NCBI RefSeq assembly: GCF_963675165.1
Contig: NC_087389.1
Location: 6,062,621 to 6,126,620, forward strand
Direction: 5' to 3'
DNA length: 64,000 bases
Source of the DNA: Halichondria panicea
Taxonomy: Eukaryota; Porifera; Demospongiae; Suberitida; Halichondriidae
The translations under genes were made by a program, and so were the position numbers. How positions within the stretch are numbered: the stretch's first letter is position 1; every line of letters begins with the position of its first letter. Under the pieces are notes generated by a model. That model saw only the letters and a list, made by a program, of their open reading frames with translations, was not told the origin of the DNA and searched no databases. Positions 1 through 64,000 of the stretch are shown one piece after another.

Positions 1-558
1 GGGGGTACGATTGGAGGATCGTTTAGGGGTAGTGGGTGGTTCAGGGGGCGCCTTCCGCACAGGTACTTGACCCCTGCTGGGGGGAGGGGGTTGATAATTA
101 GCACAAGAATAATAAGAAGCACTAACAAGCTGCTTTGTAGCTACGTACATGTAGCTAGCTGCTGGTAATAATTGTTTTTGGCTGCCACGTGCAGAAATGC
201 TAGAGTCAAAGTTCACTGAGGCTACTATTTGAGACTGAACTACGAATATTTTACCCCCCGAAAATTACCGGCTATACGGTAGACACTAGCAGTAGCAATT
301 CTCCCAGTGACACACTCTCATACAGACTTGCACACACACCACCATACACACACACTACACAATCACTAATTAAAGGCCCTCCACTTACATAGCGAGCTGC
401 TCGGCCATGTGTGTCAGTTCTCCAGAGAGTGCCCAACAAGTCTCGTACATCATGAGATAGAGGACACAGATATTCTGACCCATAACATCGGCCCAATCCA
501 CCGGCCTCTGGTTCTCCCTGTCCGTGTGGACCATGCTGTAGCCAAAGTCCATGAGCAG

Positions 559-595
<37 letters not shown>

Positions 596-775
596 CTGTG
601 TGTGTGTGTGTGTGGGTGGTGTGTGTGTGTGTGTGTGTATGTGTGTGTGGGTGTGTGTGGGTGGTGTGTGTGTATGTGTGGGTGTGTGTGTGGGTGGTGT
701 GTGTGTATGTGTGTGTGGGTGTGTGTGTGTGTGGGTGGGTGTGTGTGTGTGTGTGGGTGGTGTGTGTGTGTGGGG
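559..775. repeat. (GT)n microsatellite beside a splice acceptor
   Basis: Long imperfect GT tract with GTGGGTGG interruptions. It begins directly at the 3' splice site (minus strand) of the ankyrin exon ending at 558, so the CA-rich strand supplies the acceptor CAG. The Cys/Val-rich reading frames across it are low-complexity artefacts. Confidence 0.9.
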
Positions 776-1085
776 AGTGATACAGAAACTAAATAACCAA
801 AAATATGATATTCAGTTATCGTAGCTACAGTAGCTATGCAATCGAAACTTAAGTTATGGAGCCACTGGAGGTGACTATAAATATACTAGCTTATGTTTTA
901 TTATCCCTGGGCTTACGTTATTGGTCTCACTTGTTAAGTTGGATTTGGCCGAATATAGTCAGCTACAGAATGCACTTTTATTGTGTGTAACTGCTCTAAC
1001 CAGGCTAAACTTAAGTATGGCAGTCTAAATTAGCGACTAAATGTCAGTGTCAAACGGACAACCAGTAACTGCCTATTAGTCCCTG
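776..1085. other. Intron-derived sequence, no gene seen
   Basis: Matches the intron regions of the other synphilin-like copies in its last 60 bases. I see no exon, repeat array or RNA gene here. Confidence 0.5.
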
Positions 1086-1488
1086 TATAGCGAGCATGGC
1101 GGGTGTGGTGAATGAGTCATCTGGTATCTGCAGTGCGGAGGAGGGCAGTCCACTCTCCACTAGGAACTGTATGATGGGCAGGCGGCCATGGAGGGCAGTC
1201 TTGTGGGCCAGACTGAAGTGGTGCTCGTTACTAGAATAGTGAAATCCTCGAGCTCTTTGAGAGGACAGGCATCCAGTTTAGCCCTCATACCTGCAGTGGG
1301 AAAACAAGAGTCTCAATTAAAGTGGATTAATCAATACATGTATAGGTACAGTGTAGGCAGGCTTGTGTACTAAGAGGCGCTGTATGATAGGAGTGAGGGG
1401 GGAGAAGGTTCGGGTCATACCACCACCACGTTTACGAGCCTCTCCATTAGCATTCATACGCTGAGCTACTGACGTCATCTGCTTCCTG

Positions 1489-1745
1489 TGTGTGTGTGTG
1501 TGGGAGGTGTGTGGTGGGAGGGTGTGTGTGTGCAAGTGTGTGTGTGGGGGGGAGGGTGTGTGTGTGCGAGGGTATGCGTGTGAGTGTGTGTGTGGTGGGA
1601 GGGTGTGTGTGTGTGTGTGTGGTGGGAGGGTGTGTGCAAGTGTGTGTGTGTGTAGGGAGGGTGTGTGTGTGCGAGGGTGTGCGTGTGAGTGTGTGTGTGT
1701 GGGTGGTGCAGTCATAGTGTGTGTGTGTGTGATAGTGTGTGTATA
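1489..1745. repeat. (GT)n microsatellite
   Basis: GT-rich tract with GGGAGG interruptions, starting at the acceptor of the 1,373-1,485 exon. The same arrangement occurs at 29,074-29,245. It ends in the phrase CAGTCATAGTGTGTG, which is repeated many times at 42,341-42,755. Confidence 0.9.
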
Positions 1746-1784
1746 GGTACCTAGTTATAATTCAAACGGACATGTTACAGTAGT

Positions 1785-2043
1785 TTCAGCAGCCATAACT
1801 TTAGTACTGTGACCCCAATTTATGATTTTGTGAAAGCTTAGAAAGAGACCTTTCAAATGATGTATTTCAATCCAATATTTAGATGTGGTCATAATTCAAC
1901 TTTGAACCCTGGGCTATTATTACATGGTATCGTGCTAAATCTGTCATCTCCCAAATATCTGGTACCATTTGAAAGGTCTTTTTCTAAGCTTTCGGAAAAT
2001 CATAAAATTGGATTCACGGAATTCAAGTTATGGCGACTGAACG
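1785..2043. mobile_element. Fold-back element with ~80-bp inverted arms (4 copies)
   Basis: The left arm contains GAAAGCTTAGAAAG and CCTTTCAAATG. The right arm carries their reverse complements, CATTTGAAAGG and CTAAGCTTTCGGAAAATC. The outer ends are CAGCCATAACTT and AAGTTATGGCGACTG. Other copies: about 4,646-4,915, 29,305-29,577 and 42,802-43,075, always in the same intron next to the proline-rich exon, so they were spread by copying the gene. A plus-strand frame of about 107-129 codons is open across all four copies; it is intron plus antisense exon and not a gene. Confidence 0.65.
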
Positions 2044-2439
2044 AGTCCACTAACCAATTGATTAAACGGGGGACATGTACATGTAGTACATACCTGCACA
2101 TTAATTTATACTATTCACTCACTCTAACACTTCTTGGGGGGTGGCTGTTCCATAGTCAATGGTATTATGGTCCTCCCCTTTATCTGCCGCCTCATGACCT
2201 CTGTTCTTTGACCCTGGCGACCTCTTCTTAGCAGCAGGATCCGGGGGTACGGGGGGGGGGGGGGGGGGGGGGCGATTGGAGGATCGTTTAGGCGTAGTGG
2301 GTGGTTCAGGGGGCACCTTCCGCACAAGTACTTGACCCCTGCTGGGGGGAGGGGTTGATTAAACGGGGGACATTTTACATTCTTGCTTTGAACACTTTTC
2401 TCTTTCTTTTCTGATCCACGTGGCACCATCAGCAAAACT

Positions 2440-2545
2440 CAAAAGTAGAGAGGGAGCTGAGGGGGAGGGGCTGGTGTTTTATTCATTTCCCTTTAGCCTA
2501 TGAAGGGAAATGAATAAAACACCAGCCCCGCCCCCTCCCACTAAT
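2440..2545. mobile_element. Palindromic fold-back element
   Basis: Near-perfect inverted arms around a short loop: GGGGCTGGTGTTTTATTCAT on the left, its reverse complement on the right, then CCCCGCCCCCTCCCAC. A second copy lies at 22,855-22,950 and a single arm at 34,722-34,765. Each has a similar upstream stretch containing TGATCCACGTGGCACC. Probably a MITE-like element. Confidence 0.7.
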
Positions 2546-2728
2546 TAATTGTCTCTCAAGAACTTATGACAATGACAATTTATATATATATAGCACTATT
2601 GATGATGAACAACAGACAATTAATGTCCAAAATTGTAGACCACAGTCAATAATTGTATCAAATGATCACTTGAGGACAACACAATGAATGAGGTATAATT
2701 ATACAAAAACAAAGTGTGTAAATTATGT

Positions 2729-2828
2729 TCAGTTCAAGTCCAGGAAGCAGCTGTCACAGACTCTGACCAACTTCTTTGAGGAGGGCAGCTGGGTGCTTTG
2801 TGAAGTGCACTGTTGGCAGAATATCATC
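2729..2828 (-). pseudogene. Orphan last exon of an EEA1-like FYVE protein (copy 1)
   Basis: A 100-nt terminal exon: acceptor CACAG at its 5' side, then codons reading [32 protein letters not shown] and a stop. This is the C-terminal half of a FYVE zinc finger, with the pairs C-x2-C and RVCxxC that bind zinc. In EEA1 the FYVE finger is also at the extreme C-terminus and binds PI3P on early endosomes; the PSSKK-VRVCD context resembles EEA1. The first half of the finger (the RRHHCR region) is nowhere nearby, so this copy cannot work alone. Same exon at 18,494-18,593 and, damaged, at 42,230-42,340. Confidence 0.7.
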
Positions 2829-2976
2829 CTGTGTGTGTGTGTGTGTGTGGGTGGGTGTGTGGGTGGGTGTGTGTGGGTGTTAGGGTGTGTGTGGGTGGGT
2901 GGGTGAGAGTGGGTGTGTGTGTGTGTGCTGTGTGTGTGTGTGTGTGTGTGCTGTGTGTGTGTGTGTGTGTGGCTAA
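2829..2976. repeat. (GT)n microsatellite
   Basis: GT tract with GGGTGG interruptions, directly abutting the FYVE exon acceptor. Sequence beyond it differs at each of the three FYVE copies, so the tract marks a duplication boundary. Confidence 0.9.
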
Positions 2977-3153
2977 ATCTGACCTTGAGGGAGGCTTAAT
3001 TTATAAGGCCTAGGAACAGGCCTGTATTGTCTGGGCCAGGTTTTGTGGTGGTAGTATCTGATAATGGGGATGGGTCTATGTGGTTCTTGTACTATGGTTG
3101 CACCAAAGATCAAAGGCTTCAGTTGTAGTTTATACTACTTATACAACCTGTCT

Positions 3154-3220
3154 GACCACAGCCATGGTATATGGCTGTTATACCCTAGTGTATAACAGCC
3201 ATATACCATGGCTTGTGGTC
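3154..3220. repeat. 67-bp near-perfect palindrome
   Basis: GACCACAGCCATGGTATATG is followed, after a short centre, by its reverse complement ending CTTGTGGTC. Possible MITE remnant or cruciform. Confidence 0.8.
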
Positions 3221-3920
3221 AAACTACATGTACAGCTAGAACTGAATACAGTATCCCACCTTTGCAACAAAATTGGGTTTTTTGACACACTGTTTCAATT
3301 AAAACAATGACACACTAGATCTACTCAATTCAATCAATATTATAGCTAGAGAGAATTCAATACAAAAAAGGGTCTACTAATGTTTTAGTCAACATAAAAA
3401 GAGCCAAGTTCGAGCGATGAATAGTTCCAAAAAGGAGGCAAATTTGGAAGAACTCCGTGAACCGAACGATACTGGTTTGTTTGTGTTGCTTTTTTTCAAC
3501 TTTCAACATTGGTTGTCACAACCTGCTTATTGCATTGCTGCATGGGACCAGGAGCAGTAAGAAGGGTCCAGACTGCCAAGTGTTTCTCAGACTAAAGAGA
3601 CTGCACTGCACTGGGCCAGTACAGTAGGCTTGTGGAATGATATTTTCGGGTACATATTTGCACTCTTTGTAGACAAGTAGCACCAGTGTACTTTCTTGAA
3701 GTGCCTTCTATAAAGATGCAGAAACACAGCCTTCACAATTGCTTGCTTGAATCATAGACGCTTGCTTGAATCAGCCATCGCGCTTTTTAAAAAGATAGCA
3801 AATTCATTGCATAGCTATAGCAACAGTGACGTCAAACAGTAGTTATAAGCATATTCATTGAAGAAGCATGACAGGAAGTAGCTAAACATAGTAGTACAGT
3901 TCTAAACATAGTACAAGCCA

Positions 3921-4056
3921 GTTAAACTATGGCCTCTCGTGGTATATTTGCTTTACACGCTCGAGTAATCAGATAAACCAACTCGGCTGCGCCTCGTGGT
4001 TTATCAGATTACTCTCGCGTGTAAATCAAATATACCACTCGAGGCCATTGTTTAAC
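3921..4056. repeat. 136-bp fold-back element
   Basis: The arms start GTTAAACTATGGCCTC and end GAGGCCATTGTTTAAC, with further pairing through GGTATATTTGCTTTACACGC. Probably a MITE. Confidence 0.75.
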
Positions 4057-4135
4057 TATAACTTCTATAGGTGGCAAGCACAATTAACCTCTAATTTTGG
4101 TTCTTAGAAATTAGCACAAGGCATTAGTCAAGATA

Positions 4136-4445
4136 GTAGTGTGTGTGTGTGTGTGTGTGTGTGGGGTGTCCTAAAATCCTTATCATTACACAAAATCACC
4201 ATAGAATGTTGCTATTCTAACAACATCCTGAGCAATGATGGCTTCCAGAACTTGTATGGTACTTTTTAGGGCTAATATTTTCTGGCTAATCTGCGAGATA
4301 AAATTAGACCCTCGACAATTCCCCGCTATAAGGTGGTATCAATGGTAGATGCTCTTATCTACTCTTGGTGGTATGGAAACTCACATACAAATTATGGTGA
4401 GGATTTGAAGTGGAGAATGGGCTGGGACTAGCTTGGATATACCAG
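4136..4445. repeat. Dispersed duplicate of 19,247-19,560
   Basis: A GT tract followed by about 290 nt (GGTGTCCTAAAATCCTTATC onward) nearly identical to 19,275-19,560. At 19 kb it follows a CRELD-type exon; here the exon is absent. The copy edge lies in the GT tract. Confidence 0.8.
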
Positions 4446-4456
4446 CAGATGTGGTG

Positions 4457-4595
4457 GGAGGGTGTGTGTGTGTGGAGGGGGGCGCAGTCATAGTGTGTGT
4501 GTGTGTGTGTGATGTGTGGTGTGTGTGTGTGGGGGGGCGCAGTCATAGTGTGTGTGTGTGTGTGTGGTGTGGTGTGTGCAGTCATAGTGTGTGTA
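4457..4595. repeat. (GT)n tract with CAGTCATAG phrases
   Basis: GT runs alternating with GCAGTCATAGTG. Joins the 4.1-4.4 kb repeat to the intron of synphilin-like copy A, replacing the exon expected here. Confidence 0.85.
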
Positions 4596-5284
4596 TAGGT
4601 ACCTAGTTATAATTCAAGCACGGACATGTTACAGTAGTTGAACATCTTTCAGCAGCCATAACTTTAGTGCTTTGACCCCAATTTTAAAAATTTGATGATT
4701 TTCTGAAAGCTTAGAAAGTGACCTTTCAAATGATGTATTTCAATCCAATATTTAGACGTGGCCATAATTCAACTTTGAACCATGGGCTATTATTACATGG
4801 TATCGTGCTAAATCTGTCATCTCCCAAATATCTGGTACCATTTGAAAGGTCTTTTTCTAAGCTTTCGGAAAATCATAAAATTGGATCCACGGAATTCAAG
4901 TTATGGCGACTGAACGAGTCCACTAACCAATTGATTAAACGGGGGACATGTACATGTAGTACATACCTGCACATTAATTTATACTATTCACTCACTCTAA
5001 CACTTCTTGGGGGGTGGCTGTTCGATAGTCAATGGTATTATGGTCCTCCCCTTTATCTGCCGCCTCATGACCTCTGTCCTTTGACCCTCGTGACCTCTTC
5101 TTAGCAGCAGGATTCGGGGGTACAGGGGGCCGATTGGAGGATCGTTTAGGGGAGGTGGGTGGTTCAGGGGGTGCCTTCCGCACAGGTACCTGACCCCTGC
5201 TGGGGGGAGGGGGTTGATAATTCACTTTTTGCATCATTTGATAGGATATAAAGAGAGCTACAGAAAACTCTATTTATGACAATT

Positions 5285-5677
5285 ACCGTATATGCTTGAC
5301 AGAAGCCGCGGCTACTAAATGTTTCATTTTGCTGGAAGAGGAGGCTACAATTCAAGAGAGGACACGTACTGTTCAAGAGCGGCGTTTATTAGCTCCAAAA
5401 TATTTAGTTTGTCATTAAATTGTTGTTTATAAACTTGAACTCTGTCATGAGAAAGACTTTGTGAAGCACTAACAAGCTGCTACTTGTATCTACGTACATG
5501 TAGCTAGCTGCTGGTAATAATTGTTTTTGGCTGCCACGTGCAGAAATGCTAGAGTCAAAGTTCACTGAGGCTACTATTTGAGAGCGACTACTAAATATTT
5601 CATTTTGCTAGCAAGGGAGGCTACTATTTGAGTGCGGCGTTTATACAAGAGCGGCCTCTGATCGAGCATATACGGTA
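5285..5677. mobile_element. MITE in an intron of copy A
   Basis: Terminal inverted repeats TACCGTATATGCTTGA and TCGAGCATATACGGTA, about 390 bp, flanked by TA. The orthologous insertion is at 29,944-30,331 in copy B, so it predates the gene duplication. A truncated piece is at 100-240. Confidence 0.7.
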
Positions 5678-6429
5678 ATACAAGAGTGCTCTTGTTTGAT
5701 AAAATTGGGTCAAATGGACCACGGATAATTACTAACTTTGGGCACAAAATAATTTCTGAGACACACCCACGGTTATATATACGAACACAAGGAAATAATT
5801 ACGTGTGTAGAATAATCATTACAGAGTGATTGCACTTACTTCTTATTGGCTGATGGTGCAGTAGCCCCTCCCCCTCCAGTGGGCGGGGTGTCCTGGTTCA
5901 TGTGCAGTATCGATGCCATGAGGTCGACGTGATGTTCCGTCATCTTAGTCAGTCTCTCCTCGTGACTAGTCAACAGTTTAGTAATGGCAGATTCATGCTC
6001 TTTCTCTAGACTGGAGAATGCATCTCGTAACTGTCTATTCTCCTTCTGTACACTGAGGGGGTGGGTGGGTGTGGCAAGGGGGAGGGGCTTATTACAGTAA
6101 CAGTGCAGACAATTGAGTGGTGTAGTCAGGTTATCAACAAGGAACTATAATTATTGAAATCTTAGAAAAGAGTTAACTGCATGTACTAGAAAATCTACAA
6201 TAGCACCTTCCATAGTATATACTCAGTATTAGCATTACTCATGCTATTGAGGCTATGCTTCTATAAAATCATACTTTCTACCAAAATTTGGTAAAAATTG
6301 CCTAATGTGCTAATATCTTTGCCTATTAGGCTGGCATAATGCTCAATGCTCACCCGTACCTATTAGTCTCAAAATTATGCTAGCATAATTGGGCAAGGCC
6401 TATTGAACACTAGCTGGACCACGAATATT

Positions 6430-6573
6430 TTACCGACGAATGAAGCGACCTTGACCACCTTTACCTGCAGTGAAAGCAGCAACTACGAACATACTATCCA
6501 CAAAGTGACTAAATATTGCTCAACCACGAATATTTTTCCCCTTGAAAATTACCGGCTATACAGTAGACACTAG
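6430..6573. mobile_element. Fragment of the CCGTATAGC MITE family
   Basis: The right part of the element seen complete at 30,807-31,021, ending GAAAATTACCGGCTATACAG. A further fragment lies at 240-290. Confidence 0.65.
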
Positions 6574-6837
6574 CAATTCTCCCAGTGACACACTCTCATA
6601 CAGACTTGCACACACACCACCATACACACACACTACACAATCACTAATTAAAGGCCCTCCACTTACATAGCGAGCTGCTCGGCCATGTGTGTCAGTTCTC
6701 CGGAGAGTGCCCAACAAGTCTCGTACATCATGAGATAGCGGACACAGATATTCTGACCCATAGCATCGGCCCAATCCACCGGCTTCTGGTTCTCCTTGTC
6801 CGTGTGGACCATGCTGTAGCCAAAGTCCATGAGCAGC

Positions 6838-6902
6838 TGTGTGTGGGTGGTGTGTGTGTGTGTGTATGTGTGTGTGTGTGTGGTGTGTGTGTGTGGGGGG
6901 TG

Positions 6903-6933
<31 letters not shown>

Positions 6934-6956
6934 TGTGCGGGGGTGTGTGTGAGGTA
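6838..6956. repeat. (GT)n microsatellite
   Basis: GT tract abutting the acceptor of the 6,667-6,836 ankyrin exon, matching the position of the tracts at 559-775 and 31,300-31,400. Confidence 0.9.
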
Positions 6957-8230
6957 GGGGAGTGATACAGCTAGACTTAGAAACTAAATATCTAAAAACC
7001 AAAAATATGATAGCAGTTATCGTTGCTACAGTAGCTACACACGTTTCAGACTTGAGCAAGCACTTATTACACTAACAGCACACATCCACCCACCCACTCA
7101 CACATCCACCCACCCCTATAACGCAGCGTGATGCATGAGAGTCTCTCCCCCAGTGTCCCTCACTTGGAAGGGGATCTTAGCCTCCTCCACTAGCCATTGG
7201 AGACACCCCACTGAACCACCCTAGTGGAGGGGGGGCAATGGTAGTCAATTATTAGGAGACTGAACGCAAAATTGCAAAATAATAATTATTCTCAATTTTC
7301 AAACACAATTAATTTTATGATAGCGGGTTATTTTCAAGGCATTCATTTTTCACAGATTGCCCAACTAAACATTCGAGATTTTCGATGATATACAGTGTCA
7401 AACGGACAACCAGTAACTGCCTATTAGTAAGTGTGTTCCCTGTACCTGTATAGCGAGCATGGCGGGTGTGGTGAATGAGTCATCTGGTATCTGCAGTGCG
7501 GAGGAGGGCAGTCCACTCTCCACTAGGAACTGTATGATGGGCAGGCGGCCATGGAGGGCAGCCTTGTGGGCCAGACTGAAGTGGTGCTCGTTACTACCGT
7601 ACGTGTCCACCTCGTGACTGCTCAACATGTGATGCTATGTGGGGGTAGGACCATTTCCAGTCCAACAAAACACGAGAGAATAGTGAAATCCTCGATCTCT
7701 TTGAGAGGACAGGCATCCAGTTTAGCCCTCATACCTGCAGTGGGAAAACAAGAGTCTCAATTAAAGTGGATTAATCAATACATGTATAGGTACAGTGTAG
7801 GCAGGCCTTCATACTTGTGTACTAAGCAAAGCAATTAGTGAAGGAGCTTGTACATTAAAGAGCCCTAACAGATAGTTAACGCATGCATGGAACAATTGTC
7901 TAGTGTAGCATCTTCAGACGCCCATAACTTGTTACAATGATCTAATTTCAACCACTTTTGGAAAGCTATATAAAAGGAGCACTGTTTAACGTTACACACA
8001 CATGTACATTAATAAAGAGCCCTAAACTGAGCTACTACAATTAAGACAACTATCATCACCTGACAGCAACTCCCTGGCGGTGTAGAGGGAGCGAAATGGT
8101 TCCTCTGATGTATCTCTCTTACTCTCCTCCATCCTGAGTTGAGTGACAGTCGTCCATTCGGCTTCTAGATGGTGGTCACTGTGAAGGTCACTCTCCATAA
8201 CTTAGGTCAAATGAACACGACTGTCTTTAA

Positions 8231-8570
8231 TTAAAATGTGACTGATTTAGGGGGATCACTCTCGAGTAGTGGTTCTTTCCACGTCTCCTCAATCTGACGG
8301 AGGCTCAGGTTGTCTTGGTGAAGTTTCTCCTCACCCACACCCTCTGGTAATGGCAGCTCGTATGTAGGTACCTCAATGTCCACCACTGAAAGCCTGCACA
8401 CGAGGATCACATGATCATTACTATACATACGGACATTGAACAAACGTACACACAACATAGAATGTTTAGGGTAGGTGTGATTGTGCTATAATGAAGGAGC
8501 TGCTTTCACCTGTCTTTTCTCCAGGCCTTGTCCACAACTCTCTCTCCAGGAGCCCAGAATTACGGTGTGC
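8231..8570 (-). CDS. Unidentified terminal exons
   Basis: Two candidate exons. The downstream one (8,231-8,397) follows the acceptor GTGTGCAG, reads LSVVDIEVPTYELPLPEG and LRQIEETWKEPLLESD, and ends in a stop. An upstream piece at about 8,510-8,565 reads VVDKAWRKDR and joins it in frame across a GT-AG intron. I do not recognise the protein. It ends about 30 nt upstream of the first exon of synphilin-like copy A on the same strand, so it may be the tail of the neighbouring gene. No 5' exons were identified. Confidence 0.35.
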
Positions 8571-8849
8571 ATAAGACAACTTGCTGTCCATGTGTTCAGT
8601 CCTGTATTAGATTTGAAGGTGTCTTTGACTAAAAAGTAATATTGAAACATCCTTTCAACTCCTAATCAGAGTTGATTGTGTGGGTGTTAACGTTGCTAAG
8701 TACGTGTACATACTGCGCATGCTCAGTTCAACTTTTCACATTCTACCACAACAATGTATTGAAAAAAGCACAGCATCAATAATAAGCTCACACATTATAA
8801 TTACAGAGACACAAACAACATCAAAGTAAAGAACAGTTATTTATCAGTT

Positions 8850-11133
8850 TCAGTTTCGGTCCGTATTGTCTACAATGAATCTACAAATGTCTGTAGCAGT
8901 GTCTCCTCTTCTCAGTCCTATGGCAATTTCCACCAAGGCCCTAAAGGTAGCTCTGGAAGGATTCACTCTTTGCCACGCTCTCAATGCATGAGCCACTTCA
9001 GCTTGATTGCCATAACGACGTGTGACATCAGTTACATCACCGAGGTCGGCTGGGGTGAGGTTGAGTCGATCCAGCAGGTTGGATTGATTGACTGCATGAA
9101 GAAATAAAGACATCACTAAAATAACAATTTACAATTTTCGTGATAGTCTTATTAAGCACTAAAAATGACACACAGGCGAATAAAAAAAAATGCACACTGA
9201 AAATAGTTACCTACAATTTTCTTGACAGCTTATATCATTCACTAAAAATGGCGAATAAAAAAAAATGCACAAACAGTTACCTGTGATGCTGTCAGCCAAA
9301 TTGATGAGCTTCACTGTGGGCTTTTTGAGACCATCTGACAGGAGACTCCATGTTACATGTTGTGTACTCAGGAGCTTGGCCAACATTTCACGCAAGCACG
9401 ATACATTATCTTCACGACACTTGATATTGATGTTGGTGAGATCAGGATGAGTTAGACCTAGAGCCAATCCCAGATTGAACCAGTGAGGGCTGGCACTTTC
9501 ATGTAGTTTCTCGTAAACATGTTGTAGATCGGTGATTGTCAAAACCTGTACAAAAACAACAATCAACAGGGTTTCATTTGGTGAGGGTAACCCCCTCAGA
9601 AATACCTTCTAGAGGAAACTCAATGAATACAATTGAGGGGTTCTGGTGAACAATATTCTTAACAGGGCAGATATAGTAATGAATTCCTGGGGTCACGAAC
9701 CCTCTAGATATATACATGTCATCAACACCCTAATATCATACACGTGCACCATTTGCTCCCCTTGCCAAAATGTCAGGAGGATAAGTAGATACAAGATTTA
9801 GAGTACTGCCTACCTTGTGCACGTTCAGCAGGTGAGGAAATTTCTCCGCGATTAGAATGATGTCACTCTCAGGGATTTCTTGATCTAGTTGTTGGTCCCT
9901 CACTCCAGTCTTCTTACACACATCTTCCATTACTGTAACAGAGGACAATTCACCTGAACATAACAAAGAAAAACAAGTAAAAATATTGGGTCAAAAAGTA
10001 ATTATTCGCGACATATATAATTATTATAAGCGACATAACAGCAACCAATGGAGATTTTTTAGGACACTGTTAAGTCTGAGTTGGCGCTACAATTACAGTG
10101 CAGCAACCATGCAGCTTATAGAGAGTAGATTACCACAACTGTGTGAGTGGCTGTACTTAAATTAATGTTGATAATTGTCTTTTGATTGAAACCTTTCTAA
10201 GAAATGGTGCTGATACCATTGTGTAGGTGAATGACCAAGCTACAAAAATGTTTCTATGGAAACACGAGGTGGTGGGTTTGGGGGATTAATAAGCAAATTG
10301 TTATTATAGTGGGTAATCGGTTAAAAGACTAACCTTAAACAGCTAAGGTCTCAGACTTCATAAGTTAAATGGTTTAGGTATCCTTTATGGGTCTACAAAT
10401 GTCCACAGTGTATATAATTCATGATTTACTGGTTTTTAGGTATACTTTTGGTTAGAGTAATAACTTCTGAAAAATTAATAGCTTCTATAATATTATAGCT
10501 TTCAAATTTCTGTAAGTAAGTTCACAGATAAAGGGGCTACATACCGGAGTATTGCTGCTGATCACTCTTTCTCTCAGTCTTCATAAGAGTATCTCCCGTA
10601 GCAGACGATGGTTTTCCTAATTGAAGGGAAACATAATTATAATAATTGTTACAGTAATGAAAGCACCGCGGGTGCTGATGCCTCGGTGGAGCTAGGTGCC
10701 AACGCTACAAAACATAAAGCTGCTAATAGCATTCATTAATTTGCTGCATGCAAGCAGAATCCAGAGCAGAGTCCGGAAACTCAAAGAGTGCATGGGTAAT
10801 CATCGACCACGATTGTTCAAGTATAAGATTAATGGCAGCATCAGCAGAGCCTTGCAGCTCTCTTCTCACTCTTGCAGCTACCAATAGCTAGCGTTCTAGT
10901 GCAAGCTAACTACTAAGTAGAGTAGCAACACTCGATGAACAAGTTTGGCTATACGTGCTCTTCTGAAAAGGCTGCGATCGTATTCCAAGTATAAGCAAAA
11001 CTAGGCATAACTCGAGAACGAAGCAGTATTTTGCAAATCCATGAATTTAAATCCAAGAGAGCATGACTATAGAAACTGTTACTTGCACTGGATCGATCCT
11101 TGAGCAGCTGTAGCAGTCTACACACACACACAG

Positions 11134-11168
<35 letters not shown>

Positions 11169-13899
11169 ACCGTACGTATATACCTCGCTTGCGCATAATG
11201 ACCAAGTAAAATAACTTATCCACTATACATGGAACCCCAACAGTAATTCCTTACTGGTATATTGATCACTCATTCTACACACAGGTTCCATTACAGGGGA
11301 CGATGGACCAGAGGGGGATAATACAAAGGTCAATTACAAAAATATGATACGCAAATAATTTGTTACTATTGTAGTACATATAATTTTCCTATAATAAAAG
11401 CTGCAAATATTTACGTATAGTGCTACATAACTACCGGAGTATTGCTGCTGATGTCTCTTTCCTTCAGTATCCATATCTCTCGTAACAGAGGAGGCTTCAC
11501 CTATAACAAAGGGAAACAAAATATTGCTGAACACTGCACTTACCAGAACTTTCGATAAACTTTAATTATAGTTGCAATTTACATGAAGGCAAAAACAGTA
11601 TGACTATTCCGTATCGTAATCTAATAAGTGATAGTAAAGCAATGTATGTCATGTACTTACCAGATTGTTGCTGCTGATCACTCAATGTCATCTTTGTACA
11701 CATGTCTCCCGTAATAGAGGATGATGCACCTAATTGAGGGGGAAAACAAAAAGGTAACTTTCAATTTTAAAAAACGACTGTACTCACCAGAACCTTCGCT
11801 ATTGTCCAGCCAGATTCTATGTTCATCACTGAGATCTCCCCACACACGTGTCTGAAGGGAGCACTTCCAAAACTTACAGCCACTCCGTTCGATCACATCA
11901 GCAAGGTGCAATTTGCCAGTGCTCTTCTTGCATGGGCAAAAGATGGCTGTCTTGGGTGTGTCGTTGTTGTAATGCAACACTGCACAGGACAATTTAATGC
12001 TGTGCAAAATTTCGTTTCGAATCATAGGGCATACTTCATTGCGAAGAGAAACAGGGACGTCGATATACACTTCCATATATGAGAAGGAGTCGATCAGAGT
12101 CACGGTGCACGGGAGATCGGAGATTTCGTACTGGATACAATTTTTAGCAAAAATGCTTGTTTCGCCTGAAGGGAGCAAAACTTTCCAGCCCACCCTCTTA
12201 ATCACGTCCACAACTAGACAGCAAAAGACTCCAGAGCGAATACACCCACTACGAAAGTAGATAGCGAGGGGCGCTATTGTGAAGGAGGAACGGATTTTAT
12301 CTAGCTCAGCAGGTGGGATGGATTTGAGTAGAGATGGCATAAAGAACTCGGCTTGGTGGAGAGTGGACTCCACTAGTGGAATGGGAGCAATCACGAGAAG
12401 CTCTTTCATGATCAACAGCATATCTTCTGGAGAAAAGATGCCTTTAACGTAATGCTTCTCAAAGAATTGTAGGAACTTTAAATTGATTATGCCTTCGTCT
12501 CGAAATCTCTTCCATTCAGCCTCGATCCCTCTTGTACTTAGAGTAGAGCGTGATTTGACTTCAGCATTCCTCAGGGAGATGGCGTGCTGTGAGAGCTCGG
12601 TGATCTTGTCTAGTGGAATCTGGGCATCCACAAACACTGTGTTGGGGAGAATGGAGGGATAGTAGTGCGCTATACACACGTTGTCAAAGAAGACCAGAGC
12701 AGCTTCAAGATCTTGGAGCACATAACGAAATCGAGTGGCTAATCGGAGACATTCTTGCTTGCTCAGTACACCTCGCTCGAGAGTGGCAGATAAACTCTGG
12801 AGAAGTGAATCCAAGAAGGACCACCAGATGGGCATTTTGACTTGTAGCGGAATAGAACGCTCAACAGCTATTCTAATCCTATTGGCAGTGGCCAGTGAAT
12901 CATCATCTCGGCTGATCGTGTTGAGACCAAAAATCAGATTGTTCAACGCAAGATCGTTGTACACCAATAGCTTCTTGATATCGGGTGGCAGCATGTCGAG
13001 AATCTCTTGATTCCTCTTGATAAGAGTATCCAAACTCTTGAGCTGATCCAAGAATGTGCCCACAAATATCATTTTCGGCTTCTTGTCTTGTGAGGTATGG
13101 GACTCAATGGATCGAATGAGACTCTGAAGTGTCTCCCCGAGGGTCATGTGAGATGCATGAGGACTACCAACAAGCTGCCCATCCTTGTAGTACTCGTCAG
13201 AAGGGAAACTGGAGAGTTCGTCAATCAAACGCAGGACTATCAACGCCACCGAAATGTGCTTGATGAAGAGAGGGCTGATGTCGTGGAATTGCGGCTGGCC
13301 GCCGCAGTCGGTAACGTACACCCAGTTGGAATCAAACAGTTCTCCTTCTTGCTGGTCACTGCTCGACAGTTGGTCAGTTCCCTGTGTGGCTGGCTTCAGC
13401 TCTTCTGCCACACCACTCACTACACTCGCTATCACTTTATTGATAGCTCTGTCCAACTTTCTTGCAGAGCCAGAAATTGCGACGGAATCATTGCTCAATG
13501 AAGTCGATTTGAAACCAGAAATTGACTCATCAGAAACAGAAATTAGCTCGGTTGTGGTCATCTTCTTCAAGCTCTCGGCAACCCTTAATGCCGAGGATGA
13601 ATCAGTGCTTTCTTTTGGTAGCTTGGCGATGATTTGAGCTAGTAGCTTGCGCAGCTTTGGCTGAGACATCTCTTCCCAGCCTCTTCCAGTTGACCTGAAT
13701 TTTGTGTTGGACACAGGTCGAATGCGTACTGGATTTTCCATACAAGGAGTGCTGTCACGCTGTAGTGGAGGGGGCTTGTCAGTTAGCAGGTGCTTGAGGT
13801 TGGTCTTCCCTGTTCCCGCCGGTCCAAACACGAGCATGTTGACAATGTTGACCAAGACGTGTCCGTGCTTCATCCCCTCATCAAACAACCGCTTCGATT
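8850..13899 (-). CDS. Roc-COR-type GTPase with C-terminal DEATH domains (block X1)
   Basis: The main exon 11,788-13,899 (704 codons) starts at acceptor TGTTTAG, phase 1. It encodes a P-loop GPAGTGKTN (residues 26-34 of the exon), a switch-II-like DCGGQ (198-202), and VGTFLDQ (280-286) at the place of the base-recognition motif. A long COR-like helical region and a beta-rich C-terminal part follow. Four linker exons (11,661-11,729; 11,435-11,500; 10,545-10,616; 9,814-9,953) lead to a DEATH-domain exon (9,281-9,545; LGLTHPDLTNI...TWSLLSDGL) and a second, shorter DEATH-like exon (8,850-9,091; FRALVEIAIGLRRGD, stop). Phases are continuous. Roc-COR proteins are regulatory GTPases and DEATH domains assemble signalling complexes, so a cytosolic immune or cell-death role is inferred. 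The 5' exon before 13,899 was not found. A close paralogue is at 46,903-53,435. Confidence 0.7.
9814..11729 (-). other. Array of phase 1-1 linker exons (X1)
   Basis: Short exons between the COR part and the DEATH domains share the pattern SS-x-T ... DQQQ and keep phase 1 at both ends: 11,661-11,729 (69 nt), 11,435-11,500 (66 nt) and 10,545-10,616 (72 nt). The last, 9,814-9,953, changes phase. Each 1-1 exon can be skipped without frame loss. A fifth member near 11,255-11,310 has its acceptor changed from CTCAG (as in X2 at 50,852) to CTCTG and is probably dead. Confidence 0.6.
11119..11163. repeat. (CA)n microsatellite in intron
   Basis: CA tract, shorter in the X2 counterpart (50,681-50,712). 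Confidence 0.85.
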
Positions 13900-13959
13900 C
13901 TAAACAGGATGTGTGAATGTAACTAACTATATGCAATACTTCAGAGCTAGGTGACAAGA

Positions 13960-16400
13960 TGGACTACCGTAGAAACTGGATTATTAGCGCATGCGCTCAT
14001 GCATGGGGTTAATAGTAGAGCTCTATATTCTTATATTCGAGAATGCGCCTATAATGCAGTCATATTCTAGCCCCACCCATGCAGTAACCAGATGTCTCTG
14101 TGACGAGCGATGTTTCGTGGCAAGCTAACTCGATCTATATCATTATGTTACAGTTTATTTTACACTTCATTTTAAATTCATATCATAATTTTATTATAAA
14201 AATATTCATATTGACCAAGAACTTGGAACAAAAGGACGTCTCATATTCTCTCAGCATGATCAGACAAGGTAGTCCTTCCAGATGGATATCACCAGCTATA
14301 ATTATAGCTACCATGCACTGTACAAGCTAGCTCATAGGAATCAATTCAAAATGTTCACCAAATAATTATTATTATCTTTCGCATGCCATGTAAACGTAGC
14401 GGGTCATTTTCGTGGGGTAAAAATTAGTTCAACTCGAACACGGTGATGTTCGTGAGTCAAAATGTTCATTGCCTGCACTGCATTGCATGCGTTCCAGTAA
14501 ACCACGCCTAGGTCAGCTTGCCCACGAAAATAATTAATTACCCACAAAAATTATCCGCTATGATTATATTTGATGTTAAAGTCTCCCACTCCCACACGCC
14601 TCAGGGTTAATTGTATTGACATTCTGCGCAACCAAGACAGTGTGAAAACACAATACAATAACAGTACTTGTGATCACACATACATGTTGTAATGTAAACA
14701 AAATTACATCAAATCATACGTAACTTGGTGCATGTACAATAGAGTACATTGAGTGTGGAAGGCAACTAGGTAGCTCTAGTTATACAATAGAAAAGCATTT
14801 AATGGAAGGACCGGCATCGATCTGCTACAAACAATGGATATAGCAGCTGTACGTACATAAACCTTTAAAGCTTGCTAAGTGAGTGACCCACCAATGACAG
14901 GGAATGTGGCTGATCATTACAGGAATGTGCTATGAATGAATTAACATGATGATGTCACTAAGTACACAGTACAACGTTACCAACCCAATCACTCAATCAC
15001 AGTGACGGTACATGTATGTGTGCATATATTGATGCAATGTCCGATAAACAGTATCCATAATTAATTATAACACATGTACCACAGTGTGTGGAATATAGTC
15101 AAAGGAACAATGCTCTAGCTTGATCAAACCAGGACCACATGGAAGGGAGTAAGCAACTAATACACACCATATAAATACATGTCAGGTATGTCAAACACAC
15201 TTGTAGTATTGTAATTTGTGTGTGTTGACCAAGGCTAGGCGGGCTACATATATTAAGTCTACGCATGTGCTTGTGCAATTAATCCATGATTTGAGTGGTT
15301 GTATACAAACCTTATTAAGGTAATGAAAGAGGTGAAGCCAACAGTTTAATAAGAGCGGGATTACCAACATTGAAACATTGAGACAGCTCACAACAGCTGT
15401 AGGTACACACTACATGTATACAGTAGAGGACAAATTAAAGTTTATGATGTGTTTGTTAACCCGAGGCACTCCACGGGCTATAGTAGTCAATCTGTGTGTC
15501 TGTGGATATGAGTCTATACTCACCCGGATGTGATAGCACTGTATTGGTACCATGGATAGCCTCAACACAACAAGGTTTTATAATATTAAAGGTTAAAGCT
15601 TTGTTGTCGAGCAAAAGCTAAAAAGCATGAACTGCACTGCAAGTTGGCCTAGATATACACGTGACTTTGACTCGAGGCTGTAAACGTATAGACCTCAAAC
15701 TAACACCGAGGGTTTGCACTTCAGTTTGATTCTGTTGCACAAACAAAATAATTGTTTTTGTGCATGTGCGCTCAAGCTTGCAATATATAGGTACTGAGAG
15801 CAAAAACATTTTAACTTTCCTCGTAAATAATTGGAAAATGCAGAGCGGGATTACAAACATTGTACAATGGATTTTGTACGTACAGTCTACTAATAACTAT
15901 AGTCACGGTAGAGGACAAATTAACGTTTCTGTTCTGTTTGCATATAATTATAGTCTCTGCGTTTGTGTTGATTCTGTTGCACAAGCCAGTGGGAAATGCA
16001 GTAGCTAGGAAGGTACTGAGAGCGAGCGGAAAACATTTGAACGCCCAAGCACAGGAAGCCACACCCACTTTCCTGCGCATGACAGGTGTGGTCACTAAAC
16101 GTACAAAAGCTCAATCTGAATACCTAGTGCTGCTCACTGCTTATGAATAGCTCCACTTTAGCTTATACTATAAGGCCTAGAGGGGTGCTCATCTCATAGC
16201 TGGATAAGCAAAACAATTGTTTTTGTGCATGTGCAATCAAGCTTGCAATATCAAACCACTAATCATATTCATAGTAATTAAGGCTGATAATGTAAACACA
16301 GTAATCACTAAACTATGCACAGGTGGTACAGTCAAATTCCTCAGTCACCAGATATTCCAGTTATATGGTACTATATGCGAACGAAACAGAAACTTTAATT
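13960..16400. other. Intergenic part of X1, no gene seen
   Basis: 13,960-14,640 and about 15,800-16,400 match X2 (53,500-54,300 and 54,890-55,560). 14,640-15,800 is unique to X1. I see no convincing exon. A phrase TTGTTTTTGTGCATGTGC is duplicated at about 15,750 and 16,215. Confidence 0.5.
14393..14560. mobile_element. CCGTATAGC-family MITE (diverged)
   Basis: GTAGCGGGTCATTTTCGTGG at the left and CCACAAAAATTATCCGCTA at the right form inverted termini. Same insertion in X2 at 53,942-54,123. Confidence 0.6.
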
Positions 16401-16479
16401 TGGCAAGTTGCTACAGGTACGAGTGATTGCAACTATGAGCATCAACACTCACTGTACTATAAAGTTCCTTGCTCCCCTC

Positions 16480-18253
16480 ACCTTCCTTTCTCTGTCTTTC
16501 TGGTCTTCCTCGTATCTCAGCAATCTTAGCAGTAGGACACGGACATGTAGAGAAATGAACATGTTCAAATACAGGAATGCATTCACACATGTATACATCA
16601 ATTATTGCAAGTACACGTCTGTACAGCATGAAACTATCAAGAGCAGTACCAATCCTAAATAAAGCCACACAATTTCTGCCTTCATGCAGTAGTACATGTA
16701 CACAAGTCAGTCTAGTTTGCCATTAAATATATAATGCTCAGCTAACGCATACTGACAATAATAAACTCACGTCCTGTTGTTGAGTAACAGTCCACAGAGG
16801 GTACATGTGAGGAGAGAGGGATATGAACACACTGGCTAGTACACACATAGGTACTTAGTACTAGCAATGGCAGATAATGGAAGGGTCAGTGGGTGGGTCA
16901 GTGGAACGGACGGTAAACTGTACAACAAGCATCTTACATGTGCAACTTTGATACGTATGATTTTGTTTGTCGTACAATACAACACATGCACACACACACA
17001 CAATCACAACATACCTCAATGAAACCCTGAGACACATCAAATGGTACATGTGAGGGAGAGATTTAATCTTAACACACATACAAGACATCAGATCAGTTGA
17101 ACGCTGGTGTGTATGGGACTGACTACACATAGCAACAAGTGGAATACATCTAGACCTAAGAAGCTCACCTTCTACAGTAGTCCAAATCAGTGTGAGGTCC
17201 AACATAGGAATGAGTGTGTACATGGGAAGAGACAAACACGATAATGTACCAACTTAGATGAATATTCTATGAACCAACAAAAGTATTAAAAGTACAATCT
17301 AATAAGTTTTGTAGTTGGCAATATGCAAATTGAGAGATAAAGACATTTTACGATTTCCTACAATTAGTGTAGGAGTTCCTATAGTAACCATTAAAATTAG
17401 TGTACACGTGCAAACACAACTTACATACTGTTGATCCAGAGAGGGAGAGTCCACAGGGCAAACACGTGGGAAGATAGTAAATGAATGATTACGAGGTTGA
17501 ATGTGATCATACTAAATATTTCCCTATATAACACTATGGCACTGCACACACACAAGAGTAATAATGGGGAAGTAGAAACATCACAGAATATGCAACGGAC
17601 ACTAAATACTCTGACAACACACACCAACTTACAGCCTGTTGTTTCAGAGGGTCAGTCAAAGGTGAGGTGGAGATGCATGAAATGGAAGGAAGAGAACATT
17701 AGTGCAGTGATACAGTACACTAGTGATTGCATGACACAGGGGAGGGGAAACAATTGTGGGCAGCCAAACATGCAGACTGAAACACTTGATTAACCATGCA
17801 TACTTTCAGGTACTACTATACGAGTAGATCTACTGGTCTCAATTAAGGAATAGTATCACATTCAGTTATCCGTATGTGCTCTTCTTTACACTGTCTACCT
17901 CCTAACAACAAGTGCTCAGAGCACAAGCATGTCAGCTTGGTAGAATGTGATTGCACACAACGTACCTCAATGGCGCTCTGTTGTCCATCCAGAGAGAGTG
18001 GTACATGTGGAGAGAACAACAACATGAGATAAAACACCTCACACTGACAGGGTAGAGTGTAGGCACTATACTGTGATGAATGAATGATGCCAAGTGTGTT
18101 TATGGGTGGTCAACAAGTACATCTAGGCACTAGGAGAATGCACTGATCATTGAGTATCTATCTATCATGTGAATATCATACCCTGTCATAATCGTTAAGT
18201 CCATCCATCAACTGTGGGGAACTAGCAGCATTCAGTGTTGTAGATTCAGCCAT
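16480..18253 (-). pseudogene. Microexon-array gene, X1 copy (3' part deleted)
   Basis: First exon 18,182-18,253 (72 nt, starts MAESTTLNAASSPQL, donor GTATGA). It is followed by phase-0 microexons 17,966-17,977 (SAIE), 17,633-17,635 (A), 17,425-17,427 (Y), 17,169-17,171 (K), 17,015-17,026 (GFIE) and 16,771-16,773 (D). Each lies between a CAG or TAG acceptor and a strong donor. A deletion of about 1 kb relative to X2 removes three more microexons, a 42-nt exon and most of the coiled-coil exon; only codons for IAEIRGRPERQRKE remain near 16,490-16,540. I do not recognise the protein. The copy looks truncated, yet its splice signals are intact and its microexon codons differ from X2 (see findings). 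Confidence 0.5.
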
Positions 18254-18493
18254 TATCAATCTCAAATATTATTAGTTCTTTGTTGTTCAAGGGCTGTTTC
18301 AACAAAGAGGGGCGTAGCTTGTAGGTTAAATGAGGGATTTTCCCACAGCATCCAATTATGTAAGGGAATTTCCCAGCAAGGAATTTGCAAAACATTAAAA
18401 TTAATTGTAGACCACAGTGAATAATTGATCACTTGAGGACAACACAAAATGAATGAGGTATAATTATACAAAAACAAAGTGTGTAAATTATGT

Positions 18494-18591
18494 TCAGTTC
18501 AAGTCCAGGAAGCAGCTGTCACAGACTCTGACCAACTTCTTTGAGGAGGGCAGCTGGGTGCTTTGTGAAGTGCACTGTTGGCAGAATATCA

Positions 18592-18593
<2 letters not shown>
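18494..18593 (-). pseudogene. Orphan EEA1-like FYVE last exon (copy 2)
   Basis: Same 100-nt terminal exon as 2,729-2,828, all four visible cysteines and the stop intact. It lies upstream (5') of the microexon gene's start codon on the same strand and so is not part of that gene. No companion exon carries the first half of the FYVE finger. Confidence 0.7.
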
Positions 18594-18642
<49 letters not shown>

Positions 18643-18676
18643 TGTGTGTGTGTGTGTGTGTGTGTGGGGGGGGGGG
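18594..18676. repeat. (GT)n microsatellite plus G run
   Basis: Uninterrupted GT tract abutting the FYVE acceptor, ending in a run of G. Flanking sequence beyond it is unique. Confidence 0.9.
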
Positions 18677-19169
18677 ATCCATTAATTAATGAATGTCTGA
18701 ACATACGTAACAGTACATACATGACTGTACATGTAGACACGGCTTATAATAAGCATCTGTTGGAATCTACAGGTAGGCAGTGGTATCCATTAGTATGTGT
18801 TACTGAGGTATGCACTAGAATAGCCTAGCGTATATAGACTAACAGGGAATTAGTATCTGTGAGGTATGCAACGGAATAATACCCCATTTAGCAAACAGCC
18901 TTATTCTATACACTACTGCAATTACAGCTAAAGCAGAACAGGGAGTTAGATACGTGTGCAATCCTGTACAATGGTAACAAGTATACAAACAATTTATTTT
19001 AGAGACAAATTGGCCAAGAAACAATTTTAGAGAGCCAAGGAACAATGTAGGGCCGATACAAGGATTGTTGTCATAGCAACAATGAGAATTGCCCGATAGT
19101 GTTAGCTAGTACCAGCCAATCAGCTGATAGCGTTCTGAAACATTGTCGAATAAGTACACGCCCACTCAC
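18677..19169. other. Gene-free stretch
   Basis: No exon, repeat array or RNA gene recognised. Confidence 0.4.
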
Positions 19170-19246
19170 CCACGCAGCTGTTCTCCTCCATCCTGTAGCC
19201 ACTCTTACACTCATCACAGCCCTCGCTCCAGAGCAGCTCAGCTCCG
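19170..19246 (-). pseudogene. Orphan CRELD-type furin-repeat exon
   Basis: A 77-nt exon between acceptor CACAG and donor GTGAGTGG reading EGCDECKSGYRMEENSCV. The spacing of cysteines and the xxCxxCxxGY core are those of the furin-like repeats that precede calcium-binding EGF domains in CRELD proteins, ER or secreted chaperone-like proteins. No other CRELD exon is adjacent; a different pair is at 32,625-32,851. Probably a displaced fragment. Confidence 0.5.
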
Positions 19247-19281
<35 letters not shown>

Positions 19282-19560
19282 TCCTAAAATCCTTATCATT
19301 ACCACAACACCACCATAGAATGTTGCTATTCTAACAACATCCTGAGCAATGATGGCTTCCAGAACTTGTATGGTACTTTTTGAGGGCTAATATTTTCTGG
19401 CTAATCTGCGAGATAAAATTAGACCCTCGACAATTCCCCGTTATAAGGTGGTATCAATGGTAGATGCTCTTATCTACTCTTGGTGGTATGGAAACTCACA
19501 TACAAATTATGGTAAGGATTTAAAGTAGAGAATGGGCTGGGACTAGCTTGCATATACAAG
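19247..19560. repeat. GT tract plus 290-bp dispersed repeat
   Basis: Intron-side sequence of the CRELD exon, duplicated at 4,136-4,445. Confidence 0.8.
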
Positions 19561-19879
19561 CAGATATACCTGTATAGCTACTAATCTGTCCACTGCATGT
19601 ATGGAAAGCAGTGTGAAGGCTGAACAGCATGCAAGTCTCAGCATAAAGCGTTAATTGGTAGATCCCCAGTGTTCTATGAGTTCCCATAGTCTAGTTCTAG
19701 AAGCCATCATTGCTCTTCTTATTTATAACTATACTACATGCATGTACATGTATTTATACTATTTGCATAGCAACATTGTATGGTGGTTTGTGGTAATGAA
19801 GTGAATGATTTAGCAAGGTCTGTGCTAACATAGGGATTGGAAACGGAAGCAAGGTCTGTGCAAACAGCTGATAGTGAAC

Positions 19880-20720
19880 ACCTAGTAGCACTCACTGTAC
19901 CTGTAGTCCTGCCTGCAGCTGTTGGGTCTGTCCTGCCAGACAAGAGCTCTCTCCGGTCGTCCTCACTATCCTGTGGGGGTGTGTGTGGGGGGGTGTGAAG
20001 GTTACCAATTATGTGACCATCAACGATTCATGGACTAGTACCGTATAGTTGGTTATTTTCGAGGCACAAAAACAGGCAGGCTGGTAAAAAATTAAATTAA
20101 AAGGGAGATCGAGTTTTTAGATGTTTCTGCACGTAGAGAATTTGTTAGGCTTCCCCAAACTACGTTGTGGTAACTAATAAGCCTTATAAGGAAGTAACAG
20201 TAGTTGTTGGGGTTCACAAAAGGGACCCATGAAACTTGTAAAACAGGGAAGCTAAAGCTGCACTCACTGTACCTGTAGTCCTGCCTGCAGCTGTTGGGTC
20301 TGTCCTGCCAGACAAGAGCTCTCTTGTATCAGCTCCGGTCCTCCTCACTATCCTGTGGGGGTGTGTAAGGTGTGTGTGTGTGTGTGGGGGGTGTGTGGAG
20401 TGTGTGGGGGTGTAAAGTCTGTGGGGTGTGGAGTGTGTGGAGTGTGTGAAGGTTACAAATTATATGACAGATTTTCATCAACGATTCATGGACCAGTAAA
20501 AAATAAAAATTAAGAGGGAGGTTTGGTTAATTTCAAGGCACGAAATGTTTGAGGTTTTCGAGGATTGACACAGAAACAGGCAGGCTGGTAAAAATTAAAT
20601 TAAAAGGGACATTGAGTTTTTAGATAGTTAGGCTTCCCTGAACATGTTGTGGTAACTAATAAGCCTTATAAGGAAGTAACAGTAGCTGTTGGGTTCACAA
20701 ACGAACCCATGAAACTTGTA
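19880..20720 (-). repeat. Imperfect tandem duplication (~380 bp) carrying a small exon
   Basis: The segment 19,880-20,230 recurs at about 20,262-20,720. Each unit contains a possible minus-strand exon following CCCACAG. In the first unit it reads DSEDDRRELLSGRTDPTAA with a GTACAG donor. In the second an inserted 12-nt phrase (TTGTATCAGCTC) changes the reading. The protein is not recognised; the exon call is weak, the duplication is clear. Confidence 0.6.
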
Positions 20721-20875
20721 GCTTGTAAAACAGCTGCATTTCTAACATCTTTATTAGGTACAATAGTACAGCACTCACTGATCTAAGCACATCATTAGAT
20801 AGACCAATAATTCAAGCCCAAGCCAGGCCAAGCGCAAGCCAAGCGCAATTCAAGAGTGGTGTTATGTAGACTCAC

Positions 20876-21576
20876 CGAGGCTTGTGACAGATCATCTGCT
20901 TCAAAGATGAGGTTCATACAGTTGCTCATTTGAATGATCTCCCCCGACATGAGACACAGCTTCTTGTTGTCATCCGGTACAGTGTTCATGGACTCCATCC
21001 ACAGAGTGTCTATAGGACCATCAAACACCACCCACTTACTGTCATCATTTTGTGCAGGTGCAAACTCCCTACACACACAGATATAAGCACTGATCAACCA
21101 CGCAATGATACGTACGTAGCTATCAAAATGGCTGTAAAAAGCGCAAGGCTATTATATACTTTGCTTTTGCTAAAATTGCCGGATTTCTACTAATCACAAA
21201 ACTTACATCTACATGTAAGCACACCATTGGAAAGGTTGTTCTCAGAGCTAGCAATTAGATTTGAAATTAGAGAATTTAAACAAAAATTACAGGCTACCAA
21301 AAACAGCTGAATTGTTGAAAAGCTATAAGCCTTGTGCTTTTGTTACAATAGAGCGCAACTATATATGCACAGGCTTAGGCTCACCTGAATGTGTTGGCTA
21401 CCACACCATAAGTCCACTCGTGTGACACAGGGTCAAACTGACCAAACAGTTGACCCCTAGTGACAGCCTTGGGGTTGATGACTGTCTTGTTCTCTTCCAT
21501 CTGTCCCCTCTCATTGAGTAGTGTGAGTGTGTCAGCTAGTACATGTACCTCTAGGACCTTGGTCTTGCCTGGTGTG

Positions 21577-21614
<38 letters not shown>

Positions 21615-22160
21615 GGCGTGTGTGTGTGTGTGTGCGTGTGTGTGTGTGTGTGTGTGGGGGGTTACTACAGTAGATGAATAGCAATGGTATTGTATATAGG
21701 AGGGAGGTTGTTAAACACTTTAAATTACACTACAACATGACCTTAGAAAGTACAAGTGGTACTGGGGCTCTTTAAACGGCCATATTAAACTTTAGTAGTG
21801 AGTATACAGTACAGTGGGTTGTACCAGTCGATAGGTCATGACAATCTTGACAGCCAGATTACGAGCATCCACAAAACCATAAGAGTAGAGAGAGATCTCT
21901 CCAATCATGGCATAGTCTGGCACCATCATGGCCACTGTACGAAACAACACCTACAGAGAGAAATATTGAAATGCATAGAGGCTAAATAGAAAGTACCGAT
22001 AGTTACCTTTAGATTGTCTGGTAGCTCAGAGCGGCCAGCATAACCTGGGTTCATGGTTCATGGTGATGCAGACAAAGCACGATGGACGCAGGTTCAGAGT
22101 AGTGCCCTCAAATACAAATGTCTTTAGATGAGTTTTCACTGCTCTCAAGATGGACAAAAT
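20876..22160 (-). pseudogene. Dynein heavy chain fragment (AAA1-AAA2 region)
   Basis: Four exons: about 22,007-22,160 (KTFVFEGTTLNLRPS, then GYAGRSELPDNLK), 21,825-21,950 ([20 protein letters not shown]), 21,385-21,568 ([20 protein letters not shown]) and 20,876-21,068 ([33 protein letters not shown]). These are highly conserved segments of the AAA1 and AAA2 modules of dynein motors, probably an axonemal type. In the first exon ATGAACC is tandemly duplicated, shifting the frame in the middle of the conserved ITMNPGYAG motif. The exons normally between the second and third segments, including the AAA2 Walker A, and everything further 3' are missing. A gene fragment, not a working motor. Confidence 0.8.
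21569..21661. repeat. (GT)n microsatellite
   Basis: GT/GC tract abutting the acceptor of the third dynein exon. The expected preceding exons are missing beyond it. Confidence 0.9.
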
Positions 22161-22237
22161 GTATAGAGTAATTATAGGGATTGTTGAACGGCCATAATAA
22201 TTATAATTTTTTTTTTATATAGATAATAAAATTATAC

Positions 22238-22585
22238 TACCGTAAGACCTTGATTTAAGGCGACCCTCCAAATATGCGACACCCAAGAGCTTCAGCAATT
22301 TTCTGACCTCTAAAAGTAGCGACAGCTAAGTTGATAATTATTTTATAATGTCGCGTTCTAAATAGAGGTATAAACGTAGCCACTCCCTAGCCTCGATTGT
22401 AGCCTACTGGAAAATCAGTTTTTTTAAGCGGCCTGAAATCAAGGCAAGTAGACTCTGTAAAGTTACCTCCAATTAGATGAGACCCTCTAAATATGCGACA
22501 CCAGGGCTTCAATATAATTTTTCAACCTCCAAAAGATGCGACCTCTGGCTTCGTAATTATTAAAAAGTGTCGCGATCTTATGGTA
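22238..22585. mobile_element. MITE-like element
   Basis: Ends TACCGTAAGACC and GCGATCTTATGGTA are imperfect inverted repeats. The interior repeats AAATATGCGACACC. Partly overlaps a smaller inverted pair AGCCTCGATT / AATCAAGGC. Confidence 0.5.
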
Positions 22586-22599
22586 TGAACCTACAGCAT

Positions 22600-22679
22600 T
22601 TTCTAGGATGCTCCTCTCCTGGTCCTCCACTGACTTGTGATAGAGCTACTCACCACACAGCCTCATCTGACAACACACC
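22600..22679 (-). pseudogene. IMP4-like exon fragment (copy 2)
   Basis: Same exon as 34,436-34,544: QMRLCGE, an in-frame TAG, then LYHKSVEDQERSILE. Shares about 190 nt with the 34.5 kb copy (to about 22,790), including the flanking intron. Confidence 0.4.
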
Positions 22680-22854
22680 TGAAACAAGGGACAACAATTT
22701 GTTATAATTATGTTGGAGAACAATAAATACTGTAATAGTGCTGCTCACAAGCATCACTTACAGGAAGATAGACTCTTTAAGCCTGCACTCAGTATTGTAT
22801 TTATTCTTGCTTTTCTCTCGTTTCTGATCCACGTAGCACCAGCAAAAGTCAAAA

Positions 22855-22950
22855 GTAGGGAGGGAGGGGGAGAGGCTGGTGTTTTATTCATTTCCGTTTA
22901 CCCTAAAAAGGGAAATGAATAAAACACCAGCCCCGCCCCCTCCCACTAGA
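22855..22950. mobile_element. Palindromic fold-back element (copy 2)
   Basis: Arms GGCTGGTGTTTTATTCAT / ATGAATAAAACACCAGCC, as at 2,440-2,545. Confidence 0.7.
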
Positions 22951-23252
22951 GTTGCAACAGAGCTATAAATTACTGTGGTTGCAAGGCTCTGCTAATGCAC
23001 ACTTGAACTTTTGGCATAGATGTTTTTAACAACAATGATGGTCATTCATTACCCACTCCTTGAGTTTTTGCATGCTTTATCATGTGTATAAAACTTTATG
23101 TTATACAAGCTATAAAGTGGATGTGCATATGAGCATGACCTCCTATAAACTACTGCATAATTATAGTCTTCTTAAGTTACAGCTCTCCCTCCCCATGTAG
23201 GGCAAGCGTCCGATAGCTCAGAGCAAGGGTTTGTCTTTATCTCACTCCTATA

Positions 23253-24225
23253 GTGGTGGACATGCTCAACACCATCCTGCAAGAGACCATCACACTCTCC
23301 AAGGGTGATCGAGTAGCAAGTGCCCGAGCTGCCATTATTGTCTTTGTTCTCTGTACGATTATATTCTTTGGCCCGTTAACGATTGGCCATTATGTCTATC
23401 TCTGCATAGCAAGAAAAAATCCAGTCAGTTTTATTACATCTCTCCTTGAAATTATGGGAGTGCTTTTCTTTTTTTATGGCAACAATAATTATCACAAGTA
23501 TTATCAACAGCTGGAGAATTGAGTTAGGTTGTGACTCGACTCTCAATGCGTCATAATCAAATAGCAGCTGCATGCTTTCTCTTTGGGAATGTCTCTAATC
23601 ATGTTCAGATAGTTCCGTCAGTTCTGAAAAAGTTGTTAAAGTTGCTGAAGAGAAAACAACAAAATGTGAAGAAAACAAGATCACCTGATTGGTACACTGC
23701 ATGCACTGCGCTTGATTTGATCATGATGTTTATCAAGATCAACACCATCTACTCGGCTATTGTTGGGATGACACAATCCACTGATTTCTGCAGCAGCACT
23801 GAAGTTGCTGCAAGCTCAGTTTTCCTGTCCTTCTGTGTTCTATACTGGGAATTGCTAGCGAGTTAATCGATGCTTTGGATACGAATTTAAAGAGCAACAA
23901 ACGATAAGTCAATAATTTAATGGTAACTATCGGCATGATTCTTATTGTCACTATTTGCCTTCCCTTTTATTTACTGGCCGATAATTTCCAGCCTCTCGAT
24001 TGTGCGTTCAGTTATGACACTATTGTTGCTAATGTGACCATCAGCACAACCACATGCAACCGGACGGCCAACAGTGGAGTTAGACTGGGGTTTACCCTAA
24101 CCACGCTTATTATCGTCCTCATCTTCTCCGGTGTTTATTTCTATCATGTTCGATTAGCTGAAATAAATCGAAAGAAGCTGAAGAGTAACATTGTTATAAT
24201 TACTGGGAAAGAAACAGTGGTGTAG
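23253..24225 (+). pseudogene. Multi-pass membrane protein, frame broken
   Basis: Three open pieces in different frames. 23,253-23,522 has hydrophobic helices AAIIVFVLCTIIFFG and FITSLLEIMGVLFFF. 23,531-23,866 has a basic stretch KKLLKLLKRKQQNVKK and a helix SVFLSFCVLYWELL. 23,920-24,225 has two helices (VTIGMILIVTICLPFYLL and LTTLIIVLIFSGVYFYHV) around a loop with possible N-glycosylation sites (NVT, NRT) and cysteines. Together they look like one receptor- or transporter-like protein with at least two frameshifts, in an otherwise exon-free plus-strand stretch. I do not recognise the family. Short introns rather than frameshifts are possible, but I see no good splice pairs. Confidence 0.45.
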
Positions 24226-24309
24226 AATTTTATATGTTGTATTGTCATTAAATTATGCTGTGTCTCAGAATTAACTATTATTAAATCAGGAGAATAGCTA
24301 TACATAAAG

Positions 24310-24368
24310 TAGCCTCGACTCCAGCCCCTTGAATAGTGGCCTTTTTCAGCGGCTTGGAATCGAGGCTA
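24310..24368. repeat. Short palindrome
   Basis: TAGCCTCGACTCCAGCC versus GGCTTGGAATCGAGGCTA. Related ends occur near 22,390-22,445 and 41,410-41,425. Confidence 0.65.
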
Positions 24369-24966
24369 TACATAAAGCTAATTAATTTTTTATACAAACA
24401 TAATTTTAAATGATTCTAATAATTATGTAGGTCTGCAGTACTGCAAGTGATAAGGTATGAAGTGGTGTGGTCCATAATGTGCCAATTTAATATATATTAT
24501 ATATATCACTCCTAAAAGTGGTGGGGCTGGTGTTGTAGGTACACTGTTATAGGAATGCTATGAACTTTACGTTATGGTTAGAACATGGGCATGAGGTACA
24601 CAGCCAAAAATCCACGGGCCGTTTCATGCCTGTTACGGGCCCGTTACAGGTATAAATCCACGTGGTGTATTCAACTGTTTGGTTAGGTACTGTTTAGCAG
24701 CCTGTGGATTTCAGCATGTAATCAGCCGTGGAACGGGCTGTAAGCAGTCTGAGCACGGCCTGTAAGCAGCCCTATATGTTCTCAGTTAGTTCCGGTTTGC
24801 TTTTATACAGTTAAAAGCTGAGTTTGGCATGAATAATTCAACGAAGTGTTAAAATTTTTAAGAAACAAACATAGCCAGACAGTTCGACAGTTTACAACAC
24901 TAATAGGAATGTTTCTTCTAGTGCTTGTGCTGCTCGAGTGTGTCACTGTGTGTATAAAGAAGACAC

Positions 24967-25490
24967 GTGAATAATGGTTGGAAAGAAAATAATGTTTCTT
25001 ACATTTATAAATTTTCTGTTTGACTGTTTGTACTACCAGCCATGTCCTCTGTCACACTGTGTGTATAAAGAAGACATGTGAATATCGTTGCAAAGAAAAT
25101 AATGTTTCTTACCAATATAATGTGTTGTTCGACTGTTCGTACTGTCCACAGACCAGCCATGTCCTCTGTCACTGTGTATATAGTGAATATCGTTGCAAAG
25201 AAAATAATGTTTCTTACCAATATAATGTGTTGTTTGACTGTTCGTACTGTCCACAGACCAGCCATGTCCTCTGTCACTGTGTATAATTATAGTGAATATC
25301 GTTGCAAAGAAAATAATGTTTCTTACCAATATAATGTGTTGTTCGACTGTTCGTACTGTCCACAGACCAGCCATGTCCTCTGTCACTGTGTATATAGTGA
25401 ATATGGTTGCAAAGAAAATAATGTTTCTTACCATTATACATTTTTTGTTTGACTGTTTGTACTGTCACAGACCAGCCATGTCCACAGCCA
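24967..25490. repeat. ~105-bp tandem repeat, five units
   Basis: Units start at 24,967, 25,078, 25,183, 25,292 and 25,397 with GTGAATATCGTTGC (first unit diverged). Each contains AAGAAAATAATGTTTCTTAC, TGTTCGACTGTTCG and CAGACCAGCCATGTCC. Lengths are 111, 105, 109, 105 and about 94. Both strands are open over several units only because the unit length is near a multiple of three. Confidence 0.9.
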
Positions 25491-26079
25491 GTAACTTAAC
25501 TAAAGCAAAACACAAACAAAGTTTTTATAATTATTATGAATGATTGCTTACCTGCCAAATTCTGATAGTTCCTAAAGTATAGGTGTGTCTACGATGCTGT
25601 AATTAGACCAACCAATGTAAACGACAATAATTATTATTGTAAAATACCTTCTGGTCATGATGGGTTGAAATCATTGATGGCATGAGCATTCCAATTTATA
25701 TATGTACATCTGTATGTGTGCATCAGTACACGAGTTTAAAGTGAGTTAAATAATTATTAATTGGCTCACATTCTCAAGTAGTGTGACAAGGAACCTCAAT
25801 CTCTCGAGCTCAATCAGTACAGTAATGATGACATAGACACAGGTACATCTGTGTGTGCATACGTACGTAAACGAGTTCGAGTAAGTGAGTCAATAATAGA
25901 ACCTGAATCTTGAGCTCGTAAAGTAATGATGACACAATATCATAGGTATACATTTTATATACCTCGTACTCACTTATATAGTAGTCGTTGTAGAGGTCCT
26001 TTTTAGATGTGTATTCCTATACATAAGCAGCATATTGACCAACATTTTAAAAACCAGCTGAGCACTCACTTATATTAAA

Positions 26080-26450
26080 CGTTGTAGAAGAAGTCAACAA
26101 CCTGCGTCAGAGGCAACCAGATCTGCAATACGAAATAACTCCGTCAACATAACTATTTATACATTACCACATACGCACACCTTGTAGCCTATAGAGCTAG
26201 ACTCCTAGAGACAGTGAAAGAAGAATTGCAGAGACATCTAGCAGCTGACAATGGACAGAAGTGAGTATTAATTAGACCTACTATACTAGCTCCTTATTTA
26301 GACTCTACTTACTTCCTCTCTCTCTCTTTTCTTGCTAGCTGGCCTTGGCAGTCAGCTCCATAAATAATATAATTACTCCATCCATCCTTTAAAGCTGCAA
26401 CTGAACGAGAACATCAAACTGAAGCACCTTTTCAGTCTCTTGGTGGATTT
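26080..26450 (+). other. Exon-like pieces inside the TIR element
   Basis: Coiled-coil-like stretches with plausible splice sites: about 26,085-26,150 reads VVEEVNNLRQRQPDLQYE, about 26,188-26,251 reads ARLLETVKEELQRHLAADNG before a GTGAGT donor, and about 26,395-26,450 reads LQLNENIKLKHLFSLLVDFV. They may be host exons captured by the element. Not recognised; weak. Confidence 0.3.
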
Positions 26451-26711
26451 CGTAGCTAAGCAACTTTCTCTCTGCGCATGCGCATACACTGGCTGCACAG
26501 GCTGTAAGCAGGACGTGGGTGGTACAGGCTGAAACAGGCCTGTTATTTACGGTCCGTATTCAGGACAGGATGTACGTGCTGTAACAGGCCTGTGGTTCCA
26601 GGATGTAAGCGGGCCGTGGGCGATTACATCCGCATACAGGCCCGTATTCCGGCCTGTATTCAACTGATTTTCCCCACGGGCCTGAAACAGGCCTGTGGAT
26701 TTTTGGCTGTG

Positions 26712-26784
26712 TATCTATGTGTTATAGTGTCCCAAAGCTCGAGGGCTTTAGCCCGAGGGATGAGGGACACTATAACCATAGATA
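26712..26784. repeat. Palindrome directly next to the TIR element
   Basis: TATCTATGTGTTATAGTGTC and GACACTATAACCATAGATA pair around a GC-rich loop. It starts at the TA that flanks the larger element. Confidence 0.7.
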
Positions 26785-26905
26785 CCGAATGCACATGTTC
26801 TAACTGATTTAGATCCCAAAAAACCTATTGGCTACTAGAAATGCACTAGCTTAGCAACAGTCAACCTAGCAACTGCATCATTATTCTTTTGAAAACTAAT
26901 ATCTG

Positions 26906-27043
26906 AGTTGGCATCTCTGTGTCTCTACTAAATCTGTGGTCTCTACTCAAGTCAACCCTGTTCCTCCAGTTTGAAGTTGGCATCTCTGTGTCTCTACTAA
27001 ATCTGTGGTCTCTACTCAAGTCAACCCTGTTCCTTCAGTTTGA
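26906..27043. repeat. 69-bp tandem duplication
   Basis: AGTTGGCATCTCTGTGTCTC onward is repeated once with one difference (TTCCTCCAG / TTCCTTCAG). Confidence 0.9.
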
Positions 27044-27099
27044 TGGACAAAAAAATAGTCCTAGCTCCACCCACAAAACGGAAACATCCAGCTCCTCCC

Positions 27100-27420
27100 C
27101 CAGTTTTGCAGCAAACAAGCCCAGCACACTTCCCAAGAAACGAGCGGCTTGTACTACTCTCACAAAGCGAAAGGGAAGACACCTATAAGCTATAATTTGC
27201 AGCAAACAAGCCCAGCAAACTAGAGCGGCTCCTATACTACTCTTAAACAAAGCGAAAGGAACTTTAGGAAGAAGCCAAAGCTAGAATCCCAGCACTTCCA
27301 TACATCCAGCTCCTCCCCCATGCAGCCTTGCAGCAAAAAAGCACAGCACACTGCCCAAAAAACGAGCGTCTCCTACTACCTTCGAACAAAGCCAAAAAAA
27401 GGAAACTAGAGCTTCTCTCT
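27100..27420. repeat. Three diverged repeats
   Basis: The phrase GCAGCAAACAAGCCCAGCA ... ACGAGCGGCT ... AAAGCGAAAGG occurs at about 27,107, 27,200 and 27,327 with decreasing similarity. Confidence 0.65.
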
Positions 27421-27605
27421 TTCATTCTAGTTCTGTTATTATAATTATTACTAGACAAAGCATCTAGCTACAATAATTTTTATGTTATTACATGTGTATC
27501 TTCTTGTAAATCACAATACAATGTACAATGTTGTAGTTTGTAGCCCAGAGCAATCTATAGTACCGGAACTATAGCTCATAGTTCCCTGCTAAATACACTC
27601 AAATG

Positions 27606-27766
27606 GGATCTAAATAATAGTTAGACACTGTTTAGGAAGTTTCTACATGATTTAGAAGCCCAAAGGGCTGGTTGTAGTATCCCGAACGCAGTGAGGGTTC
27701 TACTAGCCCTGAGGACTTCTAAATCATGTGGAAACTTCCTAAACAGTGTCTAAGCATTTTAGATCA
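27606..27766. mobile_element. Fold-back element
   Basis: Arms TTAGACACTGTTTAGGAAGT and ACTTCCTAAACAGTGTCTAA, pairing further through ATGATTTAGAAG. Typical MITE shape. Confidence 0.75.
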
Positions 27767-27967
27767 TAGCAACCATGAGTATTTAGCCAATCAGATTTAA
27801 ATGTTCTTATCTAATCTTTGCTACATGGTTTTCTAAGTGAAGTACAAGATTTTCTATTGAAGTACATGATATTCTAAATTGGATAGAACATTTCCTCTAA
27901 CCAATCAGATTGCAGTATTTATGACAAACATGATCTAATTCCAACTAGGTATTGAAGAGTCTCACAC

Positions 27968-28159
27968 TAGGCCCTGATATATAACATTATTTTTACCTAT
28001 TAATTCTCGAAAAATGTGCTTATTATCAAAAATACAAAAATGCGACATAATCCACCTTCAAGCCAGAAAATGTCGTTATGCAAAACTTAATGTAATGATC
28101 TTTACCAAAAATGGACATTGATGCTAAAAATTATTCTGAGCATAATTTATCAGGGCCTA
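27968..28159. mobile_element. 192-bp MITE
   Basis: Perfect 12-bp termini TAGGCCCTGATA and TATCAGGGCCTA. The outermost TA may be the target duplication. Confidence 0.7.
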
Positions 28160-29073
28160 CATTACACACTGTGCATATGGCAAATGACACTATCATTAGT
28201 AACATACAAATCTTGAGTATAAGCAATAAAAATAATGAACAGTTTGTGCTATGCTAATAATTAACTGATGTGTTCCGAGCTTTCACCTTTGACCCTCAGC
28301 GAGTCCCCACCCAACTTGCCATGGGATGGACTTTGACCTGGGCTTGATACTGATTTCATCTCTGTCGGGTTGGCATAGCGACTGTAGTCTGGAAACTCGG
28401 TAATAGTTTTAGAGAACTTGACTTTCGGAGCCGATCTCCTAGCGTCTCTACAGTGTGTGGGCGTGTGTGGGTGGGGGGTAATTTATAAAGAACAGAAATA
28501 ATGCTGCAACTAAAGTGACTGCTATAGTGTACACACACGATTGGTAATACACAGTGACACTAGCAAGTGTATGCAATGGCCGAGTGGTCTCCCAGTAAAG
28601 TGTACGGATAACTCACTCTGTGTGTCTCTGGCTCCTGGAGGACTTCTCACTCTTGCTATCAGCCTGGGCACAGAAATCAAACAATGTAGGTGGCTACTAA
28701 ATAAGTGTATGCTGTTTGTTACATTGAAACCTGTCTATACCCTACAACTAGCCTCTATAATACAGCCAGGTTAATGGGCTCCATAGCATGTGTTTGGACC
28801 TGTGTTAGCAGGCCACCCTCTATAATACAGCCGGGCCCCAAACCTCTGCCCGGTGCATGGCCACTACCAAACAGGTATGATACAGTGCGTACGTAACTCT
28901 ACTGTATTGCACACAAGCTACACACATGTACAGTGTCTCTCACCTCATGTGACTTGCTGTAGAGGCGCTGTATGATAGGAGTGAGGGGAGAGAAGGTTCG
29001 GGTCATACCACCACCACGTTTACGAGCCTCTCCATTAGCATTCATACGCTGAGCTACTGACGTCATCTGCTTC

Positions 29074-29245
29074 CTGTGTGTGTGTGGGGGGGTGTGTGGT
29101 GGGAGGGTGGGTGTGTGTGTGTGTGTGTGGTGGGAGGGTGTGTGCGTGTGTGTGGTGGGAGGGGGTGTGTGTGGGGGGGAGGGTGTGTGTGTGCGAGGGT
29201 GTGCGTGTGAGTGTGTGTGTGTGTGGGGGGGGTGCAGTCATAGTG
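29074..29245. repeat. (GT)n microsatellite
   Basis: GT tract with GGGAGG interruptions at the acceptor of exon 28,944-29,073, as at 1,489-1,745. Confidence 0.9.
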
Positions 29246-29943
29246 TGCGTATAGGTACCTAATTATAATTCAAGCACGGACATGTTGCAGCAGTTGAACA
29301 TCTTTCAGCAGCCATAACTTTAGTACTGTGACCCTAATTTCAAAAATTTGATGATTTTCTGAAAGCTTAGAAAGTGACCAAAATATTAATGATGTATTTC
29401 AATCCAATATTTAGGTATGGCCATAATTCAACTTTGAACCCTGGGCTATTATTACATGGTATCGTGCTAAATCTGTCATCTCCCAAATATCTGATACTAT
29501 TTGAAAAGTCTTTTTCTAAGCTTTCGGAAAATCATAAAATTGAATCCACGGAATTCAAGTTATGGCGACTGAACGAGTCCACTAACCAATTGATTAAACG
29601 GGGGACATGTACATGTAGTACATACCTGCACATTAATTTATACTATTCACTCACTCTAACACTTCTTGGGGGGTGGCTGTTCGATAGTCAATGGTATTAT
29701 GGTCCTCCCCTTTATCTGCCGCCTCATGACCTCTGTCCTTTGACCCTCACAACCTCTTGTTAGCGGCAGGATCCGGGGGTACAGGGAGACGATTGGAGGA
29801 TCGTTTAGGGGTAGTGGGTGGTTCAGGGGGCGTCTTCCGCACAGGTACTTGACCCCTGCTGGGGGGAGGGGGTTGATAATTCACTTTTGGCATCATTTGA
29901 TAGGATATAAAGAGAGCTACAGAAAACTCTATTTATGACAATT

Positions 29944-30331
29944 ACCGTATACGCTTGATCAGGAGCCGCGGCTACTAAATGTTTCATTTTGCTGGAAGAG
30001 GAGGCTACAATTCAAGAGAGGCCACGTACTGTTCAAGAGCGGCGTTTATTAGCTCCAAAATATTTAGTTAAATTGTTGTTTATAAACTTGAACTCTGTCA
30101 TGAGAAAGTCTTTGTGAAGCACTAACAAGCTGCTACTTGTAGCTACATACATGTAGCTAGCTGCTGGTAATAATTGTTTTTGGCTGCCACATGCAGAAAT
30201 GCTAGAGTCAAAGTTCACTGAGGCTACTATTTGAGAGCGGCTACTAAATGTTTCATTTTGCTAGCAAGGGAGGCTACTATTTGAGTGCGTCCTTTATACA
30301 AGAGCGGCCTCTGATCGAGCATATACGGTAA
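29944..30331. mobile_element. MITE, same insertion as 5,285-5,677
   Basis: Ends TACCGTATACGCTTGATC and GATCGAGCATATACGGTA. Confidence 0.7.
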
Positions 30332-30806
30332 TACAAGAGTGCTCTTGTTTGATAAAATTGGGTCAAATGGACCACGGATAATTACTAACTTTGGGCACAA
30401 AATAATTTCTGAGATACACCCACGGTTATATATACAAACACAAGGAAATAATTACGTGTGTAGAATAATCATTACAGAGTGATTGCACTTACTTCTTATT
30501 GGCTGATGGTGCAGTAGCCCCTCCCCCTCCAGTGGGCGGAGTGTCCTGGTTCATGTGCAGTATTGATGCCATGAGGTCGACGTGATGTTCCCTCATCTTA
30601 GTCAGTCTCTCCTCGTGACTAGTCAGCAGTTTAGTAATGGCAGATTCATGCTCTTTCTCTAGACTGGAGAATGCATCTCGTAACTGTCCATTCTCCTTCT
30701 GTACACTGAGGGGGTGGGGTGGGTGTGGCAAGGGGGAGGGGCTTATTACAGTAACAGTGCAGACAATTGAGTGGTGTAGTTAGGTTATCAACAATTAAAT
30801 ATCGAA

Positions 30807-31021
30807 TACCGTATAGCGGGTAATTTTCGTGGGGGCAAAATATTCGTGGTTTTCGTGATTGAACACTAGCTGGACCACGAATATTTTACCGACGAATGAA
30901 GCGACCTTGACCACCTTTACCTGCAGTGAAAGCAGCAACTACGAACATACTATCCACAAAGTGACTAAATATTGCTCAACCACGAATATTTTGCTCCCCG
31001 AAAATTACCGGCTATACGGTA
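30807..31021. mobile_element. CCGTATAGC-family MITE, complete copy
   Basis: Termini TACCGTATAGCGGGTAATTT and AAATTACCGGCTATACGGTA. The interior has mirrored CACGAATATTTT phrases. Fragments or copies at 240-290, 6,430-6,573, 14,393-14,560, 41,523-41,694 and 53,942-54,123. Confidence 0.75.
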
Positions 31022-31298
31022 GACACTAGCAGTAGCAATTCTCCCAGTGACACACTCTCATACAGACTTGCACACACACCACCATACACACACACTACAC
31101 AATCCCTAATTAAAGGCCCTCCACTTACATAGCGAGCTGCTCGGCCATGTGTGTCAGTTCTCCGGAGAGTGCCCAACAAGTCTCGTACATCATGAGATAG
31201 TGGACACAGATATTCTGACCCATAGCATCGGCCCAATCCACCGGCTTCTGGTTCTCCCTGTCCGTGTGGACCATGCTGTAGCCAAAGTCCATAAGCAG

Positions 31299-31349
<51 letters not shown>

Positions 31350-31405
31350 GGGGGGTGCATGTGTGTGTATGTGTGTGTATGTGGGTGGTGTGTGTGGGGT
31401 AGGGG
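31299..31405. repeat. (GT)n microsatellite
   Basis: GT tract abutting the acceptor (ACAGAG) of the 31,129-31,298 ankyrin exon. Confidence 0.9.
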
Positions 31406-32624
31406 AGTGATACAGCTAGACTTAGAAACTAAAAACATGATTGCATTTTTTCAGTTATCGTTGCTATAGCTATGCGATACACACGTTTCAGACTTGAGCA
31501 AGCACTTATTACACTAACAGCACATACCCACTCACACATCCGCCCACTCACCTGTCGACAGTCGAGGTGTCCTCCCTGTGCTGCAAAGTGGGCGGGGGTC
31601 ACACCAGACTCATCCAGTATCTCCGTCACTTCCGACTGTTTGTTCCTCTTCTTGACTGTCTTGAGAAGCCACTCAAGGCACTTGACATGTGACACTCCAC
31701 TGAACCACCTAGTGGAGGGGGAAATGGTAGTCAATTATTAGGAGACTGAACACAAAATTGCAAAATAATATTCTCAATTTTCAAACACAATTAATTTTAT
31801 GATAGCGGGTTATTTTCAAGGCATTAATTTTTCTCAGATTGCCCAAACTAAACATTCGATGATATACAGAAATGTCGGTGTCAAACGAACAACCAGTAAC
31901 TGCCTATTAGTAAGTGTTCCCTGTACCTGTATAGCGAGCATGGCGGGTATGGTGAATGAGTCATCTGGTATCTGCAGTGCGGAGGAGGGCAGTCCACTCT
32001 CCACTAGGAACTGTATGATGGGCAGGCGGCCACGGAGGGCAGTCTTGTGGGCCAGACAGAAGTGGTGCTCGTTACTACCGTACGTGTCCACCTCGTGACT
32101 GCTCAACATGTGATGCTATGTGGGGGGTAGGACCATTTCCAGTCCAACAAAACACGAGAGAATAGTGAAATCCTCGAGCTCTTTGAGAGGACAGGCATCC
32201 AGTTTAGCCCTCATACCTGCAGTGGGAAAACAAGAGTCTCAATTAAAGTGGATTAATCAATACATGTATAGGTACAGTGTAGGCAGGCCTTCATACTTGT
32301 GTACTAAGCAAAGCAATTAGTGAAGGAGCTTGTACATTAAAGAGCCCTAACAGATAGTTAACGCATGGAAACAGTACAGTACATGCACAGACTATAATTA
32401 TGTAATACAATGTTTCTGATACCAATTAACAATTTCCAACAATATCCTTCAGCTCATGAGGACAGTGAACGTTGCATCAAATAAACAGGAAAGCTGGAGC
32501 CTCCAAAATGCACGATTTACATATTGATTATTTAGCCTACTTGAATAAACAGTATTGAACATGTCACTAGAGAATTAGCTGCTTCCTCTGAATGTGAGGT
32601 GACTTGTGTTGAGTTATTACTCAC

Positions 32625-32851
32625 CCTGACAGCCCGGGGTGTTGAGACAGTAAGTACCATTAGAACAGATGGAGTCATCTTCTCTACACTCATCAATATC
32701 TGGTGGGCCAGGGTGAGTCACACTGTGTACTAGTGCAAGCCAGTCTCCTCACCTGTACAAGATCCCTCCACCTCCTCATATCCCAGGGCACACTCCTTAC
32801 AGCTGTCAGCCCCCGGACCACCACACTCTTTCAGGCATGCCTTATCACACA
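32625..32851 (-). pseudogene. CRELD-like furin-repeat and EGF exons
   Basis: Exon 32,753-32,851 reads CDKACLKECGGPGADSC and CALGYEEVEGSC. Across a 53-nt GT-AG intron, exon 32,625-32,699 reads DIDECREDDSICSNGTYC. The phases join to give SCT-DIDEC, the CRELD arrangement of a furin-like cysteine repeat followed by a calcium-binding EGF domain (D-x-DEC). CRELD proteins act in the ER/secretory pathway. Only this two-exon piece is present; I found no signal peptide or WE-rich N-terminal domain nearby. Both exons are undamaged, so it could be part of an unrecognised gene, but a displaced fragment is more likely. Confidence 0.6.
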
Positions 32852-33239
32852 CTGCATGGATGCAGGTGTGTGTGGGGGTGTGTGCGTAGGGGGGGGGGGG
32901 GGGGCTGTGAAAGTAAATAGTTAATCAGTGCAGCTTGGCCGGAATAGCCAGGTGGCTATTTTTCAGACAATATAGCCATGGCTAAAAAGCGGTCTCTACC
33001 TCGAATATAATGACTAATTTTGCAGTTCTGTCTCCAATGAACAATTAATTTATGCTCTCTATCTGCTAGACCTCACCTAAAATGTAATATTCAGCCGTAT
33101 AAAATGACATCAAAAACCTAGTTTGGGCAGCCAGCACTGGCCAGTATACAGTGGCTGCATTTCAGAGTAGCAATCCGTGCCAGACCAAATTAATGGCCGG
33201 TATGTTGAGGTGGCCTTTAGAGAGCCAGAATAGCGAGAG

Positions 33240-34544
33240 TCTACTATATGTTGATTACCTTCGTGAATTGTGAGTTTAGTGCTCGGGTCATGTGACCACC
33301 ACCTTAGGATCCCGCCCACACATACTCATCATCCTTGTAAGTCTGGGCCGCAAGATCTGGTGTGTGTGTGTGTGTGGGTGGATAGTGATGTAAGAGGAAA
33401 TAAAGAATGCCATGGCACAGAAAGTTAAGGGTTAGCTAATTTAAGGGGCAAATGCACAAAATTACCGTGTTCGATAGCTAAACTAAAACTAGAGCACTAA
33501 AGTGCAAACCCTCGGCTGGTGACATGATAATAGAGTGATAATGCAGTGCATGTAGCATGTATGACTAGCAAGAGCAACTCAAAAGCAATAAAACTAAACC
33601 AGACTGGAGGCATGCTGAAACATTAGACATGCACTGCGGACAGGGATCACAGCAAAGAAGCCTGGAGTCTTAGACTTAGAGAAGTATGGCTCAGGCCAGG
33701 CTGGAGTATAGGATCCAGACAGCCAACAACCAGTCACAATTTTAGCTTTCTACTATAATTATATCTGGTAAGGATCACTTCAGCTGCAACTACGTAATCA
33801 AGGCCATGTGTAGCTAGCTAGCTGCCAACGTGCAAGTTCAAGCTTCTTAGCTTTTGCTCGACAATGAAGCTTTAACATCAAAATCTGCCACTATTTAAAC
33901 CAAGATATTGTTCTGTGAAGGCTATCTGTGCTGTAAACGCAGCGCTGTGGCACCCAGGTGAGTAGATATACCTGTGACAAACAAACAAACAAACAGACCA
34001 ACAGACTACTATACCCGTGGCCGCCCACGCGCCTCGGGTAACAATACATTATCTGGTGAGCAATATACAGTCATGGTGTTTCAGTACTCACACTGGTTGT
34101 AGCTACTAGGAAGGGGTAGTAGAACACACCCCCTCATTCCTGGTGGTCACACTTGATGGTCTTCCTGATGGAGACTGCTTCTCCCCTGAGCTCAGTGGAG
34201 ATGGTCTGACCATCTGCACACACTGCATGGGGAGAATACACGGATAACTGCAAACACGCTATAGTAGAAATTACAATAATAAGGACACTTTAACTAATGG
34301 AAAGTGAACTGTTTATTGTAGTGTGTCTGCTAATTTCATGTGCTTCTATTGAGTTGGGACTTCCCCTGATTATAATGCCTGATTATAAGAGGTGTCTTTA
34401 TTTCAAGGGTGGTCAGTGTAGCCACACCCCCTCACCCGTAATGGCGTGCTGTATCTTCCTCTTCCTCTCTAGGATGCCCCTCTCCTGGTCCTCCACTGAC
34501 TTGTGATAGAGCTACTCACCACACAGCCTCATCTGACAACACAC
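33240..34544 (-). pseudogene. IMP4: IMP4-like U3 snoRNP protein, broken copy
   Basis: Three pieces in the order of IMP4. 34,436-34,544 reads QMRLCGE, an in-frame TAG, then LYHKSVEDQERGILERKRK. 34,092-34,222 reads DGQTISTELRGEAVSIRK and hits a TGA. About 33,240-33,355 reads TYKDDEYVWAG, then DPKVVVT and SHDPSTKL in other frames. IMP4 is a Brix-domain protein of the small-subunit processome. Its N-terminus has the same order: REYLY helix, IPTELRREA-like, DDEYRWAG-like and DPK...SRDPS-like motifs. With two stops and at least two frameshifts this is a pseudogene. Identification is from motif order; moderate confidence. Confidence 0.5.
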
Positions 34545-34721
34545 CTGAAACAGGGGACAACAATTTGTTATAATTATGTTGGAGAACAATAAATACTGTA
34601 ATAGTGCTGCTCACAAGCATCACTTACAGGAAGATAGAGCCTGCACTCAGTATCCTAGCTGTCTCTTGCTTTACTCTTCTCTTTCTTCAGTGATCCACCA
34701 TGTGGCATGATTTCCAGCCCA

Positions 34722-34765
34722 GCGAAGTAGTGGGAGGGGGAGGGGCTGGTGTTTTATTCATTTCC
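34722..34765. mobile_element. Single arm of the fold-back element
   Basis: GGGGCTGGTGTTTTATTCAT without its partner arm; compare 2,440-2,545 and 22,855-22,950. Confidence 0.65.
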
Positions 34766-34947
34766 CTTGAAGATAGCTTGATCCACTGGCCATGGTAGTT
34801 GTATACTAAGCTATAGCTAGAAAGAAATATTCTCACACTCAACATTTTTTGTCTCTATCTCAAAATTACTTCTTTCAGGACACAATGAGCACCAATAATC
34901 CTACGAAATCAAACGATCTGTACAAACACTGGGATCAACTAATGCAG

Positions 34948-35250
34948 CAAGAAAATATTGATTCAATAAAACCGTATTTTTGTCTCGAGCTCTCTACCTA
35001 AAAGGGGCTGGGAATGTTTATTGTTCAAATCTTCTCCTGTTGCACACCACATCACACATCATTGGTTTCCTGCATGTGAAATAATTGAATAATAAATAAG
35101 TGAATAACAAGAAAATATTGATTCAATAAAACCGTATTTTTGTCTCGAGCTCTCTACCTAAAAGGGGCTGGGAATGTTTATTGTTCAAATCTTCTCCTGT
35201 TGCACACCACATCACACATCATTGGTTTCCTGCATGTGAAATAATTGCAT
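34948..35250. repeat. 160-bp tandem duplication
   Basis: CAAGAAAATATTGATTC begins at 34,948 and again at 35,108. The units are almost identical up to about 35,246. Lies just 3' of the NACHT-LRR gene. Confidence 0.9.
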
Positions 35251-35282
35251 GATGAAATTTAATTATAGGCCTATTGGTTCAC

Positions 35283-38200
35283 TTACGTAGCTGCTGTCTG
35301 ACACATTTTAAAGGCCAATTCTTCCTTTCCCATTCTCAACAGTATCTCCACCAGAGCTCTGTAAGTAGCGGCCCCTGGATTATGCTGTCTCCACAGTCTC
35401 AAGGCCTTGTCCATCGCTACTTGTGTGCCATTAGCAAGTTGAGCAATTCTGACATCACTTTGCTCTGCAGGACTCAGTCCCAGTTGTACAGCATAGGTGT
35501 CCACATTGTCAAAGTGAGCTGCCAGAATGATCATGTCAGTCTCTTTAATTTCAGTGTCAAGTTGAGAGTCTGTCACTTTTGCATGCTCCTTCAATTCCTC
35601 AATGGTCACAGTCCTCGGTCCACCAGCTCCTAGGAGAAGGAAATGGGTGTGGTTAATGGGCGGAATCTCTGAGAGTGAACAGAACTGTTTGTCAATGACA
35701 GAGACATGAAATTCCTAGCTCTCTTAAAAGCAGAACACATTAAATTTCTATATAGTTCCTATAAGAACATAATTAATTACCCCAAATTCAATTATTTTAT
35801 GCATGCATGGTTAACTGTAATCACGTACTGATCCACACATACCTGAGTGACTGGTGTGTGGATGTGAAGTGAGTCCTTCAGTGACATCAGATGGTACAGC
35901 ATCTGTCATTGCTGCATGTATTAATAATAACTGCTATAATTAATGCAGTGTAATATAATGTGTTCTGCTTTTAAGAGAGCTAGGAATTTCATGAATACGT
36001 AGATGTATATGGATTACCGACAAAGATGACTCACCTGTTGTATGTTGGTCTGTTCTGTGTGTAGACTGCAGGGCTGTAGTACAAGTAGCCTTGTCACTAG
36101 CTGTGGGGTGGTGCTCTACTGGTGATGCTTGAGAGAAGCTCTGTTCATTGATGAGAGTGTCTGGATCAGTGACATCACTAGGAGTGTCCACTGTATCAAC
36201 AACCTCATAAACAATTCTGTTGTATTCCGCTGGTTCGTTAGCGGTTGACCATGAAAGGATACTGTCGAAAACAGCTGAAGATATCTATAATGGATAAGAT
36301 TGCAGTAAAAAGTTAAAAATAATGATGTATTAATTGCTACACTCACCGTTTGAGCCTCATCAATCATCTTCGACAGTAGCGTATCCCAAAGAGAATGGAA
36401 AGTACGATTCATCTAGGAAATTATAAGATAATTTTTATGCATGAATCAAGAACTCACCTCTTCATTTAGTGGAGGTAAACATGTTCTCTCCCACTCAGTC
36501 AGCACTGCAGAATTCCTTGATTCTCGTATGGTCTGTGTATTAAGATAAATGCAACATAATCATGAACTATTGAGTGAGTACCTTCAACTGTTCATTGCAC
36601 ATGAGTATCAACTCCTCGTTCACAGGATTACCATAGAGTCTAACACCGTCCTCCAGGTAACTGAACCCCTCCAGACTAGGGAACAGCTCTGGTAGACACT
36701 CAGTGAGAGCTATCACTCCCTCATCATCAATGGAATTGTGGTTGAGATCCAACCTTTTTAAATTCTTACATATCACATTAGCGAACTTGAGATGGTGGAT
36801 AAGCATTATGATGTCGGCAGAGGTGAGAGAATAACGCCACCAGTAAAGTTGTTCCAGATATGGAAATGCTTGAAGAAACTTTGCCAGTAAGAGAGTTCCA
36901 GCAGTTCCACTGAAATTGGAACCAGACAAGTCCATCACAGTTAAACTGTTAGGGTTGATATTCAGCATCTCACAGGTGACTGTGTATTGAGATTCAGAGT
37001 GAAATGAAGTGGTGAGATGGGTAGCTGATAATTCAATCTTAGTCAATCGTAACGGAATGTTCTCCACAACTGAACATAATCCAGGTAAACCAAGATTATT
37101 ATCAGAGAGGAGTAATTTTACCAGATCAGGACAGTGAGGGGCAATCGACTGTAAGAGGGTGGTCAGTAGAGCTCCATTGACGTCAGCATCATCAGTGAGG
37201 GTTTTGGCTAGCTTCAGTACCTTCAGGTTGATAAGAGCATCAGACAGTACAGCTGTCTCTAATGACTGTATGCCAGACACTCCAAGAGGATTGTGGGATA
37301 AGTTCAGTGTTGTAAGGCTCATACAAGATGTGTGTATGAATGACGACGTGACGTTAGTGAAGTTGTTATAAGACAACGAGAGGTAATCTAAAGTTGTAAA
37401 AGCAGCTGAGGCTCTCCTGAATAGATCAGCAACACCTTTGTCAGACAACTTAGTCTGCTGGAGGGATAATCGTGTGACTTGCAGTTTACCATTCGCATTG
37501 GAAAGTATGTCAGTTAGTTCCTTCAACAGTTTATCATCGATTGCACAATGGGATATTATGATAACCATATCATCACAATTTACAGCATGACGAAGAACAT
37601 AGAACCCAGCTACACAGTCAAAAGTGGTGCTGAAATTATCGTCTAATAAATTTGCTCCATACAAATTACAAACTTTTGTGCAGAATCCAGAGTCAGAAGC
37701 TTCGAAAGCAGCATGACATAATAAAACCAACTTTTTAAGCTTTCCAGCAAACACAAATTGATCCGTCAAACCATGATCCAAACTGATCACCTTATCGCTA
37801 TGACTACCATTGTACTTACTAGCAATACCAAACATAAATCTCCACACCATGTCAAACCGGCCACTGTCAGCATTAGTCTCAACAATCTTCAGTTTCTCTT
37901 CATTCGGTAGAGTAGCAAGATGGAGGGCAGCCAAGAACTCCTGGATGGTCAGGTGAGCAAAGTGAAAAGACAGGCCATGACCAACAGGTAGAAGTGATCG
38001 TGCAGACTGCAACAGACCAAAGCACAGCAACTTGTCACCAACTTCGGGTAAGCGAAAGGACAAATCATCTTCTGAGAAAACCAGCTGATCTAATAATAAG
38101 CACTCGTAGGCAAACTCACACATCAACCAAAATGTGTTTTGTAGATCATTCGGAATCTTGTCAAAGCTATTGCAGCTAATAGGACAATCAGGGAACTTCT

Positions 38201-39091
38201 TTTTGACATTACGAAGGATAATGTTAAGAATAATTTGAGTGTACAGCTCAGTTAGCGTACGAGGAAGCTCTTGGTCTAAAGTGTGCCACAAGTTACAAAC
38301 AATGGCACAATTGAGGGGCACAGAACACACACTCTGAATGACTGGGTTGTTCTCAAGCTGCTTGATGAGAGAACTGGAAATTGCTCAAACTCTGATTCTA
38401 TGTATTGCTTGATATTCTCCTCATTGAAACCAACTACCTCAACCAAACGGTTTACAGAGGGAAGGTCATGAAGAGGAGCTGAAGCAGAAGGTCGTGAGGT
38501 GAGGAGAACAGAAGCAAAAGGAAGAACATCACCAAAGAGAAGGTCATATAGAAATGAGGTTTCTAATTGATTGTCTTCACTAAGCTCGTCCCAGCCATCA
38601 GCTATGATGAGGACACTTTTTCCTTCTTTTTCTTCCAACTCTTCTACAACAGATTGGCGAATCCTCTCATTGGCATGAAGAAGTTTGAACAGCTCAGCGA
38701 GACTTGTGGCAGAGGACACTCGATTCTCTCTCAGTGGAAGCAACAGAACACAGTTGAATTGTGTCAGGATCTTGCCCTCTGCCCACCCTTCAGCAAGCAT
38801 GGTACACAGTGTGGTTTTACCAATCCCAGCATTGCCTTCAACGATGAGCTTCTTGACTGGTTTCTTGCTTTCTTCGACTTTGAATAGGTTGCCATGGAGA
38901 ATTGGAGTACGCTTGACCTTATCATCAGGTGCACCATGTTGTGGCAAGCCGGCTCTAAATCCTTCTTCTTTTTCAGCCTCCACTAACTGCAAGTTGATGA
39001 GCCTGTCTCCTCTAACTGGTGGCCATTGCTTTTGACGATTCAAGAGTCTTTCTATGTATTTCTGGCGAATGCTAGTAATGAATTTATCCAT
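35283..39091 (-). CDS. NACHT-LRR protein with C-terminal DEATH domain
   Basis: The main exon (about 36,582-39,091) encodes MDKFITSIRQKYIERLLNRQ, a NACHT domain with Walker A GNAGIGKTT (86-94), Walker B LIIADGWDEL (161-170) and LLTSRP (196-201), a helical part, then leucine-rich repeats (LDYLSLSYNNF, LTTLNLSHNPLG, LKRLDLNHNSIDDEG). Smaller exons 36,458-36,532, 36,347-36,412, 36,035-36,284 and 35,843-35,911 form a linker. 35,283-35,629 is a DEATH domain (DSQLDTEI...YRALVEILLRMGKE, stop). All junction phases agree. NLRs are cytosolic innate-immune sensors. Here the death-fold domain is C-terminal, not N-terminal. A 1-nt frameshift near 38,365-38,375 interrupts the frame after the NACHT core; it is a real lesion or an assembly error. 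Any 5' exon is unknown. Confidence 0.75.
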
Positions 39092-39720
39092 GTTCTGATC
39101 AATTTAGGAATTGTTTACAGCAAATACGAAATATTTGTATAGATTGGTTATTACTAATTTCAAGAGCGTAGTCGGAAGTGACCTGAGATGATGTAATAAA
39201 AGCAGCAACAACCTAGCAGAGGATAGAGAATTGAGATTTGATTACCGTACTTTATCTGACACAGTGTAGGATATGCCCCACCTACAAGGAGGATATACGG
39301 GGTGCATAATTATCCTCCTCGTATATGTGTAGTATATATCTGCATGACTTAATTATACATCTATATAGCTGCATGTTCCAATAAGAGGTGACGTATCAGT
39401 GTGGTAGGATTCGAATATTTCAGCGAACACTCTGGTGCTTTAACATATTCAGACATGAAAAGTTATAAAATACATTCCAAGCAACATAGCCAACAAGAGT
39501 GCTGTAGTTGTTAGTGTACTATTCAGTCACACACTGTTCTATTAAACTTAGCTATCTTGCTTGCATATAGCTGCTTTCCCAGCCTCGTTGTCTCTAAAAC
39601 AATGCTAGCTATAGGACGCCAACTATGTAGGCCTGGTATTGATTGATTCTGGACGTGCATGGTTATAGGAACCAAAAAACAAAAGCAGAGAGATTTTGCA
39701 AAAACAACACACCGGCAGTG
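39092..39720. other. Upstream region of the NACHT-LRR gene
   Basis: No exon recognised. A weak acceptor (GATCAG) lies 3 nt before the first ATG, so a short 5' exon may exist here. Contains the imperfect inverted pair AAGGAGGATATACG / CCTCCTCGTATATG near 39,285-39,330. Confidence 0.35.
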
Positions 39721-39727
39721 TTAGTCC

Positions 39728-41226
39728 ATAGATACTATAAATTACATGGATATGAAACGACCGTAGTTTACAGTTAGTATGCGCACATTTTCTGGGACAC
39801 TCACTGCCATGCTGTCAATGAGTTAGACAGAGTTGAAAAAAGAGCTATAGCTGTATGAAAAGAGCTGCAAATTCAACTAAAACACGACTGACTCTGCAAC
39901 TAACTATCTGAAGTAAGTTTTGTCCGTGATTAGCTCGCTTAGTGCTTTTACAGCTGATTAATCATGATGTTTTACTGTAAAGGTGTGTTTCAACCTTTGT
40001 GACTCGAAATCTTAGCTTATAAGCGGATTGCTGTGTTTGTTTTACATCAAGCTGTTAGCTAATATATTATTGTTGTGCCTTCCATTATTATGATTTGGTT
40101 TTGTATCTGCTGTAACTTTCTGGATAAATTGTCACAATAGATGCTGTCAAGTAGGTCTCTTTGTGTCACTTAATTTATATGACCATCAACCTTCAATGCC
40201 TATAATTGTTTTTATCAGGTAGTTCAAAGGCATCTTCATGCCTTGCAGAAGGTTTTTTAGTATTGCAGTTGTCTCATTGTGGCTAGAAATCAACAAAATG
40301 TACTAGATGTTTTTCACCTTCAATGAATATTTGTGGTTGATTTATAATTATTATGAACTGAAGTAGATTATTCTTTCGTAATGTTACAATGTCATGCTGT
40401 TGACTTCGTTTATGTTTTCTTTTACAGCAGACTCTCGCCTCACAGGAAAAAAAAAGTTGGCGAGATTAAGAAAGAAGGAAAACCATTCATTGACCGGCAA
40501 AAGAACGACATGAGAAAGTGATGTCCACTGTCCATGTCGTTTGAGTTCAAAGCCTCTACTCCATATCAACAATTACGACAGCCAAGCATACTCGTCATTC
40601 ATTCATGTATAATAATTGTAGTAGAATCTCTGAGATCTACAGTGGCGTAGCCAGGATTTTGGGAAGGGTAGGGCTCAAATCCATTGAGCAGGGCCAGAGC
40701 AGGCGCTAAATAGCTTGGAATTTTACCTAAAAAAAAGGTCATCATTATTTTTTTCATCAGCAGTAAGCATGCGCAGTAGATGGCCCTGCCCACATTTCCA
40801 TTGAATGACATCATTCTAGTAACTACGCATGCAGTACAGTGCAGAAAAGATTGACAGATAAGGTGATTCAAGCTGGTTTGGAGTTGATGAAACACAAAAG
40901 GGGGGGGCTCTAGCCCCGTCAGCCCCCCTCTGCCTACGCCACTGATCTATATACATGTAAAATGCATCCTTGTCATGACTCAAGGCTATCTTAGAGCCTC
41001 CATCATCATTATTCTCATTCATAAATTCGTCAAAACTCTCTCAAATAACGCTCTCAGTGCTGGAACAACTAGTGACTCTCTTTGAGTAGCCATTTTTATT
41101 TGGAATAATCGTATAATTATATACTATACTGTAAACTTCCGCTACATCCGATGCAATGAGTGGGACAGCCAAAACACCGGAAACTACCGTCGTTTCATAT
41201 CCATGTAAATTATAGTATCTATATGG
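39728..41226. mobile_element. 1.5-kb terminal-inverted-repeat element
   Basis: The left end ATAGATACTATAAATTACAT and the right end ATGTAAATTATAGTATCTAT are inverted repeats extending about 42 bp through GGATATGAAACGACCGTAG. TTAGTCC is present on both sides (39,721-39,727 and 41,227-41,233) as a probable 7-bp target duplication. No transposase seen; the interior has one exon-like piece (40,430-40,530). A smaller element is nested at 40,640-40,944. Confidence 0.6.
40640..40944. mobile_element. 305-bp hAT-like MITE
   Basis: Termini CAGTGGCGTAGCCAGG and CTGCCTACGCCACTG. ATCTA flanks both ends (40,635-40,639 and 40,945-40,949). CAGTGGCGTA ends are typical of hAT-type non-autonomous elements. Confidence 0.75.
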
Positions 41227-41233
41227 TTAGTCC

Positions 41234-42220
41234 TACTAGCTTGTACAAGGGGCAGTACTTGAGAGCATATACGAAGCTAAATTATTAATACGGGGAAATA
41301 ATTATGACAGGAAACAAAATGTGAAGAATCTCTGCATTTGTTTCCGGTTCCTGTCACGCCCAGATATACAATCAATGTCAGGCCATATTTTTCAACTTCT
41401 TTCTATAACGGCTTGGGATCGAGGCTACTTGCATGCAGCTGCATGCTTGTTCTAATTATTCCGGACATCTCACGTGCGCTACATCCATGTATAAAGCAAT
41501 TATACCGGGTTTTTGTACAGTATATCGTATAGCGGCCGGGTTAATTTCGTATATTATTTTGTATGGAAGAGCATCATAATTATACAAACATTAAAACTAC
41601 AACTGCATGCAATAGGTCCTGAGCTGTACGAATAATATTTAAATGGTTATTCATACGAATATTTGCACCAACGAAAATTACTCACTATACGATACTATAA
41701 AGTTATACCTCTATGGTTTAGATCACAGGTATCACATTGTCTCTCTACTGAGCAAGGTTAATGACAGCAAGGACACATTCTGTACACAAGACTTGACATT
41801 TATATACATGCCTATAGTCTTGTGGACCCAGACCCAGAAAGAGGGATGCAACATCTGCGGCTTGCAAGACTAATACATGCCGGTATAAAAACATACGCTA
41901 TAAATTTATAAATTATAGACTATAGCTAAAGAGGTATCATGGACATGCATATAATTTATAATCACTTCAAGTTCTAATTCTCTGTCTAATTTACTGGCTT
42001 ACCAACTGGTCTCAGTGGCTCAGAATAAATTTTTCAGGGCTTGTTGTTTATGTAAGGGAATTCCCCAACCTGGATAGGTGGGGCTCATCTGACAAATATT
42101 TGTAGAGTCTATACCATTATACTTCATTTGCTCTTTTTAATTCAGGACAGTAATACAATTAATTGTGACATGAAACACAGTAAAGGGGTAGAAACAAATA
42201 AAGTGTGGAAATTATGTTCA
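41234..42220. other. Gene-free stretch
   Basis: Only a CCGTATAGC-family element (41,523-41,694) was recognised. Confidence 0.5.
41523..41694. mobile_element. CCGTATAGC-family MITE (diverged)
   Basis: Ends TATCGTATAGCGGCCGGG and CGAAAATTACTCACTATACG. Confidence 0.6.
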
Positions 42221-42229
42221 GTAAAAACG

Positions 42230-42340
42230 AGTTCAGCTAAAAATGAAGATAATGTGTAGCAGCTGTACAGACTCTGACCAACTTCTTTGAGGAGGGCAGC
42301 TGGGTACTTTGTGAAGTGCACTGTTGGCAGAATATCATCC
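42230..42340 (-). pseudogene. FYVE last exon, damaged (copy 3)
   Basis: Begins like the other two copies ([23 protein letters not shown]) but then reads TAATHYLHF and stops, so the last zinc-binding cysteine (CDSC) is lost. Clearly non-functional. Confidence 0.75.
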
Positions 42341-42530
42341 TGTGTGTGTGTGTGTGGGGGGGGGGCGCAGTCATAGTGTGTGTGTGTGAGGGGGTGCAGT
42401 CAAAGTGTGTGTGTGTGGGGGGTGCAGTCATAGTGTGTGTGTGTGGGGGGGGGGGTGCAGTCAAAGTGTGTGTGGGGGGGGTGAAGTCAGAGTGTGTGTG
42501 TGTGTGTGTGTGGGTGGGGGGGGGCAGTCA

Positions 42531-42590
<60 letters not shown>

Positions 42591-42640
42591 AGTCAAGTGT
42601 GTGTGGGGGGGGGGTGCAGTCATAGTGTGTGTGTGCGTGC

Positions 42641-42681
<41 letters not shown>

Positions 42682-42755
42682 GTGTGGGGGGTGCAGTCAT
42701 AGTGTGTGTGTGTGTGTGTGTGTGGGGGGGTGTGCAGTCATAGTGTGTGTATAGG
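42341..42755. repeat. (GT)n array with a CAGTCATAG higher-order unit
   Basis: GT runs are separated about ten times by G-runs plus GCAGTCA(T/A)AGTG. Joins the FYVE exon acceptor to the intron of a synphilin-like fragment. Reading frames here are low-complexity. Confidence 0.9.
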
Positions 42756-43152
42756 TACACTAGTTATAATTCAAGCACAGACATGTTGCAGTAGTTGAAC
42801 ATCTTTCAGCAGCCATAACTTTAGTACCGTGACCCCATTTTCAAAAATTTGATGATTTTCGAAAGCTTAGAAAGAGACCTTTCAAATGATGTATTTCAAT
42901 CCAATATTTAGATGTGGCCATAATTCAACTTTGAACCATGGGCTATTATTACATGGTATCGTGCCAAAATTGTCATCTCCCAAATATCTGGTACCATTTT
43001 AAAGGTCTTTTTCGTAAGCTTTGGGAAAATCATAAAATTGGATCCACGGAATTCAAGTTATGGCGACTGAACAAGTCCACTAACCAATTGATTAAACGGG
43101 GGACATGTACATGTAGTACATACCTGCACATTAATTTATACTATTCACTCAC

Positions 43153-43355
43153 TCTAACACTTCTTGGGGGGTGGCTGTTCGATAGTCAATGGTATTATGG
43201 TCCTCCCCTTTATCTGCCGCCTCATGACCTCTGTCCTTTGACCCTCGCGACCTCTTCTTAGCAGCAAGATCTGGGGGTACAGGGGGACGATTGGAGGATC
43301 GTTAGGGGTAGTGGGTGGTTCAGGGGGCGCCTTCCGCACAGGTACTTGACCCCTG
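43153..43355 (-). pseudogene. Synphilin-like fragment 3 (proline-rich exon)
   Basis: One exon, 203 nt instead of 204 because of a 1-nt deletion in GATCGTTAGGGG, which shifts the frame (contains RKAPPEPPTTP). The sequence continues to about 43,480 as in fragment 1 (1-190), then becomes unrelated. Confidence 0.75.
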
Positions 43356-43751
43356 CTGGGGGGAGGGGGTTGATAATTAGCACAAGAATAATAAGAAGCA
43401 CTAACAAGCTACGTACATGTAGCTAGCTGCTAGTAATAATTGTTTTTGGCTGCCACGTGCAGAAATGCTAGAGTCAATTGCGTCGTAACAAGAGTACAGT
43501 AGAGTACAGTATGCTTGGCATAATAATTAAAAGTCATAACTTGAGTTGGTGAAATCCATTTAATAAAACATGCGCTCTCTTTATGTCCTACATGTATCAC
43601 ATGGTGTAATAAATCTACCACCTTTTTATCTGGTGGAAGGGACCTGGCTCTAGCCTTGGTCAAATTACCCAGTTGGGTACAAAACTATCTCTGAGATAAT
43701 CATCTCATGTTATATTTCTTAGAGCTACAAAAGCTAATAACGAGCCTGTAC

Positions 43752-43836
43752 CTGAATGAGATGTAGTCCTGGGTGGTTGAGGAAGGTGACGACTCTCTTA
43801 CTGTCCTCCTTGGACACGCTACTTGATAATCTGGAC
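43752..43836 (-). CDS. Unidentified internal exon
   Basis: An 85-nt stretch between acceptor CTATAG and donor GTACAG reading SRLSSSVSKEDSKRVVTFLN and HPGLHLIQ. It could be a 3' exon of the eIF4E3-like gene upstream or of another gene. Not recognised. Confidence 0.35.
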
Positions 43837-44056
43837 CTATAGAGGAGGATACAGGCACTGAGGCATAAATATAGAACCTTTTTGCAGTGCCTTACTGGGA
43901 AACCTATAGAACTACATTACATTAGCACAAATCATTAATAGTACAGTACGTGCACTTGCAACAGAGATTTGCAGAACAAAACCACAATTACATTGTTAAA
44001 TAATTTCAGCCATTTCTACAAAAAAAAGAGACAGAACCTAGTCTACCAAAAAGGGT

Positions 44057-44121
44057 AAGTTGGGTCGTCGCCCGGTTTCCGTGAAACTTTGTTTCACAGA
44101 AACTGGGCGACACCCCAACTT
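44057..44121. repeat. 65-bp palindrome
   Basis: AAGTTGGGTCGTCGCCCGGT and ACTGGGCGACACCCCAACTT pair around GTGAAACTTTGTTTCAC. Confidence 0.75.
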
Positions 44122-44190
44122 GTATGTACTTGAGAAGGAGTATGATGACTTAAAAATTTAGGGATATTATTAACTGATTTGTAAAGAAAG

Positions 44191-44272
44191 TCCCCAAGAA
44201 GGAATCGAACCCACGCCTTATCTATCATCTAATCTACTAAGCCACCACCCTAACCACTAAGCCACACCTATT
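44191..44272 (-). repeat. tRNA-derived (SINE-head-like) sequence
   Basis: On the minus strand a box A (TGGCTTAGTGG, 44,254-44,264) is followed by a box B (GGGTTCGATTCC, 44,201-44,212) at tRNA spacing. The acceptor ends do not pair well, so a SINE head or tRNA pseudogene is more likely than a working tRNA. Confidence 0.55.
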
Positions 44273-44871
44273 CTGTCCCTAGTTATTACACCTCTTAGTC
44301 ATCACATGTTGTGCTCCTCAACACAGGAAATGGGTGTAGTCTGAAACCACCTCCCAGAGAGAGACTTGAGAATTATCTTTGCCCAGTGATGCTTCTTTAT
44401 TGGAACTCTTATGTACCTCATTCTCCCCTCCCCGGCCCCACCAGCACGGCTAGCAGGGGTCAAAGTGCACCACACACTCACACCTGTACAGCAGAAACAA
44501 AAGTACAGTACATCGATCAGCTCTGAAACTAGAGCTCAGATCACGAATCTGAATTCTGAAAGCTCTCGTTCAGATGGTATGCTCAAAACACAAATTTGTA
44601 ACAGGCTATTTTCATAAAGACTATGGCCATGGCATAACAAGCCCACACAATTCTTCTGAAATAGACTCTTTGCTTTTAGAAATAATGTTATCTCACTCTT
44701 CAAACAGCTCCACCACAGAGCTCATCTTAACATCCTTCATTTCTAGGGTACTATAATCCGCTCTGTAACTAGAGTTCTGATGGTCTAAATTGAAAGGGTT
44801 TTCTGTTAACACATCATCAAAAGGCCTCTTCCTAAGCAGATACTGAAATTAACGTTATTGTACCAACGCAC

Positions 44872-46541
44872 CCTTCCAACAACTCCACCCCAGAGCTGAT
44901 CTCCTCAGTGTTGATAAAGTTGAGGACCATTTCCTGTCCAACAGAACAGTAGCTCTTTGAGAGGACAGGCATGTCTTCATTCCAGATCTGTACGATTTCT
45001 TGATCGAACCCTCTTATCCTCACACTCACACCACACACACAGTCACCACCGCCCACACACTCTGAGAACTGCTCACCCACAGCAGCCAACAACAGCTCCT
45101 GCCATACCTTGGTCTGAGGGGGCGGGGGATTATGACATGATTATGATTGTGATTTCAAATGTAAACATTTTTCAGTGCTTGTATCTAAGCACACCATTGG
45201 AAAGTAATTCTGAGCTATCAGGGTTTCATACAGAGGGAGGGGGGGGGGCTGGGATCGCCCCCAGCCAAAACCCCCCCTAGAACTTTGACTGATGTAATAG
45301 CAAAATGTAAAATATCATGATTTGAAACACACGAAAAGCCCAAATTGCACCTCAGACGTAAAATCATTTTGTAAAATTTTACGATGATCATTTCGTAAAA
45401 AAAGGAACAACATCAACGTTTCCCCCTCCCAGCTAACAATCCTGTATGAAACCCAGGGTCTATTGAATGCAGCAAATTGGACAATATGAACACAAATTAC
45501 GGTCTCTCAAAGATAGCTACCAAAACGACTGAAATTTGGAAAACAGTGTAAAGGCTATCATAACATAGCCGTTGCTTATCACAGAACTTGTATACTATAA
45601 TCATGGCGCCTCACTGTGTGCATCTTTCTGACTTTGAATGACCACAATCCACCATGAGCATTATCAGAGTCCTCCCAAATAGGTCTCCTATTCTCATTCC
45701 TCATAAGATGGTAGCTCTCTCTCTCGCCCAACTGCTCTATGGGACGAATATTGTTGACCACACCCCAAAATGCCTGTTGGTGGGTAGGGGGCGATGTATT
45801 GATATTATAATGAACGTGATGGACATCACCTTGATGGTCTTGACTGTACACAAAGGTTTTAGATTCTCAAAGAAATCTTTGGCAGTTGCTCCTCTTCGTG
45901 TACTGTATGAATAATGAGAACATTCACAATATAATTATAATAACACGCACACACCATATTATAGTACAGGGGCACAGCACAAAATACACTATAGAGTACA
46001 ACACTAGTAGTAGATACAGCATGGGACAGAGGGCCAGTTGCCTGTATGACTATTGCATAAAACACAAGGATTCTCATGCTACATCTGTTTTATATCATGA
46101 TGACCCCGTACCAAATCATGCCTCGAGGCTATGCGTAATATAACAGGGAAGGGAGTGTATGACTTGACTACACCTTGTTACCTGGACACAGCACAACGAT
46201 ACTTTACAAGGAGGGGGACAGCACAAACACAGAACTGGCATAAAACTAGCTACACACACACAATGGCCACCACCAGATATATAACTACACCATTTTGTCC
46301 CCTTCTCAACTATCCAGTTTCTACACACACACACACACGTACGTACACACACTCACGCGTCATGCCAAAACGTCCACGGTGAGTTAAGGAGATAATTATC
46401 AGGGTCCTCCCCACTAGGCTCATTCACAGCCACGGCATCTTCCCTTGCCTTCCTTGATAGCCTGGGAGAGCTGGTCCGCATCTCTTCACCACCTCGCCCT
46501 GTTCTTAGAGTACTGTCTTCTGCCACTGTACCGTCAGCCAT
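44872..46541 (-). CDS. EIF4E3: eIF4E3-like cap-binding protein
   Basis: Exons 46,357-46,541 (MADGTVAED... DNYLLNSPWTFWHDA), 45,830-45,902 (RGATAKDFFENLKPLCTVKT), 45,615-45,773 (AFWGVVNNIRP, SYHLMRNENRRPIWED, GGLWSFKVRK) and 44,872-45,113 (TKVWQELLLAAVGEQF, VCGVSVRIRG, IVQIWNED). All phases join. The WTFW, FWGVVNNI, PxWED, GGxW and WxELLLAxxGEQF motifs in this order are those of the eIF4E fold, closest to eIF4E3, which binds the mRNA 5' cap. The 45,774-45,829 intron is only 56 nt. The start is the first ATG in a 5' exon and looks sound. The 44,872 exon ends at a GTGCGT donor, so at least one C-terminal exon is missing from this model; 43,752-43,836 is a weak candidate. Confidence 0.8.
45219..45459. 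mobile_element. 240-bp MITE in an eIF4E3 intron
   Basis: CAGGGTTTCATACAGAGGG at the left and CCTGTATGAAACCC at the right, with G-rich/C-rich sub-terminal runs. CTAT may be duplicated at the ends. Related to 47,664-47,836. Confidence 0.65.
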
Positions 46542-46902
46542 CTTGTAGGGAATCTAAACAAGTGGGAGAAACTAGGAAAAACACAGATGTACATGTAGTT
46601 TATTTTAGTGACGACCTTTTTCTAGCTTAACAAACAGTTTGTTCCTTGGACGACCTTTATCATTATTCTTGCACACTGGGCCATATGCATTTTATAATGA
46701 ATTCACACAAAAAGCACAAATCAAGGAACTAAGACAGTACAATAATTATTATAAGAGAGTTAGGTTCTATTGCACATCACAGGTTTTCCTCTGCACAGGT
46801 TTTCTGTGTGTGTGCAGATATAAGTAATTATCATGAATAAGCATGATGACAGGTGCAGGTGTTCTGTGTCTGCATGTGTGCATGATCAACATAATGGCAG
46901 AC

Positions 46903-49900
46903 TTACTTAGCTGCTGCTGACTGACAAACTTCAAATGCCAATGCTTCCTTTCCCTTTCTCAACAGCATCTCCACCAGAGCTCTGTAAGTAGCGGCCCCTG
47001 GATTATGCTGTCTCCACAGTCTCAAGGCCTTGTCCATCGCTATTTGTGTGCCATTAGCAAGCTGAGCAATTCTGACATCACTTTGCTCTGCAGGACTCAG
47101 TCCCAGTTGTACAGCGTAGGTGTCCACAGTGTCAAAGTGATCTGCCAGGTCCAACATGTCTCTCTTTTCAATTTCAGTGTCAAGTTGAGAGTCGGTCACT
47201 TTTGTATGCTCCTTCAATTCCTCAATGGTCACAGTCCTCGGTCCACCAGCTCCTGGGAGAAGGAAAGGGGTGTGGTTAATGGGGTGGAACCTTTGAGAGT
47301 AAACGGACATTATTAACAGGGCTTCATAGAGGGGGGAGCACGCTCGCCCCCCTGGCAATTGTGATTTTTGTATTGAAAATAATAGGACATAACACACAGT
47401 GTTACGGCCTGTGACACACCAACCAAACAAAGAGCTCTGCCTTAATATTCATAACAAGAATAGAGTTCTTTACGATAATTAAGCTGCTATTCTTCTACTC
47501 TGTGTGTTCCATACGTTCACAATTTCTTCTTCTAAGTCACTATCTGTAATTTGTAAGTACATGCAGAGGGAGATTCAAGTTGAAAAAGGCTTGTGTCGCT
47601 CAGGCTATGGCTTTGTCTAGCACTATAATTATGCAAATGAAATTTCTGCATTTTTCCACAATCAGGGTGTCATACAGGATTTTGAAGTAGAGGGGGGAAA
47701 TGAGAAAAGTAATCAGAAAGTGTTGCTAGAAAAAGGTCAACTGTTATTTCAATACCCAGCTATGGACACTCAGTCATAATTGAAAGGGGGAGCTAGGGGA
47801 GGGATATCCCCCCTTTCCCCCCTGTATGACACCCTGACAATAATAGCGATATACGACAGTCTAACACAAACATTTCCTGGGGGGGGGGGGGGGGGCACGG
47901 GTAATCACCTCGCCCTCCATTTTTCTGAAATGTTAATTTTGCCTGCCCCTGTCACGTATGAAGGCCTGACATACTCTCTCTAAAAGCAAACCCATATAGC
48001 AGAACACTACAAATTCACTGAACAAAAGCTCAGCACAGTATATTTATGTAATCCACACATACCTGAGGGAATGGTGTGTGGATATGAAGTGAGGACATCT
48101 TGTGAGGTCTTTCCTTCAGTGACATCAGCAGCTGTGTCTAATATTGAGATACAGTATTTTACAACAACTACTGGCGTGTATATACCGATAATCTGTTACC
48201 AACGGCACTTCCTTACTGGTATATAGCTGTTGATCACTCATCACCGTCTTCTTAATACACACATGTTCCATTGCAGGAGACAATTTGTCTGAGGAAGGAA
48301 TATTTATAATACAAAAGTGATTACAAAACAAAGCTTACCAGAAGTAATGTGCTGATCATGATCATGTACTTATGAGTAAAAAATATTAATAAGTGTATGT
48401 ATGGCCATACAAAGTCATTTGTAGTTTCTCAGGCCTTCGCGCTTGGAAATTTGCAGCTTTACAAAAAAGAAATATCACGTGACCTCAAATTAAAGGCACT
48501 AAAAGAAAAGAAAATGATGGTTTTTGGTCATGAATAATTATAATTATGACTAAAATTAATTAGTAGAAATTATGCACTTCCGCTTATTAAGGAAGTTAGG
48601 GGTGTGTTTCAATTAAAAATCTATGAATATCATTATCATTAAATATTTATCAAATGTCTCAATCCGCTTGTTATTTTAGGAATTATAGCCTGAGAAACAC
48701 CAAATTGACTTTGCATGGCCTATACTGAATTTTGAAGTGTTAATTGATAGAAGAAAAGTCCAATGCATGTGTCTCACCGTCCAGCACCTAGTTACTACTG
48801 ATACGTGGTGAAGTGAACAAAATACACAAACACTGAAAATATAGTTACCTGTGATGCTATCAGCCAAATTGATGAGATCCACAGTGGGCCTTTTGAGACC
48901 ATCTGATAGGAGACTCCATGTTACATGTTGTGTACTCAGGAGCTTGGCCAACATTTCACGCAAGCACGATACATTATTTCCACGATGCTCGCTATCAATG
49001 TTGGTGAGAACAAAATGACTGAGACCTAAAGCCAATCCCAGATTGAACCAGTGAGGGCTGGCACTTTTAAGTTTCTCGTAAACATGTTGTAGATCGGTCA
49101 TTGTCAAAGCCTGTACAAAAACAACAATTAACAGGGTTTCATTTGGTGAGGGTTGCCCCCTCGGAAATACCTTCTAGAAGAAACTCAATGGGAATACAAT
49201 TGAGGGGTTCTGGTGAACAATATTCTTAACAGGGCAGATATAGTAATGAATTCCTGGGGTCACGAACCCTCTAGATATATACATGTCATCAACACCCTAA
49301 TATCATGCACGTGCACCATTTGCTCCCCTTGCCAAAATGTCAGGAGGATAAGTAGATACAAGATTTAGAGTACTGCCTACCTTGTGCACGTTCAGCAGGT
49401 GAGGAAATTTCTCCGCGATAAGAATGATGTCACTCTCAGGGATTTCTTGATTGAGTTGTTGGTCTCTCACTCCAGTCTTCTTACACACATCTTCCATTAC
49501 TGTAACAGAGGACAATTCACCTGAACATAACAAAGAAAAACATGTAAAAATATTAGGTCAAAAAGTAATTATTCGCGACATATATAATACTATATATTAT
49601 AAGCGACATAACAGCAACCAATGGAGATTTTTTAGGACACTGTTAAGTCTGAGTTGGCGCTTACAATTACAGTGCAGCATACATGCAGCTTATAGAGAGT
49701 AGATTACCACAACTGTGTGAGTGGCTGTACTTAAATTAATGTTGATAATTATCTTTTGATTGAAACCTTTCTAAGAAATGGTGCTGATACCATTGTGTAG
49801 GTGAATGACCAAGCTACAAAAATGTTTCTATGGAAACATGAGGTGGTGGGTTTGGGGGATTAATAAGCAAATTGTTATAGTGGGTAATCGGTTAAAAGAC

Positions 49901-52900
49901 TAACCTTAAACAGCTAAGGTCTCAGACTTCATAAGTTAAATGGTTTAGGTATCCTTTATGGGTCTACAAATGTCCACAGTGTATATAATTCATGATTTAC
50001 TAGTTTTTAGGTATACTTTTGGTTAGAGTAATAACTTCTGAAAAATGAATAGCTTACAGCTTTCAAATTTCTGTAGTAAGTTCACAGATAAAGGGGCTAC
50101 ATACCGGAGTATTGCTGCTGATGACTCTTTCTCTCAGTCTTCATAAGAGTATCTCCCGTAGCAGACGATGGTTTTCCTAATTGAAGGGAAACATAATTAT
50201 AATAATTGTTACAGTAATGAAAGCACCGCGGGTGCTGATACCTCGGTGGAGGTGCCAACGCTACAAAACATAAAGCTGCTAATAGCATTAATGAATTTGC
50301 TGCATGCAGGCAGAATCCAGAGCAGAGTCCAAAATCACAGGGAAACTCAAAGAGTGCATGGGTAATCATCGACCACGATTGTTCAAGTATAAGATTAATG
50401 GCAGCATCAGCAGAGCCTTGCAGCTCTCTGCTCACTCTTGCAGCTACCAATAGCTAGCGTTCTAGTGCAGAGCTAACTACTAAGTAGAGTAGCAACACTC
50501 CATGGACAAGATTGGCTACATGCTCTTCTGAAAAGGCTGCAATCGTATTCCAAGTAGGCATAACTCGAGAACGAAGCAGTATTTTGCAAATCCATGAATT
50601 TAAATTCAAGAGAGCATGACTAGAAGCCTATAGAAACTGTTACTTGCACTGGATCGATCCTTGAGCAGCTGTAGCAGTCTACACACACACACGTACACAC
50701 ACACAAACACACTACCGTACGTATATACCTCGCTTGCGCATAATGACCAAGTAAATAACTTATCCACTATATATGGAACCCCAACAGACATTCCTTACTG
50801 GTATATTGATCACTCATTCTACACACAGGTTCCATTACAGGGGACGATGGACCTGAGGGGGATAATACAAAGGTCAATTACAAAAATATGATACGCAAAT
50901 AATTTGTTACTATTGTAGTACATATAATTTTCCTATAATAAAAGCTGCAAATATTTACGTATAGTGCTACATAACTACCGGAGTATTGCAGCTGATGTCT
51001 CTTTCTGTCAGTGTTCACATCTGAGGAGGCTTCACCTATAACCAAGGAAAACAAAATATTGCTGAACACTGCACTTACCAGAACTTTCGATAAACTTTAA
51101 TTATAGTTGCAATTTACATGAAGGCAAGAACAGTATGACTATTCAGTATCGTAATCTAATAAGTGTTAGTAAAGCAATGTATGTCATGTACTTACCAGAT
51201 TGTTGCTGCTGATCACTCAATGTCATCTTTGTACACATGTCTCCCGTAACAGAGGCTGATGCACCTAATTGAGGGGGAAAACAAAAAGGTAACTTTCAAT
51301 TTTAAAAAAACGACTGTACTCACCAGAACCTTCGCTATTGTCCAGCCAGATTCTATGTTCATCACTGAGATCTCCCCACACACGTGTCTGAAGGGAGCAC
51401 TTCCAAAACTTACAGCCACTCCGTTCGATCACATCAGCAAGGTGCAATTTGCCAGTGCTCTTCTTGCATGGGCAAAAGATGGCTGTCTTGGGTGTGTCGT
51501 TGTTGTAATGCAACACTGCACACGACAATTTAATGCTGTGCAAAATTTCGTTTCGAATCATAGGGCATACTTCATTGCGAAGAGAAACAGGGACGTCGAT
51601 ATACACTTCCATATATGAGAAGGAGTCGATCAGAGTCACGGTACACGGGAGATCGGAGATTTCATACTGGATACAATTTTTAGCAAAAATGCTTGTTTCG
51701 CCTGAAGGGAGCAAAACTTTCCAGCCCACCCTCTTGATCACGTCCACAACTAGACAGCAAAAGACTCCAGAGCGAATACACCCACTACGAAAGTAGATAG
51801 CGAGGGGCGCTATTGTGAAGGAGGAACGGATTTTATCTAGCTCAGCAGGTGGGATGGATTTGAGTAGAGATGGCATGAAGAACTCGGCTTGGTGGAGAGT
51901 GGACTCCACTAGTGGAATGGGAGCAATCACGAGAAGCTCTTTCATGATCAACAGCATATCTTCTGGAGAAAAGATGCCTTTAACGTAATGCTTCTCAAAG
52001 AATCGTAGGAACTTTAAATTGATTATGCCTTCGTCTCGAAATCTCTTCCATTCGGCCTCGATCCCTCTTGTACTTAGAGTAGAGCGTGATTTGACTTCAG
52101 CATTCCTCAGGGAGATGGCGTGCTGTGAGAGCTCGGTGATCTTGTCTAGTGGAATCTGGGCATCCACAAACACTGTGTTGGGGAGAATGGAGGGATAGTA
52201 GTGCGCTATACACACGTTGTCAAAGAAGACCAGAGCAGCTTCAAGATCTTGGAGCACGTAATGAAATCGAGTGGCTAATCGGAGACATTCTTGCTTGCTC
52301 AGTACACCTCGCTCGAGAGTGGCAGATAAACTCTGGAGAAGTGAATCCAAGAAGGACCACCAGATAGGCATTTTGACTTGTAGCGGAATAGAACGCTCAA
52401 TAGCTATTCTAATCCTATTGGCAGTGGCCAGTGAATCTTCATCTCGGCTGATCGTGTTGAGATCAAAAATCAGATTGTTCAATGCAAGATTGTTGTACAC
52501 CAATAGCTTCTTGCTATCGGGTGGCAGCATGTCGAGAACCTCTTGATTCCTCTTGATAAGAGTATCCAAGCTCTTGAGCTGATCTAAGAACGTGCCAACA
52601 AAGATCATCTTCGGCTTCTTGTCTTGTGAGGTATGGGACTCAATGGATCGAATGAGACTCTGAAGTGTCTCCCTGAGGGTCATGTGAGATGCATGAGGAC
52701 TACCAACAAGCTTCCCATCCTTGTAGTACTCGTCAGTAGGGAAACTGGAGAGTTCGTCAATCAAACGCAGGACTATCAACGCCACTGAAATGTGCTTGAT
52801 GAAGAGAGGGCTGATGTCGTGGAATTGGGGTTGTCCGCCGCAGTCGGTAACGTACACCCAGTTGGAATCAAACAGTTCTCCTTCTTGCTGGTCACTGCTC

Positions 52901-53435
52901 GACAGTTGGTCAGTTCCCTGTGTGGCTGGCTTCAGCTCTTCTGCCACACCACTCACTACACTCGCTATCACTTTATTGATAGCTCTGTCCAACCTTCTTG
53001 CAGAGCCAGAAAGTGCGACGGAATCGTTGCTCGATGGAGTCGATTTGAAACCAGAAATTGGCTCATCAGAAACAGAAATTAGCTCGGTTGTGGTCATCTT
53101 CTTCAAGCTCTCGGCAACCCTTAATGCCGAGGATGGATCGGTGCTTTCTTTTGGTAGTTTGGCGATGATTTGAGCTAGTAGCTTACGCAGCTTTGGCTGA
53201 GACATCTCTTCCCAGCCTCTTCCAGTTGACCTGAATTTTTCATTAGACACGGGTCGAATGCGTACTGGCTTTTCCATACAAGGAGTGCTGTCTCGCTGTA
53301 GTGGAGGGGGCTTGTCAGTTAGCAGGTGCTTGAGGTTGGTCTTCCCTGTTCCCGCCGGTCCAAACACGAGCATGTTGACAATGTTGACCAAGACGTGTCC
53401 GTGCTTCATCCCCTCATCAAACAACCGCTTTGATT
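46903..53435 (-). CDS. Roc-COR-type GTPase with C-terminal DEATH domains (block X2)
   Basis: Paralogue of 8,850-13,899 with the same 2,112-nt main exon (51,324-53,435) and few changes. It keeps P-loop GPAGTGKTN, switch-II DCGGQ and VGTFLDQ. Linker exons: 51,196-51,264, 50,979-51,035, 50,799-50,852, 50,105-50,176, 49,381-49,520, 48,217-48,288 and 48,063-48,137. DEATH-domain exons: 48,849-49,110 (LGLSHFVLTNI) and 46,903-47,252 (YRALVEMLLRKGKE, stop). The last linker plus DEATH pair matches the tail of the NACHT-LRR gene, not that of X1, so the two GTPase genes have different 3' ends. The 69-, 57-, 54- and 72-nt linkers (51,264 down to 50,105) are phase 1-1 cassettes. The 72-nt exon ending at 48,288 has donor CCA|GTAAGG. 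Cytosolic signalling role inferred. Confidence 0.7.
47310..47365. mobile_element. Degenerate half of the CAGGG...CATACAG MITE
   Basis: CAGGGCTTCATAGAGGGGGG without a clear right end. Confidence 0.4.
47664..47836. mobile_element. 173-bp MITE
   Basis: Perfect 16-bp termini CAGGGTGTCATACAGG and CCTGTATGACACCCTG, flanked by ACAAT on both sides (47,659-47,663 and 47,837-47,841). It lies in an intron of the X2 GTPase gene. Confidence 0.85.
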
Positions 53436-53493
53436 CTAAACAGGATGTGTGAACGTAACTAACTATATGCAATACTTCACAGCTAGGTGACAA

Positions 53494-55560
53494 GATGAAC
53501 TACCGTAGAAACTGGATTATTAGCGCATGCGCTCATGCATGAGGTCAATAGCAGAGCTCTATATGCTTATATTCGTGAATGCGCATATAATGCAGTCATA
53601 TTCTAGCCCCACCCAGTAACCGGATGTCTCTGTGACGAGTGATGTTTCTAGGCAAGCTAACTCAATCTATATCATAATTATATGTTACAGTTCATTTTAC
53701 AGTTCATTTTAAATTCATATCGTTTATAAAAATATTCATATTGACCAAGAACTTGAAACAAAAGGACGTCTCACATTCTCTCAGCATGATCAGACATGGT
53801 AACAGCATGCCCAGAGAGTCCTTCCAGATGGATATCACCAGCTATAATTATAGCTACCATGCACTGTACAAGCTAGCTCATAGGAATTAATTCAAAATGT
53901 TCACCAAATAATAATTATTATTATCTTTCGCATGCCATGTAAACGTAGCGGGTAATTTTCATAAGGTAAAAATTAGTTCAACTCGAACAGGTGATGTTTG
54001 TCAGTCAAAATGTTCATTGCCTGCACTGCATTGCATGCGTTCCAGTAAACCACGCCTAGGTCAGCTTGCCCACGAAAATAATAACGAATATCTTACCCCA
54101 CAAAAATTATCCGCTATACGGTAGTCTGTCAATTGGCTTGGCATAATCAACCCTACAGGTTAGGTAGTCCATTGGTTTGGATATAATTATAGCCTCAACA
54201 AAACAAGTTATTAGTGTTTCAGATTTTGATGTTAAAGTCTCCCACACGCCTCAGGGTTAATTGTATTGACATTCAACCAAGACAGTGTGAAAACACAATA
54301 CAATACTATGTACATGTATGTGCGCATATTGAGGTACGTATTACTAATTAAACGCCCGGGCGTTTATCTCCTAGCAACATCTGCATGTAGAGGGGGCGTT
54401 AATTTAAACGAGATGGGCGCTTATTCGAAACGGACATTTATTACTTCAAACTCTTGCCCATCAGCAGTTATTATGCTATTCTGGTTGCTCTATCTTAAGT
54501 CGTAGGGAGTGGTGTTTCTCTCTCTTTGCCATCATAAATAGTATCTATTATTCTATGCTGCCATGCTTGCAACTGGTTCCACGTGCTACTTCAGCTCCAC
54601 CCACAGTGCCACGCCCCATACACAGGTGCTTATTTAAGAGAGGAGAGCTTTTACCATATATGGGCGTTTAAAGAAGATGGGCAAGTAAATGTGGTACATG
54701 TACCACAGTGTGTGGAATATATGGTGGGTATTAATTTCTGCGAATGAGAGTAAAATCACAAAAACGTGTACTCGTAAATAATTGGAAAAATCCGTTAAAA
54801 CGACTTGCGAGTAATTAGAAATGATATGACTTGCGCAGAATTCAATAGCTAAACACTCCATCTGTGAAAATATGCCACCTTAAGGTAATTAAAGAGAGGT
54901 ATTACAAACATTGTACAATAGATTTTGTACGTACAGTCTACTAATAACTATAGTCACGGTAGAGGCCAAATTAACGTTTCTGTTCTGTTTGCATATAATT
55001 ATAGTCTCTGTGTTTGTTTTAATTCTGTTGCACAAGCCAGTGGGAAATGCGGTAGGAAGGTACTGAGAGCAAGCGGTAAAAAATTGGAAAGTCCAAACAC
55101 AGGAAGCCACACCCACTTTCCTGCGCATGACAAGTGTGGTCACTATACGTACAAAAGCTCAATCTGAATACCTAGTGCTGCTCACTGCTTATGAATAGCT
55201 CCACTTTAGCTTATACTATAAGGCCTAGAGGGGTGCTGATCTCATAGCTGGATAAGCAAAACAATTGTTTTTGTGCATGTGCAATCAAGCTTGCAATATC
55301 AAACCACTAATCATATTCATAGTAATCAAGGCTGATAATGTAAACACAGTAATCACTAAACCATGCACAGGTGGTACGTGTATTGGCCCTCGTGTGCAAT
55401 CTAATCAGCAAGGGAAACTAAAAACGCCAAGTCAGTTCAAATTCCTCAGTCACCAAAATTAATATTCCAGTTATATGGTACTATATGCGAACGAAACAGA
55501 AACTTTAATTTGGCAAGTTGCTACAGGTACGAGTGATTGCAACTATGAGCATCAACACTC
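53494..55560. other. Intergenic part of X2
   Basis: Counterpart of 13,960-16,400. Contains a CCGTATAGC-family MITE (53,942-54,123) and a unique repeat-like insert at about 54,337-54,680. No gene seen. Confidence 0.5.
54337..54680. mobile_element. Possible MITE insert unique to X2
   Basis: Bounded by TTAAACGCCCGGGCGTTTA at the left and ATATGGGCGTTTAAAGAAG at the right. Absent from X1. Confidence 0.45.
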
Positions 55561-55591
55561 ACTGTACTATAAAGTTCCTTGCTCCCCTCAC

Positions 55592-58500
55592 CTTCCTTTC
55601 TCTGCCTCTCCTCTGGCCTTCCTCGTATCTCAGCAATCCTATTCTCACTGTAATGTATGAACCTCTCACACTCTTGTATCTCTAAGACACACTTCTTGAT
55701 CTTCCCCTCCACCTCCTCCAGCTCTCCCTGCAGTTGTCTCCGGTCTTGGTCAGTGATGTCATCAGACAGTCTCTGTTGGAGGGCAGCTCTTCTCTGGGGG
55801 GAGTAAAGAATATATATACGACTGAATGAACATTCCACCAAATAGAACATGCAGCTGATACAAATCACTACTGCACGTTATAAGGTTAACAAATTGCGTA
55901 CAATCCACATAACAAAATATAAAGGTCAGCAACCACTAACCTATTCAATCAGTAAAAGTGGACTTATAAAACATACACAAAGGTAGACAAAAAGCAACCA
56001 TTCATCATACAATGGACAGTACATGTACACACATTGTCGTTCTGCTAGACTACGTGTACCACTCTTACCACGAGAGTAGTAAGTGCAACTGTCAACACTC
56101 ACCGTCTCGTAACTCTTCAGTTCACTCTCCTCCTTAGCCTTCCACTGGACAAGGTGAACAAGACAAGAGTGATTAGACTGTGTGTTTGTGGTCACACATT
56201 ATGAGTTGTCTATAGGTGTAGCTACGAGGGTCAGGTAAGGATATGAGACTATACAAACTGAATGCACATGAAGTGTACGGTATGTTGCCAACATTGTTTG
56301 ACTCACGTTCTATTGTTCCAGATATTCAGTAACCATGGAAATGTATGGAGAGAAAAGAATATAATCACAAACCTGTACACTATGATGTCAATAATTTATA
56401 TTACACGGCATGTTCTCATACGTACAACTCAAACATTACTGACACAAGTACAGTCACAAGTCAGTGCAGTGTCCCGCTCACCTTCTGTTTAGTCCAATGA
56501 GACACCAGCATAAGACACACATGGAAACAGAGAGAGGGGGATGATGGTAGGAGCAGTGAGTGCATTCATACATGTCTGTATACTGTAACTTACCCTCTGT
56601 TGTTCCAGTAATCATTAGCAGTAGTCACATTAACAAGTAGTAGGACACGGATATGTAGAGAAATGAACATGTTCAAATACACGAATGCATTCACACATGT
56701 ATACATCAATTATTGCAAGTACACGTCTGTACAGCATGAAACTATCAAGAGCAGTACCAATCCTAAATAAAGCCACACAATATCTGCCTTCATGCAGTAG
56801 TACATGTACACAAGTCAGTCTAGTTTGCCATTAAATATACAATGCTCAGCTAGCGCACACTGACAATAATAAACTCACGCCCTGTTGTTGAGTAACAGTC
56901 CACAGAGGGTACATGTGAGGAGAGAGGGATATGAACACACTGGTAGTAACTCAGTACACACTGGCTAGTACACACACAGGTACTTAGTACTAGCAATGGC
57001 AGATAATGGAAGGGTCAGTGGGTGGGTCAGTGGAAGGGACGGTAAATGGTACAACAAGCATCTTACATGTACAACTTTGATACGTATGATTTTGTTTGTC
57101 GTACAATACAAGACACGCACTCCATGAGACACACACACAATCACAACATACCTCAATGCGACCCTGAGACACATCAAATGGTACATGTGAGGGAGAGATT
57201 TAATCTTAACACACATACAAGACATCAGATCAGTTGAACGCTGGTGTGTATGGGACTGACTACACATAGCAACAAGTGGAATACATCTAGACCTGGCACA
57301 TTAAAGCTCTTGGGAACAATCTTGAGAAACCAAGAACTTAATTAGTTGGGGAATTTACATGTACACAATGTACACGATGCATGTACATGTGTGGTGTTTC
57401 TAAATTGTGCGTAAAAATAATGGGACTACAAATAGTACAAGGTTACTGTTCGGAAATTTACGTACATGCAGATTTAGGAAAGTTAGTCAGTACAAACATT
57501 TTGGGCAAGTTTGGAGCATGTGTAATGTGCCCTGGCCTACACCTGGGGTAACCACAAACTGGGAAGCTGATATCGTCCTCGTAGCCGTGGTCTACCCTAT
57601 ACGAGGGAGAGGGTCAGCTCTAGAGGACAAGGGACACACTAGTCACGCTAGGTAACCAGTACATCCGTACACATTGCAGCTGAACCATTTTAGTGTGTGG
57701 ACATTGAGTACCCATAAGAAGCTCACCTCCTACAGTAGTCCAAATCAGTGTGAGGTCCAACATAGGAATGAGTGTGTGCATGGGAAGAGACAAACACGAT
57801 AATGTACCAACTTAGATGCATATTCTATAAACCAACAAAAGTATTAAAAGCACAACCTAATAAGTTTTGTGGGCCTCGGCTAATGTAACCATTAAAATAA
57901 GTGTACACGTGAAAACACAACTTACATACTGTTGATCCAGAGAGGGAGAGTCAACAGGGCAAACACGTGGGAAGATAGTAAATGAATGATTACGAGGTTG
58001 AATGTGATCATGCTAAATATTTCCCTATATAACACTATGGCACTGTACACACACAAGAGTAATAATGGGGAAGTAGAAACATCACAGAATATGCAACAGA
58101 CACTAAATACTCTGACAACACACACCAACTTACACCCTGTTGTTTCAGAGGGTCAGTCAAAGGTGAGGTGGAGATGCATGAAATGGAAGGAAGAGAACAT
58201 TAGTGCAGTGATACAGTACACTGGTGATGCATGACACAGGGGAGGGGAAACAATTGTGGACAGCCAAACATGCAGACTGAAACACTTGATTAACCATGCA
58301 TACTTTCAGGTACTACTATACGAGTAGATCTACTGGTCTCAATTAAGGAATAGTATCACATTCAGTTATCCGTATGTGCTCTTCTTTACACTGTCTACCT
58401 CCTAACAACAAGTGCTCAGAGCACAAGCATTTCAGCTTGGTAGAATGTGATTGCACACAACGTACCTCAATGAATTCCTGTTGTCCATCCAGAGAGAGTG

Positions 58501-58746
58501 GTACATGTGGAGAGAACAACAACATGAGATAAAACACCTCACACTGACAGGGTAGAGTGTAGGCACTATACTGTGATGAATGAATGATGCCAAGTGTGTT
58601 TATGGGTGGTCAACAAGTACATCTAGGCACTTGCACTGATCATTGAGTATCTATCTATCATGTGAATATCATACCCTTTCCTCACGAGTGAGTCCCTCCA
58701 TCAACTGTGGGGAACTAGCAGCATTCAGTGTTGTAGATTCAGCCAT
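55592..58746 (-). CDS. Microexon-array gene, X2 copy (5' part)
   Basis: Exon 1 58,675-58,746 (MAESTTLNAASSPQL...MEGLTREER). Nine phase-0 microexons follow: 58,466-58,477 (EFIE), 58,134-58,136 (G), 57,926-57,928 (Y), 57,727-57,729 (E), 57,152-57,163 (GRIE), 56,879-56,881 (G), 56,594-56,596 (R), 56,482-56,484 (K) and 56,307-56,309 (N). Next are 56,103-56,144 (WKAKEESELKSYET) and 55,592-55,793, a coiled coil (LQQRLSDDITDQDRRQLQGE, RFIHYSENRIAEIRGRPEER). Donors are near-consensus (GTAAGT, GTGAGT, GTGAGC, GTATGT, GTACGT). Acceptors are CAG or TAG, often after (C)AACAG-like ends with CTCTCC...CACATGTACC upstream. Every internal exon except the last is a multiple of three and in phase 0, so any could be skipped. 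I do not recognise the protein; 3' exons beyond 55,592 were not found. The microexon reading is inferred from splice signals only. Confidence 0.55.
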
Positions 58747-58987
58747 TATCAATCTCAAATTAGTTCTTTGTTTGTTTCAAGGGCTGTTTCAACAAAGAGG
58801 GGCGTAGCTTGTAGGTTAAATGAGGGATTTTCCCACAGCAGCCAATTATGTAAGGGAATTTCCCAGCAAGGAGATTGATTGCTTCATGTACTAAAATTGT
58901 AGACTACAGTCAATAATTGTATCAAATGATCACTTGAGGACAACACAATGAATGAGGTATAAGTATAGGATAGACTACACCTAAGAG

Positions 58988-59089
58988 TAGAATATGCGTC
59001 TATGTAACCTCCGCGGTTGCGGTTAGCCCGAGGCGCAAAGCCGAGGGAATCTAACCGTAACCAAGGCGGTTACTAAGATGCATATTCTA
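58988..59089. mobile_element. 102-bp fold-back element
   Basis: Ends TAGAATATGCGTC and GATGCATATTCTA, pairing inward through GGTTACC-like and CGGTTA sequence around a GC-rich loop. It marks the end of the X2 homology. Confidence 0.7.
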
Positions 59090-59690
59090 TGAGTGGGTGT
59101 GGTCTATCTAACTTGGACTTCATTGCGCATGCGCGAGGCGTGGTTATAAAAAGCCAGGTTTGGTGCGTAGCAACAGAAATTGAATTTGTGCGAGCTGGAT
59201 GAGCTGGAGAGCTGTGAGAGACACCAGTTGACAGAAAAAGACAAGAAGACGGCTTCATAACAATGAAAAACTACATTAAAACTTAGTAAAGCTTGTGAAA
59301 CGCTTCTTGAAGATACTGGAAAGAACAGACAAGTAAAAAGAACTTAGAACTATGCTAGAACTGACTGCAACACTACAAGAAGAAGAATGAAGCTCTGTGG
59401 TGGAGTGGAAGGGGGTATAGAGCAGACTGGACCGGCATGGAACCTTAAAAAACTCAATAGAAAGTGTCAAGCGACTGCTAAAGTGTTTTTGATGCTTCCT
59501 GGCCCCCCTTGCCCATGCCCAACTGGAAAAAGCAATACAAAGCAACAGCTAGTGGACATGGAAAGAATGGATATTGACTGAACAAACTATTGCATTCTGT
59601 GTTTTTTGTAATGTTTTTGTCATCTTCTTGTCACTTTCACTAAAAATTTCATTCCAACTTTTGAGAACTTCTTGCAAATTATTTGTCACT
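59090..59690 (+). other. Possible promoter and 5' exon, not recognised
   Basis: A TATA-box-like TTATAAAAAG at about 59,143-59,152 precedes a stretch with short open pieces (LCELDELESCERHQLTEKDK; later LNRKCQATAKVFLMLPGPP) separated by stops. It may be a decayed gene of the adjoining mobile element. Weak. Confidence 0.3.
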
Positions 59691-59795
59691 TCCTGTAGAA
59701 TATGCGTCCATTTCCTGTAGAATATGTGTCCACTTCCTGTAGAATATGTGTCCACTTCCTGTAGAATATGCGCCCATTTCCTGTAGAATAAGTAC
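59690..59795. repeat. 22-bp tandem repeat, five units
   Basis: CCTGTAGAATATGYGTCCAYTT repeated five times. The core TAGAATATGCG is the same as the termini of the fold-back at 58,988-59,089. Confidence 0.9.
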
Positions 59796-59873
59796 CATGC
59801 TTCCGTGTAATCTGCTGTTTTTAGCCAATCAGATCAATTACAGATGATGTAATGTAGTCTAAATATAGCAAAG

Positions 59874-60221
59874 ATGACTAGCTCGACTGACACTGAGTTC
59901 TCTTCCGCTCTGGCTTATGCCCTTTCTTGTGTGAAGAGAAGTCATTTAGTTCTGAGGGATAAACAGCTTGACACTCTACGGATGCTGTACAAAGGGAATG
60001 ATGTTTTCCTGTGGGTTCCTACTGGATATGGAAAGTCTATCTGCTACCAAACTTTGCCTTTTTTATTCGACAAGAAGCTGGATAGAATTAGTTCTCCTCC
60101 TAGTGAGCGTAGTATTGTCCCCTAGTGTCTCTAATGGTAGATCAAGTGACTAGTCTACATGATCGTGGTGTTCCTGCTGGTATACTCAGTGGAAACAAAG
60201 GGGTCGATAAGAAGTCCAAGT
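59874..60221 (+). pseudogene. RecQ-like helicase, N-terminal piece
   Basis: Starts MTSSTDTEFSSALAYALSCV, then LVLRDKQLDTLRMLYKGNDV (Q-motif and motif 0 region) and Walker A WVPTGYGKSICYQTLPF. Two frame changes follow: VSVVLSP in one frame, and LVSLMVDQVTSLHDRGVPAG and ILSGNKG (motif Ia region) in another. It ends at a donor TCCAA-GTGAGT. RecQ enzymes are 3'-5' DNA helicases. The rest of the helicase (DEAH box, motifs III-VI) is absent. Two indels and truncation make this a pseudogene. RecQ-like genes of this GYGKS type are often amplified near transposons in cnidarians and sponges (recollection). Confidence 0.65.
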
Positions 60222-60222
60222 G

Positions 60223-62732
60223 AGTGCTTCACCTACCCCCAGAATACTCATAAGGCAGTGCCAGTCCTCTATACAAGGCTCTAACTGCTCCAATCGTCCA
60301 CTGCGAGTGTCCGCATCTCGCATATGTTTTTTGCTACATCGCTGTCTTTCACAAGTCATCTGATCGCCACCTGACATAACAGTAAGTTCAATAGAATCTT
60401 TCAAGTATGAATGTTTCTCAAGTATGAATGTTTCTCGATCATTATGTCTATCATGTCTGCGGCCTTTGCCTCATTCTTGTGTAGAACATCAAGGACTACA
60501 ACCTCAGATTTTTTGGCCATCTCTGTGCTGTGGGGGTGCTTAATGTGACTGACAACACACCGTTTGTACCGCTGGAGGGGCTTGATGTACTCGCACAGTA
60601 TTCGACCGACTAGAACGACCAAATTTTCTTGGATGCCCTCAATGTCGGCCTTTGTAGGAAGGAAGTGAGTTATTTTTAGGGAACCCAGGTTAGGGGGGAA
60701 AAGGTTGAGACTGGAGATGGTCCTTTGCCAACAAACTGTACATTTGCACTAGCTCACCATGATGGTCACTACGTATGTCTCTAACGCCCTTTGTTTTAGC
60801 AACGTTGTCCCCCACGAACTTGAAACATGCACCCTCATCAATCCAGGCATCGATAGGACGTTGGTACAGCTTGCTGATTTTCGTGACCAACTTCAACACG
60901 GCACAGTAACTGATAGTGACACTAAGATGATTCAGCCTGGAGTATACCTGTGAGTAATTCAATGTAATCATAATTATATAAGAGGAGATGGATTGGAAAC
61001 GGAGGTAGCATCGCGTTACATTAATTTTTAAATCTGTGTACGGTTGTGCAGCACTTGGGGAAACGATGTTTCTGGAATTAAGACCACTGCAATTAATGCA
61101 TTCAAAGCCCCCCTAAAACAACATGCATTCTCATGCCCTCTATAATGGTGAGCATCCTTTGGAAAAAATACGTTTTTCAAAATAGCTACAAAGAGTGTCA
61201 TGCTCTGAGATCTTTATGAGTATGCTTCTAGCTAATGGTAATACTTAATTATCAGTGTACTGCATGTGTCAATCCATACGTTCCGCAGGTGACAGTTGGG
61301 AGTATACTGCAGGCACTATCTAGTCTAGATTTTACTAACATTACAATCATACATACATTTTGTAGCCTCGATTAAACCCTGGCCTAACGCGGCAAGGTAA
61401 CTTCCGTTTCCAATCCCTCTCTGTGATATAATAATTATACCTGTATCTGAAAATACGTAGTGGACACACATCATACATGTACATGTACATGTACAAACCT
61501 TTTTGTTTACTCTACAGTTGAAGAGTACGAGAGACAGAAACGACTGAATACCGCACATTCTTGTGTTACGCTCTTTCAAGAGAATTGCTGTGGCCATACA
61601 CATCCCAGGGTAGTGACTCTCTCCGCGTTTATGCAAGTTCCTATGATCTGAACGTCCTACGATCGTCTGGATAAGCCTAAATAGAATCGGAGACTTTCGC
61701 TGTAGTTCAGACACAGCCTGTTTCCACGATAACGCTTCCACATTGTCAATTGGAACCCGGTGAAATAGAGAGACAAACTCCCCAGAGTTACGACATAGAG
61801 TGGAACATTCGTCGTCAAGAATTTTCATCACACCCTCTACCAATTGGTCCTTCAGTGAAGGGCAAGAAATGCTGCCTTGGCAATAGACTGAATGTTGCCA
61901 CTATTCAGTGCCTGGCGTAATTTCTGGAGACTTTCATCTACTTCCGCAGTCACTGTACTGGGTGAGCTCACTGTGATCTGTATATTGTTTAATTAATTAG
62001 TGTGATTTTGGTGTGTTTACAGTATCAGATCTGTTATCCTCACCATAACTGTTTCAGTCGAACCAGGCTTGGAAATATCTCTTGCAACACCTTCTGAACC
62101 TTTATGTTAATGGTTATATATTAATTTACGTTCATTTCGTTTGTAGGTGGTTTAACATACCGTCAACAGAAGAAAACTGCTCGAGATTGGTCAACTCTAA
62201 CAGCGGTGGCTGACGAGGACAGTCTGTGTGCGCTATGAAAAAGAGATGATTCCTGTCATTTACATATATGATTTGTTGCAATCAACCTACGTTCCTCCCT
62301 GGTTGAGAAAGCAAGCCTTCTTCCAGGTGCTCCTACTGTCAGACGTTTTGCTAGAGGTCTAGCATGGACTGTGTGAGGTGATGCTTCAAGCCCACTGGTG
62401 TCTTTAGTTCTCTTCCTACCTGATACCATAGGACTACAGATGGAAGCCTTATTTCGACCCTGCTCAAAACCACACTTAGCCATACTTCTAAAGGCTTTAA
62501 GTTTAGACTCCAGAGACTGGAATTTGTTTGTGCAAGCTCTACAAATGTATGAAGATAGCCCATCACACTCACTAACTGGCAGCTCTAGCAGTTTGCCAAG
62601 TCTGTCTGGAAGGCATCTTTGAACAGACTCTTTGCTGAACAGAGCTGAGCAGCGAGTAGAAGTAACAATGTTGCAGCACAATCTGCATATTCTGGTGGCT
62701 GCCATTGTCTTGAACATTCTACCACCAACCAC
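60223..62732 (-). pseudogene. DUF6589-family gene with ZAD-like zinc finger, broken
   Basis: The first exon (about 62,293-62,732) encodes a ZAD-like finger: RICRLC near the start, YICRACTNKFQSLESKLKAF later (two C-x2-C pairs). Small exons follow at 62,163-62,232 and 62,040-62,095, and a longer one spans about 61,498-61,970 (SPILFRLIQTIVG; CMATAILLKERNTRMCGIQS). After a MITE comes 60,400-60,953 (VYSRLNHLSVTISYCAVLKL; LPTKADIEGIQENLVVLVGR), then 60,235-60,380 with GGDQMTCERQ, like the GDQLT motif of DUF6589 proteins, and IEDWHCLM. These proteins are transposon-associated and of unknown function. Lesions: a 1-nt shift near 61,868, a C-run shift near 60,690, and a 17-nt tandem duplication (GAGAAACATTCATACTT) near 60,405-60,440. 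Non-functional copy. Confidence 0.65.
60978..61430. mobile_element. MITE inside the DUF6589 gene
   Basis: GGATTGGAAACGGAGGTAGC near 60,990 and AACTTCCGTTTCCAATCC near 61,410 are inverted. Inserted in the intron between the 61,498 and 60,953 exon ends. Confidence 0.55.
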
Positions 62733-62739
62733 GCAGTTT

Positions 62740-63043
62740 TATGTATTTTTCCTTTGTGTACTTTGTCCGATTTTATCACTTGCGTAATACTGATAAATAT
62801 ACGAATTAATTCGAGCATGCGCATACAAGGTATACCAGGCGGCCGCTGTAAAGCGGACTTGAGTCGAGGCTACCGCTTCGCATAAGATCATGACGTTATA
62901 GAAGAGGTAAGATCATGTGTCAGGTCACCTATGTATAGGGCTGGGATCAGCAATATTGATGGTAAAGGTATCGCATGTACTGGTGAAAAATGCCCTATGC
63001 AGCTCTACAATATTAATTAGCTTAGCTATATTAATTTACCACT
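62740..63043. other. Divergent upstream region
   Basis: Between the start of the minus-strand DUF6589 gene and the plus-strand gene at 63,044. No clear promoter motif recognised. Confidence 0.35.
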
Positions 63044-64000
63044 ATGGCTGATAGATACCCACTAAGTGAGGATCCAAAAAAGACCTTAATAAGATTTTAT
63101 GAGGAGGGCATGCAAAGTAAGGGCAAAACCTGTGCATTATTTCATCTTCAGGCACAGAAGGCGACCAATCTCCCTTTAGACGTTGTTCTGGTAGGTTTAA
63201 TACCATAAATAGATCTAAATGGCATAATTAATGTCATGGGGTGAATGCTCTATGCATTCATGGAGCATTCACCCCATGCGTTGAGCTCAGTTGAGCTTCA
63301 TCGCACAGCAGCAAATGGATATAACTTTGTGAATCTATAAAGCAACGGTACGATCAGAAAACAGTTGCCTTCAAAAATCGTCTACAAGTTTCAAGTTGCC
63401 TATTATTTTCCAACTACTGTCTCATTAGCAGAGCAGTCTATGAAAGTGTCTAGTTCGCTCAAACAGTTCATTTTTGTGTCCACACACACACCAATCACTC
63501 TACCCCTGCTGCGCACACACGGGGTAATTACAGTGCCACCATAATTAAAGTACCATGTGAGCTCATAATTATAGCACTTTAATATTATCGTTTATACAGT
63601 ACAGGTACAGCTAGCTAGCTACAGTAAAACCTGTTCCAATGACCACTCTGATCATTACTATCCCTATGCTGATGTTTTTCACCTCCACCACTTCACACGT
63701 TAATTTGAGACGAGTGGTCTATAATAAAGGCCGCGATTCATTATGTTGTGTACATGATGTCAGTGGCAATATTATATTTATGTACATATTTATATGTGTA
63801 GAATTGGATTAGCAACTACAAGAGATCTCAGCGCAAAGGCGATAGCCCAAGAGTAGGGATTGCAAGCAGTGACATTCCTGGTGGTCCAGGACCACTAAAG
63901 AAAGGCAGATTCTTATCAATCCCCAATGCATATAATGTGCATGTTGCAGAATTCCTCAAGTCTGAAAGTCAGTATTACAAATACTTAATCTGGGTGCTAT
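63044..64000 (+). CDS. Homeodomain-like HTH protein, 5' part
   Basis: Exon 1 63,044-63,190 starts MADRYPLSEDPKKTLIRFYE and EGMQSKGKTCALFHLQAQKA and ends at donor GTAGGT. Exon 2 starts at 63,802 (acceptor GTGTAG) with NWISNYKRSQRKGDS and runs off the window, both in phase 0. The joined pattern, FYxxGM ... V-x2-WI-x-NY(K/R)R, resembles the homeodomain-like DNA-binding fold in which the WIxN helix contacts DNA. Such domains head many lineage-specific sponge proteins (recollection). Function is inferred as DNA binding; the rest of the protein is outside the window. Confidence 0.5.
63235..63278. repeat. 44-bp palindrome in intron
   Basis: CATGGGGTGAATGCTC and GAGCATTCACCCCATG are exact inverted arms around a short loop. 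Lies in the intron of the HTH gene. Confidence 0.85.

Follow-up and report, generated by a model that had tools for sequence, protein, structure and literature searches.

Can an animal gene carry a serial array of exons that are a single codon long, and what would such an array encode? This question is raised by a 64,000-nucleotide stretch of the 131-Mb genome of the sponge Halichondria panicea (C13:6062621-6126620, hereafter the window), in which nine sites lie between two longer exons, all of them on the minus strand of the window. The original prediction had placed nine phase-0 microexons here on the basis of the letters of the sequence. Each site was confirmed at its position with AG before and GT after it, and behaves as a very short exon of the microexon type. 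All nine have lengths divisible by three, lie in phase 0, and share a single orientation, and their splice sites are conserved in dozens of copies. The donors are near consensus, as had been claimed, with the exception of the exon 1 donor (GTATGA), and the stretch CTCTCC..CACATGTACC that several acceptors were said to share precedes m1, m5, and m6. In the microexon acceptors, the pyrimidine stretch does not abut the AG but is separated from it by a GGA.CAACAG-like sequence. A five-unit 22-bp tandem repeat is located upstream of exon 1, at 59687-59790.

The view that such a run exceeds chance held up as well. The window has 15 occurrences of the motif YAGNNNGTRAGY where 4.96 would be expected, and 0 of 100 shuffles reached 15; seven occurrences belong to the main array and four to a second, truncated copy (16.7-17.6 kb). 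Genome-wide, CAACAGNNNGTAAGT has 142 matches compared to 18 for the reversed control, and 85 of the 100 places listed are located within the C10 and C13 arrays, judging by position. AG and GT are retained in every aligned copy of m2 to m9 (38 to 46 copies per site; 48 loci read). In the divergent copy L052, m2 to m9 are retained with 48 of 48 donor bases. A chance origin of the array was rejected on the grounds of the shuffles, the genome-wide excess, and the L052 donors. A sequencing error or assembly artifact is unlikely, given that variation is confined to the codons, next to constant neighbors, in 38 to 46 copies per site.

Table 1. Exons of the array gene and the truncated array copy (positions in the window)
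Feature	Position	Strand	Observations
Exon 1 (MAESTTLNAASSPQLMEGLTREER)	58675..58746	-	phase-0 end; 39 copies aligned, GT donor in 39/39
m1, 12 nt, XXI[E/K], heptad b c d e	58466..58477	-	42 copies, 36 distinct sequences; AG 41/42, GT 42/42
m2, one codon, heptad f, hypervariable	58134..58136	-	46 copies with 14 different codons; T as third base in 45
m3, one codon, heptad g, hypervariable	57926..57928	-	45 copies, 12 codons
m4, one codon, heptad a	57727..57729	-	GAG in 40/44 and AAG in 4/44 copies
m5, 12 nt, XXI[E/K], heptad b c d e	57152..57163	-	41 copies, 39 distinct sequences
m6, one codon, heptad f, hypervariable	56879..56881	-	40 copies, 15 codons; donor used in the L049 RefSeq model
m7, one codon, heptad g, hypervariable	56594..56596	-	39 copies, 11 codons
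m8, one codon, heptad a	56482..56484	-	AAG in 40/40 copies
m9, one codon, heptad b	56307..56309	-	38 copies, 4 codons (GAA/AAA/AGA/AAC)
Exon 10 (WKAKEESELKSYET), continuation of predicted helix 1	56103..56144	-	39 copies, AG and GT in 39/39
Exon 11, turn and helix 2 of predicted hairpin	55592..55793	-	second half hypervariable, heptad pattern as in the array
Roc-COR GTPase exon	51324..53435	-	fold match to LRRK2 and bacterial Roc-COR
Death-like helical domain exon	48849..49110	-	assigned by eye, no Pfam match above cut-off; RefSeq P0003
Second Death-like domain exon, near C terminus	46907..47252	-	sequence and RefSeq P0003; no Pfam match itself
Truncated second array copy (L022)	16182..18553	-	exon 1 and m1-m6 present; m7-m9 and exon 10 not found

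The RefSeq counterpart of the window gene is LOC135347046 (P0003, 100% across the covered part), whose annotation starts at MKHGHV and leaves out exon 1 and the microexons. Exon 1 heads none of the 119 matching RefSeq proteins, and a protein search with exons 1 to 11 returned five proteins, none with the array, which begin at m6, downstream of it, or in the intron preceding it. The splice from exon 10 to exon 11 is present in RefSeq proteins P0007 and P0009. In P0009, the model of copy L049, the m6 codon is precisely the last of an exon, which is spliced to exon 10 across a 169-nt intron; no m7-m9 site was found in this copy. We infer the splicing of the chain in the animal from features consistent with it, namely, splice sites kept over large divergence, the constraint on exon 1, amino acid patterning, and the L049 model. 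Within exon 1, codons 1 to 16 are conserved (pN 0.018, pS 0.064) and codons 17 to 24 are variable. Because exons of 3 nt are too small to be recognized by exon definition, each one-codon exon would join by intron-defined, stepwise (ratchet-like) splicing.

The array belongs to a family of approximately 45 gene copies with paralogs on C13 and C10, a lower bound, as the search gave at least 117 matches and 40 of the 64 candidates were scored. The m2 context was found at 46 places of the family and at one doubtful place on C12 (L055), which has no other similarity, and the m3 context at 45 places. Comparison with 47 loci besides that of the window (48 in all) revealed all nine sites intact, in frame and with AG and GT, in 34 of the 47 copies having any site. 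The other 13 lack some sites in the alignment, being truncated, rearranged, or more divergent; examples are L037 and L045-L047 (m5-m9 absent), L030 (m2-m4), L039 (m4-m6), and L049 (m7-m9). For the divergent L052-L054, a direct scan recovers additional sites that the alignment missed. For independent individuals, the exact m3 pattern had no match in genome_contigs and viral_contigs. A more distant GTPase gene (L056, C6:5256900-5261900) contains an exon-11-like hairpin exon, reading RRAKLLRELQSSPSDERRHHLETELAHINSEIQELKSK, at a minus-strand offset of approximately 1057. This exon has no variable heptads, and no YAGNNNGTRAGY site was found on the gene strand in the 5 kb read upstream. Since L056 has the hairpin exon without such a site, the array is probably derived, and L056 may represent the condition before the array arose.

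Sequence change among the copies is concentrated in the codons. At codon positions 1 and 2, nucleotide diversity is 0.57-0.76 for eight codons of m1-m3 and m5-m7, which is near saturation, and 0.42-0.48 for m9; the 60-nt microexon flanks have a mean pi of 0.007-0.158 (0.051 over all flanks). All 34 complete copies have distinct nine-codon strings, any pair differing at five to nine of the nine variable codons. Between L023 and L026 there are 10 differences in 1052 flank bases, yet 9/9 codons and 17/27 codon bases are changed; L023 and L025 differ at 8/1054 flank bases, 7/9 codons, and 8/27 codon bases. The share of differing codons is nearly independent of flank distance (r 0.12, 802 pairs), and clearly closer flanks in copies with an identical codon were found only at m2, m3, m5.1, and m9. 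No stop occurs among 1166 codons. NNT codons are never stops, so this absence is weaker evidence than it looks. Hypervariable codons also occur in the ordinary exons 10 and 11; microexons are therefore not required for variability. At m3, the codon TGG is coupled to the donor GTTAGT instead of GTAAGT in five of five copies (L018, L023, L025, L045, and L050, on both chromosomes) and in 0 of the 40 other copies, a coupling that could reflect descent or compensation.

The exon sizes track a heptad: m1 and m5 each supply b-c-d-e and are followed by single-codon exons for f, g, and a, so that this order occurs twice before m9 (b) and exon 10. Positions b, c, f, and g of helix 1 have an entropy of 2.42 bits versus 0.38 at a, d, and e (permutation p 5e-5), for a register picked after the data were seen; alternative registers are worse, the next best giving an entropy difference of 1.07 compared to 2.04. 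A second stretch, located in exon 11, which is a single ordinary exon, has a like pattern (2.13 versus 0.34 bits in 39 of 41 aligned copies, L022 being dropped and L017 not matching the motif). AlphaFold2 predicts a helical hairpin for RefSeq P0009, with helices at residues 2-36 and 41-104 and a pLDDT of ~90 for residues 11-70; of the array, this model contains only m6 and exon 10, and its residues 1-11 are translated intron. By a hand count outward from the turn, the variable part of helix 2 would lie opposite the part of helix 1 that the microexons encode. Helix packing would be maintained by positions a, d, and e, and b, c, f, and g form the predicted exposed surface, as placed by the heptad register. 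The family thus has few, putatively surface-exposed positions that are hypervariable on a conserved framework. Two further sites recur in C10 copies, both counted by eye: CAG-GCT-GTGAGT between m1 and m2, always with GCT, at 14 loci (e.g., L027 [1067] and L028 [1066]), and TAG-TTG-GTACGT before m4, always with TTG, at 23 loci. These could be extra constant microexons or decoys; their inclusion would shift the heptad.

Downstream of the hairpin, the Roc-COR tandem places the gene among the Roco proteins. No NACHT domain match was found in the GTPase exon in one domain scan, and no kinase was seen in P0003. GTPase exons 46-47% identical to that of the window lie downstream of arrays of the same family on C13, at 5584164, 5760744, 5829317, 6023272, and 4967808. 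In addition, the array gene is adjoined by an NLR-type NACHT-LRR gene (36567-39103, minus strand; NACHT E 9.6e-26, LRR_6 E 1.4e-12), which is followed by a Death-like exon at 35283-35714. That exon, parallel to the second Death-like exon of the array gene, falls narrowly short of the curated cut-off for PF00531 (Death), with E 2.5e-4. The Roco proteins LRRK1 and LRRK2 have the Roc-COR fold in common with the array gene, which has Death-like domains at its C terminus. DAPK1 combines Roc-COR with Death, and we know of no hypervariable hairpin at the N terminus of these proteins. The combination of Roc-COR and Death-like domains, the high copy number, and the predicted exposed surface with its hypervariable positions suggest that the protein may act inside the cell as a sensor in immunity or self-recognition. 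A study of H. panicea describes individual-specific receptor expression and GTPase-related responses to LPS, in passages that do not name the Roc-COR array family (PMC8242945).

The reading that we favor, with a probability of roughly 0.8, is that the nine microexons are normally all included and encode the N-terminal helix of a coiled-coil hairpin heading a Roc-COR GTPase/Death-like protein, whose hypervariable surface would differ between gene copies and not between skipping isoforms. The original prediction had instead expected many isoforms from inclusion or skipping of single residues, a claim that our data do not support. Small in-frame exons that are skipped or included in combinations would indeed give isoforms differing by single residues, all of the exons have phase-0 boundaries and lengths divisible by three, and several RefSeq isoforms exist for family members, though the models seen lack the array. 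However, the variation sits in the DNA, between gene copies, m4 and m8, both at position a, hardly vary, and skipping any one-codon exon would break the heptad, whose register the copies nonetheless maintain; such a generator of diversity is improbable. The sites might also not be exons at all but recursive splice (ratchet) points or chance occurrences in a decayed or nontranscribed 5' region, in which case the true start of the gene would be exon 10, exon 11, or the GTPase exon, where RefSeq models begin. A ratchet point, in which AG is directly followed by GT, leaves no bases, whereas here 3 or 12 bases lie in between and vary by codon. Amino acid patterning, frame, and splice sites are conserved over 38 to 46 copies per site, codons 1 to 16 of exon 1 are constrained, and RefSeq, in its L049 model, splices from the m6 donor, all of which leaves little room for this explanation.

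Near-saturated change in 3-nt islands with nearly invariant flanks, 9/9 codons changed at 1% flank divergence, and synonymous change above the intron level at some sites are what would be expected of a targeted mutator, a dedicated enzyme hypermutating array codons as in diversity-generating retroelements or AID. Such an enzyme would leave many synonymous changes and is disfavored for this reason: among pairs that share an amino acid at a variable codon, 57 of 1081 (5.3%, over twelve codons) differ in the codon used, matching the introns overall (5.1%), and for the nine microexon codons alone the figure is 41 of 722. Synonymous differences exceed the intron level at m1.1 (6/35), m1.2 (12/45), m5.2 (9/34), and m6 (8/65). 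The third base of m2 is nearly always T (45/46), and m8 and position d are invariant within the same array. We regard a mutator as very unlikely, and synonymous change similar to that of introns favors diversifying selection. The array pS of 0.203, which exceeds intron pi and stems partly from the counting of multistep paths, accompanies a pN of 0.403, and the excess appears to lie mainly in amino acid change.

Diversifying selection on amino acids would act on ordinary point mutations, and exchange between copies would keep the introns alike and reassort the codons; selection and exchange would together yield a germline receptor set with differing binding surfaces. The nine codons are mutually independent (variance 0.909 versus 0.898 ± 0.051, p 0.43). 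Mean codon association is z 1.33 within exons (40 pairs) versus 0.12 between exons (191 pairs; p 9e-9), with p 6e-4 for C13 alone and 2e-7 for C10 alone. Codons split by introns are in linkage equilibrium, and codons of the same exon are weakly linked; covariation of neighboring residues for structural reasons could be an alternative source of the within-exon association. Across the introns of C10 copies, r2 decays from 0.66 within 20 nt to ~0.05 beyond 500 nt; the C13 copies, with only 20 SNPs, give a noisier picture. Widespread exchange between C10 and C13 was not shown, the introns being mostly distinct at 104 diagnostic positions; a few mosaic C10/C13 tracts occur, e.g., in L014 and L019 between m8 and m9. 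Simple duplication of a four-exon heptad block was also considered and rejected, as the introns do not show it: of the expected pairs, m1-m5 reaches 8/18 (z 2.8) and m3-m7 10/18, and m2-m6 and m4-m8 are under the listing threshold, whereas the best intron pairs are m5-m6 (z 7.0), m3-m6 (6.0), and m1-m6 (5.4). Acceptor similarity of m2-m3 (13/18) and m2-m9 (12/18) exceeds the 99% null of 9. A further reading, less probable than not, is that single-codon exons are shuffled: the near-invariant introns of ~100-560 bp would keep single amino acids apart as recombination spacers, and gene conversion or unequal crossing-over, drawing on the ~45 copies of the two chromosomes, would swap codons singly, giving a germline combinatorial recognition library.

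Like the array, schistosome micro-exon genes (MEGs) have serial small symmetric exons. MEG exons are mostly 15 bp, with a minimum of 6 bp in the text and a range of 3-81 bp in the abstract of one report (PMC10526429), and another report includes dN/dS above 1 in some mature regions of MEG-1, MEG-9, and MEG-15 (PMC4350168). However, MEGs vary by alternative splicing of secreted proteins, whereas the array varies between copies at hypervariable single codons within a heptad. Moreover, the coding region of a MEG is mostly made up of small symmetric exons, whereas the GTPase exon alone measures 2.1 kb here. Single 3-nt microexons are spliced in NCAM, Drosophila troponin T, and human RPS24 (3, 18, and 22 bp consecutively); these are described, in passages mentioning neither an array nor hypervariability, as one constant, alternatively spliced 3-nt exon per gene (PMC8042270, PMC11162997). 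Plant microexons of 1-15 nt are often missed by annotation and occur in adjacent pairs, but the passages concerned present them as sequence conserved and crucial for gene function, with no hypervariable array described (PMC8831610). In the hnwd genes of Podospora, a few codons per repeat are reported to be under diversifying selection at an interaction surface on a conserved framework, with concerted evolution and codon reshuffling (PMC2873952). The two systems are thus alike in their few diversified surface codons on a conserved framework; they differ in that hnwd genes encode WD40 repeats of fungal STAND proteins and the sponge array consists of separate exons. The variable codons of hnwd lie inside the repeats and not in separate exons. 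Nothing like a hypervariable array of one-codon exons was reported in the open-licence PMC literature searched.

If spliced as predicted, the chain would be, to our knowledge, the densest run of one-codon exons, and it would join microexons to hypervariable recognition surfaces, which were not seen together in the papers found. Because RefSeq misses exon 1 and the microexons of the window gene, similar arrays may lie unseen elsewhere. The array would also offer a direct test of whether introns can act as spacers through which selection and gene conversion sort single amino acids. Sponges are animals without rearranging antigen receptors. If spliced as predicted, this sponge would hold a large germline receptor set with a readable framework/variable code, and the array looks like a new way of building a varied immune-type receptor set.
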